A stretch of DNA of 64,000 nucleotides from Cytophagaceae bacterium (GTDB taxonomy: Bacteria > Bacteroidota > Bacteroidia > Cytophagales > Flexibacteraceae), in the NCBI GenBank assembly GCA_027490155.1, contig JAIXYP010000009.1, forward strand, positions 186,001-250,000, given 5' to 3'. The translations under genes and the position numbers were made by a program. This document shows positions 1 to 64,000 of this stretch, in pieces. Numbering within the stretch: the stretch's first letter is position 1; every line of letters begins with the position of its first letter. Under the pieces are notes generated by a model, which was given only the letters and a program-made list of their open reading frames with translations, ran no database searches and was not told the origin of the DNA.

Positions 1-681
1 GGCCCGCTCCCAAAGTTTGAGGCCGTTTTTGCCAGCTATGCGTAGCAGGAGCTCAAGCGGGAGTGCCGCTAGCTGCGCAATGGTACGGACGCCAATCTCA
101 GTCAGCTGGATACCCATCTTGGGACCCACACCTGGCATGTCACGCACAGGGAGGGGACCCAAAAAATGCCGTATCTGGTCTGGGAAAACTTGGCGTTCCC
201 CATCTGGTTTGGCAGTGCGGGTCGCAATCTTGCTGACCGTCTTGTTAGCGGATAGACCCAGAGAAATCGGCAGCCCTGTCTCCTTCCGGATACGGCGGCG
301 GATGTCATGCACCCAGTCATAAGCGCCATAAAACCGCTCGAAACCCGTCAGATCGATATAATGCTCGTCTATGCTGGCCTTCTCAAAGTCAGGCACCCGG
401 TCGGCAATGATGGCGGTGACCTCCTTGGACTTGGCCGAGTAGGAGTCCCAGTCGCCACGCACAACAATGGCCTCAGGGCAGAGCATGCGGGCACGCTTCA
501 TCGGCATGGCTGAGTGGACACCAAACTTGCGGGCTTCGTAGCTGCAGGCCGCCACCACCGCACGGTCGCCCATACCCCCCACCAGCACTGGCAGACCATG
601 CAAACGGGGGTTATGTAGCCGCTCGACAGACACAAAAAAGGTATCCATATCGAGGTGTGCGATGTATCGTGTAGGCTCCAT
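1..681 (-). CDS. dinB: DNA polymerase IV (Y family), C-terminal part outside window
   Basis: Error-prone translesion DNA polymerase of the Y family. The frame is open from the ATG at 681 to the window edge (227 codons), so the little-finger domain is missing only because the window ends. Visible hallmarks are the metal-binding and steric-gate motif DMDTFF (residues 11-16), the second acidic pair in SIDEHYIDLTG (D105, E106), and the helix-hairpin-helix stretch PVRDMPGVGPKMG. Canonical DinB usually has Ala after the DE pair; here it is His. The gene is divergent from the downstream symporter, with a 142-bp AT-rich spacer carrying one perfect DnaA-box-like nonamer. I see no LexA-type operator that I can defend. 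Confidence 0.93.
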   Translation of the reverse strand, partial: MEPTRYIAHLDMDTFFVSVERLHNPRLHGLPVLVGGMGDRAVVAACSYEARKFGVHSAMPMKRARMLCPEAIVVRGDWDSYSAKSKEVTAIIADRVPDFEKASIDEHYIDLTGFERFYGAYDWVHDIRRRIRKETGLPISLGLSANKTVSKIATRTAKPDGERQVFPDQIRHFLGPLPVRDMPGVGPKMGIQLTEIGVRTIAQLAALPLELLLRIAGKNGLKLWERA

Positions 682-729
682 TGATTAAATTATCGTCATA
701 CTTGAGATCATAATATAATCAAAATGGCG

Positions 730-765
730 TAATCCACAAAGCAGAAAACCCAAAAATGTGGATAA
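730..765. promoter_or_regulatory. DnaA-box-like pair between dinB and the symporter
   Basis: Position 757-765 reads TGTGGATAA, the exact reverse complement of the consensus DnaA box TTATCCACA. Position 730-738 reads TAATCCACA, one mismatch from consensus in the opposite orientation. The preceding 50 bp are AT-rich. A further perfect nonamer lies at 2481-2489. Whether DnaA binds here is unknown; about half an exact match is expected by chance in a window of this size. Confidence 0.3.
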
Positions 766-823
766 GTTGCGCAGATGCGCCTAGCTACATTGCTTTACGC
801 CATTTCGTTACCATATTTACCCC

Positions 824-2122
824 ATGCAACTAGCAACGATCTACTTGGTGCTGCGGTGGGTAGCCGTGGCTTTGGCCCTGTACTACGGATACAAAAAACG
901 GGATGGCACCATCTGGATTTTGGTTAGCATGGTCGTCGGTGTTGCCATCGGGCTTGACTTCCCCGAGCTGGGCAAGGAGCTGAAAGTCGTTAGCAAGGTT
1001 TTCCTACGGCTGATCAAGACCATCATCGCCCCACTGCTTTTCGCAACCTTGGTCTATGGCATTGCGGGGCATAGCAACCTCAAACAGGTGGGGCGTATGG
1101 GCCTCAAGTCCATTATCTACTTCGAGATCGTGACGACCTTGGCGCTGATCATCGGGCTATTGGCCATCAATTTCAGCGGGGCGGGCCTAGGCCTTAAGCT
1201 GCCACCAGGTGTCGAATCCGAAAACCTAGCTGTCAAGAGCCAAAGTTGGCAGGACGTCGTGCTCCATATTTTCCCCGAAAACATTGCCAAGTCCGTCTAT
1301 GAAGGCGAGGTTTTGCAAGTGGTGGTCTTCAGCATCCTGTTTGGTATTGGGGTGGCAATGGTGGCACAAGAGCACCAAAAACGCATGGTTCACTTCACCG
1401 AGAGCCTAGCCGAAGTGATGTTCAAGTTCACGGAAGCGATCATGATCTTGGCCCCGTTTGCAGTCGGTGCAGCTATTGCCTTCACCGTAAGCCAAATGGG
1501 CCTAGAGGTATTGCAGAACCTATTTATGTTGCTGATCACGCTCTATGCAGCCTTGGTCATCTTCTTACTAACGACCTTGCTGCCGATTGGCCTGTTGGTG
1601 GGCCTGCCCATCAAGCGGTTCGTCCAGGCCATTGCTGAGCCAGTGTCCTTAGCCTTTGCGACAACCAGCAGCGAGGCAGCTCTGCCCAAAGCCATGCGCG
1701 CCATGGAAGGCCTAGGCGTACCCCGTAAAGTCGTCGCCTTCGTGATGCCGATGGGCTATAGCTTCAACCTGGACGGCACAACGCTCTACCTATCATTGGC
1801 CTCTGTTTTTGTGGCCCAGATCGCAGGCATTGACCTGAGCTGGAAACAACAGCTACTGATGTGTTTTACACTGATGCTGACCAGCAAAGGGGTTGCTGGT
1901 GTCCCCAGAGCATCATTGGTGATCCTGCTCGGCACATGCGCGGCTTTTGGCCTGCCAAGTGAGCCCGTCTTTATCATCCTCGGTATCGATGTACTGATGG
2001 ATATGGCCCGCACCTCTGTCAACGTCATTGGCAACTGCTTGGCGACCTACGTCATCGCCCGTTGGGAAGGCGAACTGCTCGGGGCTGAAATCGTAGAGCC
2101 TCATAACGTCGTCGAGCCATAG
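824..2122 (+). CDS. DctA-like dicarboxylate/amino acid:cation symporter
   Basis: Inner-membrane secondary transporter of the DAACS (glutamate/C4-dicarboxylate) family, 432 aa with many hydrophobic segments. Family signatures are in place: the hairpin motif TSSEAALP (281-288), the NLDGT motif (315-319), and the TM8 substrate site with D393, R396 and N400, equivalent to D394/R397/N401 of the archaeal homologue GltPh. An Arg at this position is typical of carriers for acidic substrates, and TSSEAALP resembles DctA more than the glutamate carriers; the exact substrate cannot be read from sequence. It is transcribed alone: divergent from dinB and separated by over 100 bp from the next small gene. 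Confidence 0.92.
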   Translation: MQLATIYLVLRWVAVALALYYGYKKRDGTIWILVSMVVGVAIGLDFPELGKELKVVSKVFLRLIKTIIAPLLFATLVYGIAGHSNLKQVGRMGLKSIIYFEIVTTLALIIGLLAINFSGAGLGLKLPPGVESENLAVKSQSWQDVVLHIFPENIAKSVYEGEVLQVVVFSILFGIGVAMVAQEHQKRMVHFTESLAEVMFKFTEAIMILAPFAVGAAIAFTVSQMGLEVLQNLFMLLITLYAALVIFLLTTLLPIGLLVGLPIKRFVQAIAEPVSLAFATTSSEAALPKAMRAMEGLGVPRKVVAFVMPMGYSFNLDGTTLYLSLASVFVAQIAGIDLSWKQQLLMCFTLMLTSKGVAGVPRASLVILLGTCAAFGLPSEPVFIILGIDVLMDMARTSVNVIGNCLATYVIARWEGELLGAEIVEPHNVVEP

Positions 2123-2246
2123 TACTGACTAATGCTTGGTGGATTTCGCTTAAAATAAATTCTTGCAATAATCAAATAGTTGTTTTTTTTGCAGAGCGGT
2201 TAACCCACAAAGGGTTCATCCTGAGCACAACAACCTATAGTCAGCT

Positions 2247-2465
2247 ATGCGCCCTCCTCTTCTGACTCCCAAGGATTTCTTTGTTGGTTTCCTAGTCACT
2301 TCTTTTGTTAGCACAGTGCTGATGAGTGTAGTCGTTAGACAACTGCATCTTGATCTCGACACAACCAGCACCATCATCCTATATGGTTCAGTTTCAGTTG
2401 GCAACTTTGTCTGGATAGGGACTTTCCTATACCTAGTAAAGCGACGGTTGGAGAAGGGGGTGTAA
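2247..2465 (+). CDS. Small membrane protein with two predicted TM segments
   Basis: A 72-aa reading frame starting at an ATG. It shows two hydrophobic stretches (about residues 11-28 and 41-62) separated by a short charged loop, and ends in the basic sequence KRRLEKG, a positive-inside pattern for a hairpin with both ends in the cytoplasm. I do not recognise a family. A 134-aa frame lies on the opposite strand, but it is rich in Arg, Ser and Pro without hydrophobic pattern and looks like a shadow. The gene stands alone between the symporter and the flavoprotein. Real coding is plausible, not proven. Confidence 0.45.
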   Translation: MRPPLLTPKDFFVGFLVTSFVSTVLMSVVVRQLHLDLDTTSTIILYGSVSVGNFVWIGTFLYLVKRRLEKGV

Positions 2466-2468
2466 GTA

Positions 2469-2489
2469 AATGGATAACAATGTGGATAA
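2469..2489. promoter_or_regulatory. DnaA-box-like nonamer and half-match repeat
   Basis: 2481-2489 is TGTGGATAA, a perfect inverted DnaA box. A related copy (2469-2477, AATGGATAA, 7 of 9) lies exactly 12 bp upstream in the same orientation. It lies in the spacer upstream of the flavoprotein gene. Functional meaning is uncertain. Confidence 0.25.
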
Positions 2490-2636
2490 CACTTGACACG
2501 AATAGCAGCCTGATTTTGGCGGTAAATCAACGATTTTCTGGTTTCTGAGGGAGCTAACTGCAAAAAATCCACCATGCTAGGTCGGCAAATACGGGCATAG
2601 CTTGCATCTTTGGCTAGCAATACCCATCCCCAACCT

Positions 2637-4157
2637 ATGACTGATCAGCATCACTCTGCCAACACGACTCAATCCCAGCCTCTTTCTGACAATGACCGTG
2701 TTGACGTCTGCATCATTGGTGGCGGGCCAGCAGGCTTTGCAGCAGCGATGCGGGCGCTGGACTTCGGTCTGCGAGTCGTGCTTGTGGAACGTGCCAAGCT
2801 AGGAGGAGCAGGTGTCTATGATGGCGCCCTGACAAGCAAAACCCTATGGGAACTAAGCCGAGAGGCCCAAAATTCGCGTCGCAGGGCCGAAAAGTACTTT
2901 CAGCAATGCGAGCTGATTCGTTTTGACGAAGTCCTGAACGAGGTGCAGGAGGCCATCTATGAGCGCAAGTCTATGCTTGAGCATCACCTCTATCACCTCC
3001 AACGTCATGCCGATCACAATTTCAGGATCCTGAGTGGTGATGCTAGCTTTATCGATCCGCACACGATCGAGATTAAAGGAGTTAATGGTAAAGTCGAATT
3101 ACTGGCTGCACACAACTTTGTATTGGCCACTGGCAGTCGCCCACGCTATCTGCCCCACCTGCCTATCGACGAAAAGATCGTGATGACAAGTGATGGTGTC
3201 AAAAATCTTGAAGAATTTCCACGCAGTTTGGTGGTCCTGGGCGCTGGGGTCATCGGCTGCGAGTTCACGACAATCTTTAGCAGTTTTGGCCGTACTCAAG
3301 TCAAACTTATCTGCCGAGAGGACCGTATCCTGTCGATGGAGGACCCAGATATTTCGGCAGCGGTTGAGGCATCTTTATTGCGTAATGGGGTCACGATCCA
3401 TAAGAATGCGGAGCTACGCAAGATGGAAATTCGGGATGGTAAGGTCTGGTATGAGCTCTGCATCAGCAACGATGCCTGCCACTGGTTTGAGGCTGACAAT
3501 GCGATGGTCTCTATTGGGCGGGTAGCGAATACCGAGTCACTCGGGCTTGAGCGCATTGGTGTGCAGCTAAAACCCAACGGCTTTGTCTTGGATGACGATA
3601 CCCGTACCACCGTCCCGCATATCTATGCTGTCGGTGACTTAACGGCAGATGTCAGCCTCGTGAATGTCGGTGAGCTAGAAGGTCGCCATGCCATTGAGCT
3701 CATTGCAGGGCTGAACCCAGAGCCCTTGCGGTATGACAACATCAGCACCATCATGTTCCTGAACCCCGAGATTGCGGGTGTAGGCCTCAACGAAACGCAA
3801 GCCCAAGCTGCCAAGTTACCCTACCGTATGGCCGTGCTGGACTATAGTAACATCGCCCGTGCAGTCGCGATGCGCAACACTATTGGCTTCTTCAAGATTT
3901 TAGTCACAGACGAAGACAAGCCAAAAATCCTTGGGATGCGGGCAGTAGGCGAGCATGCTAGCAGTGCCATCCAGGCCGTAGCCCTCATGATTGGCACTGA
4001 TACCACAATCGACCACTTAGCGGACATGATCCATCCTCACCCTAGCATTGTTGAAGGGGTGCAGGAGGCATTGCGCATGTTGCTTGATAGACCTATCTTT
4101 AAGGACTGGTACCCTAACCAATACCATGCGGTCAAACGCTGGGCTCCAGTAGAATAG
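2637..4157 (+). CDS. FAD/NAD(P)-dependent oxidoreductase, Lpd/SthA-like without redox cysteines
   Basis: Class I pyridine nucleotide-disulfide oxidoreductase fold, 506 aa from the ATG at 2637; a TTG nine codons upstream is the less likely start. The FAD motif is GGGPAG (about 28-33), the NAD(P) motif is GAGVIG near the middle, and the second FAD contact is IYAVGDL. The C-terminal dimerisation domain keeps the HPHPSIVE motif corresponding to the HxHPT..E catalytic pair of dihydrolipoamide dehydrogenase. Where Lpd has GGTCLNVGCIPSK this protein has GGAGVYDGALTSK, so both redox cysteines are replaced (G59 and A64). It therefore cannot oxidise dihydrolipoamide by the usual disulfide route. A transhydrogenase-like or other hydride-transfer role is possible; E. 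coli SthA also lacks the normal cysteine pair. No 2-oxoacid dehydrogenase genes are adjacent. Confidence 0.85.
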   Translation: MTDQHHSANTTQSQPLSDNDRVDVCIIGGGPAGFAAAMRALDFGLRVVLVERAKLGGAGVYDGALTSKTLWELSREAQNSRRRAEKYFQQCELIRFDEVLNEVQEAIYERKSMLEHHLYHLQRHADHNFRILSGDASFIDPHTIEIKGVNGKVELLAAHNFVLATGSRPRYLPHLPIDEKIVMTSDGVKNLEEFPRSLVVLGAGVIGCEFTTIFSSFGRTQVKLICREDRILSMEDPDISAAVEASLLRNGVTIHKNAELRKMEIRDGKVWYELCISNDACHWFEADNAMVSIGRVANTESLGLERIGVQLKPNGFVLDDDTRTTVPHIYAVGDLTADVSLVNVGELEGRHAIELIAGLNPEPLRYDNISTIMFLNPEIAGVGLNETQAQAAKLPYRMAVLDYSNIARAVAMRNTIGFFKILVTDEDKPKILGMRAVGEHASSAIQAVALMIGTDTTIDHLADMIHPHPSIVEGVQEALRMLLDRPIFKDWYPNQYHAVKRWAPVE

Positions 4158-4189
4158 CCAATAGATGATTACTGCAAGTAGGTTCTACC

Positions 4190-7100
4190 CTATCTTGCTA
4201 CTATCACTCGATACCGCAAAACCCCTACCTCTGTTCTTAGCTCAAGCGAATAGAGGCCATTGGCATAGGTATCGGTCGAGATTTGATTGCCTTGACCTGT
4301 AGCCACCAGACGTGATGTAGCATCATACAATCGCCAAGGAGTACTGGCTTTAAGCATCAGCAGGTCGGCAGTTGGGATGGGATATGGTTGATAGGCTTCC
4401 TTTTGTGCCTCCGTGCCCAGACTAGTAGTACCATCGGTGACTACAAGGGGCAACTGCAGGGTGTCAGCACAAGGGCTTGTTGTACTCCTTACTATGAGTT
4501 TGATTTGGTAGATACCAGGGCTAGCGTATCGTTGTGTAGTTATGGGCAAGTTGGATGTATTGCCATTGCCGAAATCCCAGGCATAGCTAGTAGCCCCAAT
4601 ACTTTGGTTGATAAAGTTCACGGTGTTGCCCAATTGGAGATCTAGCACAGAGGGCGTCATTACAAAGTCAGCCTGTGGGCCAGTCGTGGTGACAGTCAGG
4701 GGCGTGGCTTGGCTTTCGAATACGGAATCAATGTTTGTAACATAGAACGTTGTGGTTCGCCTCACATTCCGGACCAGTAAAAAACGCCCGGTGCCAATCG
4801 GGGTGCTAAGTGCTGGCCGGTCATAAAAATTAAACTGCTGCCCATTAGAAGGTACTAGCAAGACATCAGCCCCTGCACAAACAGTCATGCTACTGATGGA
4901 AGGTGTAGGGCCAGTCCGACCAGCACTATAGGCTGCTTTCGCACTATTGACGGTACTCCGTAGTTCAGCTAATGAATACCCTGCCCCAATCGCAAAGGCA
5001 ATCTTGGCCTTCTGCCCAGGGAGCAATCGCCGCATTTTGATACCAGTGATCGTGGCTACATCATTGCCCTCAGGTTTGCTGAAACCTGCCTCTGGCCGCA
5101 AAACACCACGTGATATCGACCGAAACTTGTTGGCCAAACTAAAGCCACCGTTAAAGTTCACATTTGTACCCTGTACCGTTTGGTCAAGATCACTAGCGAA
5201 GTACTGTGGCTCACCACCACCTACTGCCTGAACACCAGCATATATCTGCGGACCGTAGTAGCTGGCTCCACCTGCTGCATTGAAGGCATAGCCAAGGCGA
5301 TTGATTGTATCCCAGCGTGCAAAGTTCTGGCTATAGTTGTTCAAATCCCAGTCCGTAAATACCCCAACTGAGAGGCTATCATAAACAGTCTGGCTCTGAT
5401 TCAAGATCTCATACTCTAGGATATGACAGCGATTGGCAGGAATTGTCGGCAGGCTTGTAATTGATTGACGAACCAATAGGTCTAGTCGGTTGCGACCATA
5501 AAGTGAGTCCTTAAACGCCGATGTTGCACGTAAAATTCCCCCAACTGTTGGCTGCGAACGAATGCGGCTCAGCGTCCCAAAGTGCTGGTCTTTGCCCGTA
5601 GTGTCGATGACGTTATTAGGCACTTGCTGCGGATTGGCACCGATCAGGAGGCCTGCCCCTGCAACTAGCAGTTTACCATCCAACGTGATGCTATTGCCGA
5701 TCTGGTTGGTAACATCCTGATAAGCAATGCGCCCCGGTGACGAATAAGTAGCCCCAAAGCGGTTATTGGCAATGGTCACAAAGTCTTGGTTAACTGTAAA
5801 CTTATGACTCTGGAAGTCCGTGTAGTTATTACTCCCTAGCCTAAAGACTAGGATGGTTGATTGATTGACTGGCGTGCCTGCTGGGATAAAAATCTTGAGT
5901 GGAACCGTTGTATTAGTTGCTGAGCCAAGGGTTGGTAAAGCTCCAAATTGCCAAAATCCTTGGGTCACGATGGCGTTACCTGCCGAGACCGATACTTGCA
6001 CATTGCCGAACAAAACAGGGTCTAGGTAATTGATCACCTTTAGCCTGATTTCGAGGGTATCGCCAGAATTACGAGCCGATCCTGATTGACGACCTACGAT
6101 CTCAACATCGCTGATACGCATCGCGATCGGTTTTGTTTTGGTAACTGCATTGATCAAGTTAAGCCGCCCGGACCCCACCCGATCATACCGATTCCGATTG
6201 ACCCCGACGAACCTGTTATCATCGCTATTAACCCGGACAAGCTCTGCAATCTGAAGGGCATTATAGAACGGAAAGACCGCCTTAGCAAGTGCCGCACCAG
6301 CAGCTACCATTGGCGCAGCGAAGGACGAGCCACTACTTGTGCTGTTATATCCGCCCACTGCATTAATCGACCAAATATTGCCGCCTGGCGCATTTATATC
6401 CACGTAGGCGCTAAATGTTGCTGCTACATCAAGCTGATCTGCGTAGTCATTAAATGCGACTGACAGAACATAAGGGTATGAAGCAGGCAAAAAGTCTAGC
6501 TCCGAAGGGGTGTTGCCAGCCGCTGCAACGATGGTTGCATTTTTGTTGATGGCAGCGTAGTTGATGATCGCTCGCTCGAACTCGCTTTGGTTGTTGCGGT
6601 TACGTCCCCAACTGAGGTTTATCACCTGACAGCCACGATCTGCAGCATAGACCACACCAGCATACAGATCGGCAGCTGACTGATTGTTAGGCCCAAAAAC
6701 GACGACTGGGACAAACATGGTCTTGTAGCCAACGCCTGCTATACCTCGACCATTATTGGCCTCGGCAGCAGCGATACCAGCCACCACCTGTCCATGGCCA
6801 TTGCTATTGATTGCAATACCTAAGTTGTTGTTGTTGTTGAAAAAATTCCAGCCATAATAGTCATCCACAAAACCGTTGTTGTCATCATCCAGCCCATTAA
6901 TGGGGTCTGTTGTATTGAAGGCGATTTTGTTGCGTAGGTCTTCTTGCAAGACATCTAGCCCTGAGTCCACAACGCCGATTTTGATGCTACTATCTCCCTT
7001 GGTGAGGCTCCATGCATCGTATGCCTTTATGAGATTCAGGTAGTTACCTTGACCTGTAACGGCCGGATTGGCCAATGGGTCATTAGGTGTGAACAGCAAA

Positions 7101-7621
7101 TCATGCTGATAAAGCGGCTCAGCCCACAGGACGCAAGTCAAGGCCGTGGCAGAGCGCAGTATTTTGGCCAATTCTGTTTTTTGTGGTGATGCTGACTGTT
7201 GCAGTGTCACACGGTAGATCAGGGTGAGATCAGTCAACGGTAGGCCCATCTCGTTGACCACTTTGGTAGGTGGCTCATGTAGCGGAAACATGCGTTGGAC
7301 ACCATAGCCATTGTCCTGTGCCCATTGTTGCAACAGCTCTGACCCTTGTGCACGCGCGGCTGGCCTTAGTGATAACACAAACTGACCGGGAACGATACCA
7401 TCACTTGATGTTGCTGTCACCAATGCTTGTGCATCACATCGACTAGGGATCATTGTCCCAATTATGATTAGGATAATGCAACTCATTGACCACCAACCAA
7501 TTGAAAGGCTTCTATCCAGCCCAGCTTTTATTGCTATGGTGTACGATAATCTGGATCCTTGGCAAAAAATGGTCATGGCCGGTGCTTTTGGTTGGGGCAT
7601 CAATGCCGTGAATTTCATCAA
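4190..7621 (-). CDS. Secreted subtilisin-like (S8) protease with PKD domain and T9SS sorting signal
   Basis: Large exported serine protease, 1143 aa. The catalytic triad is visible: D219 in VVDSGLD, H276 in NGHGQVVAG, S433 in SGSSFAAPMVA, with the oxyanion Asn N370 in AAAGN. The His motif is HGQ rather than the usual HGT. The hydrophobic signal segment lies near residues 47-58 and ends near DAQA, so the true start may be an internal Met (M16 or M46) rather than the annotated one. Residues about 67-190 look like a propeptide. A PKD-like domain (SYAWDFGNGNTSN) precedes a C-terminal type IX secretion sorting domain ending in a YPIP...GLYSLEL...YRVIV pattern. It is convergent with the flavoprotein gene. 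Substrate unknown. Confidence 0.9.
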   Translation of the reverse strand: MMKFTALMPQPKAPAMTIFCQGSRLSYTIAIKAGLDRSLSIGWWSMSCIILIIIGTMIPSRCDAQALVTATSSDGIVPGQFVLSLRPAARAQGSELLQQWAQDNGYGVQRMFPLHEPPTKVVNEMGLPLTDLTLIYRVTLQQSASPQKTELAKILRSATALTCVLWAEPLYQHDLLFTPNDPLANPAVTGQGNYLNLIKAYDAWSLTKGDSSIKIGVVDSGLDVLQEDLRNKIAFNTTDPINGLDDDNNGFVDDYYGWNFFNNNNNLGIAINSNGHGQVVAGIAAAEANNGRGIAGVGYKTMFVPVVVFGPNNQSAADLYAGVVYAADRGCQVINLSWGRNRNNQSEFERAIINYAAINKNATIVAAAGNTPSELDFLPASYPYVLSVAFNDYADQLDVAATFSAYVDINAPGGNIWSINAVGGYNSTSSGSSFAAPMVAAGAALAKAVFPFYNALQIAELVRVNSDDNRFVGVNRNRYDRVGSGRLNLINAVTKTKPIAMRISDVEIVGRQSGSARNSGDTLEIRLKVINYLDPVLFGNVQVSVSAGNAIVTQGFWQFGALPTLGSATNTTVPLKIFIPAGTPVNQSTILVFRLGSNNYTDFQSHKFTVNQDFVTIANNRFGATYSSPGRIAYQDVTNQIGNSITLDGKLLVAGAGLLIGANPQQVPNNVIDTTGKDQHFGTLSRIRSQPTVGGILRATSAFKDSLYGRNRLDLLVRQSITSLPTIPANRCHILEYEILNQSQTVYDSLSVGVFTDWDLNNYSQNFARWDTINRLGYAFNAAGGASYYGPQIYAGVQAVGGGEPQYFASDLDQTVQGTNVNFNGGFSLANKFRSISRGVLRPEAGFSKPEGNDVATITGIKMRRLLPGQKAKIAFAIGAGYSLAELRSTVNSAKAAYSAGRTGPTPSISSMTVCAGADVLLVPSNGQQFNFYDRPALSTPIGTGRFLLVRNVRRTTTFYVTNIDSVFESQATPLTVTTTGPQADFVMTPSVLDLQLGNTVNFINQSIGATSYAWDFGNGNTSNLPITTQRYASPGIYQIKLIVRSTTSPCADTLQLPLVVTDGTTSLGTEAQKEAYQPYPIPTADLLMLKASTPWRLYDATSRLVATGQGNQISTDTYANGLYSLELRTEVGVLRYRVIVAR

Positions 7622-7931
7622 CGATTGTTGTCATCCCGCCTCTTGACAAATGTAACAGAATGTACCGAAACTTTGGTTGGTCCGACGTAGCATTTGGGCC
7701 AACATAAGCCCCTTAACAGGTATGCGAAATCAATATATCTACCCAGTCTGCCCCAAACGAAAGGTCTATGATGGATGGCCTACAGTCCTGAAAAAGTTTT
7801 ACCTTTGGCCCGCATGATTGGCGCCTCGACAGCACATCTGCCCAAGTTAGGCCACTTTTGGCGCTACCTTTAGGCTGGTGCAGGTTGGAAAGTTGCCCGA
7901 TTGCTACTGTTTCAATAACCAATCCTCTACC
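7622..7931. other. Divergent intergenic region, S8 protease / fabI
   Basis: A 310-bp non-coding gap between divergent genes. Apart from the TACATTTG box for the protease and a near match TACCTTTA (7865-7872) on the fabI side, I see no hairpin, repeat or convincing gene. Short frames here (for example 7713-7922 minus) have no coding character. Confidence 0.5.
7647..7654 (-). promoter_or_regulatory. Possible -7 promoter element of the S8 protease gene
   Basis: On the minus strand this reads TACATTTG, an exact match to the Bacteroidota -7 consensus TAnnTTTG, 26 bp upstream of the longest ORF start. No good TTG -33 box lies at the usual distance, so the call is weak. If it is used, it would favour a start near 7621 over the internal Met codons. 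Confidence 0.3.
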
Positions 7932-8762
7932 ATGGCTTATAACCTGCTACAAGGTAAACGCGGTATCATTTTCGGTGCCCTAGACGAGAACTCCATTGCC
8001 TGGAAAACGGCCCAAAAAGTATTCGAAGAAGGTGGCCGCTTTGTCCTGACCAATGCCCCAATCGCGATGCGTATGGGCAAAATCAATGAGCTAGCCGCAG
8101 CCTGCCAGACGGAAGTTGTCGCAGCCGACGCCACCTCTGTTGAGGATCTCGAAAACCTCGTAACCCGTGCTCAGGAAGTTTTGGGCGGCAAGCTCGACTT
8201 CATCCTGCACTCCATAGGCATGAGCCCTAACATCCGTAAGGGTAAAAACTATGGCGACCTGAACTACGATTTCTTCAACAAAACGCTTGATGTCTCTGCT
8301 TTGTCGTTCCACAAGGTGATGCATGTGGCCGAAAAGCTTGATGCCCTAAACGATGGTGCCTCGATCGTCGCTCTTAGCTACATTGCTGCCCAGCGTTCGT
8401 TCCCTGACTATACGGACATGAGCCAAGCCAAAGCCATGCTTGAAAGCATTGCCCGAAGCTATGGCCAACGCCTTGGCAAACTCAAAGGTGTACGTGTCAA
8501 CACCATTTCTCAGTCCCCAACCATGACCACTGCTGGTCAAGGAGTCGGCGGGTTTGATGTCTTCTTTGACTTTGCAGACAAGATGTCCCCACTTGGTAAC
8601 GCTACTGCCGAAGACTGTGCCGACTATACTGTTACCCTCTTTAGCGATCTGACCAAAAAAGTTACGATGCAAAACCTGCTTCATGATGGTGGCTTCAGCT
8701 CGGCTGGTATTTCTGAAGAGATCGTGGCAGACCTCGTTAAGGTACGTGACCTTGGCAAATAG
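7932..8762 (+). CDS. fabI: Enoyl-[acyl-carrier-protein] reductase (NADH)
   Basis: Catalyses the last reduction of each fatty-acid elongation cycle in the cytoplasm. The protein is 276 aa from the ATG at 7932; an upstream in-frame start at 7878 would add 18 residues with no family counterpart. The FabI-type short-chain dehydrogenase signature is intact: the nucleotide-binding region IIFGALDENSIAW, HSIGMSPN, and the catalytic tyrosines Y150 and Y160 with K167 in the Y-x6-K arrangement (YTDMSQAK). The residue spacing matches E. coli FabI (Y146, Y156, K163). It is a single-gene unit, followed by a strong intrinsic terminator. Confidence 0.95.
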   Translation: MAYNLLQGKRGIIFGALDENSIAWKTAQKVFEEGGRFVLTNAPIAMRMGKINELAAACQTEVVAADATSVEDLENLVTRAQEVLGGKLDFILHSIGMSPNIRKGKNYGDLNYDFFNKTLDVSALSFHKVMHVAEKLDALNDGASIVALSYIAAQRSFPDYTDMSQAKAMLESIARSYGQRLGKLKGVRVNTISQSPTMTTAGQGVGGFDVFFDFADKMSPLGNATAEDCADYTVTLFSDLTKKVTMQNLLHDGGFSSAGISEEIVADLVKVRDLGK

Positions 8763-8794
8763 TCTAACGACTACCATAACACTACCCTATCATA

Positions 8795-8834
8795 CCAAAC
8801 CCCAGCTTAACCAATAGGCTGGGGTTTGGCTTTT
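8795..8834 (+). terminator. Intrinsic terminator of fabI
   Basis: A perfect 12-bp stem pairs 8795-8806 (CCAAACCCCAGC) with 8818-8829. The loop is 11 nt, and a CTTTT run follows. Confidence 0.85.
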
Positions 8835-9023
8835 GTAATCCAATCGATTCCGTGCAAAGAACTGTTGGGTCCTGATCTCACATTGTTAACCTATTCTGGA
8901 TCCTATTAAATAAAGACAAGTCAGGAAAATGGTAACTCCGCCTATTCTGCCACAGAGCCCACCATATCAATAATATTTTGGCCAAAATTCTGCAATTTTG
9001 TAGCTTAATCGTCCTGGCCGTGA

Positions 9024-10661
<1,638 letters not shown>

Positions 10662-10712
10662 TTGATCTGTTTAACAGTAAACTCAATACGTATGTCAGAG
10701 ATTAGATAAATC

Positions 10713-10740
10713 AAAAAAGGGAGCCTAGGCTCCCTTTTTT
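10713..10740. terminator. Bidirectional intrinsic terminator (perfect 28-bp palindrome)
   Basis: The 28 bases form a perfect palindrome: six A, GGGAGCC, GGCTCCC and six T around a TA centre. It lies between the convergent ABC-F and DUF6807 genes and can serve both strands. Confidence 0.9.
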
Positions 10741-10784
10741 GTTACTGGCAATGCTGATATGAGCGACCTTAATCAGATTTATGG

Positions 10785-11861
10785 CTAGTTGTTTTCGACC
10801 GTGATGGTGAATTTGAAGGTCCTAGATTGGCCCTTCCGGAGTTGAAAATCAAGGCGTTTGGCACCATTGCTAAATACTGCCTCACCAAGCGGATTGGCAG
10901 AAAACAAGCCGTATCCACGAGCATGCCAATAGGTAGGTGACCCCGGATTTTTGGCATCATCACTGATAGTGACAGCCGTTGATTTGCCCTTGATTTGACC
11001 AGCCATCTTTACCCAGTTGGCCCGTGTACCCCAGACGCTATCACCTTTGACACCTGCACTACTTATATACCGACCTGTGACACCCTCGTTGTTTAGGACT
11101 GGGACAGAAGTAGCTACACCTTGCGCATCGGTATAGACCTCTGGCTTTAGTGATGGTTGCTCAAGCTCACGGCATAGCCGAAGCGCAAACATGCCTTCCT
11201 TGTTGTCACGGAAAAGTACTGGTCCATTGACAGCTGTCAGGACAGAGCTGCGGGTGATGGTATATTTTGAGGCAGTTACCTTGGTGAACACAAATGTTGC
11301 ACGTTCGATCAGCATTGGTTTGCCATACTTGTCTAGCCAATCAGCATCGATGACCAAAGTACCTTTCGCAGCACCACCTGTGCAGGACTCTACTTTACGG
11401 TGGACAATCTTGCCAAATGGCCCTTTGTGTTCTGGGCCAATGTGATTGCTATTGTTCCAGAAGTCATGCCCATTAACGTCGCCATGGTTGAACCAGTGAC
11501 CCACATGATGCGGATGATCAATACGCTCACCTGACCTTGGGGCCATTGGCCAGCCTCTTGTGATAGGCTCACCTGCTGGCGAATAGATTGGCCACAAAAC
11601 TGGTTTATAGACAGAGTCCACCCAACGATAGCTCGTGAAAGCTTTGCCGTCGATAGTGACATCTACTCTATTGGCATTTGCTACATTTAACACCTTAACG
11701 CCTGATTTTGCTTTAGGCTTGGTATCTAAGCTCTTGACTTTTCCAGATTTGTGTATATCAGCTCCTTTATCCAGAACCAGGCTGGAGGTAGCTAAGGCTT
11801 GCAGCCCGACTGACAAGCACGCCACTAGCGCACCAGTTTTAATGATGGTTTTGATCTGCAT
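10785..11861 (-). CDS. DUF6807 (PmoA-like) family protein, secreted
   Basis: 358 aa with an N-terminal signal peptide (hydrophobic residues about 8-24, ending ALATSS). The body matches the family annotated PmoA/DUF6807, with its conserved histidine-rich segment RIDHPHHVGHWFNHGDVNGHDFW (given here as a description of residues about 92-115; key residues are the three His around HPHHVGH). Despite the name there is no evidence for methane monooxygenase activity. Its start codon overlaps the stop of the upstream oxidoreductase gene by one base (TAATG at 11859-11863 on the minus strand), so the two are probably translationally coupled. Members of this family often sit with Gfo/Idh/MocA and DUF1080 genes, as here, suggesting a role in periplasmic sugar-derivative breakdown (inference). 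Confidence 0.82.
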   Translation of the reverse strand: MQIKTIIKTGALVACLSVGLQALATSSLVLDKGADIHKSGKVKSLDTKPKAKSGVKVLNVANANRVDVTIDGKAFTSYRWVDSVYKPVLWPIYSPAGEPITRGWPMAPRSGERIDHPHHVGHWFNHGDVNGHDFWNNSNHIGPEHKGPFGKIVHRKVESCTGGAAKGTLVIDADWLDKYGKPMLIERATFVFTKVTASKYTITRSSVLTAVNGPVLFRDNKEGMFALRLCRELEQPSLKPEVYTDAQGVATSVPVLNNEGVTGRYISSAGVKGDSVWGTRANWVKMAGQIKGKSTAVTISDDAKNPGSPTYWHARGYGLFSANPLGEAVFSNGAKRLDFQLRKGQSRTFKFTITVENN

Positions 11862-13258
11862 TATCCGACGACGACCTCCTGACGTTTACTATCAAAGGTG
11901 ATCTTTTTGCCGGTCTCGAGCGCCTTGATTACCATACAAAGAGCCACAGAGTGCTGATAACCTGCTTTAACGTTGGCATTTGGTTGTTTACGGCTTCTGA
12001 TACACTCCATCCAGTTACGGACGTGGGCACTTGTGCTTGGGTCTGCACCTGTGTTGGCAGAGGCGACTACTTTGGTTGCTTCGGCCAATGATTTTTCAGG
12101 CAAAAGAAATGGCTTGAGGCCCATCGCTTTGGCATGTCCTTCATTAAGACCACCATTGTCATTGATGGTATTGGTCTCGAGGTTGAGCATACCGCCTTTG
12201 CTGTAATAATACTCCTTGATGCCACCAGCACTATTGCCCATTCGGCTGCTATAGATCACTTGAAACCCAGACTTCAGGTCCGGGGTGCCATAGTCAAAGA
12301 CAGCAGTCATGGTGTCAAAGTTGCGACGGCCATCGTTCCAAGAATAGATACCACCGTTGGCTACGACCGAACGAGGTGCTTCAAGGCCTGTAAACCAGTG
12401 GACCGTATCGATTTGGTGCACCATCCATTGGTCAGGGATGCCAGAGCTATATGGCCAGAACAAACGATACTCCAGGTATTTACGTGGGTCAAATGCCTCA
12501 TAAGGTCGGTTGAGCAAATAGCGTTTCCAGTCGAGGTCGGCCTCTTTGCATTTGGCCACCAAGTCAGGCCTGCGCCAACGCCCTGGTTGGTTAACGTTCC
12601 AAGTCAGCTCGATCATGTTGATGTCGCCAAACTCACCCGTCTTAAGGTATTCGTTTGCCTGGATGTAGTTAGAGGTACTGCGACGTTGCGTACCGATCTG
12701 GACGATGCGGCTACTTTCATTGACCGCTTTCAAGATCGCTTTGGCATCCTCCATGGTGTTCGCCATTGGCTTTTCGACGTAGGCATCGCGACCTGCCTTA
12801 ACGGCTTCTATGCCGTGCAGAGCATGCTGAAAGTCCGCAGTAGCGATAATGACAGCATCTACTTTGGTTTTGTCGTATAACTCCTCGTTGTTGCGAGCTA
12901 CATAGATCGAGTTGCCAGTTTTTTCCTTAAGCCAAGCGGCACCTTCTTCCCTTCGCAGGCTCCAGATATCGGACATGGCAACAATCTCCATGTTTAGCTC
13001 CTTGTTGTGCTGCATAAAACACGGGATCAATGAACCCTTGCTACGGTCTGCAAAGCCAACAATTCCGACTTGAACTCTGTCGTTAGCCCCAATGATCCTT
13101 GCATAGGATTTGGCACTCATACCCACTGCGAGTCCAGCCCCAGCCATTGCTACCTGTTTAATAAACTGGCGGCGACCATCTTCTGGTGTATGCTTCAAGG
13201 CCTCTGACAACGTTGTCGATGTGTCAATTTGCCCAAGGGGCAGCTGTTGAGATTCCAT
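11861..13258 (-). CDS. Gfo/Idh/MocA family oxidoreductase with Tat-type signal
   Basis: NAD(P)-dependent sugar or polyol oxidoreductase family, 465 aa. The N-terminus carries a twin-arginine motif (RRQFIKQ, 29-35) followed by a hydrophobic stretch AMAGAGLAVG, so it is probably exported folded to the periplasm. The Rossmann region is VQVGIVGFADRSKG, slightly unusual, and the conserved EKP (162-164, in YVEKPMANT) is present. Export with a bound nucleotide is known for related enzymes such as glucose-fructose oxidoreductase. It lies between a DUF1080 gene and a DUF6807 gene, all minus strand and closely spaced. Likely oxidises a glycoside or sugar acid; substrate unknown. Confidence 0.88.
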   Translation of the reverse strand: MESQQLPLGQIDTSTTLSEALKHTPEDGRRQFIKQVAMAGAGLAVGMSAKSYARIIGANDRVQVGIVGFADRSKGSLIPCFMQHNKELNMEIVAMSDIWSLRREEGAAWLKEKTGNSIYVARNNEELYDKTKVDAVIIATADFQHALHGIEAVKAGRDAYVEKPMANTMEDAKAILKAVNESSRIVQIGTQRRSTSNYIQANEYLKTGEFGDINMIELTWNVNQPGRWRRPDLVAKCKEADLDWKRYLLNRPYEAFDPRKYLEYRLFWPYSSGIPDQWMVHQIDTVHWFTGLEAPRSVVANGGIYSWNDGRRNFDTMTAVFDYGTPDLKSGFQVIYSSRMGNSAGGIKEYYYSKGGMLNLETNTINDNGGLNEGHAKAMGLKPFLLPEKSLAEATKVVASANTGADPSTSAHVRNWMECIRSRKQPNANVKAGYQHSVALCMVIKALETGKKITFDSKRQEVVVG

Positions 13259-13343
13259 TCTTTTTCTAAAACGTTGGTGATAGGTACGTGCGTATTTGGG
13301 TTGGCACTATTTGATGGTTGATTTCTTATACTGATAGAGGGTG

Positions 13344-14186
13344 CTAGTTGATCTCTTTGATCTTGATGTTGCGGAACTTAACCAAATCACCATGATCTTG
13401 CAAAAGGATATGCCCCACAGGGCTTTCGCCAAAATCTGTGATGTCCTTGTATTTGGAGCCTGCCACCAATACCTTCCAGGCCTCGTTGTTGCGGGTGTAA
13501 GCCACCACTTTACTGCCATTAAGCCAGTGTTCGACCTCGTTTCCTTTGACGACCAACCGAGCATGGTTCCACTGGCCAGGAGGATTAGGGGATTTATTCG
13601 AAGCCGTGATCAAGTCATAGAGACTACCGATTGTGCGGTTGCCGTCTTTACCTTTTTTAGCGTCTGGGTGGCGCTCGTCATCCAATATCTGGAACTCACA
13701 GCCGATGGCAGAGCCCTTTGGGCGTGGTTGGCGCTCCAACACAAAATATTTGATCCCACTATTCCCACCCTCGCTGACGTTGAAGTCCAGCTCAAGTTCA
13801 AAGTTGCGGTACTGCTTTTCGGTGATGATGTCGCCCCCACTGTTACTTTCGCCACCTTTGCTAGCTTTATGGATCAGGCATCCTTCCTGCACTACCCATC
13901 CACTATCTGGGAAGGCTGTCTTGTAGACACCACGCCATCCTTTGGAGGTACTACCGTCAAACAAGGATACCCATCCTGCCTTGCGCTCCGCCTTGGTGAG
14001 TTTGTTAGGCGCTTGAACAACTTGGGGTTTTGCCTCCTTTTGTTGCCCCTTTTGGGCAAAGGCTGGCATGCCTAATGTGCTGAGTAACGCTAATGAAGCG
14101 AGGAGCATTCCTGCCCATTGAGCTGATGCTTGAGATGCTGTTTTTTTCTTGAGGATGCGAGTGGCAAGTCCTGTCGTCATGATCAA
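13344..14186 (-). CDS. DUF1080 family protein (3-keto-disaccharide hydrolase type), secreted
   Basis: 280 aa. A basic start and a hydrophobic segment (about 24-44, ending MPAFAQ) form a signal peptide. The rest is a concanavalin/LamG-like beta-sandwich of the DUF1080 family; its usual opening motif appears as GWVSLFDGSTSKGWRG, followed by GGDIITEKQYRNFELELDF and SGIKYFV. The family is linked to cleavage of 3-keto-glycosides. It is the first gene of a three-gene minus-strand group; the gap to the oxidoreductase gene is 85 bp. Together they fit a pathway in which a glycoside is oxidised at C3 and then cleaved (inference from family knowledge). Confidence 0.87.
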   Translation of the reverse strand: MIMTTGLATRILKKKTASQASAQWAGMLLASLALLSTLGMPAFAQKGQQKEAKPQVVQAPNKLTKAERKAGWVSLFDGSTSKGWRGVYKTAFPDSGWVVQEGCLIHKASKGGESNSGGDIITEKQYRNFELELDFNVSEGGNSGIKYFVLERQPRPKGSAIGCEFQILDDERHPDAKKGKDGNRTIGSLYDLITASNKSPNPPGQWNHARLVVKGNEVEHWLNGSKVVAYTRNNEAWKVLVAGSKYKDITDFGESPVGHILLQDHGDLVKFRNIKIKEIN

Positions 14187-14406
14187 AATTGTGTGTTTAT
14201 TTTCTAAAGCTGTGGCAACTTAGTGATATTGGGCGGAAGGGCAAAATCCATAGCACCAGAGGCCAAACAAACTAGATCAATCAATAAAAAGGCGGCTAGA
14301 TACTGACCTAAATCCACAACCAATTAGGCCAAAATGTTAACCTGATCACTCAAGGCCTACAATAGAGCCCAACCACAATACCCTCAAAACCCATTACTTT
14401 GCACCC

Positions 14407-15075
14407 ATGCAATACTTGATCATTGGCCTTGGCAACATAGGCCCGGAGTACGAACGCACACGGCATAACATCGGCTTCATGGTGCTAGATAGGCTTGTGG
14501 CCAAACAAGGTAGTGAGCAGTTCAAGCTTGACAAGCAGGCCTTCTTTGCCCGCACCATGCATAAGGGCCGCATCCTGAACCTGATCAAGCCTACTACTTA
14601 TATGAACCTTAGTGGAAAGGCCGTTCGCTTCTGGATGCAGCACCTAAAGATCCCGAAAGAAAACATATTGGTAATCACCGACGACCTCGCAATACCATAC
14701 GGCGTCCTACGCCTCAAGGGAAAAGGCAGCGGCGGCGGGCACAATGGCCTAGGTAATATTCAGGAGGTGCTAAACTCGACCGAATATCCAAGGCTCAGGT
14801 TTGGCATCGGTGATAAGTTTGCGCAAGGCAAACAGATCGACTATGTATTGGGCAATTTCAGTATCGAGGAGCAACAAGACCTAGAACTCAATATTGAGCG
14901 GTCAGTGGATGCCGTTTTTCAGTTCTGTAGTATCGGCCTCGAGCGGGCTATGAACGTCGTGAACACCAAAGAACAAAAGGAACCGAAGCCATCTAAAGAG
15001 CCAAAGGTACCAAAATCACCAAAAGATGCCCAAAACGAGGCAATATCTGGCCAATCGGGCGAACCGCAGGCCTAA
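14407..15075 (+). CDS. pth: Peptidyl-tRNA hydrolase with charged C-terminal tail
   Basis: Releases tRNA from prematurely dropped peptidyl-tRNA in the cytoplasm. 222 aa, against about 190 for a typical Pth. Active-site residues sit at standard positions: N10 and H20 (IGLGNIGPEYERTRHNIGF), N67 in KPTTYMNLSG, and D93 in TDDL. Residues about 190-222 form a Lys/Pro/Glu-rich tail (KPSKEPKVPKSPK) outside the conserved fold, likely disordered. The sequence TTACTTTGC just before the ATG resembles a Bacteroidota -7 promoter element but is one base short of consensus. The gene separates the MFS permease from the rest of the sugar cluster. Confidence 0.95.
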   Translation: MQYLIIGLGNIGPEYERTRHNIGFMVLDRLVAKQGSEQFKLDKQAFFARTMHKGRILNLIKPTTYMNLSGKAVRFWMQHLKIPKENILVITDDLAIPYGVLRLKGKGSGGGHNGLGNIQEVLNSTEYPRLRFGIGDKFAQGKQIDYVLGNFSIEEQQDLELNIERSVDAVFQFCSIGLERAMNVVNTKEQKEPKPSKEPKVPKSPKDAQNEAISGQSGEPQA

Positions 15076-15097
15076 ATTACTCAACTCATCAGGCATA

Positions 15098-15132
15098 CAA
15101 AAGCCCATCTTCATAGATGGGCTTTTGTGTTT
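15098..15132. terminator. Terminator between pth and MFS gene (bidirectional)
   Basis: A perfect 13-bp stem (15098-15110 with 15115-15127) has a 4-nt TCAT loop and an A/T-rich tract on both sides. It is suited to terminate both convergent genes. Confidence 0.88.
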
Positions 15133-15152
15133 TTAGGACCAAGACTTTCTAC

Positions 15153-16403
15153 CTAGTGACTAGCCCCCGCACCAATTGACTTGCGGCTAAAGTACAGGAT
15201 GGCAAAGATGACACCTAGTACTACTGGCAACAAGGCAACCTCAGTAAGGGTGGTTTGGCCAGCAATAAGGCCAGCTTGGTCGGCAAGGTCGGCCATGTTG
15301 ACATCAGCTCCTTTTTCAAGGGTCGAAAGTGCCTTCTCCTTGTTAGCTGCATATAGACTCCCCATAAATGGTAGGACGATTGACACAGACAACATCCCTG
15401 CCCCTCCCATGATACTCATACCTAGCGCACCAGACTGTGGGATATACTCGCTCACAAAGCCAATCATGGTTGGCCAGAAGTAACATACACCAACAGCAAA
15501 TACGGCAGCACCTGGCCATACGTACCCAGAACCAAGTAGCACCAAACCAATTGCTGAAAAAATAGCGGAAAACAACAGCATACCCGTCGGCGCTAGGCTA
15601 TGGACCATCGTGCCGGCAAAGCCTCGACCAAGGGCCATGATGCCACTGATGAACACTAGGACTAAAATCGGATTCGAGACCTGTTGTTCTAGCAAAACAT
15701 TGATCCACTGGCCAGTCCCCAGCTCAGTCGCAGAGGTCAACAACATACAGAATACCATCACCAGAAATAAGGGGCTAAGGCAAGACTTCAGCATTGACCC
15801 CTCGGACACACCAGATGTAACCCGTTCCGTTTTGATAAAGGTTTGACCCAAGAAAAGAGCACCATAAATCAGGGTCGGCAACAGGATAGCGGCCATTTGC
15901 CACTCCCAGCTCAATGTCAACTCCTTCTCAATCAGATAGCCTGTTAACCCACCTATAACGATACCGCCTGGGAACCAGAGGTGAAATCTATTAAGCATCG
16001 TCGTTTTGTTGTCTGGGAACATACTTGCCACCATCGGGTTGCAAGCGGCCTCGACCATTCCGTTAGCGATACCAACAAACAACGTACTGATGAACAAGGA
16101 CCAAAAGCCCGTTGCTACCATTGTCAACCCAATGCCAATCAAGTGACCAGAAAAGGCCAACCAGATCAGTAATTTCATCCCGAGTCGATCAACCAAGAAG
16201 CCACCAAAAATCATTGCCAACGTAAAGCCCCAAAAGGCAGTCCCTGCACATAGGCCTACCTCAAAGTTATCGAGCTTAAAATCCTCGCCCAACTTGTTAA
16301 GGATATTGGCCCGGATTGCAAAGGTCATTGCGGTCGTAATCAACGCCACACAACTTGCGACAAACAAGCGGTTCCGGTTGATCGATGGTGATGCAGTTGT
16401 CAT
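15153..16403 (-). CDS. MFS sugar permease
   Basis: Inner-membrane major facilitator superfamily transporter, 416 aa with about twelve hydrophobic segments. The MFS loop motif between TM2 and TM3 appears as GGFLVDRLGMKLL. N-terminal TM helices (ALITTAMTFAIRANIL, GLCAGTAFWGFTLAM) and MVEAACNPMVASMFP resemble Bacteroidota sugar permeases found with Gfo/Idh/MocA genes. It is on the same strand as the DUF1080/oxidoreductase/DUF6807 group but separated by pth on the other strand, so it has its own promoter (TTG-N20-TAAGTTTG at 16488-16518). Substrate not determinable; a glycoside or its oxidised product is a reasonable guess. Confidence 0.88.
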   Translation of the reverse strand: MTTASPSINRNRLFVASCVALITTAMTFAIRANILNKLGEDFKLDNFEVGLCAGTAFWGFTLAMIFGGFLVDRLGMKLLIWLAFSGHLIGIGLTMVATGFWSLFISTLFVGIANGMVEAACNPMVASMFPDNKTTMLNRFHLWFPGGIVIGGLTGYLIEKELTLSWEWQMAAILLPTLIYGALFLGQTFIKTERVTSGVSEGSMLKSCLSPLFLVMVFCMLLTSATELGTGQWINVLLEQQVSNPILVLVFISGIMALGRGFAGTMVHSLAPTGMLLFSAIFSAIGLVLLGSGYVWPGAAVFAVGVCYFWPTMIGFVSEYIPQSGALGMSIMGGAGMLSVSIVLPFMGSLYAANKEKALSTLEKGADVNMADLADQAGLIAGQTTLTEVALLPVVLGVIFAILYFSRKSIGAGASH

Positions 16404-16487
16404 CTAAAGTCTGGTAATGGTGATTTTGGAGGTAAGAAAACACTAGACACCTCATACCAGTTGACTGGCAAAGGCCCACAGTTTTGC

Positions 16488-16518
16488 CAAACTTATCAAT
16501 TCGGCATGGTTATGGCAA
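16488..16518 (-). promoter_or_regulatory. Predicted promoter of the MFS permease gene
   Basis: On the minus strand TTG (16518-16516), a 20-bp spacer and TAAGTTTG (16495-16488) match the Bacteroidota sigma-A consensus TTG / TAnnTTTG. The leader to the ATG at 16403 would be about 75-80 nt. Confidence 0.55.
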
Positions 16519-16625
16519 CTTTTGATGCCGAAACTATCCATTTCCTTTGTTTACTTGGCACTTGCCAAACGACAAGCTCACACTCAAGGTCCAAAACCAG
16601 CCGACATCCCAAAATTATAAAGCCT

Positions 16626-17075
16626 ATGCATCTCCTCGTCATCAACGGACCGAACCTCAATCTACTTGGTAAACGTGAACCCGAAATCTATGGCCACCGC
16701 ACTTGGGATGACCTTTGGGCCATGATTAGTCAAGATATCAGAGCCAGCATGCCTGGGGTGGAGCTATCATGGTTCCAGTCCAACCATGAGGGCCAGATAA
16801 TTGACAAACTGCATGAATTTGGCTTCAATGACAGTACGGGAATTGTGCTCAATGCTGGCGCCCTGACCCATACATCAATCGCCATAGGTGATGCAGTTGC
16901 TGGGATTAATGCTCCTGTGATCGAAGTCCACCTTACCAATGTCTTTGCCCGTGAGCCTTTCAGACACCACTCTTATATATCTGCCTATGCTAAGGCCGTC
17001 ATCGCAGGGATGGGCCTAGGTGGATACAAAGCAGCGCTATATCATCTTGCTTGGCTACTGAGCAACACTAAATAG
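16626..17075 (+). CDS. aroQ: 3-dehydroquinate dehydratase, type II
   Basis: Third step of the shikimate pathway, forming 3-dehydroshikimate in the cytoplasm. 149 aa from the ATG at 16626; the frame extends further upstream (to 16461) but that part has no homology to the family. Motifs of the type II enzyme are present: NGPNLNLLGKREPEIYG with catalytic Y22, NAGALTHTS, and IEVHLTNVFAREPFRHHS with catalytic H100. Length is typical. It is followed 91 bp later by the aminotransferase gene on the same strand. A near match to a promoter (TTG-N17-TTCCTTTG) lies upstream around 16530-16555. Confidence 0.95.
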   Translation: MHLLVINGPNLNLLGKREPEIYGHRTWDDLWAMISQDIRASMPGVELSWFQSNHEGQIIDKLHEFGFNDSTGIVLNAGALTHTSIAIGDAVAGINAPVIEVHLTNVFAREPFRHHSYISAYAKAVIAGMGLGGYKAALYHLAWLLSNTK

Positions 17076-17166
17076 GCAGCTTCCCGACTTGATTGGACCT
17101 TAGGTTTCAGTTTTGATAGGTTGATTTCTTTCGGGATATGGGCAGGGGCACTAGCTTTGCGATCGT

Positions 17167-18243
17167 ATGAGCAAACCACACACTACCTTTTTCCCTGGGC
17201 CGTCCCAACTCAATGCCAACTTAGGCCAATACCTACAGAATGCGGTGGAAAGTGGCATTTTATCTGCAAGCCACCGCAGCAAAGCCTTCGATGCCTTATC
17301 TGCCGAAACGGTCGCCTTGCTGCATGATCGGCTAGCCATACCTGCAGACTACCGCATCTATTACACCACCTCTGCCACCGAAAGCTGGGAAATCATCCCC
17401 CAATCCTTAACAGAAAGAGGTGGACTCCATATATATACTGGGTCTTTTGGGCAAAAGTGGTCTGAGTATGCCCAAAAGATACGCCCCGAAAGCACTGGTC
17501 TTCAGTATGCAGTTAATGACTCGATTGATTGGGCGAACCTGCCGTTAACCGATAGTCACGAGCTCATCTGCATCACCCAGAACGAAACCAGCAATGGCAC
17601 CCAAGTAAATGCTGAGACAATTAAACAGATTAGGAGCTTATATCCAGACCTGTTGTTAGCAGTGGATGTCACAAGCAGCATCAATGGCATCAGTTTGCCA
17701 TTTGCCGATGCAGACATTTGGTATGGATCAGTCCAGAAATGCTTCGGAATGCCTGCTGGCCTTGGTCTGCTGATTTGCTCACCCCTCGCATTGGCACGAG
17801 CTCAGTCAATTGGTGACCGCAAACACTATAATAGCCTATTGGTACTGGAGGACAACATGGCCAAATTCCAGACCACGTGCACACCCAATGTACTTGGCAT
17901 CTATTTGCTGAACCGGATTCTGACTACTAGTCCTAATGTCCTAGATCTGCAGGATACCATTATGAAAAGGGCTAACCAACTTTACCAACTGCTTGATGAT
18001 GCCACTGGAGGAATTTCTCCCTTAGTCACCAACTCTAGCAACCGTAGCACCACCGTACAAGCAATAAGCTGTGAACCTGAGCTGATGGTAAAGCTCAAGT
18101 CAGAGGCCTCTGAGGCTGGTTTCCTACTAGGCAATGGATATGGAAAATGGAAAGAAAGCACCTTTCGTGTCGCCAATTTCCCGGCTATAAGTGAGACTGC
18201 TTGGCAACAAATGATCGACTTCCTATCTGTTAGGATAGCCTAG
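17167..18243 (+). CDS. Phosphoserine aminotransferase-like PLP enzyme (class V)
   Basis: Fold-type I class V aminotransferase, 358 aa, close to SerC in length. N-terminal signature TFFPGPSQLNANL and SGILSASHRS corresponds to the NFxAGP...SxSHRS region of SerC. The PLP-binding pocket shows AVDVTSSING and the Schiff-base lysine in YGSVQKCFGMPAGLG. SerC converts 3-phosphohydroxypyruvate to phosphoserine and also acts in pyridoxine biosynthesis. The opening motif differs from classical SerC, so a related activity such as alanine-glyoxylate or serine-pyruvate transamination cannot be excluded. No serA is beside it. Confidence 0.8.
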   Translation: MSKPHTTFFPGPSQLNANLGQYLQNAVESGILSASHRSKAFDALSAETVALLHDRLAIPADYRIYYTTSATESWEIIPQSLTERGGLHIYTGSFGQKWSEYAQKIRPESTGLQYAVNDSIDWANLPLTDSHELICITQNETSNGTQVNAETIKQIRSLYPDLLLAVDVTSSINGISLPFADADIWYGSVQKCFGMPAGLGLLICSPLALARAQSIGDRKHYNSLLVLEDNMAKFQTTCTPNVLGIYLLNRILTTSPNVLDLQDTIMKRANQLYQLLDDATGGISPLVTNSSNRSTTVQAISCEPELMVKLKSEASEAGFLLGNGYGKWKESTFRVANFPAISETAWQQMIDFLSVRIA

Positions 18244-18280
18244 ATCATTCATCATTAGTACCCAATCCAGAAGGTTGAAC

Positions 18281-18802
18281 CTAAAGGTACTGACCGAGGT
18301 CCTGTAAATGGTCGAGGTCTTTCAGGACATAGTCTCGCAATCCTAATTTGACCATTCTAACGATGATGTCAGGATCAGTGGCACTACTAAGCATGATGAC
18401 CCTGCTATCAGGGCTTGCTATTTTAATTTGCTCATAGACCCAATCCCCATTCCTGTTTTGCCCATCCACATCAGAATCAAGGTAGAAGTCCAATAAAACC
18501 ACATCTGGATTACGCCACAGGTTCTGGATAGCTTCTGTACCGTTCAGGAACTGGTAGACCTTGATCTGGTCAGATTGCGGTACGGACTGTAAATCCTTTT
18601 TGGCCTTTAAGCTTTTTTGGGCAAAGTAATTTTTGAGGAACCCTTTGAGATAAAACTGAAACAGGTCGCTATCGTCAACAATGAAAATAGTGAGCGTCTT
18701 TGGGGACTCAACACCTGCTGCTAGGCCAAGACGAGCACCTTGGCTGGCACTTTGTATTGCTAAGGGTTGTTCGAACGTGACTGATATAGAAGGGGACATC
18801 AA
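18281..18802 (-). CDS. Single-domain response regulator (receiver only)
   Basis: 173 aa, with a receiver domain from about residue 36 to the end and a 35-residue N-terminal extension; the start could also be the second Met, one codon later. Phosphorylation-site residues are all present: acidic pair D43/D44 (IVDDSD), phosphoacceptor D105 (VVLLDFYLD), S139/S140 (MLSSATD) and K161 (YVLKD). There is no DNA-binding or enzymatic output domain. The insert SDVDGQNRNGD after the phospho-Asp is typical of this receiver type in Bacteroidota. No histidine kinase gene is in the window. It is convergent with the aminotransferase gene. Confidence 0.88.
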   Translation of the reverse strand: MMSPSISVTFEQPLAIQSASQGARLGLAAGVESPKTLTIFIVDDSDLFQFYLKGFLKNYFAQKSLKAKKDLQSVPQSDQIKVYQFLNGTEAIQNLWRNPDVVLLDFYLDSDVDGQNRNGDWVYEQIKIASPDSRVIMLSSATDPDIIVRMVKLGLRDYVLKDLDHLQDLGQYL

Positions 18803-19160
18803 AAAAAAGAAAAATCAGCTATACAGACCTTTTGATGGTCAAATATGGACAATCATAAGGTAAAATAAAAGCCAAAGCTGACCAAGAACCCAAAAGGAAG
18901 GCTAGAAATCGCATTTTCAGGAACAAACGAGTTGGATCTGTTTCAAGATGCGAAACTTTAGGTATCAGTCAAAAAGCTGGAACCACCTGTGCGGATCACA
19001 AGCCGAGTAGACAAATGCTTGACAAGGGTATATTTTTGTTGTAATTTGCCCTTTAGTTGGCACTAAAAAAGTCAACTGTAGCAATTTCTAAACCCCAAAT
19101 ATCGAGCAGCTTAGGCAGAAAACGCCAGCCGTGATCCCTCCCCCCCCTACTACCTAACTT
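18803..19160. other. Intergenic region, receiver gene / beta-helix gene (358 bp)
   Basis: A long gap between divergent genes, with no credible reading frame. It holds a sigma70-like promoter (19019-19047) pointing to the beta-helix gene and an eight-C tract (19140-19147) just before that gene's ATG. No hairpin or RNA gene recognised. Confidence 0.5.
19019..19047 (+). promoter_or_regulatory. Possible promoter of the beta-helix gene
   Basis: TTGACA (19019-19024), a 17-bp spacer and TAATTT (19042-19047, followed by G). This fits a general sigma70 layout and is close to the Bacteroidota form (TAnnTTTG, one base shorter here). The 5' leader would be roughly 110 nt. Confidence 0.35.
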
Positions 19161-22100
19161 ATGAATCGATTGTACAAATTGTTATTGATGATCGCCCTCT
19201 GCTGTTGGGGGATGAATTCATACGCCACCATCTATTATGTCGGTGCAACAGGTGGCCTCACAAGCCGTACCAAAATACAAGCTCGGAATATCACCACTCC
19301 ATGGGCCAGAATCCAAACAGGACTAGACTCTGCTGCCATTGGCGACACAGTTTGGGTTCTGCCGGGCACCTATGCTGAGGTGGATACTGTACGCAAACGT
19401 TTGGTCCTACTAGGCAACGGAGGTACCGGCACTCGTCCAGTTATCGTACCGCCTCTTCGCGCTGGTGCACTCAGCTGTATTACAGTGCGTGCACGCGATG
19501 TCGTCATTCGCAATTTCCAGCTCGAGTTTAACCAGATTTTCTGTATCCACGGCATTAATGCTGATGGAACCAACGTCTGGAATGGCCTTACAGTTACTGA
19601 CTGCCGCATCCTGAGCAAAGGCACAGGAGCCCCTTGTATCGTGTTCAATAGCTATGGCATTTATGCCCGTGGGAATAATGACTCCCTCACAGCGCAGCGC
19701 AACTGGATTGGCAGCCCGAACGTCAACGTCAACTGCATTCCCGGACGTGCAATCTGGATGAATGGCACTCGTGCTCTTATCGGTGGGGTGACCGCTGCTG
19801 ATAGCAACGTCCTACAAGGATATTATGCTATCCAGACGGCAACCAACTATGGCGCTTGGCGCGTTATGAATAACAAGCTCTATGGAATTGGGCTCTTGTT
19901 TAATTCACCAAACAAAGCAGGTGCCACCCATCAGATCACCAACAACCAGTTCTTCTCATTGCCTGGCCTCCAGCTCATAGCCCAGCTAGAACTTAGGGTA
20001 TGTACGCCAGTAGGCTCACGTGTAATTATCAAAGGCAACACGTTTAATAACTTCTTGGGTTCTGGGATATTCTCTGGTCGAAGCCGTAATGTCATTATCG
20101 ACAGCAACACCTTCAATCCTGCCTCTGCTGATGCAATTTGTGTTGGACTAAATACCAAATTCCAAACTACTGGAAGGGGTTTTAATGCCTTGGCTAACTC
20201 AGCCACAATCATAAACAACAGGTTCAACAACCTGCCAAACAACGAAATCGGTGCCATTGCCGTCGGTATTTACAACCACAACGCCGTCGCTCGCGACACC
20301 AGCTTCAAAAATGTCATTATCGGGGGGCCAGGCAACCAAGCTAACCAATTTGGCAGGCGACTCAGGTATCCTATATGGCTTGATAGCTGTAGCCGCCAGT
20401 CAGTTACTTACCCACTATGGGGCACGTATCCTATTACAGATATGAATGCCGTCAAGATATCAATTGACGCTTCTGAGAACTTGTTCGAAATCGGCAACAA
20501 TGACTATCGTCGCCCATCGCAGCTCAACGAATCTGAATTGTTCACAATAGAAGGACGTCTAAAGCACCGCACCCATGATAGCCGTCTTGGTGTCATCAGG
20601 GTCAGCCCACGCAAATCTTATGTCAGCCGTTTTAGCTTCTCTGAGCCGTTTTCTATAGCACCAAGCATCTTGCGTGGACTCTCCTCGATTGTCGATGGTG
20701 ACACTGTCCTTGTTCAACCTGATACACTCTCTGGCGAAGTGGTTAACAATGCAGTTGCTGCTACCATTCGTGGCCGTGCTGGTCGTCTCCTTATCTGGAA
20801 CGGCATTAACATGAACACAATAGGCAAAAATCTTACCCTGGCCAGCAATGTAAAGGCAAATAACTCACTGGTCCTCAATAACGGAATCCTAGATATTGGC
20901 GCTAATACCTTGACCCTCAACCGTGGCATTAACTTCTTCGGCGGATCGCCTACAAGCCACATTCGTGTAGCTGGTGGCAAGTTCCAGCGCCTCAACTTTC
21001 TAGCAGATAGCATCGTAGCACCACTAGCAGTCGGCAATAACTATAGCCGCCTTAGCATCAGGCAGGGATCAAGCATTAGATTTGACACACTGACAGTTAG
21101 CTTAGCCGATAAAGCGACACCTGCTGATTACGTACCAGCAATTTCGTCATTGATCACAAACCATGCAGGGCTGCAATGGATGGCTAAAAACTCTAGCCAA
21201 GTCGATAACCTAGACGCCACAGTTACAGTAACATGGCCAGCTGCTACCGAGGTAAATGGACCGCTTAACAACAAAACCCGTCTGTATTCTTACAATGGTG
21301 TTGGTTGGAAACGCTACAGCTCCCTCTATATCAACAACTCTACCGTTACAACTAGTGTAACCAGCTTAGGTTATTTTGCAGTTGTCGCAGATGCGCGCCC
21401 ATTTTCATTGGCCACAGGTGTAAACAGCCGATTCCTCTGCTCAGGACGTGATAGTATTGACATTCAGGCATTATCTACTGACACCTTCCCATTCCCGAAT
21501 ACGTTCACCTATCAGCTGAGTAACAGCTCTGGCTCATTCGCCAACCCTATCACCCTCGGTACATTTGATAGCCGTCTAGCTAGTACACAACGCTTCCCAA
21601 TCCCTGCAGGTTTATCATACAGCCCCAATTACCGGGTAAGGGTTTCCTCTTCCAATCCACTAATCCAAGGTGATTCTAGCCTTTCTACCATTAGTCTTGA
21701 CTCTGTCCCAGGAGCCCCAATTGTTACCTCAACACCTACTTCTATCTGCCTTGGTGATAGTACAATCTTGACAGGACCTGCAGGTTACGCTTTCTACAAG
21801 TGGAGTACAGGCGAGACAACACCACGAATTGCAGTGAAACAGTCTGGCACCTACACGCTCACTGTTACCAACACTGGCAGGTGCGAAAGTCCAGTCTCAC
21901 AACCTGTAACTGTTGTTGTGACATCCTTCTCTGCCAACCCAACGGTCACGATCGTATCAGGAGCTAACACTTTCTGTTTTGGTGATAGCATCGTCCTGAC
22001 AGCACCTGCTGGGTTCAGCATCTATCGTTGGTCTAACGGTGCCAATACTCAACAGATTACAGTGCGCACGTCCGGATCCTATAACGTGCAGGTCGGACAA

Positions 22101-22646
22101 ATTGCCAACTGCCTAAGTGATACAGCAACCACTCCAGAAGTTGTGGTCGTTACCCAAAGGCCGGCGCGTCCGTTTATCGGCCAGATCCCCGGTAATGGTA
22201 ATGATACCCTTATTGCAACAGCTGGAGGCCAGCGTTACGAATGGTACTATAACGGAGTCCGTGTTGCGGGTACCAACTCAATCTTTATCGCCTCACGTTC
22301 AGGTCAATACCAAGTGATTACGTTGCGCAATGGTTGCAAAAGCGACACTAGCGATCCTGTAACTGTGATCATCAGCACGCCACGATTGCTCAGCAATGCC
22401 GACGTTAACCTGTACCCTAACCCAGCCACAACTTCCGTTGTGCTTGATCTTTCCGGTACCGAAGCAACCGAGGCTTCAGTCCGCATTTTTGATGCTGTTG
22501 GCCGTCTGCAACGCACCTATGACTTAATGACCAACGAAAATAAACTTGATGGTAACTTGTCACTAGAGGGTATCCGTCCTGGTCTTTATTTGGTCGAGAC
22601 CTTGGTCAATGGCCAACGTCTAATCAAACGACTGACGGTCCAATAA
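19161..22646 (+). CDS. Giant secreted beta-helix protein with Ig-like repeats and T9SS sorting domain
   Basis: 1161 aa, exported. The signal peptide (MNRLYKLLLMIALCCWGMNSYA) is followed by YYVGATGGLTSR and a parallel beta-helix region to roughly residue 450, opening with the IQTGLDSAAIGDTVWVLPGTYAE motif common to right-handed beta-helix proteins. After a linker come two related Ig-like units beginning CLGDSTILTGPAGYAFYKWSTGE and CFGDSIVLTAPAGFSIYRWSNGA (key residues: Cys, GDS, PAG, Y-x-WS), and a third, weaker one. The C-terminal 75 residues (LYPNPATTSVVLDL ... GLYLVETLVNGQ) are a type A T9SS sorting domain. Likely a cell-surface adhesin or polysaccharide-acting protein; no catalytic residues identified. 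An eight-C tract lies 13 bp before the ATG. Confidence 0.85.
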   Translation: MNRLYKLLLMIALCCWGMNSYATIYYVGATGGLTSRTKIQARNITTPWARIQTGLDSAAIGDTVWVLPGTYAEVDTVRKRLVLLGNGGTGTRPVIVPPLRAGALSCITVRARDVVIRNFQLEFNQIFCIHGINADGTNVWNGLTVTDCRILSKGTGAPCIVFNSYGIYARGNNDSLTAQRNWIGSPNVNVNCIPGRAIWMNGTRALIGGVTAADSNVLQGYYAIQTATNYGAWRVMNNKLYGIGLLFNSPNKAGATHQITNNQFFSLPGLQLIAQLELRVCTPVGSRVIIKGNTFNNFLGSGIFSGRSRNVIIDSNTFNPASADAICVGLNTKFQTTGRGFNALANSATIINNRFNNLPNNEIGAIAVGIYNHNAVARDTSFKNVIIGGPGNQANQFGRRLRYPIWLDSCSRQSVTYPLWGTYPITDMNAVKISIDASENLFEIGNNDYRRPSQLNESELFTIEGRLKHRTHDSRLGVIRVSPRKSYVSRFSFSEPFSIAPSILRGLSSIVDGDTVLVQPDTLSGEVVNNAVAATIRGRAGRLLIWNGINMNTIGKNLTLASNVKANNSLVLNNGILDIGANTLTLNRGINFFGGSPTSHIRVAGGKFQRLNFLADSIVAPLAVGNNYSRLSIRQGSSIRFDTLTVSLADKATPADYVPAISSLITNHAGLQWMAKNSSQVDNLDATVTVTWPAATEVNGPLNNKTRLYSYNGVGWKRYSSLYINNSTVTTSVTSLGYFAVVADARPFSLATGVNSRFLCSGRDSIDIQALSTDTFPFPNTFTYQLSNSSGSFANPITLGTFDSRLASTQRFPIPAGLSYSPNYRVRVSSSNPLIQGDSSLSTISLDSVPGAPIVTSTPTSICLGDSTILTGPAGYAFYKWSTGETTPRIAVKQSGTYTLTVTNTGRCESPVSQPVTVVVTSFSANPTVTIVSGANTFCFGDSIVLTAPAGFSIYRWSNGANTQQITVRTSGSYNVQVGQIANCLSDTATTPEVVVVTQRPARPFIGQIPGNGNDTLIATAGGQRYEWYYNGVRVAGTNSIFIASRSGQYQVITLRNGCKSDTSDPVTVIISTPRLLSNADVNLYPNPATTSVVLDLSGTEATEASVRIFDAVGRLQRTYDLMTNENKLDGNLSLEGIRPGLYLVETLVNGQRLIKRLTVQ

Positions 22647-22693
22647 GCCCATAGATTTTTGCTTTCTGAGACCTTCTCAGAACATAGATACAG

Positions 22694-22728
22694 AAACACC
22701 CCTCGATATAGTCAAGGGGTGTTTTTTT
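22694..22728 (+). terminator. Intrinsic terminator of the beta-helix gene
   Basis: A 10-bp stem (AAACACCCCT, 22694-22703, with 22715-22724) has an 11-nt loop and a run of seven T. Confidence 0.88.
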
Positions 22729-22819
22729 ATGCCTTCGATTTAGGGTAAGCAATTTGCCCTAAAATCCAGCAGATGCCTCTCCAATCAACCTAAGCCCTAT
22801 CCCGGCCGGAAAATCAAGC

Positions 22820-22895
22820 TACCTTTGCCTCAAACCTCCATCAGTTTAGCCTACTTTTGCAACGATGGTCCGGAGGTCCAAGCTACCTTTTTTTG
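22820..22895 (+). promoter_or_regulatory. Three promoter-like TAnnTTT boxes at exact 32-bp intervals
   Basis: TACCTTTG (22820-22827), TACTTTTG (22852-22859) and TACCTTTT (22884-22891, continuing to TTTG at 22895) each match or nearly match the Bacteroidota -7 element. Each is preceded by a similar AGC/GCC context, and they lie exactly 32 bp apart. They sit upstream of the first AI-2E transporter gene, in the 328-bp gap 22647-22974 that otherwise holds only the upstream terminator. TTTG lies 24 bp before boxes two and three, slightly long for a -33 element. Confidence 0.4.
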
Positions 22896-22974
22896 CAATT
22901 CGGCAAAGCTCGTAAAGGGAAAATAGCGGAGATTATTTCCACCACTCAGGCCGAAACGGCATAAACGAAACACT

Positions 22975-24090
22975 ATGGGCTATCGGTTTTTTATCTTATT
23001 AGCGGCACTCCTTTTAGGCGGTGCCTTGGTAGGCTACCTGCTATCAGACATCGTTATCTATTTACTGACTTCACTGATCATCAGCTCAATCTTGAAACCA
23101 GCGGTCAACCTACTGAACCATCTCGAGGTTTTTGGATTTCGTTTACCACGCTGGATAGCCGTTACGATCACGATGGTTGGCGTTGCAGGTAGTATCACCT
23201 ATGGCTTGGTCACTACAATCCCCGTCTTGGTTGACCAAGCCAATGCTCTCAGTAAGTCCGACCTGACAGCCGTGATCAACAAGATTAACAAACCAATATT
23301 ACGGATAGAACAAGCCCTCAACGACGGTGGCATCATCAAAGTAAGGCCAGGTTACTTCAAACGATACCTGCGCGAATTCACCAGTCTGGACATCAAGATG
23401 GGTGATTTTGGCCACTACATCGAGAACCTGATCACGATTACCAGTTCCATATTTGTGACTTTACTGGCCGTCAGCTTCATGACCTTTTTCTTGCTGCTAG
23501 AGCGTGGTTTGCTCAAAAAAGCCATTCTGAAATTTGTACCAAATGCCTTCTTCGAGCTCACAATCACGGCCTTTTACAAGATTGAGCGGCTTTTATCGAG
23601 CTACCTTTTGGGCCTCGCCACCCAGATCACGGCCATCTTTTTGTTGTCCTTGTTTGGCTACTGGCTGCTGGGGATGCAGTACATCGTGACCATTGCACTC
23701 TTTGCCGCAGTGATAAATGTCTTACCGTACATCGGCCCCTTGCTCGGTAACATCACTGCAATCATCGTTGGCTTGGTTACTACCCCTGGTATCACCGAAG
23801 ACCAATACCTGAGTTACGGCACACAAATTTTAGCAGTTGGCCTCATTGTCCACCTCATTGATAATGTAGCCCTCCAGCCCATGATCTTCAGCCGCAATCT
23901 CAAGGCCCATCCATTAGAAATCTTTGTTGCGATTTTCGCCGGGAGCTCTATTGGTGGCATCGTCGGGATGGTCGTTGCATTGCCAGTCTATACCGTCATT
24001 CGGGTCACGATTTCCGAGATTAGCGAAGGGTATCGTGCCTACCGAATTTTCAAGGTGCGGTCTAAGGCCCCTTCTCTGACGACTAGCTAG
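22975..24090 (+). CDS. AI-2E family transporter (first of tandem pair)
   Basis: Integral inner-membrane protein of the AI-2E/TqsA/PerM family, 371 aa. It has hydrophobic segments at the N-terminus (about 4-45 and 60-90), a soluble central region (about 90-150), and a C-terminal membrane half with the family-type stretches LLAVSFMTFFLLL, NVLPYIGPLLGN and HPLEIFVAIFAGSSIGGIVGMVVALPVYTV (described by its core HPLEIF...GSS.GG). Members have been linked to export of quorum signals or ion/solute exchange; substrate is not predictable here. It is followed 140-180 bp later by a full-length paralogue of identical length that aligns without gaps. Confidence 0.9.
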   Translation: MGYRFFILLAALLLGGALVGYLLSDIVIYLLTSLIISSILKPAVNLLNHLEVFGFRLPRWIAVTITMVGVAGSITYGLVTTIPVLVDQANALSKSDLTAVINKINKPILRIEQALNDGGIIKVRPGYFKRYLREFTSLDIKMGDFGHYIENLITITSSIFVTLLAVSFMTFFLLLERGLLKKAILKFVPNAFFELTITAFYKIERLLSSYLLGLATQITAIFLLSLFGYWLLGMQYIVTIALFAAVINVLPYIGPLLGNITAIIVGLVTTPGITEDQYLSYGTQILAVGLIVHLIDNVALQPMIFSRNLKAHPLEIFVAIFAGSSIGGIVGMVVALPVYTVIRVTISEISEGYRAYRIFKVRSKAPSLTTS

Positions 24091-24268
24091 ATCTGCTACT
24101 GCCAACCAAATAATTTACTCAGGATCACATTGCTTTAAATTAACATTTAAGCAACTGGCTATCAACCAATTGTTGATTATTTATTCTGGCCCATAACTTG
24201 GGCACAATTATGGCCCCGATGTCAGCCGAATGTTGGGATGGATCCTCTCCCGACCTAATCTGATCATG

Positions 24269-25384
24269 ATGGGCTATCGGTTCTTTATTTTTGTTTTCGC
24301 CTTTTTGCTTGGCATAGGCCTAATTGGCTACATTTTCACTGATGTCTTTATCTATTTGCTCAGCGCAATTGTGCTTAGTAGCATCCTGAAGCAAGCCGTC
24401 AATATGATCTGTCAGCTCGAGCTGTATGGGCATCGGCTCCCTCGATGGTTAGCGGTTACTGCCCTCATGCTGGGCATAATTAGTGGAATCACGTATGGCC
24501 TGACAACTGCTATCCCAATACTTGTCAACCAAGTCACCGATATAAGCAAGGCAGATGTCACCGCGTTGATCAACCGGATAAACAAGCCCATTCTGCAAAT
24601 CGAAGCCTCTCTGAGCAGTGGTGGTTTTGTGGATATCAAACCAGGATACGCCAAAAGTTACCTCAAGGAAATCAGCAACCTAGACTTCAAAAAAGGTGAC
24701 CTCGCCCACTTTGTCGAGAACTTGATCAATCTCACAAGCTCTGTAATGGTAAGCCTACTAGCAGTCAGCTTCATGACCTTTTTCCTCCTGTTAGATCCTG
24801 GTCTGCTCAAAAGGGCGTTCCTCCAAATTGTACCAAACAACTTCTTTGAGCTCACAATCACGACTTTCTACAAGATAGAGCAGCTCTTATCGGGCTACTT
24901 GATTGGTCTAGCTAGCCAGATGATCGTTATTTTCACCCTATCCCTCATTGGTTTTTGGCTTATCGGCTTGCAATACGTCGTGACAATCGCACTATTTGCA
25001 GCCATCATCAATATTATCCCATACTTCGGTCCACTGCTCAGCAACGGAACAGCCCTTATCGTAGGCCTTGCAACTATACCAGGCATATCGTCAGATGACT
25101 ATCCATATTATGGTGCCCAGATCCTCGGGGTCGGACTATTTGTCCACCTAGCAGACAACATCGTTATAGAACCCTTCATTTTCAGCCGAAGCCTAAAGGC
25201 ACACCCGCTCGAGATTTTCATTGCTATATTTGCAGGAAGTTCGGTAGGTGGGCTGATTGGCATGGTTGCGGCATTGCCTGTCTATACCATTTTGCGCTCT
25301 GCTTCATCCCAGATAATTAGCGGATATCGTGACTACCGCGTTTTCAAAGTTCGGCCTAGGCTTCCGTCTTTGCCGAGCACCTAA
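24269..25384 (+). CDS. AI-2E family transporter (second of tandem pair)
   Basis: 371 aa from the ATG at 24269, the start that makes it match its neighbour, since both then begin MGYRFF and have the same length. An upstream in-frame start (24230) would add 13 residues. It aligns to the first copy over its whole length without an indel, with the best conservation in LLAVSFMTFFLLL, the PYFGPLLSN region and HPLEIFIAIFAGSS. This indicates an old tandem duplication with divergence. No terminator separates it from ychF 44 bp downstream. Role as for the first copy; two copies may form a hetero-oligomer or have different substrates (inference). Confidence 0.9.
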   Translation: MGYRFFIFVFAFLLGIGLIGYIFTDVFIYLLSAIVLSSILKQAVNMICQLELYGHRLPRWLAVTALMLGIISGITYGLTTAIPILVNQVTDISKADVTALINRINKPILQIEASLSSGGFVDIKPGYAKSYLKEISNLDFKKGDLAHFVENLINLTSSVMVSLLAVSFMTFFLLLDPGLLKRAFLQIVPNNFFELTITTFYKIEQLLSGYLIGLASQMIVIFTLSLIGFWLIGLQYVVTIALFAAIINIIPYFGPLLSNGTALIVGLATIPGISSDDYPYYGAQILGVGLFVHLADNIVIEPFIFSRSLKAHPLEIFIAIFAGSSVGGLIGMVAALPVYTILRSASSQIISGYRDYRVFKVRPRLPSLPST

Positions 25385-25428
25385 GTCATATCTTAAGTAC
25401 ACAACACAATAACCCTAAAACCATCCAG

Positions 25429-26526
25429 ATGGCTTTACAATGCGGTATCGTCGGCCTACCAAACGTAGGTAAATCGACCCTATTTAACGCACTTTCTAAC
25501 GCAAAAGCCGAAGCTGCCAACTACCCTTTTTGCACAATTGAACCCAATGTAGGGGTCATTACCGTGCCAGACGAGCGCCTTGCAGTGCTCGAAAAACTGG
25601 TCAGCCCACAGCGTGTTTTGCCTGCCGTCATCGAGTTTGTGGACATTGCGGGGCTTGTCAAAGGTGCCAGCAAGGGCGAAGGTCTAGGAAATAAATTTTT
25701 GGCCAACATCCGCGAGGTCGATGCCATTATTCACGTCATTAGGTGTTTTCATGACGACAACATAATCCACGTTGCTGGCGGCGTAGATCCTGAGTTTGAC
25801 AAGGAAGTAATCGACACCGAGCTCCAACTCAAAGACCTAGAGTCAGTCGAAAAGAAAATCAGCAAGATCGAGCGCCAAGCCAAAAGCGGCGATGCAAAAG
25901 CCCGCAAGGAGCTAGATGTCTTGCTCACCTATCAGACTGCCCTCAAGGATGGCAAAAATGCACGGAGTGTGGACTTCAGCAAAGAAGAAAAAGAAGCCAT
26001 CGCTGACCTTTTCCTCTTGACTGACAAACCTGTCATCTACGTGGCCAATGTGGACGAGGACAGCCTTAACACTGGCAACAAATACACGGAGGCCTTAGCC
26101 AAAATCATTGCACCAGAGCGTGCCCAAATGGTCTTGGTTTCGGCAGCACTTGAGGCCCAGATCGCTGAGTTGACTGACGAGGAAGAAAAAGCCATGTTTT
26201 TAGCTGAGTACGGCCTTACCGAAAGTGGACTCAACCGCCTGATCAAGGCAAGCTATAGCCTCTTAAACCTAATCACCTATTTCACAGCAGGTGTACAAGA
26301 AGTTAGGGCCTGGACAATCCAGAAAGGTTGGAAGGCCCCCGCAGCAGCTGGCGTCATCCACACCGATTTTGAGCGTGGATTTATCAAGGCAGAGGTTATC
26401 CACTATGCGGACTACGAGCAATATAAGTCGGAGGCTGCCTGCCGCGAAGCTGGTAAACTCGGCATCGAAGGCAAAGAATACGTCGTCCAGGATGGCGACG
26501 TAATGCACTTTAGGTTTAACGTCTAG
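25429..26526 (+). CDS. ychF: YchF/OLA1-type ATPase
   Basis: Conserved Obg-related P-loop nucleotidase that prefers ATP and associates with ribosomes; 365 aa, standard length. G1 motif GLPNVGKST (9-17), switch and G3 region [20 protein letters not shown], coiled-coil insertion around residues 130-160 ([19 protein letters not shown]), and a C-terminal TGS domain ([19 protein letters not shown] ... [13 protein letters not shown]). Usually involved in stress response and translation control. It lies 44 bp after the second AI-2E gene and ends in a strong terminator. Confidence 0.96.
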
Positions 26527-26557
26527 TGCATCCCATTACAAGGACTGCTAATGCAAT

Positions 26558-26592
26558 AAAAGGCCACTGGTAATAACCCTAGTGGCCTTTTT
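26558..26592 (+). terminator. Intrinsic terminator of ychF
   Basis: An 11-bp stem pairs 26558-26568 (AAAAGGCCACT) with 26581-26591; 12-nt loop, T-run at the 3' side. The A-rich 5' flank means it may also act on the opposite strand for the MGMT-like gene. Confidence 0.85.
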
Positions 26593-26641
26593 GTGATTAT
26601 AGCCAATGGTTCGGGCTTTTGTGCATGCGCATCAATGGACC

Positions 26642-27109
26642 CTAGGTTAGCGAAACTTTCAACTTTTTGCTCCTTCCAGTAGCTACCAAGCGGACACCTT
26701 CAGCTTCCAGCAATTGGGCCTGAAGCTCGGTCTCGCCGAGGTCTCCGTGGGGGAATTTAGGGTTGAGGCTACCGTCTGACTTTACTAGCCGCCACCATGG
26801 TGCAGATACAGGCAAACCGTTGACTTGTTCGTATGCTGCTGCCTCTGCCACTACACGAGCAAAAATCCCACTGGTTAGTGGACAAGCAAAGTCAGCATCA
26901 GCACGTGCGGCAAGATGCGACCTCAGCTGATCCATCGTCCTGACCTCACCCGCCGGGATCGTCTTAACATAATCCTCCACCCAAAGTGGCGAGGCGATCA
27001 GCATCCGACCTTGTCCAAATGACGCAGGCAAGTCTGTACCAACATCTTTAACTTCTGGGGTAGGGCCGTGTTCTAATTTATAGCGATAGTGTTTAGCTGG
27101 TTTCGGCAT
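26642..27109 (-). CDS. MGMT-like DNA-binding protein without catalytic cysteine
   Basis: 155 aa. The region from about residue 40 matches the DNA-binding domain of O6-alkylguanine-DNA alkyltransferases: IPAGEVRTMDQLRSHLA, FACPLTSGIFARVVAEAA, and a PWWR segment (104-107) where active enzymes have PCHR. The acceptor cysteine is replaced by Trp (W105), so it cannot remove alkyl groups itself. It resembles the widespread MGMT-family proteins with a PYWR-type motif and conserved LNPKFP, and in principle the alkyltransferase-like (ATL) proteins that flag lesions for excision repair. A good promoter is present at 27151-27178. Confidence 0.82.
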   Translation of the reverse strand: MPKPAKHYRYKLEHGPTPEVKDVGTDLPASFGQGRMLIASPLWVEDYVKTIPAGEVRTMDQLRSHLAARADADFACPLTSGIFARVVAEAAAYEQVNGLPVSAPWWRLVKSDGSLNPKFPHGDLGETELQAQLLEAEGVRLVATGRSKKLKVSLT

Positions 27110-27427
27110 GATTAGCTTGGCAATTGATTATGGGCCCTAAGATATTGTCGCAAAAGTAATCCCTTTGCATGTTTCCAATTTAAACCTAGGAAACCCATTT
27201 GTTAAGACCACATCATTTCAAGATACTATTTTTTGAGGTTGGCCCCAACTTTTCAGCCTTGGGTAACCGGACAGGCCCTATTGACTTCAAACAGGAAAAG
27301 ACTACTTGCAAACCCATGGCTGTTAGAGGTAGATTTGCCTTTGTAAGCCCAATATCCTTTTGGCAGTCAGAACCCCAGTTAGTGCTGGACCATTGCCCAT
27401 TAAACCAATACCTTTATACTAGTAACC
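27110..27427. other. Divergent intergenic region, MGMT-like gene / M3 peptidase
   Basis: 318 bp without a convincing gene. The minus-strand promoter at 27151-27178 is the only clear signal. On the plus strand I find no consensus promoter for the peptidase; TACTATTTTTTG near 27224 is a poor match. A short plus-strand frame (27199-27459) overlaps the peptidase start and is rejected. Confidence 0.45.
27151..27178 (-). promoter_or_regulatory. Predicted promoter of the MGMT-like gene
   Basis: Minus strand: TTG (27178-27176), exactly 17 bp, then TACTTTTG (27158-27151). This is a full match to the Bacteroidota consensus TTG-N17-23-TAnnTTTG. The leader to the ATG at 27109 is about 35 nt. Confidence 0.6.
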
Positions 27428-29149
27428 GTGAACACACCCTCCATCCTATCTCGCCCTGAAAGACACTTTCTGACTAATGATTTTACCTTAACCGATTGGG
27501 CTGGTCTAGAACCCTTGTTCCGTGACTTGGCAGATAGGTCTATTGGCTCTGTGCAGGACCTAAAGCAATGGATGGCGGACCGTAGCGAGCTAGAAAGCCT
27601 CCTTGAGGAAGAAATGGGCTGGCGGTACATCCGGATGACATGTGATACCAGTAATGCATCACATGCGGAGGCATTTAACTTTTTCGTCACCGAAATTGAG
27701 CCTAACGTTGCCCCCTTTAACGATGCCTTTAACCGCAAGTACTATGATAGCCCCTATCGCGCGGAAATCAGTCAGGAACCTGGCATTAACATCCTAGACA
27801 AGGGCATCGAGGGGCAACTCAAGATCTATCGGGACCAAAACATCCCATTATTCACCGAGATCCAGCAGAAACAACAGCAATTTAGTGCCATCGCTGGTGC
27901 CATGACCGTAACGCTTGATGGTCAAGAACTGACACTCCAGCAAGCCAGCACGCGTTTGCAAGAACCAGACCGAGAGCTCCGAGAACGCGTTTGGCACTTG
28001 ATCCAGAACCGTAGGGCGAAAGACCGAGACGCTCTCAATAACCTCTACACCGAGTTGATCCAGTTGCGGCATCAGGTGGCCGTCAACGCTGGTTTTGACA
28101 ATTTCCGCGACTATATGTTTGTGTCCATGGGGCGGCACGACTACACACCAGCCGACTGCTTTACTTTCCATGAGGCGGTGGCATCGGCCGTTGTCCCACT
28201 AGAGCGGCAAATGGTAGCAGATCGCAAAGCAACCATGGGTCTTGATGCCCTTAAACCTTGGGATCTTACGGTCGATCCTGTAGGACGACCTGCCCAAATT
28301 GCCTTCAACGGTGGCGAAGATCTATTGGCCAAAACCATTGACACTTTCGAGGCCCTCAAACCCGAAATGGCTGACTATCTCAGGACAATGAAGGTAATGG
28401 GTCACCTCGACCTCGAAAGCCGCAAGGGCAAGGCACCAGGGGGATACAACTACCCACTGGACGAAATCGGGGTGCCGTTTATTTTCATGAACGCCACCAG
28501 TACCGTCAGGGACATGGTAACAATGCTACACGAAGGTGGCCACGCGGTACATTCATTTGTAACACGGACTTTACCACTTAATACCTTTAAGCACACCCCA
28601 AGCGAAGTTGCTGAGCTAGCAAGCATGAGCATGGAGCTATTGTCATTGGATCAATGGTACCGCTTTTTCCCAGACCCAACAGAGCGCCGTAGGGCCAAAC
28701 GCGAGCACCTAGAGCAGATACTTGAAACCTTGCCATGGGTTGCATGCATCGATGCCTTCCAGCACTGGGTGTACGAAAATCCCAACCATAACCTTGCCGA
28801 GCGTGAGGCAAACTGGCTCCGTATCTACCAACAGTTCAGCCCTGACGTCGTGGACTGGACTGGCATTGAGGATGTCAGAGCCCATATTTGGCAAAAACAA
28901 CTTCACCTGTTCGAGGTGCCATTCTACTACATCGAGTATGGTATGGCACAATTAGGGGCCGTGGCCGTGTGGCGTAACTACAAGCAAAACCCAGAATTGG
29001 CCATCGATCAATATTTGGCAGCTCTTCGACTTGGATATACTGCTTCCATTGGCGAGATCTACGAGGCGGCTGGCATCAAGTTTGACTTTGGAGCTGACTA
29101 CATTAAGAGCCTCATGGCCTTTGTGCAAGCTGAGCTTGACGAACTTTAG
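27428..29149 (+). CDS. M3 family oligoendopeptidase (PepF-like)
   Basis: Zinc metallopeptidase, 573 aa, probably cytoplasmic (no signal peptide), degrading oligopeptides. The zinc motif HExxH is seen as H368-E369-G-G-H372 (LHEGGHAVHSF), followed by the third ligand region in SEVAELASMSMELL. The C-terminal segment YIEYGMAQLGAVAVWRNY is characteristic of the family. The chosen start is GTG; no better ATG exists before the first conserved region. It leads an apparent operon: the next gene begins 15 bp after its stop, and the following ones after 24 bp each. Confidence 0.93.
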   Translation: MNTPSILSRPERHFLTNDFTLTDWAGLEPLFRDLADRSIGSVQDLKQWMADRSELESLLEEEMGWRYIRMTCDTSNASHAEAFNFFVTEIEPNVAPFNDAFNRKYYDSPYRAEISQEPGINILDKGIEGQLKIYRDQNIPLFTEIQQKQQQFSAIAGAMTVTLDGQELTLQQASTRLQEPDRELRERVWHLIQNRRAKDRDALNNLYTELIQLRHQVAVNAGFDNFRDYMFVSMGRHDYTPADCFTFHEAVASAVVPLERQMVADRKATMGLDALKPWDLTVDPVGRPAQIAFNGGEDLLAKTIDTFEALKPEMADYLRTMKVMGHLDLESRKGKAPGGYNYPLDEIGVPFIFMNATSTVRDMVTMLHEGGHAVHSFVTRTLPLNTFKHTPSEVAELASMSMELLSLDQWYRFFPDPTERRRAKREHLEQILETLPWVACIDAFQHWVYENPNHNLAEREANWLRIYQQFSPDVVDWTGIEDVRAHIWQKQLHLFEVPFYYIEYGMAQLGAVAVWRNYKQNPELAIDQYLAALRLGYTASIGEIYEAAGIKFDFGADYIKSLMAFVQAELDEL

Positions 29150-29163
29150 TAGGCAAGATCGAG

Positions 29164-30012
29164 ATGGGAATTGTCCTGACCTTTGATGCCGACATCGACC
29201 AATGCTTGTTGCTGGATGATAAGGAACACCTTGTACTTTTCCTAAAACGCCATCAAGACCGAAGTGCCAATCTACTGACAATCAGGACCATAGATGGCCA
29301 GATTGTTAGTGATGCAGAGGCCATTTGGACTGATCACCATGCAAATAAACTGGGCGTGCCTGATGGCAAAGGGGTGCCTTCCTTGCTATATAAGCTACAG
29401 CTAGTCTATCAAAACGACGCCATTGGCCTCTTCAGCACCTTTGCAAACACACAATGGCCACAGTATGAGCACCTTACAGCTATTGACCTCTTAACATTAA
29501 GACCCTTATGGGACGCTCCTGATATCCAGCTTGTTGACGTAAGTGGCCCAAATATCCAGATTGAGTCTATCAATACAGATAGCAATGAGCACCCATGTTG
29601 GGTGGATATCAAAACTTGTGAACCTGTCCCCATTCGTGCTACCCTTGAATCGGACACGACGGATCTGTCCAAAACCGAATCAAGTAAGGGCTGGATTCAG
29701 TTTGATACCTACCAACCTCAAGATGCTTACTATAGCAGCTTCGGTACAATACTGGCCCAATTCGACCTTGCTTCACCCAAAGGAAATTGCTCCTACCTTG
29801 AACTAAAGGACCAAATCTGGATGGCCTATGTTGACACCGATGACACCTTACACAGTATAAGTTTCAGACAAATCAATGCGCAAATAGTCTCGCATCAGAA
29901 GCAGGCATTAGTTGATCTTTCATCAGGTAACCTTGTTGTAAGTATTGCCAGTGATCTATCGAAATTGGTGACGATAATTAACCACAACTTGCTAGTTTTG
30001 GTCACGCTTTAG
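29164..30012 (+). CDS. Protein of unknown function (possibly DUF4905-like)
   Basis: 282 aa, no signal peptide or membrane segment. Composition is acidic, with many short beta-strand-like stretches (LLLDDKEHLVLFLKRHQ, IQLVDVSGPNIQIES, AQIVSHQKQALVDL). The pattern of AIDLLTLRPLWDAPD resembles the 'AIDL.TG.LRW' turns of Bacteroidota DUF4905 proteins and hints at a partial beta-propeller, but the similarity is weak. It is tightly placed between the M3 peptidase (15 bp) and the secreted hydrolase (24 bp), so it is probably co-transcribed. I do not assign a function. Confidence 0.75.
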   Translation: MGIVLTFDADIDQCLLLDDKEHLVLFLKRHQDRSANLLTIRTIDGQIVSDAEAIWTDHHANKLGVPDGKGVPSLLYKLQLVYQNDAIGLFSTFANTQWPQYEHLTAIDLLTLRPLWDAPDIQLVDVSGPNIQIESINTDSNEHPCWVDIKTCEPVPIRATLESDTTDLSKTESSKGWIQFDTYQPQDAYYSSFGTILAQFDLASPKGNCSYLELKDQIWMAYVDTDDTLHSISFRQINAQIVSHQKQALVDLSSGNLVVSIASDLSKLVTIINHNLLVLVTL

Positions 30013-30035
30013 AAACAGTACACACACCGAATACC

Positions 30036-32144
30036 ATGAAAAAACCAAACCTCTTGACAGGTGCCATTGTGCGCCTGTTCGCCAGCATCACGATCCTAAC
30101 CCTCTCGTTTTGCTATACCGCCCCAACACTGGCCCAGACATGGCCACATAGCACAACAGTAGGCCTAACGACCAATGCCACAGGAGGCAGTTCGGTCGGT
30201 ACCCTTCGGCTTTGGCTACCATCCACCAACCTCCCCAAAGCCCTTTTGTTCATTAGCAACAGGGGGCCAATGAGCCAGCAGCTAGCGACTGATACCACAC
30301 TCCGTCGCCTTGCCACCCAATACCAGTTCGGCATCCTGATGAGTGAAGGAGGCCCTATTATTACCGGGTTTGAAGGTGGTGCTGCCGGCCAAGGTGGCGA
30401 CTATCACCATGGAGATAGCATCCAAACTGCCCTAGACAAGTTGGCTTCACTGGCTGGTATAGTTGGCGTCAACCACTTGCCATTGGTAACCTTTGGCCAC
30501 TCACTAGGTGTCTTTTTTTCGCAAGGGATGGGGCTATGGTCAGCCGGTCTGAGAGCCAATAACCAACCCGAAATGGTAGCTGGCATCATTAGCTATCACC
30601 TTGGCAATGCCACCCTGAGCAACTTTGCTTGGGCTAATAACAACCAGCTCAATAACTTTAAGTACCTGCCTAACCTCTGGATGAATGCCGAGCTAGAAGG
30701 CCCAGACGCCAACAACGGCAGCAACCTGACCTATTTCAGTCCCCAAGGCCGCACCGAAACTTTCAACAGACGACAGTCAGGTGAGCTTGTCCACCAAACC
30801 ATCCTCAAGAATGGCAACCATAGCGTCTATACCTATAAGGATATGGAACTCATGGCTATGTTCATCTCCAAAGTAGTACAATACAAAGTCCCTCAGGGGC
30901 ATGACTTCAGCCAAGGCCGGCCCGTGTTGAACCTAATCGACGAAACTCAGTCCTACTTAGGGCGTAGTAGTGTCTATAACAATTTCCTAGACTCAAACTA
31001 TGTTGTTGGTCCTTACCAAAACCTTAACCCTGCGACACATTGGTTCTTGTTTGATCAAGATTATTCAGATGCATGGAAAGCCTACCACGTCACTGATCTG
31101 TACGCCACCTCGACCGTTACTACCGCTTGTGTGGGTGAGCGAATCACTGTCAACTATGACAACTTAAGCCAACGACCATTTGGCCCCAACAACAGGTTCG
31201 TTGTCCAGCTTAGTAGCATCATCAGCAACTATGAGTCACCCAGCCAATACCCCAAAGTTTTGGCCAGCTTTGCTAGCCAAGCCCAGCAAGGTAGCCTGAC
31301 ATTCAATCTGCCTGACAATATAGTTGCTCCCTCAGCCTCGGCTGGGCCATTGCAGCCACTTATTGCTGGTGCTGCATCCGGAATGTACCGCATTAGGGTC
31401 ATTACCACAGATCCTTATTCCGAAAGCAACAACATTGGCAACATCGACATCCGGCCAGATGTGAACAACTGCCCCGAACCAGACTTCTTCGTCCAGGGCA
31501 TCAGGTCTGTTGTTGCACCGCTCTACAACAACATCCTATGCCTTGGGCGTGACACTGCTTTCCCGCTTACCTTGATCCGCCGTAACACCTTCAGCTTCAA
31601 TGCCGGCAATGCCTTCAGCATCGAGCTTTCTGATAGCGTTGGCAATTTTGCAAACCCAATTATTGTTGGTGGTAAATCATCAATCCTGCCCACAGTAACC
31701 AATACCAGCTGGAGTCGTGACACTGTGCTTGTCAGGATCCCAACTAGCACCTTAGCTGTAGGTTATGGATATAAGCTCCGGGCTGTTAGCACCTCCCCTA
31801 GCGCCACTAGCAGCACCAATGGCTCGGATATCATAATCAGGATTTGTGGCCAGCCATGGCTTGTAACAAGCACCCCTGCCGAAACCTACGCCCTTTTAAG
31901 CCAACCGCAGGTTTATCCCAACCCCAGCCATGGGGAGTTTCAGATAAAAACCGCAAGTTATGCAGGTAAATCAGCCCAGCTAACCTTGATGGATCAGATT
32001 GGCAAAACAGTTTGGTCTGTAAACTATGCTACGCTAAACGATTCAATATCGATCCCAGACCTAGACCTTACGACAGGCATCTATCACCTGATGATCAGCA
32101 ACCAAGAGCGAACCTTTAGGACCAAGGTTAACATCCAGCGATAG
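30036..32144 (+). CDS. Secreted alpha/beta hydrolase with T9SS sorting domain
   Basis: 702 aa. A signal peptide (about 1-34, ending APTLAQ) is followed by an alpha/beta-hydrolase-like domain to about residue 290. The nucleophile elbow is GHSLG (in LVTFGHSLGVFFSQGMG) and a likely catalytic His lies in NGNHSVYTYKDME. The acid residue is not clear. Two extracellular beta-sandwich-type regions follow, and the C-terminus (VYPNPSHGEFQIKT ... GIYHLMISNQE) is a T9SS sorting domain, so it should be exported across the outer membrane. It may be an esterase or cutinase-like enzyme; substrate unknown. It begins 24 bp after the unknown gene and ends 24 bp before mnmD, an odd companion for a tRNA enzyme. 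Confidence 0.82.
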   Translation: MKKPNLLTGAIVRLFASITILTLSFCYTAPTLAQTWPHSTTVGLTTNATGGSSVGTLRLWLPSTNLPKALLFISNRGPMSQQLATDTTLRRLATQYQFGILMSEGGPIITGFEGGAAGQGGDYHHGDSIQTALDKLASLAGIVGVNHLPLVTFGHSLGVFFSQGMGLWSAGLRANNQPEMVAGIISYHLGNATLSNFAWANNNQLNNFKYLPNLWMNAELEGPDANNGSNLTYFSPQGRTETFNRRQSGELVHQTILKNGNHSVYTYKDMELMAMFISKVVQYKVPQGHDFSQGRPVLNLIDETQSYLGRSSVYNNFLDSNYVVGPYQNLNPATHWFLFDQDYSDAWKAYHVTDLYATSTVTTACVGERITVNYDNLSQRPFGPNNRFVVQLSSIISNYESPSQYPKVLASFASQAQQGSLTFNLPDNIVAPSASAGPLQPLIAGAASGMYRIRVITTDPYSESNNIGNIDIRPDVNNCPEPDFFVQGIRSVVAPLYNNILCLGRDTAFPLTLIRRNTFSFNAGNAFSIELSDSVGNFANPIIVGGKSSILPTVTNTSWSRDTVLVRIPTSTLAVGYGYKLRAVSTSPSATSSTNGSDIIIRICGQPWLVTSTPAETYALLSQPQVYPNPSHGEFQIKTASYAGKSAQLTLMDQIGKTVWSVNYATLNDSISIPDLDLTTGIYHLMISNQERTFRTKVNIQR

Positions 32145-32167
32145 TCCTAGTTAAGGACGAACCTAAA

Positions 32168-32896
32168 ATGACTGAAGCCACAGACACCCGTTTTGCGGAC
32201 CTCGAGCTCATCAAAACGGGTGACGGGTCATACTCCATATACTTGCCCCAGCTTAACGAGACCTACCATTCGCGTCATGGTGCCCTGCACGAGTCTCAGT
32301 ATGTCTATATTGATCATGGCTTAGCCGACTATTGGAAACAACAGTTGGCTAAAGGTGAAAGAAAAAAAGAGGTTTGTGTGCTCGAAATTGGCTTTGGGAC
32401 TGGGCTGAATGCTTGGCTGGCCGCTCGATGGGCAACAGCCAATGATGTAGCCGTCCAATACACGTCCCTAGAGCCCTATCCGATCCCTCCAGCGATGGTG
32501 GCTAAACTTCAAGATGGCCTAGAGGACCCAGCCCTGTTTAATCAGCTACACAAAGTGGCTTGGGATGAATGGAATGCGATCCGCCCGTTGTTCAGCCTAA
32601 GGAAAGTGGCTCAAAGACTAGAAGATTGGACAACCGCGCAACAGCTGGAGACGCAATACGATGTCATCTTTTATGATGCCTTTGGACCTAGCAAACAGCC
32701 TGAGGTATGGTCTGCTGGCAATTTGTTGACCTGCGCTCAACTCTTGCTTCATGGCGGTGTCCTCACCACCTATTGTGCCCAAGGACAATTCCGTCGGGAC
32801 CTTAAAGCCGCAGGCCTAACTCTAGTCAAGCTACCTGGCCCACCGCATAAAAATGAGATGACTCAAGGCTGGAAAATCAAGCTTTTACCAAGCTAG
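32168..32896 (+). CDS. mnmD: tRNA 5-methylaminomethyl-2-thiouridine methyltransferase, standalone MnmD
   Basis: SAM-dependent methyltransferase for the wobble uridine of certain tRNAs, equal to the N-terminal domain of MnmC; the C-terminal oxidase domain is absent, as usual in Bacteroidota. 242 aa. The family's N-terminal pattern LIKTGDGSYSIYLPQLNETYHSRHGA is visible (key residues: TGDGS, YHSRHGA), as are the SAM motif EIGFGTGLNAW and the substrate-side motif YDAFGPSKQPEVW. Its stop codon shares the palindrome CTAG (32893-32896) with the stop of miaA on the other strand, another wobble-region tRNA modification gene. Confidence 0.93.
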   Translation: MTEATDTRFADLELIKTGDGSYSIYLPQLNETYHSRHGALHESQYVYIDHGLADYWKQQLAKGERKKEVCVLEIGFGTGLNAWLAARWATANDVAVQYTSLEPYPIPPAMVAKLQDGLEDPALFNQLHKVAWDEWNAIRPLFSLRKVAQRLEDWTTAQQLETQYDVIFYDAFGPSKQPEVWSAGNLLTCAQLLLHGGVLTTYCAQGQFRRDLKAAGLTLVKLPGPPHKNEMTQGWKIKLLPS

Positions 32897-33801
32897 CTAA
32901 CTTGATCATGAGGTCCAATTACCGAATTCAATAAATCTTCCCCCGAGGAAACCCACTTAACCTCAAGCTGGTTTCTGAACCAAGTCATTTGACGTTTGGC
33001 ATATCGCCTTGTGTTTTGTTGGATGGATTCAATGACTTCGGCTTTGGTGGTCTCACCCTCGAGGTAGGGCCACCATTCACGGTACCCGATTGTCTGCAGG
33101 GCCTTTTCAACCCTCAGATGAGCTAGCGACTGAACTTCCTGTTCCAAACCTGCCTCCACCATCAGCTCAACCCTACGGTCAATGCGCTCATACAGAACGT
33201 GCCGAGGTAGATCAATACCTAGGATCGTGAAGTCAAAATCTCGCTCCACCCGTTGCCCAGTCAAAAACTGACTGTAGGGTTGTCCTGTTTGCCGACTGAC
33301 CTCGAGCGCACGTAGCACCCTCGCTGAGTTGGTCCGATCTACTTCCTCAAAATAGACAGGGTCACGCCTACCAAGCTCTTCAACCAACGGAGATAAGCCA
33401 TGCAAAGCAAGCTCCTCCTTTAGCGTTTGCCTTACAACATCTTCGACCTCTGGCAAGGCATCGATGCCGTACAACAAGGTCTTGATATATAGACCTGATC
33501 CACCGACCAATACAACTGACTGCTTGGATCTAAACAACTTCTGAAGCAAGGCTATGGCATCTCGCTCAAAATCCCCAGCGTTGTAATGATCCTGTACCGA
33601 AATATGCCCCAGAAAATGATGCGGCACGCCATCCAGCTCAGCTACCATTGGTTTGGCGGTACCAATATGCATTTCGGCATAAAACTGCCTCGCATCTGCC
33701 GAAATTACCTCGGTTTCGAGAGCCTTGGCAAGTGCGACAGCAGCGGAGGTTTTGCCACTGGCAGTTGGGCCAACGATGCAGTAAAGATGGGGGCGTATCA
33801 T
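32893..33801 (-). CDS. miaA: tRNA dimethylallyltransferase
   Basis: Adds the dimethylallyl group to A37 of tRNAs reading UNN codons. 302 aa from the ATG at 33801; the open frame starts 23 codons earlier but that part is unrelated to the family. Walker A is GPTASGKT, followed by ISADARQFYAEMHIGTAKP (canonical SADSxQ.Y...IGTAKP with Ser replaced by Ala), PHHFLGHISVQDHYNAGDF, and VGGSGLYIKTLLYGID. The C-terminal RYAKRQMTWFRNQ motif is intact. It overlaps mnmD by four bases, tail to tail, and is divergent from the acetyltransferase gene. Confidence 0.95.
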   Translation of the reverse strand: MIRPHLYCIVGPTASGKTSAAVALAKALETEVISADARQFYAEMHIGTAKPMVAELDGVPHHFLGHISVQDHYNAGDFERDAIALLQKLFRSKQSVVLVGGSGLYIKTLLYGIDALPEVEDVVRQTLKEELALHGLSPLVEELGRRDPVYFEEVDRTNSARVLRALEVSRQTGQPYSQFLTGQRVERDFDFTILGIDLPRHVLYERIDRRVELMVEAGLEQEVQSLAHLRVEKALQTIGYREWWPYLEGETTKAEVIESIQQNTRRYAKRQMTWFRNQLEVKWVSSGEDLLNSVIGPHDQVS

Positions 33802-33917
33802 AGCTAAGTAAGCACCAATATTGAGGTAGGTAACCAAACCACAACAGGCATAAGGCCACAAAAGTGTCAAGATTTAACCAATTTGCGGACCATTTCCTTA
33901 ACCCACCAGTCAACTCC

Positions 33918-34484
33918 ATGGCTTCAGCACAGCAAACTACAAGGCTAGATCGATATGACAACAGCTGGTATTCGCCTGGTGGCAAGCCGCTTTCGCGCCT
34001 ATTGTGGTACTTTGTTAATGCCCTTGTCTTGAACAGTGCACTAATACCTGTTAGTGGTCTGAAGGTGGCACTATTGCGTCTGTTTGGAGCCACAATAGGC
34101 CAAGGAGTCGTCATCAAACCATGCGTCAACATCAAGTATCCTTGGCGTCTCCATATCGGTAACCACGTCTGGATTGGCGAAGAGGTCTGGATCGATAACC
34201 TAGAACAAGTCACCATTGAGGACCATTGTTGCTTGTCACAAGGCGCTATGCTGCTTTGTGGGAGCCACAACTACAAATCTGCTGGCTTCGGCCTCATTAC
34301 CAAGCCCATCACCCTTGAGGCAGGTAGCTGGATTGGCGCCAAAGCCCTAGTGGCCCCTGGTGTCACTTGTGGCAGTCATGCTGTCCTGAGCGCTTCTAGC
34401 GTCGCAACAACAAATCTAGCGCCCTATACGATCTATCAAGGCAACCCAGCAGTCGCAAAACGTAGCCGCGAGATTGGCCAATAA
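33918..34484 (+). CDS. WcaF-like hexapeptide-repeat acetyltransferase
   Basis: Left-handed beta-helix O-acetyltransferase, 188 aa from the ATG at 33918; a GTG start at 33864 is possible but adds poorly conserved residues. N-terminal YDNSWYSPGGKPLSRLLWY and the repeats IGQGVVIKPCVNIKYPWRLHIGN match the WcaF group from colanic-acid clusters. The catalytic His is in GSHNYKS. The C-terminal coil ends IYQGNPA. It probably acetylates a sugar of an extracellular polysaccharide, using acetyl-CoA in the cytoplasm. It is followed by a glycosyltransferase gene. Confidence 0.87.
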   Translation: MASAQQTTRLDRYDNSWYSPGGKPLSRLLWYFVNALVLNSALIPVSGLKVALLRLFGATIGQGVVIKPCVNIKYPWRLHIGNHVWIGEEVWIDNLEQVTIEDHCCLSQGAMLLCGSHNYKSAGFGLITKPITLEAGSWIGAKALVAPGVTCGSHAVLSASSVATTNLAPYTIYQGNPAVAKRSREIGQ

Positions 34485-34587
34485 GCCCACCTCGGCTTGA
34501 CTTAGTGGCTGATTTGTGGCCATATTGGATTAGTTTTGTGACCAAATTGCCGTTTTGACCCTATCTGAACACTGAGATTACGCTATT

Positions 34588-35373
34588 ATGAAAGTAAGTC
34601 TGGTAACTGTCGTGCTCAACAATGCCGAAACAATTGGTCATGCGATCACCTCCGTTGCCGAGCAGACCTACCCAGACATTGAGTATGTTATCATTGATGG
34701 CGGCAGCACCGATGGCACCCTCGAGATCATCCAGCAGATGCAACAACGCTACCCCAGCCGCATCAGTCAGGTGATTGTAGGTAAGGACAAGGGTATTTAT
34801 GATGCCATGAACAAAGGCATCAAACACTGCACAGGCGAGGTTGTAGGCATTCTTAACAGTGATGACTTTTATGCGACCAAAACAGTGATTGAGCACGTGG
34901 TCAAACTCCTGACCAAAACGAAAGCCCAATCCTGTTATGCTGATTTGCAATACGTAAATCGAGTTGATACGGACAAGGTTTTACGGCATTGGCGCAGTGG
35001 CAAGTACGACTACCGCAACTTCTTGGCTGGTTGGATGCCACCACATCCTACCTTCTTTGTCCGCCGTAACCTCTATGACAAGTTAGGCTACTTTGACCTT
35101 GAACTCAAATCAGCTGCTGACTATGAGCTGATGTTGCGTTTCTTGTACCGCCACCGGATTTCCTCAGCTTATTTGCCCGAGGTTATTATTCGGATGAGGG
35201 TCGGTGGCCTCAGTAACCAAAGTGTAGCGCACCGCCTAAGGGCCAATAACGAAGACAAACTTGCCTGGGCCAAAAATGGCCTAAAACCACGGTTCTACAC
35301 AATCCCGCTCAAGCCTCTTAGAAAGCTACCCCAGTTTATTTTGGGTCGATTAGGCTTAGCTGGCAAAATCTAA
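34588..35373 (+). CDS. Family 2 glycosyltransferase
   Basis: GT-A fold glycosyltransferase, 261 aa, cytoplasmic or membrane-associated, likely acting in polysaccharide assembly. The N-terminus SLVTVVLNNAETIGHAITSV, the DG segment YVIIDGGSTDGTLEII and the metal-binding motif NSDD (GILNSDDFYA) are canonical. The C-terminal half shows PPHPTFFVRRNLYDKLGYFD and AADYELMLRFL, seen in WcaA-like enzymes. An exact -7-like element TAGTTTTG lies at 34531-34538, although no TTG box sits at the proper spacing. Nucleotide-sugar donor unknown. Confidence 0.92.
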   Translation: MKVSLVTVVLNNAETIGHAITSVAEQTYPDIEYVIIDGGSTDGTLEIIQQMQQRYPSRISQVIVGKDKGIYDAMNKGIKHCTGEVVGILNSDDFYATKTVIEHVVKLLTKTKAQSCYADLQYVNRVDTDKVLRHWRSGKYDYRNFLAGWMPPHPTFFVRRNLYDKLGYFDLELKSAADYELMLRFLYRHRISSAYLPEVIIRMRVGGLSNQSVAHRLRANNEDKLAWAKNGLKPRFYTIPLKPLRKLPQFILGRLGLAGKI

Positions 35374-35428
35374 TTTTGAACTTCTGCATGGCTAAGCTGC
35401 TATGCCAATTTTATTAGGTAGGCTTTAA

Positions 35429-36754
35429 ATGATCTACCAGACCACCACCTCAATGACCGACGACCTAGGACCAGATTTTGACATGGATGCGCAAGACCTT
35501 GAGGCCACCGATCAGCCACAAAATGATGGCAAAACGGCAACTAGGACGCAGCGGTTGCACAAAAACTTGGTCAAGCTAATCGCCCAAGGTCTCGAGAAAG
35601 TATTTGACCAGAACCAGTATAGCGAACGTGTGCTGGAGCAACTCCTAGGCTCCGATACCCGCCTTGGTAGCCAAGATCGTCGTTTCATTGCTGAGCATTT
35701 CTACAACCTTGTTCGGTACTTCCGTCAGGTGGAATGGCTCGCCGCTGAGCTGGATGAACCTGAGGATCTGGACTATACCAGCTTGGTCTTAATGTGGCTC
35801 TGCACGCGCGGTTATGACCTACCAGACTGGCCCGAAGCCGAAAACATACCGCCCAACCATGTAATCCGTGAGGCCTATCGCCCCGAGGCTATGCCAACTG
35901 AGGTGCTACAATCAGTACCAGACTGGCTGTATGCATATGGTCAGACCCAGCTGGGCGAGCGATGGGATGCTGAACTGGCTGGCCTGAACGTCTTGGCGCC
36001 AACATACTTGCGGGCCAACAGGCTCAAGACTAATGTTGAAAGTCTATTAGACGATTTGGTATCAGAAGGGGTTACCGCTACCCTAGTGCCTGAAGCGCCA
36101 GATGCTGTCATGCTTGACGCCAAACTCAAAGTCATCAGACTAGGGTCATTCCGCAAAGGTTTGTTTGAGGTACAAGATGCCTCCTCACAGCTGATTGCCC
36201 CGTTTCTAGCCCCAGAACCTGGCCAGCTGGTTATAGATGCCTGTGCAGGTGCTGGCGGCAAAGCCCTACATTTGGCTGCCCTGATGGAGAACCAAGGCAA
36301 AATCATTGCCATGGACGTCGAGGCCTTTAAGCTGGATGAGCTTAAGCGTCGTGCCAAACGGAATGGCGTCAAAATCATCCATACCTACCCGATCGAGGGA
36401 CGCAAAACGATCAAACAGTTCCATGACAAGGCTGACCGCCTCTTGCTAGATGTGCCTTGCACTGGCCTAGGTGTCCTGCGCCGTAACCCAGACACCAAGT
36501 GGAAACTAGACGAGGAGTCTATGTGGGATCTGCAACAGACACAAGCCAGTATCCTGAATCAGTATAGCAAAATGGTCAAAACTGGTGGGCTTATGGTATA
36601 TGCCACTTGCAGCCTCATGCCTGCCGAAGATGAAGAACAGGTCCAGAGGTTCCTGGCCGAGCACAAAAATTGGGAGTTCGTCAAAGATCTACACACCTGG
36701 CCTAGTGAGGGTTGGGATGGCTTTTATATGGCCCTCTTGCGTCGGAACAAATAG
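35429..36754 (+). CDS. RsmB/NOP-family rRNA cytosine-C5 methyltransferase
   Basis: SAM-dependent RNA m5C methyltransferase, 441 aa. The N-terminal third is helical and NusB-like (RVLEQLLGSDTRLGSQDRRFIAEHFYNLVRYFRQ), with an acidic leader of about 40 residues; the start may be Met9 (35453). The catalytic domain shows VQDASSQLIAPFL, DACAGAGGKALHLAALM, VPCTGLGVLRRNPD and the catalytic-cysteine motif YATCSLMPAED. This fits RsmB (16S rRNA C967), though RNA target cannot be certain. It stands between a glycosyltransferase and a flippase gene, interrupting the polysaccharide genes. Confidence 0.92.
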   Translation: MIYQTTTSMTDDLGPDFDMDAQDLEATDQPQNDGKTATRTQRLHKNLVKLIAQGLEKVFDQNQYSERVLEQLLGSDTRLGSQDRRFIAEHFYNLVRYFRQVEWLAAELDEPEDLDYTSLVLMWLCTRGYDLPDWPEAENIPPNHVIREAYRPEAMPTEVLQSVPDWLYAYGQTQLGERWDAELAGLNVLAPTYLRANRLKTNVESLLDDLVSEGVTATLVPEAPDAVMLDAKLKVIRLGSFRKGLFEVQDASSQLIAPFLAPEPGQLVIDACAGAGGKALHLAALMENQGKIIAMDVEAFKLDELKRRAKRNGVKIIHTYPIEGRKTIKQFHDKADRLLLDVPCTGLGVLRRNPDTKWKLDEESMWDLQQTQASILNQYSKMVKTGGLMVYATCSLMPAEDEEQVQRFLAEHKNWEFVKDLHTWPSEGWDGFYMALLRRNK

Positions 36755-36780
36755 CCATTAACTGGTAGGCAACCACTTTC

Positions 36781-38130
36781 ATGATCCAGACCGTTCGCTC
36801 CATCTTGACCCGCATCAACCAAGACGGTCCGGCCTCGACAACGTTCTGGCTCGTCGCCGAAAAGGGTGCCCGTATGGTGGTCGGCATGTTGTTTAACATC
36901 TTGTTCTTCAAGGCCATCGGCCCCAACCTGATAGGTGACTACGGCCCTGCATTAGCGACATCCTATATCGTTTATCCCCTCTTTACGCTAGGACTGAATG
37001 ACATCCTGATCTATCAATATAGCCATAGCCAGGAGCTAGGCCAGACTTTTGGCACCTCTTGGTTGATGAAGGTATTGGGAGGTGTTACCGTCTTGGGGAT
37101 TTATACCGCCTATCTACTCACTGCCGTTAGCCCCTCCGACTGGCAAGCCCATTTTTACCTGTATGTAGGCCTGCTGAGCCAGTTCTTGATGTTTTTGGCC
37201 CAAAGTATCGAGTCAGCTGACTATTACTTTCAGCAGCAGGGCACGGTGCGGCACCTAATCAAACTCAAACTAGTCAGCTTGGTGCTGTTTTCGGCGATCA
37301 AAATAAGCCTCATTACCGAAGGTGGCGGCCCTAACGACTTCTGGATCCTGATGGCTATCCCGGCTGAGGTGGTCCTGAGCTATCTATTGTTCTGGATGCT
37401 ACACCAGCCGTTCAGATACCTATTGGCCCATTGCAGTATATCAGCGAACATGTGGCAGGCGATGTTTGCCCATGCCAAGATTCAGCTACCATCTGCCTTG
37501 GTGGTCAACACCTTCATGCGGATGGATGTGTTGCTCATCAGATGGGTGCTGGGTAACGAAGCCTTGGCTGGCATTTATGCCGCTGCCGTTCGTTTTTCTG
37601 AGCCTTGGCTATTGATTCCGTTTATTGTCAGCAATAGTTTTTCGGGCAAATACTATGCCCTTCGGGCCAAGTTGGAAGAAAAGGCCGCTGCCTTTTGGTC
37701 TGACTTTGCGGCTGTTATGTTGTTGATTAGCCTCGGCATCGTTGGCTTTACGTGGGCAGTTGCCCCTATCATTGGCTTCTATTTTGGCAACAAATATCCA
37801 AGCTTAGCTGCCATCCTGAGTGTACATGTGCTATCGATTGTGTTTTCGGCAGCAGGGTCATTTGGCTGGCCATGGCTAGTATCGCACCAATACCAAGCCC
37901 AAATATTTTGGCGCAACTTGGCTGGGATCTTTCTTATGGCTTGTTTGTCCTTAGTGCTCTGGCCATTGTTGGGCATGGTTGGTGTGGCCACATCCTTGAG
38001 CCTGAGCTATGGCCTGATCCATGTAGGAGCCAATGCGATCAACACCAAATTCCGCCCACTTTTTCTGATGCAGATAGGTGCCGTCAAGCGCATATCGATC
38101 CAGACCATCCGCCGTACTTTGTCCGCTTAA
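36781..38130 (+). CDS. Wzx-like polysaccharide flippase
   Basis: Polytopic inner-membrane protein of the MOP/MATE superfamily, 449 aa with about twelve hydrophobic helices. The N-terminus (FWLVAEKGARMVVGMLFNILFFKAIGP) and mid-region VNTFMRMDVLLIRWVLGNEALAGIYAAAVRFSEPW (core MRMDVLLI...AGIYAAA) match O-antigen/capsule repeat-unit translocases. It would move lipid-linked sugar units to the periplasmic side. It begins 26 bp after the methyltransferase gene, so is probably co-transcribed with it. No polymerase (Wzy) or priming transferase gene is in the window. Confidence 0.88.
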   Translation: MIQTVRSILTRINQDGPASTTFWLVAEKGARMVVGMLFNILFFKAIGPNLIGDYGPALATSYIVYPLFTLGLNDILIYQYSHSQELGQTFGTSWLMKVLGGVTVLGIYTAYLLTAVSPSDWQAHFYLYVGLLSQFLMFLAQSIESADYYFQQQGTVRHLIKLKLVSLVLFSAIKISLITEGGGPNDFWILMAIPAEVVLSYLLFWMLHQPFRYLLAHCSISANMWQAMFAHAKIQLPSALVVNTFMRMDVLLIRWVLGNEALAGIYAAAVRFSEPWLLIPFIVSNSFSGKYYALRAKLEEKAAAFWSDFAAVMLLISLGIVGFTWAVAPIIGFYFGNKYPSLAAILSVHVLSIVFSAAGSFGWPWLVSHQYQAQIFWRNLAGIFLMACLSLVLWPLLGMVGVATSLSLSYGLIHVGANAINTKFRPLFLMQIGAVKRISIQTIRRTLSA

Positions 38131-38136
38131 GGCCTA

Positions 38137-39051
38137 CTACCCCACCCTGAAACTACGCATACTCATTCCACCATGGGTGACTTCGTTGTAGGTGGTTTTG
38201 ACCTGCTCGCCTTTGTGCGCCATCCCGACAGTGTAAAGCATCGGCAGGTAATGGTCTGTTGTCGGGACGGCCAATCGACCTGCCTCGCCGATGGACTCGT
38301 AGCGTTCTAGGGCTGCAAAATCCTGATCATCTAAGCGGTCACCCACCCAATTGTCAAAGTCGAGGGCCCAGTCAAATGGGGTACTATCTTGGCTCATCAG
38401 CCTTGGAATGGATAGGCGCAGGTTGTGTACAACATTGCCACTACCGATCACCAAAACCCCACGAGAGCGTAATGACCTTAGCAAAGCCCCCAACTCACGG
38501 TGGTAACCCACTGGTTTACCAAAGTCGATACTGAGCTGCAAAACAGGAATATCAGCCTTGGGCCATAGGTGATGCAAGATTGTCCATGAACCATGGTCTA
38601 GGCCCCATTCTTCAGTCAGCTCGATGGTCTGAACCAACTGATGGATCGCTTTTGCGGTAAGAGGCGACCCAAGTGCAGGATATTGCATCTGGTGCAAGGC
38701 CTCAGGGAATCCGCCAAAGTCGTGGATGGTTTTGGGTTTGGCGCTGGCTTGCACCCATGTCCCTTTGGTCAGCCAGTGGGCAGAAACCACGAGGATGGCC
38801 TGGATTTGGTATTGCGTCCGGAGCTCTTGCCCCAATTTGTGGAGATGCTGAGTGAACGGATTATCCGCAAGGGCATTCATCGGGCTGCCGTGGCCGATAA
38901 AAAGGGCTGGCAATCGGTCGGTATGGGGCAAGGCATCAGCCAACTGGCGTAGCGACTGAAGCGACGAGGCATGAGTGGTCATAGGTAGGAGTGCAGCACC
39001 TATCATGCCAAGCCCCAAATGTGACAAAAAGGCCTTGCGGCTTAGGCTCAT
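38137..39051 (-). CDS. 4,5-DOPA dioxygenase extradiol-like (YgiD) protein, exported
   Basis: LigB-type extradiol dioxygenase family, 304 aa. Metal-binding and catalytic histidines are visible: FIGHGSPMNAL, VVSAHWLTKGTWV, the HNL segment of GSGNVVHNLRLS, and the C-terminal THGGMSMRSFRVG. E. coli YgiD is cytoplasmic, but this protein has an N-terminal hydrophobic leader (LSRKAFLSHLGLGMIGAALLPMTTHA), suggesting periplasmic location. The exact aromatic substrate is unknown. It is convergent with the flippase gene, only 6 bp apart, and divergent from the 718-residue secreted protein. Confidence 0.88.
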   Translation of the reverse strand: MSLSRKAFLSHLGLGMIGAALLPMTTHASSLQSLRQLADALPHTDRLPALFIGHGSPMNALADNPFTQHLHKLGQELRTQYQIQAILVVSAHWLTKGTWVQASAKPKTIHDFGGFPEALHQMQYPALGSPLTAKAIHQLVQTIELTEEWGLDHGSWTILHHLWPKADIPVLQLSIDFGKPVGYHRELGALLRSLRSRGVLVIGSGNVVHNLRLSIPRLMSQDSTPFDWALDFDNWVGDRLDDQDFAALERYESIGEAGRLAVPTTDHYLPMLYTVGMAHKGEQVKTTYNEVTHGGMSMRSFRVG

Positions 39052-39343
39052 GGCAGCGGAGGTTTGGTTATCATGAAAAGGTCAAGTCTAGTTTTGGCTT
39101 TGACAAATCTACTAGATTTCTAGTCGCCCTAAGTCCTTATTTACTTTTCAAAATCTGCCAGCTTTGGGCGTATTGTCGTCCAATAATATCTTGGCTTGCT
39201 ATGCAAAATACCTAAATTAGGTCCTCTACAACAGGAAATTTGGTTGCCAAAACAACTACTAGTCTCACAAAAAAGACAAGCAAAAACCTGATTGGATTGC
39301 GATTAGAGCGGCAAAAGCGGCTATATTTACCGCTATACGCTTA

Positions 39344-41500
39344 ATGAGAATGTACCGAATCAGTAACCGAATACACCACCGCATTTGCCTAGGCTTCATG
39401 CTGGCATGTTTGCTATCGCTATCTATCAACTGCTTAGCAACGAGCCAAACTGCCGACAATAGACCACCAAAAGGCAAGGTTAAACCTGTTCTTGGACAAA
39501 AAATAAGTCAGTCGCAGGAGGCAACAGCTGCTGAGCTTGCCTTCAAGAAACGGGCGGATGTTATTGTCGCACAGACTGCTGACAATTACGAACCACCAAG
39601 CACCGAAATAGGAGATCCAGAGAAGTACTATTGGCCCAAGGCCATTGCTAGGTTTGAAAAATATGGACTTAAGGACACGATGGCCAATCGATTCATTAAG
39701 TTGTTTTCTAAAAACCCGCCATTTCACTTTGTTCTTGCCGGTACTAGTCGTTTACTCTATGAGTACCCTGAGGCCCCAAGTATCAAGGCCGATCGCTTAA
39801 CATTTTTACAGGCTATGTGGCGCCGCAAGGATAGCTATAATGCTTGGACGTGCGAAGGCACGGAAAACCACATCAACATGAGCCGCACCAGTGGCTACTT
39901 GTTTGCCCAAGCAGCCCTAGACTATCCTGCTGAGTTCCCCGATGCCACTGCCAAATTGGCAATGATGAAGGAGTGGATCAGGACTTGGAGCAAACGGATA
40001 TATCAAGTCGGCACAGGTGAGTGGAATACTGGGATCTATACCACATACCACATCATTGGTTGGCTAAACGTATATGACTATGCCAAGGACCCAGAGGTAA
40101 AAGCTTGCGCCCGTGCTGTCTTAGACTATTATGCTGCCGAAATGGCACTGCACAACAGTTATGGCATCACAGGTGGGGCAGAGCTGAGGGGTGTCGGTGC
40201 TGGCAAGGGAGACCATACCAGCACTAGTTGGCTGGGTTGGCTATGGTTTGGGAACCCAACCAAAAGGACAATCAAAGCAGACAACAGAGGGTCCGAGTAC
40301 ATTCAGTGCCTACATGCCATTACAAGTGACTATCGCCCTCCAGCAGCCCTAGTGGCCCTAGCTAATAAGCAAGGTCAGGAAGGGTTTTACCTTGGGTCCC
40401 GGCCAATTTATCACCTAGGCCAAGGGCAGTTCAGCAAACACTTCCTCCAGATTGGCAAAGGTTATACCCTAGGCTCGGCCACCATCCCTTACGGTGGCTG
40501 GACTGGTACTACAATGCAAGTCATGAATTGGAAAATTGTCACCCCACACACTGGCCACGAAATGCCGTTGGAGGTCAGTGGCAATGGCAGGTTTTATGAC
40601 CAATGGGATGGCAAAACCCGCAATCCGTTTACACAAGTTGTCCAGTGCAAGAATATTTTAGTCCAGATAACTAGGACCCCTGTTAACGTGCGCGAAATCG
40701 CCAAACAGGTGGTCGATACCGTCTCATTATGGGATAAACTTTGGCGCAGGGACTTCAAACTCAGGTTTCCTGAAGAGCACGACCGCAAAACGGTCATTAA
40801 CTATGGAAAACCCCAACTTTTCAAAAACCAGAGTTATATCTCCTTCCCTAAAAGCCAAAAAATCCAATCATATAGTGGCCTCAATAATGCCAAATTTTGG
40901 GTAACCGAAGTGGGCCAAACTTATGTGGCTTGCCTACCCATCGATGGGAAAAATGTCAGGATTGACACCGTCGCTGGTCGTACTGTATTGATCGATAATG
41001 CCGAATTAGGCAAGTATTGTGGCTTTGCAGTAACGACGGTCAGCAAACAAGAATACAAGTCCATGGTAGCGTTTGCAAAACGGTATAGCAAAACGGTAAG
41101 CATTTCGTACACTGACAGGTCAGATGATAAGCTCTACATTAATGGCAACCCGCAGTTTACTTTATACCATTTTGATGCACCACACATGCAGATTAGGTTC
41201 GACAATAGCGGTGAAACTCATGAAGCCTTGGTGGATTGGGGATTTGGCGCTAAAGAACCGATGTCTATGATCACCAGCCCGCCATTTACCCAGCCCAATT
41301 GGCCACGCGGCGAAGGTGGAGGTAGGGTTGCAGGACTTTACATGAACAAAATGGCCTATATGCACCAACGTGAGGACCAGTGGCCTATTGCCTCAGGACC
41401 GAACCTGACTTTTGACAAAAGTGTGCTCAATGTCAAAATAAAAGACCTGACATACCACGTGGATTATTCGCAAGACTTACCTATCTTTAGTAACCCATAG
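39344..41500 (+). CDS. Large secreted protein, candidate polysaccharide-active (alpha/alpha toroid type)
   Basis: 718 aa with an N-terminal signal peptide (about 12-33, LGFMLACLLSLSINCLATS; no proper lipobox). Residues about 90-330 are helix-rich with the segments TCEGTENHINMSRTSGYLFAQ (core GTENHINMSRT) and WNTGIYTTYHIIGWLNVYDYA (core WNTGIY), followed by SWLGWLWFGNP. The second half is beta-rich (YGGWTGTTMQVMNWKIVTP and following). This order, helical toroid then beta-sandwich, is seen in polysaccharide lyases and heparinase-like proteins, but I cannot match a family. There is no T9SS sorting domain, so it is likely periplasmic. No transporter or regulator gene is linked. Confidence 0.8.
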   Translation: MRMYRISNRIHHRICLGFMLACLLSLSINCLATSQTADNRPPKGKVKPVLGQKISQSQEATAAELAFKKRADVIVAQTADNYEPPSTEIGDPEKYYWPKAIARFEKYGLKDTMANRFIKLFSKNPPFHFVLAGTSRLLYEYPEAPSIKADRLTFLQAMWRRKDSYNAWTCEGTENHINMSRTSGYLFAQAALDYPAEFPDATAKLAMMKEWIRTWSKRIYQVGTGEWNTGIYTTYHIIGWLNVYDYAKDPEVKACARAVLDYYAAEMALHNSYGITGGAELRGVGAGKGDHTSTSWLGWLWFGNPTKRTIKADNRGSEYIQCLHAITSDYRPPAALVALANKQGQEGFYLGSRPIYHLGQGQFSKHFLQIGKGYTLGSATIPYGGWTGTTMQVMNWKIVTPHTGHEMPLEVSGNGRFYDQWDGKTRNPFTQVVQCKNILVQITRTPVNVREIAKQVVDTVSLWDKLWRRDFKLRFPEEHDRKTVINYGKPQLFKNQSYISFPKSQKIQSYSGLNNAKFWVTEVGQTYVACLPIDGKNVRIDTVAGRTVLIDNAELGKYCGFAVTTVSKQEYKSMVAFAKRYSKTVSISYTDRSDDKLYINGNPQFTLYHFDAPHMQIRFDNSGETHEALVDWGFGAKEPMSMITSPPFTQPNWPRGEGGGRVAGLYMNKMAYMHQREDQWPIASGPNLTFDKSVLNVKIKDLTYHVDYSQDLPIFSNP

Positions 41501-41610
41501 ATCAGTGTAAGTATTAGCAATTAGGCCGCACCCCGAGCCAAAACTGCATGCCCTGGTTGTTGGGTATGACTTTTTGTTCGTAGTACCGGTCCTATCATTT
41601 TCACTTCTGT

Positions 41611-42321
41611 ATGTCAAGCCCTCTATCCGTACCGGTATCGTCCGTTCGCACCCTTTTGCTTGATTGGGTTAGCCCTCAACTAACGCCCGCTGCGCTAGAC
41701 TGGGTCTTGCAGAAGGAGCATCTCCTAAACGAAGGTCATAGTAATCTAGACTTTTACCTGACCCTCGGGACAGTACCACGCCATACTGGTAAGGGGGCAG
41801 TTAATCTGACTTCGGACCAGATAATCCAGGCACAAGCTCTAATACCGGGCTGGCAACCACAACATGATCGGGTGGACCAATTAGTCCGGATCTTGTTCCT
41901 ACTAGAGCTCCCTACTCTGCACCTTGACACCTACAAACAGATTGTGCAGCTACTGTTCACCACGGCCGAAACGGGCGAGCTCGTTGCATTCTGCCGAGCG
42001 CTTCCCTTGCTAAGTTATCCCAAAACCGTCCTTTTACCACTTGCGACAGAAGCATTACGGCATAACGTACTTGATGTATTTAAGGCGGTAGCCTGCAACA
42101 ACCCATTCCCCTACCAATATTTTGACGATGCCGCCTTCAACCAAATGGTCTTGAAGGCTGCCTTCAATAACATTGACCTTGATAGTATTTACAGGCTCAA
42201 CCATCGCAGCAACGAGGCCCTTCAGGATATGATGACCGACTTTGTGGCCGAAAGGCGTGCAGCTGGCAGGTCTGTGGCGCCATCTTGGTTGGAGCTTTCG
42301 ACTGGTTGTTTGGCCTATTAG
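41611..42321 (+). CDS. eboA: EboA family protein
   Basis: 236 aa, soluble, helical. It matches the EboA family in the second half: FTTAETGELVAFCRALPLLSYP, ATEALRHNVLDVFKAVACNNPFPYQYFDDAAFNQMVLKAAF (core NNPFP.QYFDDAAFNQMVLK), HRSNEALQDMMTDFVAERRAAGRSV. In cyanobacteria and other bacteria eboA belongs to the eboABCDEF cluster, linked to moving metabolites such as scytonemin precursors to the periplasm. None of eboB-F is in this window, so this copy is an orphan. The next gene, a large predicted outer-membrane barrel, starts about 90 bp later on the same strand. Confidence 0.8.
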   Translation: MSSPLSVPVSSVRTLLLDWVSPQLTPAALDWVLQKEHLLNEGHSNLDFYLTLGTVPRHTGKGAVNLTSDQIIQAQALIPGWQPQHDRVDQLVRILFLLELPTLHLDTYKQIVQLLFTTAETGELVAFCRALPLLSYPKTVLLPLATEALRHNVLDVFKAVACNNPFPYQYFDDAAFNQMVLKAAFNNIDLDSIYRLNHRSNEALQDMMTDFVAERRAAGRSVAPSWLELSTGCLAY

Positions 42322-42413
42322 GATTTGGCTATTCTTAATGATGGTAATGCTTGTCCTTAGGCAAGTCAATCCGACAACCACCATTTATTGCCTCATCCTC
42401 CGTTATTTGTGGT

Positions 42414-45400
42414 ATGGGGCCTAGGCTACTCAAGTCCATCATTCACAGACGATCAAAATTGGTACCTAGCAGGTGTCAACATGTATTGGTGTGCTTATGG
42501 TTAGTCTTTATGGTGGTCATGTTGCCGACCATGGCTCAGGGGCAGGTTTGCAAAACAGTAAGACTCTCGACAAAACAATACAGGCTTGACACGGCACTGA
42601 TAGCCCCAGGTTCCGTTAAGGTCACAGGGCTACCAGATAGCCTTTGGAGTTTGGACCTCCAGGCTGGCACCATTCGGCTGAATGCACTGATCTCTAGCCC
42701 AGTTCAGGATTACCTAGTTTGTTACCGCACTATCCAGCTTGATCTTCGTCGCCCAGTCAGGCTACGAAGCAATAAGGATCGAGATAGCACACGCTATTAT
42801 CTTGATGTGGCCACCCGCCCTACTGCCTTGGCGGATAAACGTGTGGAACTTTTTAGCACGCCTAGTTTCCAAAAATCTGGTAGCCTTAGTAGAGGTCTCA
42901 GTCTCGGTAATAACCAGAGTATTTTTGTCAATAGCGCCCTCAATCTGCAATTACAGGGACAACTGTCCGATCAAATCAGCCTCACTGCCCTGATCAATGA
43001 CCAGCAGCTCCCCTTCCAACCCCAGGGCAATACAGCCCAAATTCGAGAGCTGGATCGGGTTCTTATCCAGCTAGATCATAAAAATGCCCATCTACAAGCT
43101 GGTGATGTGATCCTCCAGAACCGCCGGAGCCAGTTTTTGCGGTACTACAAAAACGTTCAAGGAGCACGGCTCACGACCCGATTTGGGCCAGATACACTCC
43201 AGCAAGCTACTACAACAATCGCTGGGGCTATCGCCAAAGGGCGCTTTGCCAGCATCATCATCCCAAGTATAGAAGGGGTCCAGGGGCCATACCGCCTACG
43301 TAGCCCCAACAACGAGGTCTTTATCGTGATCCAGGCAAATTCTGAGCGGGTTTATTTGGATAATCAACTACGCCAACGTGGGTATAACCGCGATTACGTA
43401 ATCGACTATAACACGGGCGAAATCACGTTCACAGCCCAGGTCTTGATAACAAAGTTTACACGCATCAGGGTAGATTTTGAATATGCTGAGCGCAACTACA
43501 GCCGCTCAATCATCGAGGGAAACCACTACCAAACCTGGGGGCGTTGGTCTGGCCATGCCAACTTCTATCAAGAACAGGACGATGCCAACAAACCCATCAG
43601 CTATTCGCTCGATGACCGCACTAGGGCCAACCTGACTGCTATTGGTGACACAATCAGCAAAGCTATTGTGAGTGGGGCCAGTCTCGTCACAGACTATAGC
43701 CAGGACCAAGTGCTATATGCCAAAAGAGACACAATCGGCCCTGATCAAAGGCGGGATAGCATCTTTGTCTATAGCCCAACCCAACAGGACAAACTCTACT
43801 CAGTGATTTTTCAGGATGTGGGGGAAGGCCGCGGGAGCTATATCCTGGTCAACACCCTAGCCAATGGGCGAGTTTATCGCTGGATAGGGAAAGGACTAGG
43901 CAACTACCTCCCGCAACGGCAACTAGTGACCCCAAACCGTAAAAATATGTTTGTTACGGGGGGCGAGTTTAGGCTTAGTCAAGGGCAAACTATTGGGGCA
44001 GAAGTAGCGTTTAGCCAAGTCAATAAAAACCTATTTGCTGGGAACAGCATTAACCGAAACGGCAATGCTCAACGACTTTATTACCGACATGAAAATCTAC
44101 CGATTGGTGGGAAACAAACAAAGGTAGTTGGCACTGATAGCACAAATTCCCAACTTTCTAGATTTGGTTGGCTTTGGTCTGCTTCGGCTAATTACGAGCG
44201 CCTCGATAAAGAGTTTACAGCCATAGATCGATTTAGGTACATTGAGTTTGATCGTGACTGGAGTGCTAGTGGTGGCGATACACTTGCCGCTGAGGACCAC
44301 CTCCTAATCGGAAATATTGGCCTTCAACGTGGAGAAACGATTAAGCTTAGATCAGGCCTCAAACGACGTGTCAAGGACCAAAACGTGGATGGCTGGCAGG
44401 GTGACAATTCTTTAAGACTTCCCTTGGGTCCATTCAGACTTTCAGCTGACCACTTCTGGCTTCAGAACAGGCGGCCTCAAACCACCAGCACTTGGCAGCG
44501 CCTATCCACTGAGCTGAGCTTACCAAGACAATGGGGCACCCTAGGGGGGAAATACAACCTAGACCACAACCAAATCAAGGCCAGTAGCAAGGATAGCACC
44601 ATCGCCTCTGTGATGTACTTTGAAGAAGTGGCCGGCTATGTCAGGTCAACTGATAGCCTGCGGACTCGCCTTGGCTTCGAAGGAGCCCTCCGGACTGACT
44701 ATCAACCGTTTGAGGGCCAAATGCAGGCCAGCACCCAAGCAAGGACAGCATCCCTAATCACGTCACATCGTAGCAAAGCCAATAACAGTGTAGCTGCCAC
44801 AGTCACCTACCGTGTGCTACAGTCCTTGATCCCGACAGATAGCACCGCTGGCAAGAGTTCAGCGGATGCCAACGAGGAAACGATACAAGGCAGGATCGAT
44901 TGGTCTGGCGAGTATTTCAGCCGCCATATCCGGACCGAGCTCACCATTGCTACTGGCATAGGCCGCGAGTTGCAACGTGAGTTCCGATATGTCCGTGTGG
45001 CCAACCCGACGGATGGAACCCACCAATGGATCGACTTTAACAACGACGGACAACAACAGCTAGACGAGTTTGTAGATGCTGCCAGACCCGAGGACCGTCT
45101 CTTTATTAAGGTATTTGTACCGACCACCAATTTTACGAATGCTTATGCCACCAACCTCAATTACAAACTCACTTTCCAGCTTCCACGCAAGTGGGCCAAC
45201 AAGTCATTCGTACCGAAGCAGCTTAGCAAACTGTCTGGCAACCTAGGCTGGACCTTAGACCGCAAATTGCTCAACAGTGACCTCTCAACGAGATTCAATC
45301 CATGGTTGACCCCTTCTGATGACAACTTGTTAGCCAATAACCAGACTATCAGAAGCAACCTATACTTCAACCGCACCAGCCCAGAATATGGAGCTGACCT

Positions 45401-45977
45401 AGCCTATACCAATAGTCGGAGGCGGTCATTGCTGACTGCTGGCTTCGAGTCATTGGCCACTGATGAGCTCAAGTTGGGTTTGCGGACAAGGCTTGGCCAG
45501 CTTTTTAACCTTCAGACCACAGGCAGCCAACAGCAGCGGATCACCCAAAGTAACTTCCTGACCAACCGCAACTATAGCCTCATCGCCTACGAGGCAACCC
45601 CAGAGCTGAGCTACCAGCCTGATGGAAGATATCGAATAACAGGGAGTTATGCACTCAGTTCCCGTCGGAACCAAACGAGTAATGAGGTGGCCACTGTCAG
45701 CAAATATGGACTCGAAAGCAGGCTGGCACAAGTTGGCAAACGCTCAATAAGCCTGATGTTAAAACTAATCCAGATCAATTTTGATGGCGATGCAAGCAAC
45801 CCAGCAACTTATGATTTGCTTGAAGGACTATTACCAGGCCAAAACTTAACTTGGGGCATCAATTGGCAACAAACTTTGTTTAATGGGCTACAATTAAACC
45901 TGACATATGACGGTCGGAAAAGTCAAGACCAAGCCATCATTCACTTGGGTAGGGCTCAAGTTACAGCCTTGTTCTGA
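42414..45977 (+). CDS. Large predicted outer-membrane beta-barrel protein
   Basis: 1187 aa from the ATG at 42414; the open frame extends to a TTG at 42351. A signal peptide ends near MVVMLPTMAQGQ. It is followed by the motif SGSLSRGLSLGNNQSIFVNSALNLQLQGQLSDQISLTALINDQQLPFQPQGNTAQ (core GSLSRGLSLGNNQ and LTALINDQQLPFQPQGNT), which recurs in large Bacteroidota surface proteins and resembles segments of SprA. The remainder is dominated by alternating hydrophobic/polar strands typical of a transmembrane barrel and ends with a strand terminating in F (RAQVTALF). Function unknown; the position after eboA may be meaningful. It is convergent with the DUF2141 gene. Confidence 0.8.
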   Translation: MGPRLLKSIIHRRSKLVPSRCQHVLVCLWLVFMVVMLPTMAQGQVCKTVRLSTKQYRLDTALIAPGSVKVTGLPDSLWSLDLQAGTIRLNALISSPVQDYLVCYRTIQLDLRRPVRLRSNKDRDSTRYYLDVATRPTALADKRVELFSTPSFQKSGSLSRGLSLGNNQSIFVNSALNLQLQGQLSDQISLTALINDQQLPFQPQGNTAQIRELDRVLIQLDHKNAHLQAGDVILQNRRSQFLRYYKNVQGARLTTRFGPDTLQQATTTIAGAIAKGRFASIIIPSIEGVQGPYRLRSPNNEVFIVIQANSERVYLDNQLRQRGYNRDYVIDYNTGEITFTAQVLITKFTRIRVDFEYAERNYSRSIIEGNHYQTWGRWSGHANFYQEQDDANKPISYSLDDRTRANLTAIGDTISKAIVSGASLVTDYSQDQVLYAKRDTIGPDQRRDSIFVYSPTQQDKLYSVIFQDVGEGRGSYILVNTLANGRVYRWIGKGLGNYLPQRQLVTPNRKNMFVTGGEFRLSQGQTIGAEVAFSQVNKNLFAGNSINRNGNAQRLYYRHENLPIGGKQTKVVGTDSTNSQLSRFGWLWSASANYERLDKEFTAIDRFRYIEFDRDWSASGGDTLAAEDHLLIGNIGLQRGETIKLRSGLKRRVKDQNVDGWQGDNSLRLPLGPFRLSADHFWLQNRRPQTTSTWQRLSTELSLPRQWGTLGGKYNLDHNQIKASSKDSTIASVMYFEEVAGYVRSTDSLRTRLGFEGALRTDYQPFEGQMQASTQARTASLITSHRSKANNSVAATVTYRVLQSLIPTDSTAGKSSADANEETIQGRIDWSGEYFSRHIRTELTIATGIGRELQREFRYVRVANPTDGTHQWIDFNNDGQQQLDEFVDAARPEDRLFIKVFVPTTNFTNAYATNLNYKLTFQLPRKWANKSFVPKQLSKLSGNLGWTLDRKLLNSDLSTRFNPWLTPSDDNLLANNQTIRSNLYFNRTSPEYGADLAYTNSRRRSLLTAGFESLATDELKLGLRTRLGQLFNLQTTGSQQQRITQSNFLTNRNYSLIAYEATPELSYQPDGRYRITGSYALSSRRNQTSNEVATVSKYGLESRLAQVGKRSISLMLKLIQINFDGDASNPATYDLLEGLLPGQNLTWGINWQQTLFNGLQLNLTYDGRKSQDQAIIHLGRAQVTALF

Positions 45978-45998
45978 GCAAACATATCATCTCAATTA

Positions 45999-46610
45999 CT
46001 ACCTCAGTTCAATCTCTATCCTGGTCACGGCCTCGTTATGCGAAAAGACAGCATCACGAAATTTGGGAGCCGAAAGCCGTTTGCGGGCATTGTTGCTTAC
46101 CCCATAATGCTCTGTTGGCATGCCCAGAATATTGACATCTAGCTTATTGTTATTGTTTTGATCATGATAGACTACAATAGCAAACTTTCCCATCGGCACG
46201 TCATTAAGGGCAACAGAAAGCTCACCTTTTTTTGCAGGTAACATCATTAGGCGGTATGCAGAATTGGCATCCGTCGGAAAACCCTGTTGTTTGTTAAATG
46301 CAGCAAGCCGAATAACTCCCTTTGCATTTGCTATCCCCTTTAATACAACATCTATTTGTGGTGTTTTGGAATCGGCTGGTAACGCAGCTGCCTGAGTAAG
46401 ATCTGGCTGAACCACAGGGAGGAGACTACTTTTGACCCAGGGTTTCAACGGTATCAGAACTGCAGCTGCAAGACCAAACACAAACAAAGTACTAATAAGC
46501 AACCCTTTACGGATTGTATCAATCGAACCTCCTGTCCCTAAATGGTTGGGGTGAGCCGATTGGTTTGAGGCGATTAACGTCTGGTCAGAATGTGGAGCGC
46601 GAGGTATCAT
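45999..46610 (-). CDS. DUF2141 domain protein, membrane-anchored
   Basis: 203 aa. An N-terminal cytoplasmic stretch is followed by one hydrophobic helix (about 38-58, LLISTLFVFGLAAAVLIPL), then a linker and a DUF2141 domain (about 88-203): GVIRLAAFNKQQGFP, LNDVPMGKFAIVVYHDQNNNNKLDVN and GMPTEHYGVSNNARKRLSAPKF. The domain's DxNxNxKLD loop looks calcium-binding-like, but that is inference. DUF2141 proteins are usually secreted with a cleaved signal; here the helix lies far from the N-terminus, suggesting an anchor. Function unknown. Confidence 0.85.
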   Translation of the reverse strand: MIPRAPHSDQTLIASNQSAHPNHLGTGGSIDTIRKGLLISTLFVFGLAAAVLIPLKPWVKSSLLPVVQPDLTQAAALPADSKTPQIDVVLKGIANAKGVIRLAAFNKQQGFPTDANSAYRLMMLPAKKGELSVALNDVPMGKFAIVVYHDQNNNNKLDVNILGMPTEHYGVSNNARKRLSAPKFRDAVFSHNEAVTRIEIELR

Positions 46611-46828
46611 ATAGGACTATATGCAAAGTTAGTGCCTGATGATCGATCTAGCGAGAATTGTTCCAGAAGTGAAGCATTATGAGATGATGCAATCTTTAAG
46701 CATGATCTATCATTGATTCTAATATCAATGAATAGGAACCCCATACCATGACCTTAGGTCGCTCCAATAGCCTAAAATTCTAGATCTAAACTGACGATAA
46801 GGATGGTGTAATCAACCTGAAAAACTAT

Positions 46829-48103
46829 CTAGGCCTCTTGGTGCTCTAGATTAAAAAGGTCATTCAGGACCCCTATCAGCTCGTCGGCATCGCCACGTTT
46901 GCAGGCTGCTTTGAGTGGCACCACATGTAGCTTGATAACCTTCTGCATCATGCTCTTGGTAACTTTCTCGATGAGCTCGGCCTCGTGATCTGATACTTGT
47001 TTGACATGACGTGCCAGCTCTTCTTGCCTGATTTGCTCGAGAGCCTGTTTGAGGCGATTGATCGTTGGTGAAACGATCATTTCGCGGCTCCAATCATCGA
47101 AGTCACCTAGGGCTTGGTCAATAATCTCCTCTACTTGTGGGACTGCTGCTAGGCGAGCCTCAAGTGTAGCATCAGTGCGTTGCTGGAGCTGATCGATGTT
47201 ATAGACCAGAATACCCGGTACCTGCTCTGCAGTTGAGGCTACAGACCTAGGCATCGAGAGGTCAATAAAAAATTTATGGCTGATGACTTCCAGTTTGGCA
47301 AGGTCATCATGGCCGAACAGTGGGAAGCTGCCCGACACTGAGCTGATGATAACATCAGCAGACTGAACCTCTGCCCATAGATTAGCGAAAGGTACTGGCA
47401 TCAAGCCAATCTCAAGAGCAAGCTCCTCTGCTTTGCTATCTGTGCGATTGCAGACCCTGATATCCGAAAATCTCTTTTTATCAGCAAGGTTGCGCACCAC
47501 ATCTACCCCAATCTCTCCAAGACCAACAATGAGCACACGAGGTTGAATCAAGGATTGGGTTAGCTCTTCGGCGAGCTCAACAGCTGCATAACTCGTCGAG
47601 GCAGCACCATCACGAAACGAAGTCTCTTGGACGACACGTTTACTGGCAAAAAAGATGGTGTGTAATAACCTGTGCAAGAACGGACCAGCCATTTGCAAGT
47701 CGGCGGTGCGCTGGTAGGCTTGTTTGACCTGATTGATGATTTGGAGATCACCAACAACTTGAGAGTCCAGACCTAATGCGACTTGAAATAGGCGCCTTAC
47801 AGCTTCCCTTTGGTCATTGATTTCTTCAGCACTTGCAAGCAACAGCTCAAGGTCAGTGATGTTATTCTGGAACGCTATCGCCTGGAGAATGGCTCTGCTC
47901 TGTGGCTGGTCCGATGTATAATAAACCTCGGTCCGGTTGCAGGTTGATAAGATTAACAGATCTGCAGGATCGACTACATCCTTGAGCCTAACCATCGCAT
48001 TACGTGCACCTTCGTCACTAAGGGCTACCAACTCTCGTAGGGCTACATCTGCCTTACGATAGGTAATACTTAATGCTCGGAGTTGGGTGGTGGTAGTACT
48101 CAT
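46829..48103 (-). CDS. hemA: Glutamyl-tRNA reductase
   Basis: First committed step of tetrapyrrole synthesis by the C5 pathway, reducing glutamyl-tRNA to glutamate-1-semialdehyde with NADPH. 424 aa from the ATG at 48103 (an open frame extends 16 codons upstream). The nucleophilic cysteine is C55 in LSTCNRTEVYY. The NADPH-binding region is VLIVGLGEIGVDVVRNL, followed by the GSFPLFG loop, and the C-terminal helical dimerisation domain contains RLKQALEQIRQEELARH. An exact -7-like element (TATTTTTG, minus strand 48122-48115) lies only 12 bp upstream of the ATG, suggesting a very short leader. No other heme gene is adjacent. Confidence 0.95.
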   Translation of the reverse strand: MSTTTTQLRALSITYRKADVALRELVALSDEGARNAMVRLKDVVDPADLLILSTCNRTEVYYTSDQPQSRAILQAIAFQNNITDLELLLASAEEINDQREAVRRLFQVALGLDSQVVGDLQIINQVKQAYQRTADLQMAGPFLHRLLHTIFFASKRVVQETSFRDGAASTSYAAVELAEELTQSLIQPRVLIVGLGEIGVDVVRNLADKKRFSDIRVCNRTDSKAEELALEIGLMPVPFANLWAEVQSADVIISSVSGSFPLFGHDDLAKLEVISHKFFIDLSMPRSVASTAEQVPGILVYNIDQLQQRTDATLEARLAAVPQVEEIIDQALGDFDDWSREMIVSPTINRLKQALEQIRQEELARHVKQVSDHEAELIEKVTKSMMQKVIKLHVVPLKAACKRGDADELIGVLNDLFNLEHQEA

Positions 48104-48259
48104 GGTTTCTGTTGCAAAAATACATCTGACCATGGCCGGAAACACTGACATTCGTCATACAATCCCCAATTTAGAAGCCCTCTAAATAACATAAAATAGG
48201 CCTCAATCAGCTTGTAGGCAAACATTTTACCCTGTTTCTTTCTGGTCAGTTGGCCTGAT

Positions 48260-49099
48260 TTACTTCAGCTCCTTCAGGACAATTGTCTCGACGATCCGGT
48301 CATGTAAAGTTTGCTTTTTGTCGCTATTCAGCATCATGAGGTAGCCAATGTAACAGATCAATTCGGATAAAACTTTGGACATGGTACGTGCTAATGATTT
48401 ACCAAATGAAAGCCTAGCACCATAAGTATCTGTGACTACTAACCCCATAGCGCGTTTCCCAAGTGTCGCTTGCCAAGACGAGCTAGTCATTACAGCTTCA
48501 TAAAGCCATCTGGTCAAAAAAGAAATGACATTGAATACTAAAAGCAGTGGTCCCTGAAATATTTTGATCAAATCCTTTGGGCCAAAATCGACTTCTCCAC
48601 CACCTTCTAGGGCCACAAAAACTAATATAACCCCCATAACCCCATAGATAACGAAGGCTTGTACAAATACGTCGATAATCTGGGCCAAGAAGCGCTCTCC
48701 GAAAGTAGCATACCTTGTTGGCAAGCCTGCACCAGATGTATTGGTATTTGGATTGGGGCCAGCGGCATAGTTTTGCTGGTAGTTACCAAACTGGGGGCTT
48801 GGCTGCGGTTGGCCATATCTTGGTTGGGGTACGCCTAAAGGACCATTGGGCTGATAGCTTGGCTGAGGGTTTATAGGAGAGCCTGCATTAGAAACTGGAG
48901 GTGGCGCTTGTCCTGTAAAGTCAGTCTGTCCAATTTGGCCACCAAACAGCCCATTAAGTTCGGGCAGGGTGCTAGCTGCAACCCATTGTGCCAAACCTTG
49001 CCGCCAAACTAGGGTCTCAGGTTTGATGTTGGCAGCTTTGAGTTGGTCAAGACCAACAGGACCTATTTGCTGTGTGCCTATGGCATAATAATATTGCAT
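48260..49099 (-). CDS. GYF_2/RDD family membrane protein
   Basis: 279 aa in three parts. Residues 1-50 form a GYF_2-like domain (YYYAIGTQQIGPVGLDQL ... VWRQGLAQWVAAS). Residues about 58-125 are a Pro/Gln/Asn-rich linker. The C-terminal half is an RDD domain with Arg/Asp-marked membrane helices (TFGERFLAQIIDVFVQAFVIY, LGKRAMGLVVTD) and the closing HDRIVETIVLKEL motif. RDD proteins are inner-membrane proteins of poorly known role, some being ion antiporters. The GYF_2 part likely mediates protein contacts. The gene sits between ald and hemA on the same strand. Confidence 0.9.
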   Translation of the reverse strand: MQYYYAIGTQQIGPVGLDQLKAANIKPETLVWRQGLAQWVAASTLPELNGLFGGQIGQTDFTGQAPPPVSNAGSPINPQPSYQPNGPLGVPQPRYGQPQPSPQFGNYQQNYAAGPNPNTNTSGAGLPTRYATFGERFLAQIIDVFVQAFVIYGVMGVILVFVALEGGGEVDFGPKDLIKIFQGPLLLVFNVISFLTRWLYEAVMTSSSWQATLGKRAMGLVVTDTYGARLSFGKSLARTMSKVLSELICYIGYLMMLNSDKKQTLHDRIVETIVLKELK

Positions 49100-49203
49100 A
49101 CTATCTTCGGTCGGAGGGGTCTAGGAATAGACTGGTTTGTCAACTGAATTTGGAAGATTTTGCCTTTAAGTCTGAAGGAGCGGATTCTGGAATGATCCGA
49201 CAC

Positions 49204-49236
49204 AAAAAAACCCAATTACGGCGGTCCGTAATTGGG
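49204..49236 (-). terminator. Intrinsic terminator of ald
   Basis: An 11-bp perfect stem (49211-49221 with 49226-49236) and a 4-nt loop. On the minus strand it is followed by seven T (49210-49204), 48 bp after the ald stop. Confidence 0.88.
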
Positions 49237-49283
49237 CTCAATATAATCACATATTTCGTTTAGAGGCATCAGCCTAGCACTAC

Positions 49284-50411
49284 TTAGGCAACAACTTGGC
49301 TCAAGACGGACTCGACAGGTTCGTAAGCAAGTCCCCAAGCATCGGCAACACCTTTATAGACGACTTTGCCATCGACAACGTTTAGGCCAAGGGCCAACTC
49401 ATGGTTGTCTGCACAGGCTTTTTGCCAGCCTTTGTTAGCAAGTTGCATGGCATAAGGCAAAGTGGCATTGGTCAAGGCCAAAGTACTGGTGTATGGTACC
49501 GCGCCTGGCATGTTGGCCACACAATAGTGAACCACATTATCAATAATAAAGGTAGGGTTTTCGTGTGTTGTAGGTTTGCAGGTTTCAATACATCCACCTT
49601 GGTCAACTGCCACGTCGATCACAACTGTACCTGGGCGCATCGTCTTGAGCATATCACGGGTGATGAGCTTAGGAGCCTTTGCACCAGGTATCAACACCGC
49701 ACCGATGATCAAATCCGAATGTTTGATCTCTTCGCGGATATTATACTCGTTGCTGACCATGGTGTCAACATTGGCAGGCATTACATCACTGAGGTAGCGT
49801 AGGCGAGTAAGGCTTAGGTCCATAATCGTGACATGGGCGCCCAAACCAGCAGCCATTTTGGCCGCTTGGGTACCGACAATACCACCGCCCAACACTAGCA
49901 CATTAGCAGGCTTAACACCAGGAACACCACCCAGCAAGACACCACGGCCTTTCATTGGTTTCTCGAGGTACTTGGCACCCTCCTGGATTGACATCCTACC
50001 TGCAACCTCTGACATTGGTACAAGTAGCGGAAGGCTACGGTCTGTTTTTTCGACCGTTTCGTAGGCCAAACAAACGGCCTTACGCTCGATCATGGCATAG
50101 GTAAGTTGCTCGCTGCTCGCAAAGTGGAAATAAGTGAACAACAACTGGCCTGGTTGAATGAGGTTATACTCTTGCTCAATAGGCTCCTTGACCTTCATGA
50201 TCATTTCGCTTTCGCCAAAGACACGCTCTGCACTGGCCAAGATGTTAGCACCAGCGGCAGCATACTCAGCATCACTAAAGCCACTGCCAAGGCCTGCGGT
50301 GGTCTGCAGATTTACCTTGTGGCCCACTTTCCTGAGCTCGGCCACCCCGGCTGGGGTGAGAGCTACACGGTTTTCGTTGTTCTTAATCTCTTTGGGGACG
50401 CCAATAATCAT
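49284..50411 (-). CDS. ald: Alanine dehydrogenase
   Basis: NAD-dependent interconversion of L-alanine with pyruvate and ammonia. 375 aa, typical length. N-terminal MIIGVPKEIKNNENRVALTPAGV carries the substrate-binding Arg, KVKEPIEQEY the conserved Lys, YFHFASS the catalytic His region, and PMSEVAGRMSIQEGAKYLEK the family signature. NAD-binding GGGIVGTQAAKMAAGLGAHV follows. The C-terminal HYCVANMPGAVPYTST is also diagnostic. The 5' region is unusual: a C-rich tract (CCCCCCACCCCCCC on the minus strand) lies immediately before the start, where a ribosome-binding site would be expected. Confidence 0.96.
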   Translation of the reverse strand: MIIGVPKEIKNNENRVALTPAGVAELRKVGHKVNLQTTAGLGSGFSDAEYAAAGANILASAERVFGESEMIMKVKEPIEQEYNLIQPGQLLFTYFHFASSEQLTYAMIERKAVCLAYETVEKTDRSLPLLVPMSEVAGRMSIQEGAKYLEKPMKGRGVLLGGVPGVKPANVLVLGGGIVGTQAAKMAAGLGAHVTIMDLSLTRLRYLSDVMPANVDTMVSNEYNIREEIKHSDLIIGAVLIPGAKAPKLITRDMLKTMRPGTVVIDVAVDQGGCIETCKPTTHENPTFIIDNVVHYCVANMPGAVPYTSTLALTNATLPYAMQLANKGWQKACADNHELALGLNVVDGKVVYKGVADAWGLAYEPVESVLSQVVA

Positions 50412-50416
50412 GGTTT

Positions 50417-50430
50417 GGGGGGGTGGGGGG
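50417..50430 (-). promoter_or_regulatory. C-rich tract directly upstream of the ald start codon
   Basis: The plus strand shows seven G, T, six G; the ald mRNA therefore has six C, A, seven C at 6-19 nt before its ATG. The opposite strand could form a G-quadruplex. Homopolymers of this length are also prone to slippage. Effect on expression is unknown. Confidence 0.4.
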
Positions 50431-50556
50431 CTAATAAAACCTATCCGGAATACCCAGAAATCGGTTCTTGTATGCGTTTGGTGGTGTATTTAGGCAGTAT
50501 CATCCCTATAACCCTAGGAGGAAAATGGGGATTAAACTTATGCTGGCAAAGTTATC

Positions 50557-50592
50557 AAAAAGCCCCCAATGTCTTGTTAGGCCATTGGGGGC
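50557..50592 (-). terminator. Intrinsic terminator of metF
   Basis: A 10-bp stem (50583-50592 with 50562-50571, GCCCCCAATG/CATTGGGGGC) with an 11-nt loop, followed on the minus strand by five T. It separates metF from ald. Confidence 0.85.
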
Positions 50593-50653
50593 AGATCAAA
50601 TTATATCTGGCCTAAACTGTCCATAAACCGAACAGCATTTGCTGGATAGGCTA

Positions 50654-51613
50654 CTAAAACAACTCCGTCGCGATCTTCTTGATCGAGTCGGACTTGCTCA
50701 TGCTATAATAATGCAAAACAGGCACACCCGAGGCCATCAGCTCCTTACTTTGGTTGATACACCACTCAATCCCGATCTCTTTGGCCGTTGCATCATCCTT
50801 TGCTGCCATCACGGCGTTAACCAAATCTTCTGGGATATCGATATGGAATAACCGTGGTAGGGCTGATAGTTGCCGTTTGGTCACCAAGGGTTTGAGGCCT
50901 GGGATGATCGGTACTGTAATACCTGCGGCGCGTACCTTATCGACAAATTTGAAGTAAGCGGCATTGTCGAAGAACATCTGGGTAACTATATACTCAGCTC
51001 CAGCATCTATCTTACGTTTCAGCCAGCCAATGTCTGTGCTGAGGTTGGGGGCATCAAAGTGCTTTTCAGGATATCCAGAAACTCCTATACAAAAATTGGT
51101 AGGGGCTGCATTGTGGGACAACTCATGCAGAAAGTTACCAACATTCATGTCCTTGATTTGCTCTACCAACTCTAATGACGTTTGGTTGCCATCTGGGTCA
51201 GGCTTAAAGCTTGTCTCACCCTTCATCGCATCGCCGCGGAGGGCCAACACGTTTTCGATACCCAAAAACTGCAAGTCAATCAGCGCATCTTCCGTTTCCT
51301 CCTTCGAAAACCCACCACAGATTATATGAGGCACAGCATCGACCTGAAACCGGTTCATGATCGCGGCGCAAATACCGACAGTACCAGGGCGCTTCCTGGT
51401 GATTTTCTTCTGAAATCCACCATTAGGATGCGGCATCTCCACATACTCAGCTCGGTGGTAAGTGACGTCGATAAAAGGCGGCTTAAACTCCATCAAAGGC
51501 TCTATCGCCCTAAAAATACTCTGGATACTTTCACCCTTAAGCGGCGGCAATATCTCAAGTGAAAATAGGGTCTTGCCATTGGCAGTCGCTAGATGTTCTG
51601 TGATCTTTGGCAT
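50654..51613 (-). CDS. metF: Methylenetetrahydrofolate reductase
   Basis: FAD enzyme reducing 5,10-methylene-THF to 5-methyl-THF for methionine synthesis. 319 aa, TIM barrel. Recognisable motifs are FSLEILPPLKGESIQ (catalytic Glu of the FSxExxPP motif), FIDVTYHRAEY, HIICGGFSKEETEDALIDL, NVLALRGDAMKGE and the C-terminal DAGAEYIVTQMFFDNAAYFKF with FIPGLKPL-like IIPGLKPL. In E. coli it uses NADH. The gene is monocistronic by appearance, with a terminator downstream. No S-box or other riboswitch is visible upstream. Confidence 0.95.
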   Translation of the reverse strand: MPKITEHLATANGKTLFSLEILPPLKGESIQSIFRAIEPLMEFKPPFIDVTYHRAEYVEMPHPNGGFQKKITRKRPGTVGICAAIMNRFQVDAVPHIICGGFSKEETEDALIDLQFLGIENVLALRGDAMKGETSFKPDPDGNQTSLELVEQIKDMNVGNFLHELSHNAAPTNFCIGVSGYPEKHFDAPNLSTDIGWLKRKIDAGAEYIVTQMFFDNAAYFKFVDKVRAAGITVPIIPGLKPLVTKRQLSALPRLFHIDIPEDLVNAVMAAKDDATAKEIGIEWCINQSKELMASGVPVLHYYSMSKSDSIKKIATELF

Positions 51614-51821
51614 TAGGGAGGAAACTTACCGCTAGGATGGATGTAACGGTAATGCAAGTAAACCAAATAAAAAACACTAACCGACGATTGTCAAGGTTAC
51701 ACCATAATATTTGGCATTTTTTTAGGCAACATGTCTCAATATTGCCAATACCAAAAAATACAACCAAAAAACAAGCAATACCTTACAGTTTGTTACCCAC
51801 CTCAAAGTAACCTACCAGCGC

Positions 51822-52724
51822 TTACTCAAAGTTCAGGATAAAGGATACCGTGTAGGTATTCATCCGACCAACTGCCCGAGCAAACTTATTATTGTCGGGG
51901 TACTTAAGGTCTGATAGCCCAAACGAAAACCGGACCTCTGGCGAAAATTTGAAATATGGATAGTAGAAATCAAAGCCACCACCCAGATCCACACTAAAGT
52001 CCGAGCTATTGGCCCTAAGCTCGTCAATACCTTGTTCGTCTCTCCGGCTACCTACCTCCCAACTTGGCTTGATTCCAGCAAGTAGATAAGCCCGCGTGTT
52101 ATGGCGACGTTGGCTCTTGAACTTGAACAACATTGGCAGCTCGATAAAACTAAACGTGAACTTGTTGAGCATATTAAACTCCCGGCCGTCCCGACGTTTG
52201 AACTCTACAAATCGGCTGAAGAACGAGACACTAGGCAGGATCCTAAAATCTAGGTTTTCGCTCAAGCGAACATTAAAGATAAACCCCGTCGTGAAACCAA
52301 TGTTGGGAACGTGGTTGATAGAGGTAAAAACCGAGGAGTCAGCAGCAAAAACCGAGTCTTTGAGCTGGTTTACAAAGTTCTGGGAAGGCTCAATGGCAAA
52401 CGTGCTGACGTTGGTACCGACATAAAAGCCATAGTGGATGCGTCGCTCGTCATAGGCGGGGAGGTTTTTACCCCTTCGATAGAACGTCTTATAAACCGTG
52501 TTGTTATCGCTTTCGCCTACCCTAGTTTTTTCGGCCTTGAAATCCACAGACTGTGCAATTGCTAAGTCTGAAAAAGCCAACATGGCCAACAATGTCCAGA
52601 GACAGTAAAGTACACTGCGTCCTTGTCGGAGTGTAGCAAAGGACAGAAGATGTGTTTGGGGCTGCAATGTTGGGGTAACGAAAGTTGGGGTCAATCTCTG
52701 TTTTGCGCTGTCTGCGTTGTCCAA
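51822..52724 (-). CDS. porT: PorT-like outer-membrane protein of the type IX secretion system
   Basis: 300 aa. It has an N-terminal hydrophobic segment (about 38-58, ending LAIAQS; the true start may be internal) and an eight-strand-type outer-membrane barrel with strands IHYGFYVGTNVSTFAIE, FIELPMLFKFKSQRR, AYLLAGIKPSWEVG and YTVSFILNFE at the C-terminus. PorT/SprT is a barrel needed for T9SS function. Identification rests on the strand pattern, size and position directly after ubiE, the arrangement I recall from other Bacteroidota; generic porin-family proteins look similar. It fits the three T9SS cargo genes in this window. It may have its own promoter inside the end of ubiE. Confidence 0.72.
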   Translation of the reverse strand: MDNADSAKQRLTPTFVTPTLQPQTHLLSFATLRQGRSVLYCLWTLLAMLAFSDLAIAQSVDFKAEKTRVGESDNNTVYKTFYRRGKNLPAYDERRIHYGFYVGTNVSTFAIEPSQNFVNQLKDSVFAADSSVFTSINHVPNIGFTTGFIFNVRLSENLDFRILPSVSFFSRFVEFKRRDGREFNMLNKFTFSFIELPMLFKFKSQRRHNTRAYLLAGIKPSWEVGSRRDEQGIDELRANSSDFSVDLGGGFDFYYPYFKFSPEVRFSFGLSDLKYPDNNKFARAVGRMNTYTVSFILNFE

Positions 52725-52773
52725 TCTTAACGCTAATATGGGCCAATTATGATAAACTAAGCCTAAATCGTGC

Positions 52774-52807
52774 CAAATTTATTGCTTTTTAACCTGAATA
52801 GACTCAA
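52774..52807 (-). promoter_or_regulatory. Possible promoter of porT
   Basis: Minus strand TTG (52807-52805), 23-bp spacer, TAAATTTG (52781-52774), matching the Bacteroidota consensus at the long end of allowed spacing. The leader to the ATG at 52724 would be about 45 nt. Confidence 0.4.
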
Positions 52808-52808
52808 G

Positions 52809-53576
52809 TTAAAGCGCTGGCTTCTTGCCATAATACAAACTTGTAATACCGAAAAGCAGCGGTTTGGCCTTAAGCTCGTTATAGCCTGTCTTGGCCATGA
52901 TTTCCAGAAAATGATCCCCAGACGGGAAAACAGCAGCCGACTCAGGAAGATAGGTGTAGGCTCCAGCATCTTTGCTAATGCGTTTTCCGACAAAAGGCAG
53001 CAGGGTTTTGCTGTACCAGCCATATACCTGCTTTACAGGGAATATTGTCGGCTGGGAAAACTCTAGCACCACTACACTACCGCCTGGGCGAAGGACTCGT
53101 AGCATCTCACCCAATCCCTTCTCTAGGTTCTCGAAGTTCCGAACACCAAAGGATACGGTGACTGCATCAAACTTGCCTGTTTCAAAAGGTAGGTTCTCGC
53201 TATCGGCAACTTGGAGTTTGATTTTATCCTCCAAACCTTTAGCCTTTAGCTTTTCTTGACCAAATGCCAACATCCCCTCGCTAATATCAACACCTATAAT
53301 GAGGTCTGGTTTTAGGCTAAGCGCTTCAACGGCAAAATCTCCAGTCCCAGTTGCTATGTCTAGCAACAGTTTAGGCTTGTCTCCGCGCAAAAGGTTGACA
53401 GCCATTTTACGCCAAATAATATCAATCCCGAACGACAAAACCCTATTGAGCAAGTCATACTTTGGCGAAATGTTGTTAAACATCTGCCTGACTTGCTCCT
53501 TTTTGCTGTCTGACTGATCCTTATAGGGCAGAACTTTGTCAGCAGCGTTCGTGATGGGGTTATTTGTCATGATCAT
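52809..53576 (-). CDS. ubiE: Demethylmenaquinone methyltransferase (UbiE/MenG)
   Basis: SAM-dependent methylation, the last step of menaquinone synthesis. 255 aa; the start may be the third codon. Motifs: VRQMFNNISPKYDLLNRVLSFGID (family start, core FNNISPKYDLLN), LDIATGTGDFAVEAL (SAM motif I), GVDISEGMLAFG, DAVTVSFGVRNFENL, and the C-terminal ITSLYYGKKP. In Bacteroidota, which normally use menaquinone, the substrate is demethylmenaquinone. No other men genes are in the window. The downstream neighbour on the same strand is the porT-like gene, 84 bp away. Confidence 0.95.
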   Translation of the reverse strand: MIMTNNPITNAADKVLPYKDQSDSKKEQVRQMFNNISPKYDLLNRVLSFGIDIIWRKMAVNLLRGDKPKLLLDIATGTGDFAVEALSLKPDLIIGVDISEGMLAFGQEKLKAKGLEDKIKLQVADSENLPFETGKFDAVTVSFGVRNFENLEKGLGEMLRVLRPGGSVVVLEFSQPTIFPVKQVYGWYSKTLLPFVGKRISKDAGAYTYLPESAAVFPSGDHFLEIMAKTGYNELKAKPLLFGITSLYYGKKPAL

Positions 53577-53763
53577 AGTGGTAAAGGCCGAGAGGTATGC
53601 CCTTAATTGTCAAACACCTGGTTCTGGACTAAGGCAACATGAATGAGACTTGCAATCTGCTTCTGCTGGTTAGAACGCTTGGTATAGCATTATGGTTATC
53701 AAACAGTGACAGAACTGAAGCAAAACTATCCCGCTTGACCAGATAACGATACCAGCCGTTAGG

Positions 53764-56700
53764 CTAGACCTTGGTGAGATGCAAATGCAAAACCATGTCA
53801 TCATCAAGCTCAATGGTTTGGCCTTGCTCATGGGGCAAATCAACCAGGTGTAGCTCAAGTGCCTGAGTTTCGGACATGATATAAGGCTTGTGGTCAGCGT
53901 GAATTAGGGCCTCAGTCAAAAGGCTATGCCCACCAGTATTGGCAGTGATTCTGATCTTGTCCTGTACATCGAAACCTCCGTCCTTGCGGGCGTTCTGAAT
54001 TCTGTTTACAACCTCACGGGCTATACCTTCGACCCTTAAGTCATCGGTCAGGTGGATGTCCAAGGAAATCGCTAGGCTATCCTGTGCTTTGCCTACATAG
54101 CCATCTTTCATGACGACATTAAGCAAAACGTCCTCAAGAGTCAGGGCAGCGGTACCGCCATCAACTAGGTCGAAGGTTATCGGATTGCCAGCCACAAAGG
54201 ATGTTATAGCTTCCTCATTGAGGTTACTGAGAGCTTGTTTAGCAAGTGGTAAGGCCTTGCCTAGTTTTTTACCCAATTCGGGCAGTTTAGGCAAGATTTT
54301 GTATGTAACACCTTCAGGAGTACCAACTGTGGCATGTACCTCCTTGACGTTCAGCTCCTGTTTCAGGATTTCGGTCTGAGTTGGTGTTAGGCCTTTAGCG
54401 TGCTCACCAAACAGCAAGTCAGCTTCAGCAGACTGGGGTGCAAAGCCAATGGCTATGGTTGACAAGGGCTGGCGAACCTTGAGGTTATTTTCCTTCCTGA
54501 TAGCATGCCCCACGCTAGTGATGGCCTGTATAAGCGCCATTTGCTGCTCTAGGACGGCATCTTGTTTGTCTGCCCTTTGGTTTGGAAAATCCGTCAGGTG
54601 GATAGAGCTAACCTTGTCTTGGCCACTGACATTATTGAGCTGTTGCCACAAATAGTCAGTGTAGAAAGGCGAAATCGGTGCCATTAGCTTTAATACCGTG
54701 TCAAGACAGGTGTAGAGCGTCTGGTAGGCAGCGATTTTATCCTCGGAGTACTCCCCTTTCCAGAACCGTTTGCGGTTGAGCCTAACATACCAGTTGCTCA
54801 TATCGTCATTGACGAAATCTTGGATGGCACGGGCTGCGCGGGTTGGTTCGAATTCAGCAAAAGCCGTATCAACAACCTGAATCAAGGTATTGAGTTTGCT
54901 CAGGACCCATCGGTCACTTTCGGTACGGCTGCCGATTGGCACCTCTGCCTCGGCGAACGTAAAGCTGTCGAGGTTGGCGTAGAGCGCAAAAAAATTGTAG
55001 GTATTATGGAGGGTGCCAAACAGCCTTCGTTTGACCTCTTCAACACCTTCGATGTTAAACTTAAGGTTGTCCCAAGGTGGCGCGTTCGCGATCATATACC
55101 AGCGGACAGCATCTGGGCCGTAAGTATCCATAGCAGCAAACGGATCGACCGCATTGCCAAGGCGTTTGCTCATCTTGTTGCCATCCTTGTCTAGGACAAG
55201 ACCATTGGCAATAACATTTTTGAAGGCAACGCTGTCAAACAACAACCCAGCCAAGGCATGTAGTGTGTAGAACCATCCACGTGTCTGATCCACCCCCTCA
55301 GCAATAAAGTCAGCTGGATAATTTGCTGCAAACTTGGATTGATTTTCGAACGGATAGTGCCATTGGGCATACGGCATAGCACCTGAGTCAAACCAGACAT
55401 CGACAAGATCAGCCTCACGGGTCAAGACTTGTCCATCCTTCACCAACCAGATTTCATCCACCACAGGCCTGTGTAGGTCTATGGTGTTGGTTGCTTTGAG
55501 GGTATCAAGGTGGCGTTGGTTATGGGCCGTTTGCCCAGATGTCAGCAAACCTGAAGCAAGTGCGGCCTCAATGTGGGCTTGTAGCTCTGCCACAGAGCCG
55601 ATACAGAGTTCGACACTTCCATCTTCGGTGCGCCAGATTGGTAGTGGGGTACCCCAATAGCGTGAACGAGAAAGGTTCCAGTCCACCATATTTTCAAGCC
55701 AGTTACCAAACCGACCGGTACCTGTGCTAGCAGGTTTCCAGTTGATGGTTTTGTTGAGCTCAACAAGGCGGTCCTTTTTGGCAGTGGTCTTGATAAACCA
55801 ACTCTGGAGTGGGTAATACAAGATAGGCTTATCCGTCCGCCAGCAGTGCGGATAAGTGTGTTCGTACTTTTCGACCTTAAACGCCTTACCTTCTTCCTTG
55901 AGCCTGATGGCGATCAGAACATCGGTTGGTTTGTAGTCTGGGGCAGACTCGTCGGCGTTATTATAGTTTTTGACATACATGCCTGCATAGTCCGTGATCT
56001 GTACAACGAATTTGCCAGTTTTGTCAACGATGGGGCTAGGTTTGCCATACTCGTCCGGCACCATGATAGCGGGTATGCCATTCTGGTTAGCGACCCTAAA
56101 GTCATCAGAACCAAATGTAGGGGCAATGTGGACGATACCTGTACCATCCTCGGTACTAACGAAATCCCCGATGATTACCCTAAAGGCAGGCACATCAGGT
56201 TGGACAAAGGGCATCAGCTGGGCATAGGTGGCACCTGCTAGGTCCTGACCAGTGAACTGATCTAGCACCTGCCATGGGATCACTTTGTCTCCAGGTTTGT
56301 AGGCTTCAAAGTCCCCATCTTTACCCTTTTCGCCAAAGTACTTGGTTAGCAGGTCTTGGGCCAAGATGACACTAACGGGAGTATATGTATACGGATTAAA
56401 GGTCCGGACCTTAACGTAGGTGATGTTTTTGCCAACAGCCAAGGCTGAGTTTGCAGGCAAGGTCCAGGGCGTGGTCGTCCAGGCCAAGAAACAAACTTGT
56501 TCTTCATCCGAGGCATACAATTTGGCATTGAACTCAGTGCGCTCAGCCGCAAACATGGCCACAATGGTGGTATCCTTGACGTCCTTGTAAGCCCCTGGCT
56601 GGTTGAGCTCGTGGCTGCTTAGTCCTGTTCCTGCTGCTGGGCTATAAGGCTGGATGGTGTAGCCTTTATAAAGATACCCTTCGTTATAGAGCCGCTGAAG

Positions 56701-57204
56701 CAAGTGCCAAAGGGTCTCGATATAAGGTGTTTCGTAGGTGATATAGGGGTTATCTAGATCGACCCAATAGCCCATACGCTCAGTCATGTTGTTCCACTGA
56801 TCAGTGAATTTCATGACAGTCTCCCGGCATTTGGCGTTATAGTCTGCTACGGAGATCTTTTTGCCAATATCCTCCTTGGTAATACCTAGCTCACGCTCCA
56901 CCTGTAGCTCGACTGGCAGACCATGGGTATCCCATCCGCCCTTACGGTTGACGATATAGCCTTTTTGGGACTTATAACGGCAGAAAATATCCTTGACAGC
57001 ACGGGCCATCACATGGTGGATGCCGGGCGTTCCGTTTGCTGAGGGTGGGCCTTCGTAAAAGGTAAAATATTCGCCCCCTTTGCGTTGATCAATTGACTGC
57101 TGAAAAATCTGGTTCTCCTTCCACCAAGCCAAGACATCAGTGGCGATAGCGGCATAATCAGGATTTTTGGACTCTTGAAAACGGGGGGAAGCAGTGCTTG
57201 ACAT
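53764..57204 (-). CDS. ileS: Isoleucyl-tRNA synthetase, type 2-like
   Basis: Class Ia aminoacyl-tRNA synthetase, 1146 aa, longer than the roughly 940 aa of E. coli IleRS. The HIGH-equivalent is GIHHVMAR in [16 protein letters not shown], the WDTHGLPVE segment is present, and the second signature is KMSKRLGN. The editing domain lies in between ([16 protein letters not shown]). The C-terminus has the extended anticodon-binding and tail region ([25 protein letters not shown]) and lacks an obvious zinc-knuckle cysteine cluster. Length and signature variants place it with the eukaryote-like IleS2 forms, as I recall for Bacteroidota, which are often less sensitive to mupirocin. Located between ftsI and ubiE. 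Confidence 0.95.
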   Translation of the reverse strand: [1146 protein letters not shown]

Positions 57205-57429
57205 GACAGGTAGGGACTAGCAAATCCTAGCCCAAGGCAAATAAGAAGTGTATTGGAGGCGCAATTTAGCAAATGCGCAGGGATGTTAGGCCTCCGCCTT
57301 AAAAGTGGCTTTGGGGTCATCGCCCTAACCCCAACCGAGTAGCTAAAATTCCGGCCAAACTGCAAAGCCTGTTTTTGGGATTGCAGTCATCTCAAAAACA
57401 AAACAAGTCCTTTTGATTTAGGCTACTGA

Positions 57430-59574
57430 TTAACTCCCCATCGAGATGGTGACGATGCTCCGTTTGCTAAGTGGAGTTCCAGGTGACGGCGACTGCGAAA
57501 CCACCCTACCCTTACCGACGATGTTCGCTGTGTAGCCCGCATTCTCTAAAATAGGTAGAGCATCACGCAACATCATGGTTCGGACATCTGGTACGGTGCT
57601 AGGAACAGCCTTCATTCGCTCCCAATAGATGGCGTTTTCGCGCCTTGTGGGGCGTACAATGGTTGCACCCGCAGCTTTATTGTGGTTGCTAACCTTAAAA
57701 TAGTTGCTGATCAAGGCCAGGTCCTCATAATAGCCAGCACCAATTGTTGGCAATTCGCGCGGCTCTCCGCTCACCCTTGCGACAACTTCCTTGCTAAGCT
57801 CCTTATGCATCTCGACATCTTGTGCGTAGATCTTGCTTGCAAGCTCACGGAAAACAGGCGCGGCGACGTCGGCCCCATATAGCGGCATGGATGGATTGTC
57901 TATGATAACGATGCAGCTATACTTTGGTTTTTCGGCGGGGAAGTAGCCAGCAAAGGAGGCATAATACCGTTCGGTATAACGCCCACTAATAAGTTTCTTG
58001 GCCGTACCAGTCTTGCCTGCAATTCTATATTCGGTCTGCCGGATGTTTTTAGCCGTACCATAATCCACCACTGCCTCCAACAGTTTCCGAACCTGCGCTA
58101 GTGGTTTGTCATCAGCAATCTTAGGCCTCAGGATCTTGACCGGGAAGGTGTACAGTAGCTTATCAGCTCGCCTTACCTCCTTAACAATCCGGGGCTCGAC
58201 CATGACCCCATTATTGGCAACGGCATTGTAGAACGTAAGGGTTTGGAGTGGTGTGATCTGACAGTTATAGCCAACACTCATCCAAGGGAGGGTATTGGTG
58301 TTCCACTGTTTGTTGCCCGGTCGATAGAATAAAGGTTTTACGTGGCCTTTCAGCTGAAAATCGATGGACGATGTCAACCCAAAGGCATCCATATACTCCA
58401 TGTACTTCAGCGGACGTGACTTAAAATGCTGGTTGGCCAATTTGCTAATGGCGACATTGCTACTATAAGCAAAGGCTTGTTCGATGCTCAAGAAACCATA
58501 ACCGCCAGGTTTGGAGTCAGACATTTTATCAGGGCCAAACATACGAGAGCCCCAGTCGCAAAATACGGAGTCTGTTGGTTTAATGCGATTGTCCTGCAAG
58601 AGGGCTAGATAGCTCGCAAGCTTCATGGTGCTGCCCGGCTCTGCAGCAGTCAGTACGGCATAGTTCAGCCGTTCGCGGTAAACGGTATCATGATTGGCGA
58701 GATCTAGACCCAAGTTAGCCATAGCTTTGATTTCGCCGGTTGCGACCTCCATAAGCACAGCACAACCATAGTCGGCTCCGTTGCGTTTTAGCTCACGCTC
58801 TAGGGCTGTTTCGGCTACATCTTGTAGGTTGATGTCAATAGTCGTTATCAGGTCATAACCATGGATAGGTTGGCGCTCTTCGTAGATTGGCTTTTTGAGG
58901 CCACCACCCATCCGGCGGAAAAGGGTCAAGCCGTCCTTGCCAGCTAGGGTATCATTAAAGCTATACTCGATGCCCGATCCACCTTTATTTTGATTGACGT
59001 TGCCCAACGTACGGGAGGCCAACAAACCAAACGGACGTTCGCGGCGTTCGGTTTTCTCGAAGATCACCCCTCCCTTGTTCCTACCCAGCCGAATTATCGG
59101 CCAACGGAGCATCCGCTTTTTATCTTGGTAGTCGATGTAATCGCTATTAACGATTAAGTACCGTTTTGGTTCTGCACGTGCCCCTTTGATCTTCCGGACA
59201 TACTCTCGTTTGCTAGCGTCTTTATAGAACATCGCCAAAGAGTCAGCAAGGGAGTCAACGGCAGCAGCAAAGATTTTAACATCTGCCACTGTTGGGTCCA
59301 TAGCCAGCTGATAGCTAGGTAGGCTAGTTGCAAGTAGACTGTTGCCATCTCCAGCATAAATATTTCCTCTCGTGGCTGGCACCTCGTCCAAAGTCATCAG
59401 GTTCTCTTTAGCCTTTTCACGAAGGCTATTGCCGACCACTTGCTGGAGGTAGAACATTCGTCCGATAATGCCGATTCCCAAGAGTAAACAACCGAGGAAC
59501 ACCAGCCTGACCCTAAGCAGGATGGATGACCTAACGTTGCGCTGGTTGGCAGATTTCGCTCTGGTGACAGCCAT
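57430..59574 (-). CDS. ftsI: Penicillin-binding protein FtsI (PBP3-like) with PASTA domain
   Basis: Septal peptidoglycan transpeptidase, 714 aa. It has a short cytoplasmic N-terminus, one TM helix (about 20-44) and a dimerisation domain containing ATRGNIYAGDGN. The penicillin-binding domain has all three motifs: S315-T-M-K318, S371-S-N373 and K521-T-G523. A C-terminal PASTA domain (about 650-714, VPDVRTMMLRDALPILENAGY) is present. Its ATG overlaps the stop of ftsL by one base (TAATG at 59572-59576, minus strand), indicating translational coupling. The expected neighbours mraW and murE are absent: ileS lies downstream and coaD upstream of ftsL. Confidence 0.94.
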   Translation of the reverse strand: MAVTRAKSANQRNVRSSILLRVRLVFLGCLLLGIGIIGRMFYLQQVVGNSLREKAKENLMTLDEVPATRGNIYAGDGNSLLATSLPSYQLAMDPTVADVKIFAAAVDSLADSLAMFYKDASKREYVRKIKGARAEPKRYLIVNSDYIDYQDKKRMLRWPIIRLGRNKGGVIFEKTERRERPFGLLASRTLGNVNQNKGGSGIEYSFNDTLAGKDGLTLFRRMGGGLKKPIYEERQPIHGYDLITTIDINLQDVAETALERELKRNGADYGCAVLMEVATGEIKAMANLGLDLANHDTVYRERLNYAVLTAAEPGSTMKLASYLALLQDNRIKPTDSVFCDWGSRMFGPDKMSDSKPGGYGFLSIEQAFAYSSNVAISKLANQHFKSRPLKYMEYMDAFGLTSSIDFQLKGHVKPLFYRPGNKQWNTNTLPWMSVGYNCQITPLQTLTFYNAVANNGVMVEPRIVKEVRRADKLLYTFPVKILRPKIADDKPLAQVRKLLEAVVDYGTAKNIRQTEYRIAGKTGTAKKLISGRYTERYYASFAGYFPAEKPKYSCIVIIDNPSMPLYGADVAAPVFRELASKIYAQDVEMHKELSKEVVARVSGEPRELPTIGAGYYEDLALISNYFKVSNHNKAAGATIVRPTRRENAIYWERMKAVPSTVPDVRTMMLRDALPILENAGYTANIVGKGRVVSQSPSPGTPLSKRSIVTISMGS

Positions 59575-59954
59575 TATTCCTGGACTTCGATCTTGATTTT
59601 ACGTGGCGGCACATTGCTCTCGACGATACTGACGGCCTCCATGCTTTTGGCTACTTCACTTTGTTTACTCCGGAACATATACTCATGCTTAATGGTGGTA
59701 TAGTCCACTCGGAGGTCCTCTGCCTGTTCTTTAGTTTTGTTAAGCTGGTACATGAACTTGTTGGCCCAGTGGTTATTACCGATGTAGGCGATCAGCAGCA
59801 AAAAAAGCCAAGCACCACGTTTCAAGAACTCACCTTTGAGGCCGGTCTCAAAAAGTGCGTCCACATCGATCTGGGACATAGCCGAGGCCAAGCCAGGCTG
59901 CTTTTTCTGGGCAGGGGTTTTGATCTCCTTAATGGTACGCTGTGTGCCGGCCAT
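59574..59954 (-). CDS. ftsL: FtsL-like cell-division protein
   Basis: 126 aa, with a basic/Pro-rich cytoplasmic part (1-45), one TM helix (about 47-61, GAWLFLLLIAYIGNN) and a periplasmic coiled-coil-like segment (ANKFMYQLNKTKEQAEDLRVDYTTIKHEYMFRSKQSEV; heptad-like, charged). Size, topology and the one-base coupling to ftsI identify it as the Bacteroidota FtsL equivalent. In the divisome FtsL works with FtsB and FtsQ to activate FtsW/FtsI. An exact TAAATTTG (-7-like) lies on the minus strand at 60037-60030, about 75 bp upstream, but without a good TTG partner. Confidence 0.83.
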   Translation of the reverse strand: MAGTQRTIKEIKTPAQKKQPGLASAMSQIDVDALFETGLKGEFLKRGAWLFLLLIAYIGNNHWANKFMYQLNKTKEQAEDLRVDYTTIKHEYMFRSKQSEVAKSMEAVSIVESNVPPRKIKIEVQE

Positions 59955-60103
59955 TGTGCTAATGATAATGATGAGGCCAAAATATTGGCATCAGGGAACA
60001 CACCACATTTTCTAGTGGCTGTTAACACACAAATTTAAGGCAATCGGTGGCCTATTTCTAGTAAACCTAGGTAGGATTTTTTGGTTGGTGCGTGCCAAGA
60101 CCA

Positions 60104-60586
60104 CTACTGGCCACCAAACTGGTCAATCATGGCTGCCAAAGGATAGGGAAGGAAGGCATCGACTGGAGCGTTGTATTTATGTAAATCCCGGACGATGGTA
60201 CTATTGATGCTAGCCAAAGCGGGCGAGGTGATCAGGAAAAAGGTATCAAGCCCAGGAACCAAGTAGGCATTGGCTTGGGCCACCGTGTTTTCGTACTCAA
60301 AGTCGGTAGTGTTCCGCACGCCACGGAGCAGGAAGTTGGCTTCATTTTCGGTAGCGAAGGTGGCTGTTAAGCCGCTAAATATGGAGACCTTAACATTGGG
60401 TAGATCCTGAAATGTATACGCTATGCTGGCCTGCATCAACTCTGCCGAGAAGTACCGCGTTTTGGTTGTGTTCACCCCTATCCCGATAATGATCTCGTCA
60501 AAGAGCATGATCCCACGGCGGACAATATCCTCATGGCCTTTGGTGAAAGGGTCAAACGAACCCGGGAAAACGGCTATTTTCTTCAC
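60104..60586 (-). CDS. coaD: Phosphopantetheine adenylyltransferase
   Basis: Fourth step of coenzyme A biosynthesis, joining ATP and 4'-phosphopantetheine to dephospho-CoA. 160 aa, standard length. The nucleotidyltransferase motif is KIAVFPGSFDPFTKGHEDI with the T15/H18 pair, followed by the FLLRGVRNTTDFEYE region and the ISSTxVR equivalent SINSTIVRDLHKY. Upstream, the DUF6150 gene ends about 30 bp before it, suggesting a shared transcript. Confidence 0.96.
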   Translation of the reverse strand: MKKIAVFPGSFDPFTKGHEDIVRRGIMLFDEIIIGIGVNTTKTRYFSAELMQASIAYTFQDLPNVKVSIFSGLTATFATENEANFLLRGVRNTTDFEYENTVAQANAYLVPGLDTFFLITSPALASINSTIVRDLHKYNAPVDAFLPYPLAAMIDQFGGQ

Positions 60587-60615
60587 AAGAAAAGTACTTA
60601 GATAAGGCCTTAGTG

Positions 60616-61002
60616 CTATTGGCAGCCTGCAAAGGCTTCTGTTTCGGTATAAAAGATCGTGAAGTCAGCCAAGTTTTTAGTCTCCTCTATAAAGATAGTA
60701 AAGTCAGCCAAGCCTCGTGTTTTGACGAAGTGCCACTTGCCTGCCTTGTCAGCAAACAGTGGGTTATCCTCTTTGAAGACCCTGACGTCTGCCAACCCTT
60801 CGGACTCTTCTATAAAGACGGAAAATTGGGCCATGCCTCTTCTAGCCTCAACGAAAACACGGCCTTTTAGGTTGCACCTATCAGCCCGAGATTGTGCCCT
60901 TGCACTTGACAACCCAATAAAACTTATGCACCAGACAAGCCCTGTCAAAATCAAAGCCTTTCGGAAAGTATTGGCAGAAATCGCTAGTCTGATGCTGTTC
61001 AT
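60616..61002 (-). CDS. DUF6150-like secreted repeat protein
   Basis: 128 aa from the ATG at 61002 (the frame continues 14 codons upstream). Signal peptide 1-37, ending SARAQS. The mature part is built of short beta-strand repeats: MAQFSVFIEESEG / LADVRVFKED and LADFTIFIEETKN / LADFTIFYTE, i.e. pairs of units 13 residues apart, with Cys at residues 43 and 127 possibly bridged. It corresponds to the DUF6150 family. Function unknown; the repeats suggest a small beta-solenoid or roll in the periplasm. It lies between tpiA and coaD on the same strand. Confidence 0.8.
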   Translation of the reverse strand: MNSIRLAISANTFRKALILTGLVWCISFIGLSSARAQSRADRCNLKGRVFVEARRGMAQFSVFIEESEGLADVRVFKEDNPLFADKAGKWHFVKTRGLADFTIFIEETKNLADFTIFYTETEAFAGCQ

Positions 61003-61059
61003 ATCATTTAGATGAGGTGATGTTGTAAGTCTTTGCCTTAACAACGAAAATAGTCCAAA

Positions 61060-61821
61060 CTAAAGCGCCTTGACGATGTCCGTAAAGTCGCGTGATAGCA
61101 ACGAAGCACCGCCGATCAAGCCACCATCCACATCAGGATTAGCGAATAGCTCTGGCGCATTGCTTGGCTTGGCACTTCCGCCATATAGTATGCTTATGGA
61201 AGCTGCAACCTCGGCACCATACTTAGCCGCAAAGTGATCACGAATCGTTAGGTGCATTTCTTGGGCTTGCTCCTTGCTGGCAGTTAGACCCGTGCCGATG
61301 GCCCAGATAGGTTCGTAAGCGATGACAAAACCAGTAATCTGGTTGGCACTCAAATGGAACAAACTCTCCGTCAGCTGCTCGCAAACTAGGGCTTTGTAGT
61401 CTTGCTCTTGGCGCTGAACCAGAGTTTCGCCACAGCAAAAGATCGGCTTGAGGCCATTGGCTAGAGCAAGATTAACTTTTGCAGCCAGCTGAGCATTGGT
61501 CTCGGCAAAATATTCGCGACGTTCGCTGTGGCCCAAGATGACGTACTGGACACCCATTGAAGCCAGCATTTCAGCAGAAACCTCACCAGTGAAAGCACCA
61601 CTAGCCTTATCGCTACAGTTTTGGGCACCGACAAAGACGTTAGTCCGTCCTTTGGTCAAGTGCACCACCGACTGCAGGTGAGTGTAAGGTGGACACAAAA
61701 CGACCAAGGCTCCGTTATGGACTTCGTCCTGTACCATGTTTACGATTTCGGAAACGAGTTGTAGCCCTTGATCAAGGGTCTTGTTCATTTTCCAGTTTCC
61801 GGCTACGATTTGCTTGCGCAT
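61060..61821 (-). CDS. tpiA: Triosephosphate isomerase
   Basis: Interconverts dihydroxyacetone phosphate and glyceraldehyde 3-phosphate. 253 aa. Active-site residues: N9 and K11 (AGNWKMN), H98 (VILGHSERREYF), E170 (VIAYEPIWAIGTG), and the phosphate loop LYGGSAKPSN. The standalone gene lies between tyrS and DUF6150, all on the minus strand. It ends about 58 bp before the DUF6150 start. Confidence 0.97.
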   Translation of the reverse strand: MRKQIVAGNWKMNKTLDQGLQLVSEIVNMVQDEVHNGALVVLCPPYTHLQSVVHLTKGRTNVFVGAQNCSDKASGAFTGEVSAEMLASMGVQYVILGHSERREYFAETNAQLAAKVNLALANGLKPIFCCGETLVQRQEQDYKALVCEQLTESLFHLSANQITGFVIAYEPIWAIGTGLTASKEQAQEMHLTIRDHFAAKYGAEVAASISILYGGSAKPSNAPELFANPDVDGGLIGGASLLSRDFTDIVKAL

Positions 61822-61909
61822 ATTGATTTTAGAGGGATAGGGAATAGTTGTGTGGTGGTTTAGGGCCTACACCAACAAGGATTTACTTTTTCTTTGAGCT
61901 TGCCTGAAA

Positions 61910-63193
61910 CTAGGCAACAGTGACAAGGTAGTACTTTTTCTTGCCCATACGGCACAGGAGGTATTTGCCTTGCAATAGTGGTGACTCGATCGGGCCAGCA
62001 GGGTCCGTGATCTTGATGCCGTTAATAGACAGGGCACCAGCTAAAATACTTTTGCGGGTTTCGCCTTTGCTAGCATAGATCAGGGTATCGCACAAAACAG
62101 CGATGACCTCAATCACATTGTGTTTGTTGGCCTCGTAGTCGGCGGCAGCAATTGTACGTTTTTCAACCCCTGAAAATACATCAAGTAAGGTTGGCTCATC
62201 TAGAGAAGATAGCACTTCCAAACTGGCTTGTCCGAACAAGATATTAGTGGCTGCTAGAGCTTTATCAAGCTCTGCCTGGTTATGGACTGAGCGTGTCACC
62301 TCCTCCGCTAGGGCCTTTTGCAAGATCCGCAAGTGTGGGGCCTCTAGGTGTTTCGCCTCGATGGCCTCAATTTCTGATTGGCTCAGAATTGTGAAGACAC
62401 GAATAAGACGTGGGGCCTCTTCGTCCGCTACATTCAGCCAAAATTGGTAGAACTGATAAGGCGAGGTCATCGTTGGGTCAAGCCAAATGTTGCCATTTTC
62501 GCTTTTACCAAACTTGGTGCCATCTGCTTTCGTGATCAGCGGGGTGGTGATTGCATATGCCTCACCATTCGCCATACGGCGGATTAGCTCTGTGCCAGAG
62601 GTAATATTGCCCCACTGGTCCGATCCACCCATCTGGAGTGTTGCTCCCTTTGTTTTGAAGAGATGGTAGAAATCGTAAGCCTGAAGCAACTGATAACTGA
62701 ATTCAGTGAAGGACAAACCTGTTTCGAGCCTATTCTTAACCGAATCCTTGGCCATCATATAGTTGACTGTCAGGTGTTTGCCCACGTCACGAATGAAGCT
62801 AAGGAAACCCATGCCGCCAAACCAGTCATAATTGTTGACCACCTCGGCAGCATTTGGGCCGTCAAAGCTCAGGTATTGGGCCACTTGCTTACGGACACCT
62901 TCCTGATTTTTACGTAAGGTATCTTCGTCTAGAAGGTTGCGCTCTGCACTTTTGCCGCTTGGGTCGCCTACCATGCCTGTAGCACCACCAACCAAGGCGA
63001 TAGGCTTATGTCCCGCCCGTTGGAAATGAACAAGCAACATCAGGGTCGCAAGGTTGCCAATATGAAGAGAGTGTGATGTAGGGTCAAAACCGACGTAGGC
63101 AACTTGCATGCCAGAGGCTAGTTTTTCGTCTGTGCCTGGCATCATGTCGCTTAGCATTCCGCGCCAGCGTAGTTCTTCTATAAAATTGGTCAT
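61910..63193 (-). CDS. tyrS: Tyrosyl-tRNA synthetase
   Basis: Class Ic synthetase, 427 aa, bacterial TyrS type. HIGH motif as HIGN (44-47, in [13 protein letters not shown]), [12 protein letters not shown], the tyrosine-binding [14 protein letters not shown], and KMSKS as KFGKS (227-231). A C-terminal S4-type RNA-binding domain is present ([16 protein letters not shown] ... [15 protein letters not shown]). Its start is 82 bp downstream of the crotonase gene's end. Confidence 0.96.
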
Positions 63194-63274
63194 CTTGAGT
63201 TATTCGTGCCGAGTGGCAAAGGGTACTAATGGCTAAGTCTGATCCTGCTATTGGGTATATGATTTAGCTGCTGC

Positions 63275-64000
63275 CTACCTGCCCGTAAAACTAGGTGGTC
63301 TTTTCTCGATAAAGGCATTCATTCCTTCAGTTTGGTCCTCTGTGGCAAACAGCAGGTAGAAATTTTTACGCTCAAGGTGTAGACCTTCGTTTAAGTGGCT
63401 TTCGGCAACATGGTTGATGGCCTCCTTAGCTAAGCGCACTGCAATTGGGCTTTGAGCTGCAATCTCTGATGCTAGTTTGATGGCTTCTTCCAGATACAAC
63501 TCCTCAGGCACTACCCTATTGACTAGACCCCAAGCCTCGGCTTGTTTGGCATCGATGAATTTGCCAGTCAGGACCAACTCCATTGCCTTGGCCTTGCCGA
63601 TTGCACGGGTGAGCCTTTGAGTGCCTCCCGCACCAGGCATAACACCAATCTTAATTTCGGGCTGGCCAAACTTGGCAGTTTCGCTCGCGATGATCATATC
63701 ACAGGTCATGGCAAGCTCGCAACCACCACCAAGGGCAAAGCCTGAAACGGCCGCAATTATGGGTTTCTTTGTCCGTTTGATTCGGTCCCAGGTGCTAAAC
63801 TGGTCCGCGATCAGCATATCTGTAGCAGTTTTACCTGACATCTGTTTGATATCCGCACCAGCAGCAAAGGCACGCCTGTCTCCGGTGATGATAATTGCCC
63901 GCACGGTATCGTCAGCATCAAGTACCTCAAGACTATCCCTAAGCTCGCCCATCAGCTGTAGATTGAGTGCGTTGAGTTCTTTTGGCCGATTGAGTCGCAC
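63275..64000 (-). CDS. Enoyl-CoA hydratase/isomerase (crotonase) family, N-terminus outside window
   Basis: At least 241 residues, running off the right edge of the window; the visible start of the fragment (RLNRPKELNALN) is the internal strand-1 region of crotonases, so roughly 15-20 residues are missing. Oxyanion-hole segments AFAAGADIKQM and SGFALGGGCELAM are intact, as are both candidate catalytic glutamates (in GGGCELAM and FGQPEIKIGVMPGAGGTQRL). The presence of both fits a true enoyl-CoA hydratase (fatty-acid beta-oxidation or 3-hydroxybutyryl-CoA type). The C-terminal end EKRPPSFTGR is typical. Confidence 0.92.
   Translation of the reverse strand: MRLNRPKELNALNLQLMGELRDSLEVLDADDTVRAIIITGDRRAFAAGADIKQMSGKTATDMLIADQFSTWDRIKRTKKPIIAAVSGFALGGGCELAMTCDMIIASETAKFGQPEIKIGVMPGAGGTQRLTRAIGKAKAMELVLTGKFIDAKQAEAWGLVNRVVPEELYLEEAIKLASEIAAQSPIAVRLAKEAINHVAESHLNEGLHLERKNFYLLFATEDQTEGMNAFIEKRPPSFTGR

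Follow-up and report, generated by a model that had tools for sequence, protein, structure and literature searches.

Within the 64,000-nucleotide stretch of Cytophagaceae DNA analysed here (the window), three neighbouring minus-strand genes encode a DUF1080 protein, an oxidoreductase of the Gfo/Idh/MocA superfamily (Gfo) and a DUF6807 protein. Taken as a whole, this group is probably best explained as a periplasmic 3-keto-glycoside module, the exported enzymes of which are likely to oxidise sugar linkages before cleaving them. Pfam and NCBIfam profile matches confirmed the genes and coordinates of the group as proposed in an earlier, sequence-only reading (Table 1), and the TAATG coupling of the Gfo and DUF6807 genes described there can be read directly as a one-base overlap (...GGATAATGCAG...). 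The DUF1080 gene is better started at the ATG than at the upstream TTG because only the ATG is kept in the sister species, where the TTG reads ACC. A pattern scan of the region found eight terminator-like sites, against 6.3 expected by chance; the hairpin following the DUF6807 gene has by far the most pairs, the other scanned sites having 5-7.

Table 1. Features of the locus, in window coordinates.
Feature	Position	Strand	Evidence or remark
Terminator-like hairpin, 13 pairs, directly 3′ of DUF6807	10712..10741	-	Pattern scan
DUF6807 protein	10785..11861	-	PF14100 E 1.2e-66, 225.5 bits, cut-off 27; Sec-type N terminus; predicted galactose-mutarotase-like fold
Gfo/Idh/MocA oxidoreductase	11861..13258	-	PF01408 E 7.5e-15, 56 bits; RRQFIK; probable glycoside dehydrogenase, Tat-type
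DUF1080 / 3-keto-disaccharide hydrolase-like protein, Sec-type N terminus	13344..14180 (in-frame TTG upstream at 14186)	-	PF06439 E 1.2e-50
pth, peptidyl-tRNA hydrolase	14407..15075	+	TIGR00447 177 bits; outside the system
MFS permease, possible importer of released (keto-)sugar	15153..16403	-	PF07690 E 7.6e-20, 71.6 bits
Two perfect inverted repeats, possible operator	16466-16472/16483-16489 and 16500-16507/16525-16532		
Promoter string TTG-N20-TAAGTTTG, Bacteroidota-type, upstream of MFS	16488..16518	-	

The DUF1080 protein belongs to family PF06439, matching the entire profile (1-187/187) at 172.6 bits against a cut-off of 26.8. Its phmmer matches include 4jqt (E 2e-87) and 8tda/8tde (E 7e-42), and the depositors of 8rr2, also among its closest solved relatives, named that structure a 3-keto-disaccharide hydrolase domain-containing protein. 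Extracts of PMC9007349 describe one DUF1080 protein as a 3-ketotrehalose hydrolase and another as a proposed periplasmic 3′-ketolactose hydrolase. Gfo scored above the Pfam cut-offs of both PF01408 and PF19051, and its profiles and model show the NAD-binding Rossmann domain with EKP and the C-terminal alpha/beta domain of the Gfo/Idh/MocA superfamily. EKP (residues 162-164; present in 42/42 close relatives) and D284-x-x-H287 are invariant in the alignment of its relatives. By phmmer, its best PDB matches were 8tdh and 8tdf, the latter entitled Alistipes glucoside-3-dehydrogenase AL3; a profile search placed 3ec7, a putative dehydrogenase, first, and 8tdh and 8tdf second and third. The predicted Gfo model aligned with Gfo structures at Z 26.7-29.8 (best 50 rows listed), and among the matches listed many Gfo enzymes of other function were nearly tied. 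Two curated equivalog families were rejected for this protein, namely the BT_2158_fam glycoside 3-dehydrogenases (78 bits against a cut-off of 750) and the BT_2159_fam disaccharide 3-dehydrogenases (33.7 bits against 650).

The export signals proposed earlier, one of Tat type and two of Sec type, also stood. First, residues 29-34 of Gfo form the twin-arginine motif RRQFIK, and 38 of the 42 close relatives carry RR.F[ILVMF] close to the N terminus; in our judgement, the remaining four appear to be gene calls with a misplaced start or a truncation. Second, the genome encodes TatC (PF00902, 227 bits; L129), and Gfo would thus be a predicted Tat substrate, though it was absent from the matches of TIGR01409, the NCBIfam Tat model, at E 0.001. 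Third, hydrophobic Sec-type stretches were recognised by eye at the N termini of DUF1080 and DUF6807; a simple rule, used in place of SignalP, recognised a hydrophobic 11-mer near the N terminus in 73 of 78 DUF6807 relatives and a lipobox in 12.

How regularly do these genes keep company? Matches to Gfo at E <= 1e-100 numbered 29 in 28 of 395 Bacteroidota genomes, window included, and a partner was counted if it lay on the same strand within 2.5 kb. DUF1080 was a partner in 16 loci and DUF6807 in 12 (nine of them without DUF1080), with at least one of the two in 25, both in 3 and neither in 4. Judged by this distribution, DUF6807 seems to be a further partner of Gfo, perhaps standing in for DUF1080 in part. 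The anti-correlation of the two had p 0.0095 over the 29 loci and 0.08 after collapsing by genus. One of the partnerless loci (G636) has DUF6807 adjacent but divergent; in the other three, of which two belong to a single genus, the fetched stretch includes UxaC, accompanied in one case by UxuA and a GMC oxidoreductase. When the sample was anchored on DUF6807 instead (80 loci, 37 genus-level groups), a Gfo of the same clade adjoined it in 34 loci and 22 groups, including contigs titled Pyrinomonas/Pyrinomonadaceae and Gemmatimonadetes, and lay within 10 kb in 46 loci; in 18 loci no counted feature was present, and 13 lacked any tblastn match. Across a class sample of 247 genomes (Gfo clade at E <= 1e-60), the Gfo clade was present in 11, DUF6807 in 8 and both in 6 (hypergeometric 4e-8, kinship ignored). 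The conserved neighbourhood of DUF6807 with DUF1080, which the sequence-only reading had named as a check, was found in part: any DUF1080 lies within 10 kb in 33 of the 80 loci, and the two accompany the same Gfo in 3 of the 29 Gfo loci.

Two other roles for Gfo bear on these counts. Zymomonas glucose-fructose oxidoreductase (GFOR), a Gfo that is exported by Tat and keeps its cofactor bound, and Caulobacter aldose-aldose oxidoreductase are both among the structural matches listed for the Gfo model (Z 27.2). A GFOR-like periplasmic enzyme making a lactone and a polyol beside incidental neighbours is nevertheless most improbable in our view, the partner linkage in 25 of 29 loci being hard to explain by chance. 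Alternatively, the natural substrates might be glucuronides or other uronic-acid glycosides, with Gfo a glucuronide dehydrogenase and the module feeding uronate catabolism. Glucuronide-3-dehydrogenase 8tdi is among the structural matches listed for the model (Z 27.6), of the 28 Gfo loci other than that of the window, 3 have UxaC and 1 has UxuA in the fetched stretch, the DUF6807 loci include UxuA in 4/80 and UxaC in 1/80, and Pfam profiles bear out UxaC in L210 as well as UxuA in L215 and L014. Most loci, however, are without uronate genes, and neither UxaC nor UxuA was found in the window or in ten scanned stretches of this genome; we regard this substrate range as unlikely.

The role of DUF6807, at first called unknown, can now be approached through a predicted fold and a recurrent partner, its reaction being our proposal. 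Its model (pLDDT 83; mean pLDDT >=85 in 26/31 ten-residue blocks from residue 51) is predicted to have a galactose-mutarotase-like fold, with GalM 4bze as the best VIA match (Z 17.3, rmsd 3.8 over 239 residues) and Foldseek E-values of 1.8e-5 to 3.3e-5 at TM-scores, by query length, of 0.28-0.39 (five best rows). No sequence relation of DUF6807 to the galactose mutarotase family PF01263 was detected: a Pfam scan at E 0.001 reported PF14100 only, and hhalign probabilities against aldose epimerases and PF01263 were 0.1 to 0.6 percent. Until now the family has gone by the name PmoA (methane oxygenase), which is misleading. Might DUF6807 merely accelerate the interconversion of anomers, of either the free or the 3-keto sugar, to serve Gfo or the permease, leaving all cleavage to DUF1080? 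The closeness of the predicted fold to GalM favours such an accessory, whereas the low TM-scores, the lack of a detected sequence relation to aldose epimerases, the nine Gfo loci with DUF6807 and no DUF1080, and the occurrence of the same fold in hydrolases and lyases, as the structure matches show, weigh against it; we think it rather unlikely. We tentatively propose instead that PF14100 comprises unrecognised exported converters of 3-keto-glycosides or 3-keto-sugars that use the product of the Tat-exported Gfo clade and replace DUF1080 in several lineages, also outside Bacteroidota, with an active site on the conserved D-H-P-H-H-x-G-x-W ... N-G-x-D-F-W-N-N.

Does the MFS permease belong to the group? 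It had been regarded as part of a pathway group split by pth, a description we do not retain: because pth runs on the opposite strand, the MFS gene is a separate transcription unit rather than the far part of one operon. As for the consensus promoter ascribed to it, the string TTG-N20-TAAGTTTG, which we take to be the Bacteroidota-type consensus, is present. It belongs to an unbroken run of 73 bases (16457-16529) shared exactly with the sister species, in an intergenic stretch whose remainder differs; as a string, however, it is not special in the window (6 occurrences against 3.4 expected; the 50 simulated sequences contained 8 at most). Two perfect inverted repeats accompany it, the second with one base changed in the sister species. 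The order serC-aroQ-MFS-pth-DUF1080 is kept in the sister species (L123), but a conserved cluster including MFS was not found in relatives: MFS lies near DUF6807 in 0/80 DUF6807 loci and, among the 29 Gfo loci, near the Gfo clade in the window only. In seven other genomes with both, MFS and DUF6807 are on different contigs (G004, G006, G019, G131, G150, G163) or about 1.9 Mb apart (G014), and MFS relatives occur in other contexts too, such as beside rhamnose-type genes in L166 (by eye only). On the other hand, an MFS relative adjoins a second Gfo and/or a TIM barrel in 7 of 17 loci outside the genus, and in two of these DUF1080 and LacB-type genes occur as well (L168, L173); relatives of this second Gfo and TIM barrel are present in this genome on other contigs, and 5 of 247 genomes carry MFS together with DUF6807 (carriers 11 and 8; 3e-6, kinship ignored). 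The sequence comparisons thus suggest a weaker link for MFS than for Gfo with DUF1080 or DUF6807, and the chance that the permease is unrelated to the group is close to even. Oxidation and cleavage outside the cytoplasm, as the sequence-only reading envisaged, accord with the signals, the recurrence and the DUF1080 kinship described above; uptake by MFS would be a possible sequel.

We envisage the following route. Gfo would bind a nicotinamide cofactor tightly while folding in the cytoplasm, be exported by Tat, and then oxidise a glycoside or disaccharide on a sugar ring, C3 being the likeliest position. DUF1080 would cleave the resulting keto-glycoside, and DUF6807 would act on the same compound or on the released keto-sugar; we prefer to see it as a second, alternative cleaving or isomerising enzyme that partly replaces DUF1080. 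The keto-sugar might then be reduced back by the same Gfo, renewing its own bound cofactor, or enter the cytoplasm through MFS, there to be reduced by a signal-less Gfo (contig C27) together with a xylose-isomerase-like TIM barrel (C25).

Several known systems resemble this scheme. The Bacteroides/Alistipes glycoside 3-dehydrogenase pathway (BT_2158_fam, BT_2159_fam; PDB 8tda, 8tdf, 8tdh), for which we take the Bacteroides layout to be BT2157-BT2160, likewise combines DUF1080 with Gfo/Idh/MocA proteins; in contrast, the window Gfo forms a separate clade, there is one Gfo rather than two NCBIfam dehydrogenase families, and DUF6807 is present. It counts against our reading that, in one study, according to extracts of PMC11501099, single deletion of BT2157 or BT2158 caused no growth defect on raffinose-family sugars. 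Periplasmic oxidation followed by DUF1080 also characterises the Caulobacter/Pedobacter LacABC lactose pathway, for which extracts of PMC9007349 propose a transporter, epimerases and a reductase for the keto-sugar; the LacB-type clusters holding MFS relatives add to the likeness. The oxidant here is Gfo, however, and the LacB-type Gluconate_2-dh3 subunit of LacABC-type 3-dehydrogenases was not found (PF13618, 0 matches in this genome; the Caulobacter and Haloferax controls gave matches). In the levoglucosan pathway LgdA-LgdB1-LgdB2-LgdC, a dehydrogenase, a pair of proteins with sugar phosphate isomerase annotation and a Gfo reductase carry out oxidation, elimination, hydration and reduction, reactions demonstrated in vitro with added NAD (extracts of PMC7676230), whereas here the oxidant is Tat-signalled and cleavage by DUF1080/DUF6807 is proposed. 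The C-/O-glycoside eliminases PuCGE/AtOGE (PMC10628242), with DgpA-type oxidoreductases, share the 3-keto-glycoside chemistry, and DgpA and DgpA1 are among the listed structural matches of the Gfo model (Z 27.8-29.6); those eliminases are TIM barrels, not DUF1080 or DUF6807.

As an alternative to the classical glycoside hydrolases, oxidative cleavage of glycosides via 3-keto intermediates has been recognised only recently. The module also raises a question: with free cofactor scarce in the periplasm, how does an NAD-type oxidoreductase work there? If our reading is true, oxidative glycoside cleavage would be extended by a Gfo clade having DUF1080 and DUF6807 as alternative partners, and the DUF6807 family, which gains a testable job because it recurs beside the same Gfo in other bacteria, would receive its first function.

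Three genes of the window (G000:C41:186001-250000, Bacteroidota) form a minus-strand group that we regard as a real, conserved and probably exported putative sugar-oxidation module. They encode DUF1080 (PF06439, 172.6 bits in Pfam), a Gfo/Idh/MocA oxidoreductase (hereafter the Gfo; PF01408, 56.1 bits) and DUF6807 (PF14100, 225.5 bits). A single operon comprising these enzymes, pth and a neighboring MFS permease gene (PF07690, 71.6 bits) was ruled out because pth, which separates the group from the MFS gene, lies in the opposite orientation. A 13-pair hairpin follows DUF6807, in a region where a scan returned 8 terminator-like sites against 6.3 expected. The sister species G001 retains the order serC-aroQ-MFS-pth-DUF1080 on one contig (L123), and this order is continued as DUF1080-Gfo-DUF6807-ABCF-fabI in a Cytophagaceae MAG (L019), the nearest named record, whose DUF6807 match is 89 percent.

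Genes of the putative module and its surroundings (window positions)
Feature	Position	Strand	Remarks
DUF6807	10785-11861	minus	overlaps the Gfo by one base (TAATG)
Gfo/Idh/MocA oxidoreductase	11861-13258	minus	follows DUF1080 after an 85-base gap
DUF1080	13344-14180	minus	first gene of the group
pth	14407-15075	plus	
MFS permease	15153-16403	minus	

How might these proteins act? DUF1080 has close solved relatives in 4jqt (E 2e-87) and 8tda (E 7e-42), and another, 8rr2, bears the molecule name '3-keto-disaccharide hydrolase domain-containing protein'. The Gfo scored far under the cut-offs of the curated models for glycoside 3-dehydrogenase (78 of 750 bits) and disaccharide 3-dehydrogenase (33.7 of 650 bits). 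Its predicted structure (pLDDT 76) matched many Gfo structures at Z 26.7-29.8 among the 50 matches listed, which include anhydrofructose reductase, DgpA, WlbA, levoglucosan dehydrogenase, oxidoreductive sulfoquinovosidase, glucuronide-3-dehydrogenase, GFOR and glucoside-3-dehydrogenase AL3; such matches of a predicted model show superfamily membership, not a reaction. The window's Gfo was aligned with 24 of 35 suitable Gfo proteins (alignment A6). With respect to export, the Gfo contains RRQFIK, and RR.F[ILVMF] is kept in 38 of its 42 close relatives, all of which have EKP and 38 of which have D/E..H[WF]; TatC is encoded in the window's genome (L129, 227 bits). DUF1080 and DUF6807 have N termini judged by eye to be of the Sec type, and a lipobox occurs in 12 of 78 DUF6807 relatives (motif and N-terminus counts rest on 78 DUF6807 and 42 Gfo ORFs).

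GFOR is an established example of a Tat-exported NAD-type enzyme that carries its cofactor along. A Tat-exported NAD-type enzyme such as the Gfo should bring its own cofactor, and in the closed cycle that we envisage it would first oxidize a glycoside and afterwards reduce the keto-sugar set free, free cofactor not being needed. Alternatively, the keto-sugar would be imported into the cytoplasm. In the levoglucosan pathway, as excerpted, four enzymes carry out oxidation, elimination, hydration and reduction in vitro (PMC7676230). Growth on raffinose-family sugars was unimpaired when BT2157 or BT2158 was deleted singly, even though fitness defects for this cluster were evident in transposon data (PMC11501099). 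The window's genome has a second pair at L128 (G000:C60, 7812-10338), in which a twin-arginine Gfo, scoring 96 bits against BT_2158_fam (cut-off 750), comes after a TIM barrel (AP_endonuc_2) that likewise starts with a twin-arginine motif. At L114 (G000:C50, 6468-10597), a DUF1080-PA14 protein precedes one of 756 residues whose C-terminal domain is of the copper-binding (plastocyanin/azurin) type, a pair that is possibly another oxidative sugar system.

Gene neighborhoods were counted by tblastn around 80 DUF6807 loci from named genomes, with a threshold of at least 350 bits for the Gfo clade. These loci are the top 80 when at least 506 are ranked by similarity, and Spirosoma and Algoriphagus are the most heavily represented. 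Record titles served to sort them by hand into 37 genus-level groups, each MAG without a genus name forming its own group; in greedy ORF calling, shadow ORFs masked DUF6807 in 2 of the 80 loci, and some loci end at contig edges. Among these best 80, 34 loci (22 of the 37 groups) have the Gfo clade adjoining DUF6807 on the same strand, and 46 have it no more than 10 kb away; a DUF1080 of any kind lies within 10 kb in 33, and TIM barrels (three query types) occur in 39. Neither the Gfo clade, DUF1080, a TIM barrel nor the MFS was found in 18. The Spirosoma group comprises 15 loci (13 from Spirosoma, one from Fibrisoma and one from a Spirosomataceae MAG). In nine of them DUF6807 and a DUF1080-Gfo pair lie on opposite strands, 4.4 to 8.1 kb apart, and no such pair was found in the flank of the other six; where the locus was listed completely, in four cases, the pair is preceded by a third gene that begins with a twin-arginine motif. 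The order in G014 (L118) is TIM barrel-DUF1080-Gfo-DUF6807. Two Gemmatimonadetes and two Pyrinomonas/Pyrinomonadaceae contigs, partly short, keep Gfo-DUF6807 with no DUF1080 match, and on a third contig from Gemmatimonadetes the Gfo is weaker (138 bits) and DUF1080 is present.

Anchoring on the Gfo clade instead gave 29 copies in 28 of 395 Bacteroidota genomes, the window counted in. On the same strand within 2.5 kb, 13 copies have DUF1080 only, nine DUF6807 only, three both and four neither. Fisher's test for mutual avoidance gave 0.0095 for the 29 loci and 0.08 for 22 loci collapsed by hand from genus labels; counting the divergently adjacent DUF6807 of G636, a variant picked post hoc, gives 0.026. 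One genome, G547, holds two Gfo copies, one with DUF6807 and the other with DUF1080. These partner counts and the two copies of G547 are suggestive of DUF1080 and DUF6807 being partly interchangeable as Gfo partners; the two are found together in Larkinella and several other Cytophagales. UxaC (glucuronate isomerase) is present at three of the four loci with neither partner (L210, L215 and L216, two of them from one genus), and L215 also has UxuA and a GMC oxidoreductase nearby, which makes uronide substrates possible in those lineages; SusD is another neighbor at L215.

For DUF6807, an AlphaFold2 model was built from 44 of 53 listed sequences (alignment A3; of the nine left out, only L095, with a stop codon, called for exclusion). 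Its pLDDT is 83 overall and at least 85 in 26 of 31 ten-residue blocks past residue 50. Galactose mutarotases rank best in Foldseek (E from 1.8e-5), although TM-scores are low for its five best matches (0.28-0.39); VIA-align gave Z 17.3 against GalM 4bze (rmsd 3.8, 239 residues), followed at Z 15-16 by beta-galactosidase C-terminal domains, a PL26 lyase and GH97 enzymes. Two aldose epimerase sets, compared with DUF6807 by profile, showed no relation to it, and the PDB gave no match (best E 0.17 by sequence, 0.37 by profile). DUF6807 as a plain GalM was set aside for want of a sequence signal. Also set aside was methane oxygenase, the old PF14100 label, in view of the mutarotase-like predicted fold and the sugar-related genomic context. 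Invariant or nearly invariant residues cluster (D115-H116-P117-H118-H119-x-G121-x-W123; N130; D133-F134-W135-N136-N137; W312-H313-x-R315-G-Y-G), and we infer a putative active site there; L014 and L015, two distant members, retain the HH, which is missing from L013. PHROGs had no match to DUF6807 or DUF1080, and 40 pattern matches to DUF6807 in viral contigs yielded 0 confirmed relatives; like the PDB result, these negatives do not prove absence.

The sequence-only reading had the MFS import the product of exported 3-keto-glycoside oxidation and cleavage. The MFS promoter string lies within 73 consecutive bases (16457-16529) identical to those of the sister species, the MFS coding sequence being 85 percent identical, and is surrounded by two perfect inverted repeats (16466-16532), almost all inside that stretch, which are a candidate operator. 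These features point to separate transcription of the MFS and perhaps to separate regulation. We compared 17 loci of MFS relatives from outside the genus, comprising only matches of E <= 1e-60 (7 + 10) and leaving out weaker matches, the window and the sister species; at L165 a shadow ORF masked the MFS, whose position and neighbors were obtained otherwise. Five loci (G006, G223, G242, G150 and G068) have both a TIM barrel and a second Gfo next to the MFS relative, whereas G019 has only the Gfo and G121 only the TIM barrel; neither was found in the other ten, four of which are on contigs shorter than 10 kb. DUF1080 and a Gluconate_2-dh3 protein occur at two of these loci, in the vicinity in G150 and, along with a GMC oxidoreductase, as an extension of the cluster in G068, a content similar to that of LacABC loci; no LacB family member was found in the window's genome. 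In the family relative G006 (L120, 4715-10469), the MFS diverges from a Gfo-TIM barrel-DUF1080 row closed by a 368-residue protein that, by eye only, resembles a GH88/105-type hydrolase. The window's genome encodes relatives of both MFS-associated proteins on other contigs, that of the Gfo on C27 (577 bits) and that of the TIM barrel on C25 (642 bits). Together with the clusters around the MFS relatives, these make uptake by the MFS plausible by an indirect route; a direct link to DUF6807 did not emerge, the MFS lying near it in 0 of the 80 loci (tblastn, best 80 of at least 506).

A literature search, with subscription papers mostly outside its coverage, found no function assigned to DUF6807. 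It found no paper under 'PmoA family protein' or joining '3-keto-glycoside' with DUF1080, and none by phrase search for an alternative glycan breakdown pathway, an absence that is not proof. DUF6807 is named in the excerpt of PMC10971088 just as the highest DUF number. In excerpts of a study of a Lac+ soil cosmid, a PF14100 gene labelled 'methane oxygenase' may share an operon with genes for two reported beta-galactosidases (PMC5342196), and a metatranscriptome study, likewise excerpted, used PF14100 as a model for PmoA (PMC10291797). Because PF14100 proteins look exported and sugar-related, PmoA counts based on PF14100 may be misassigned.
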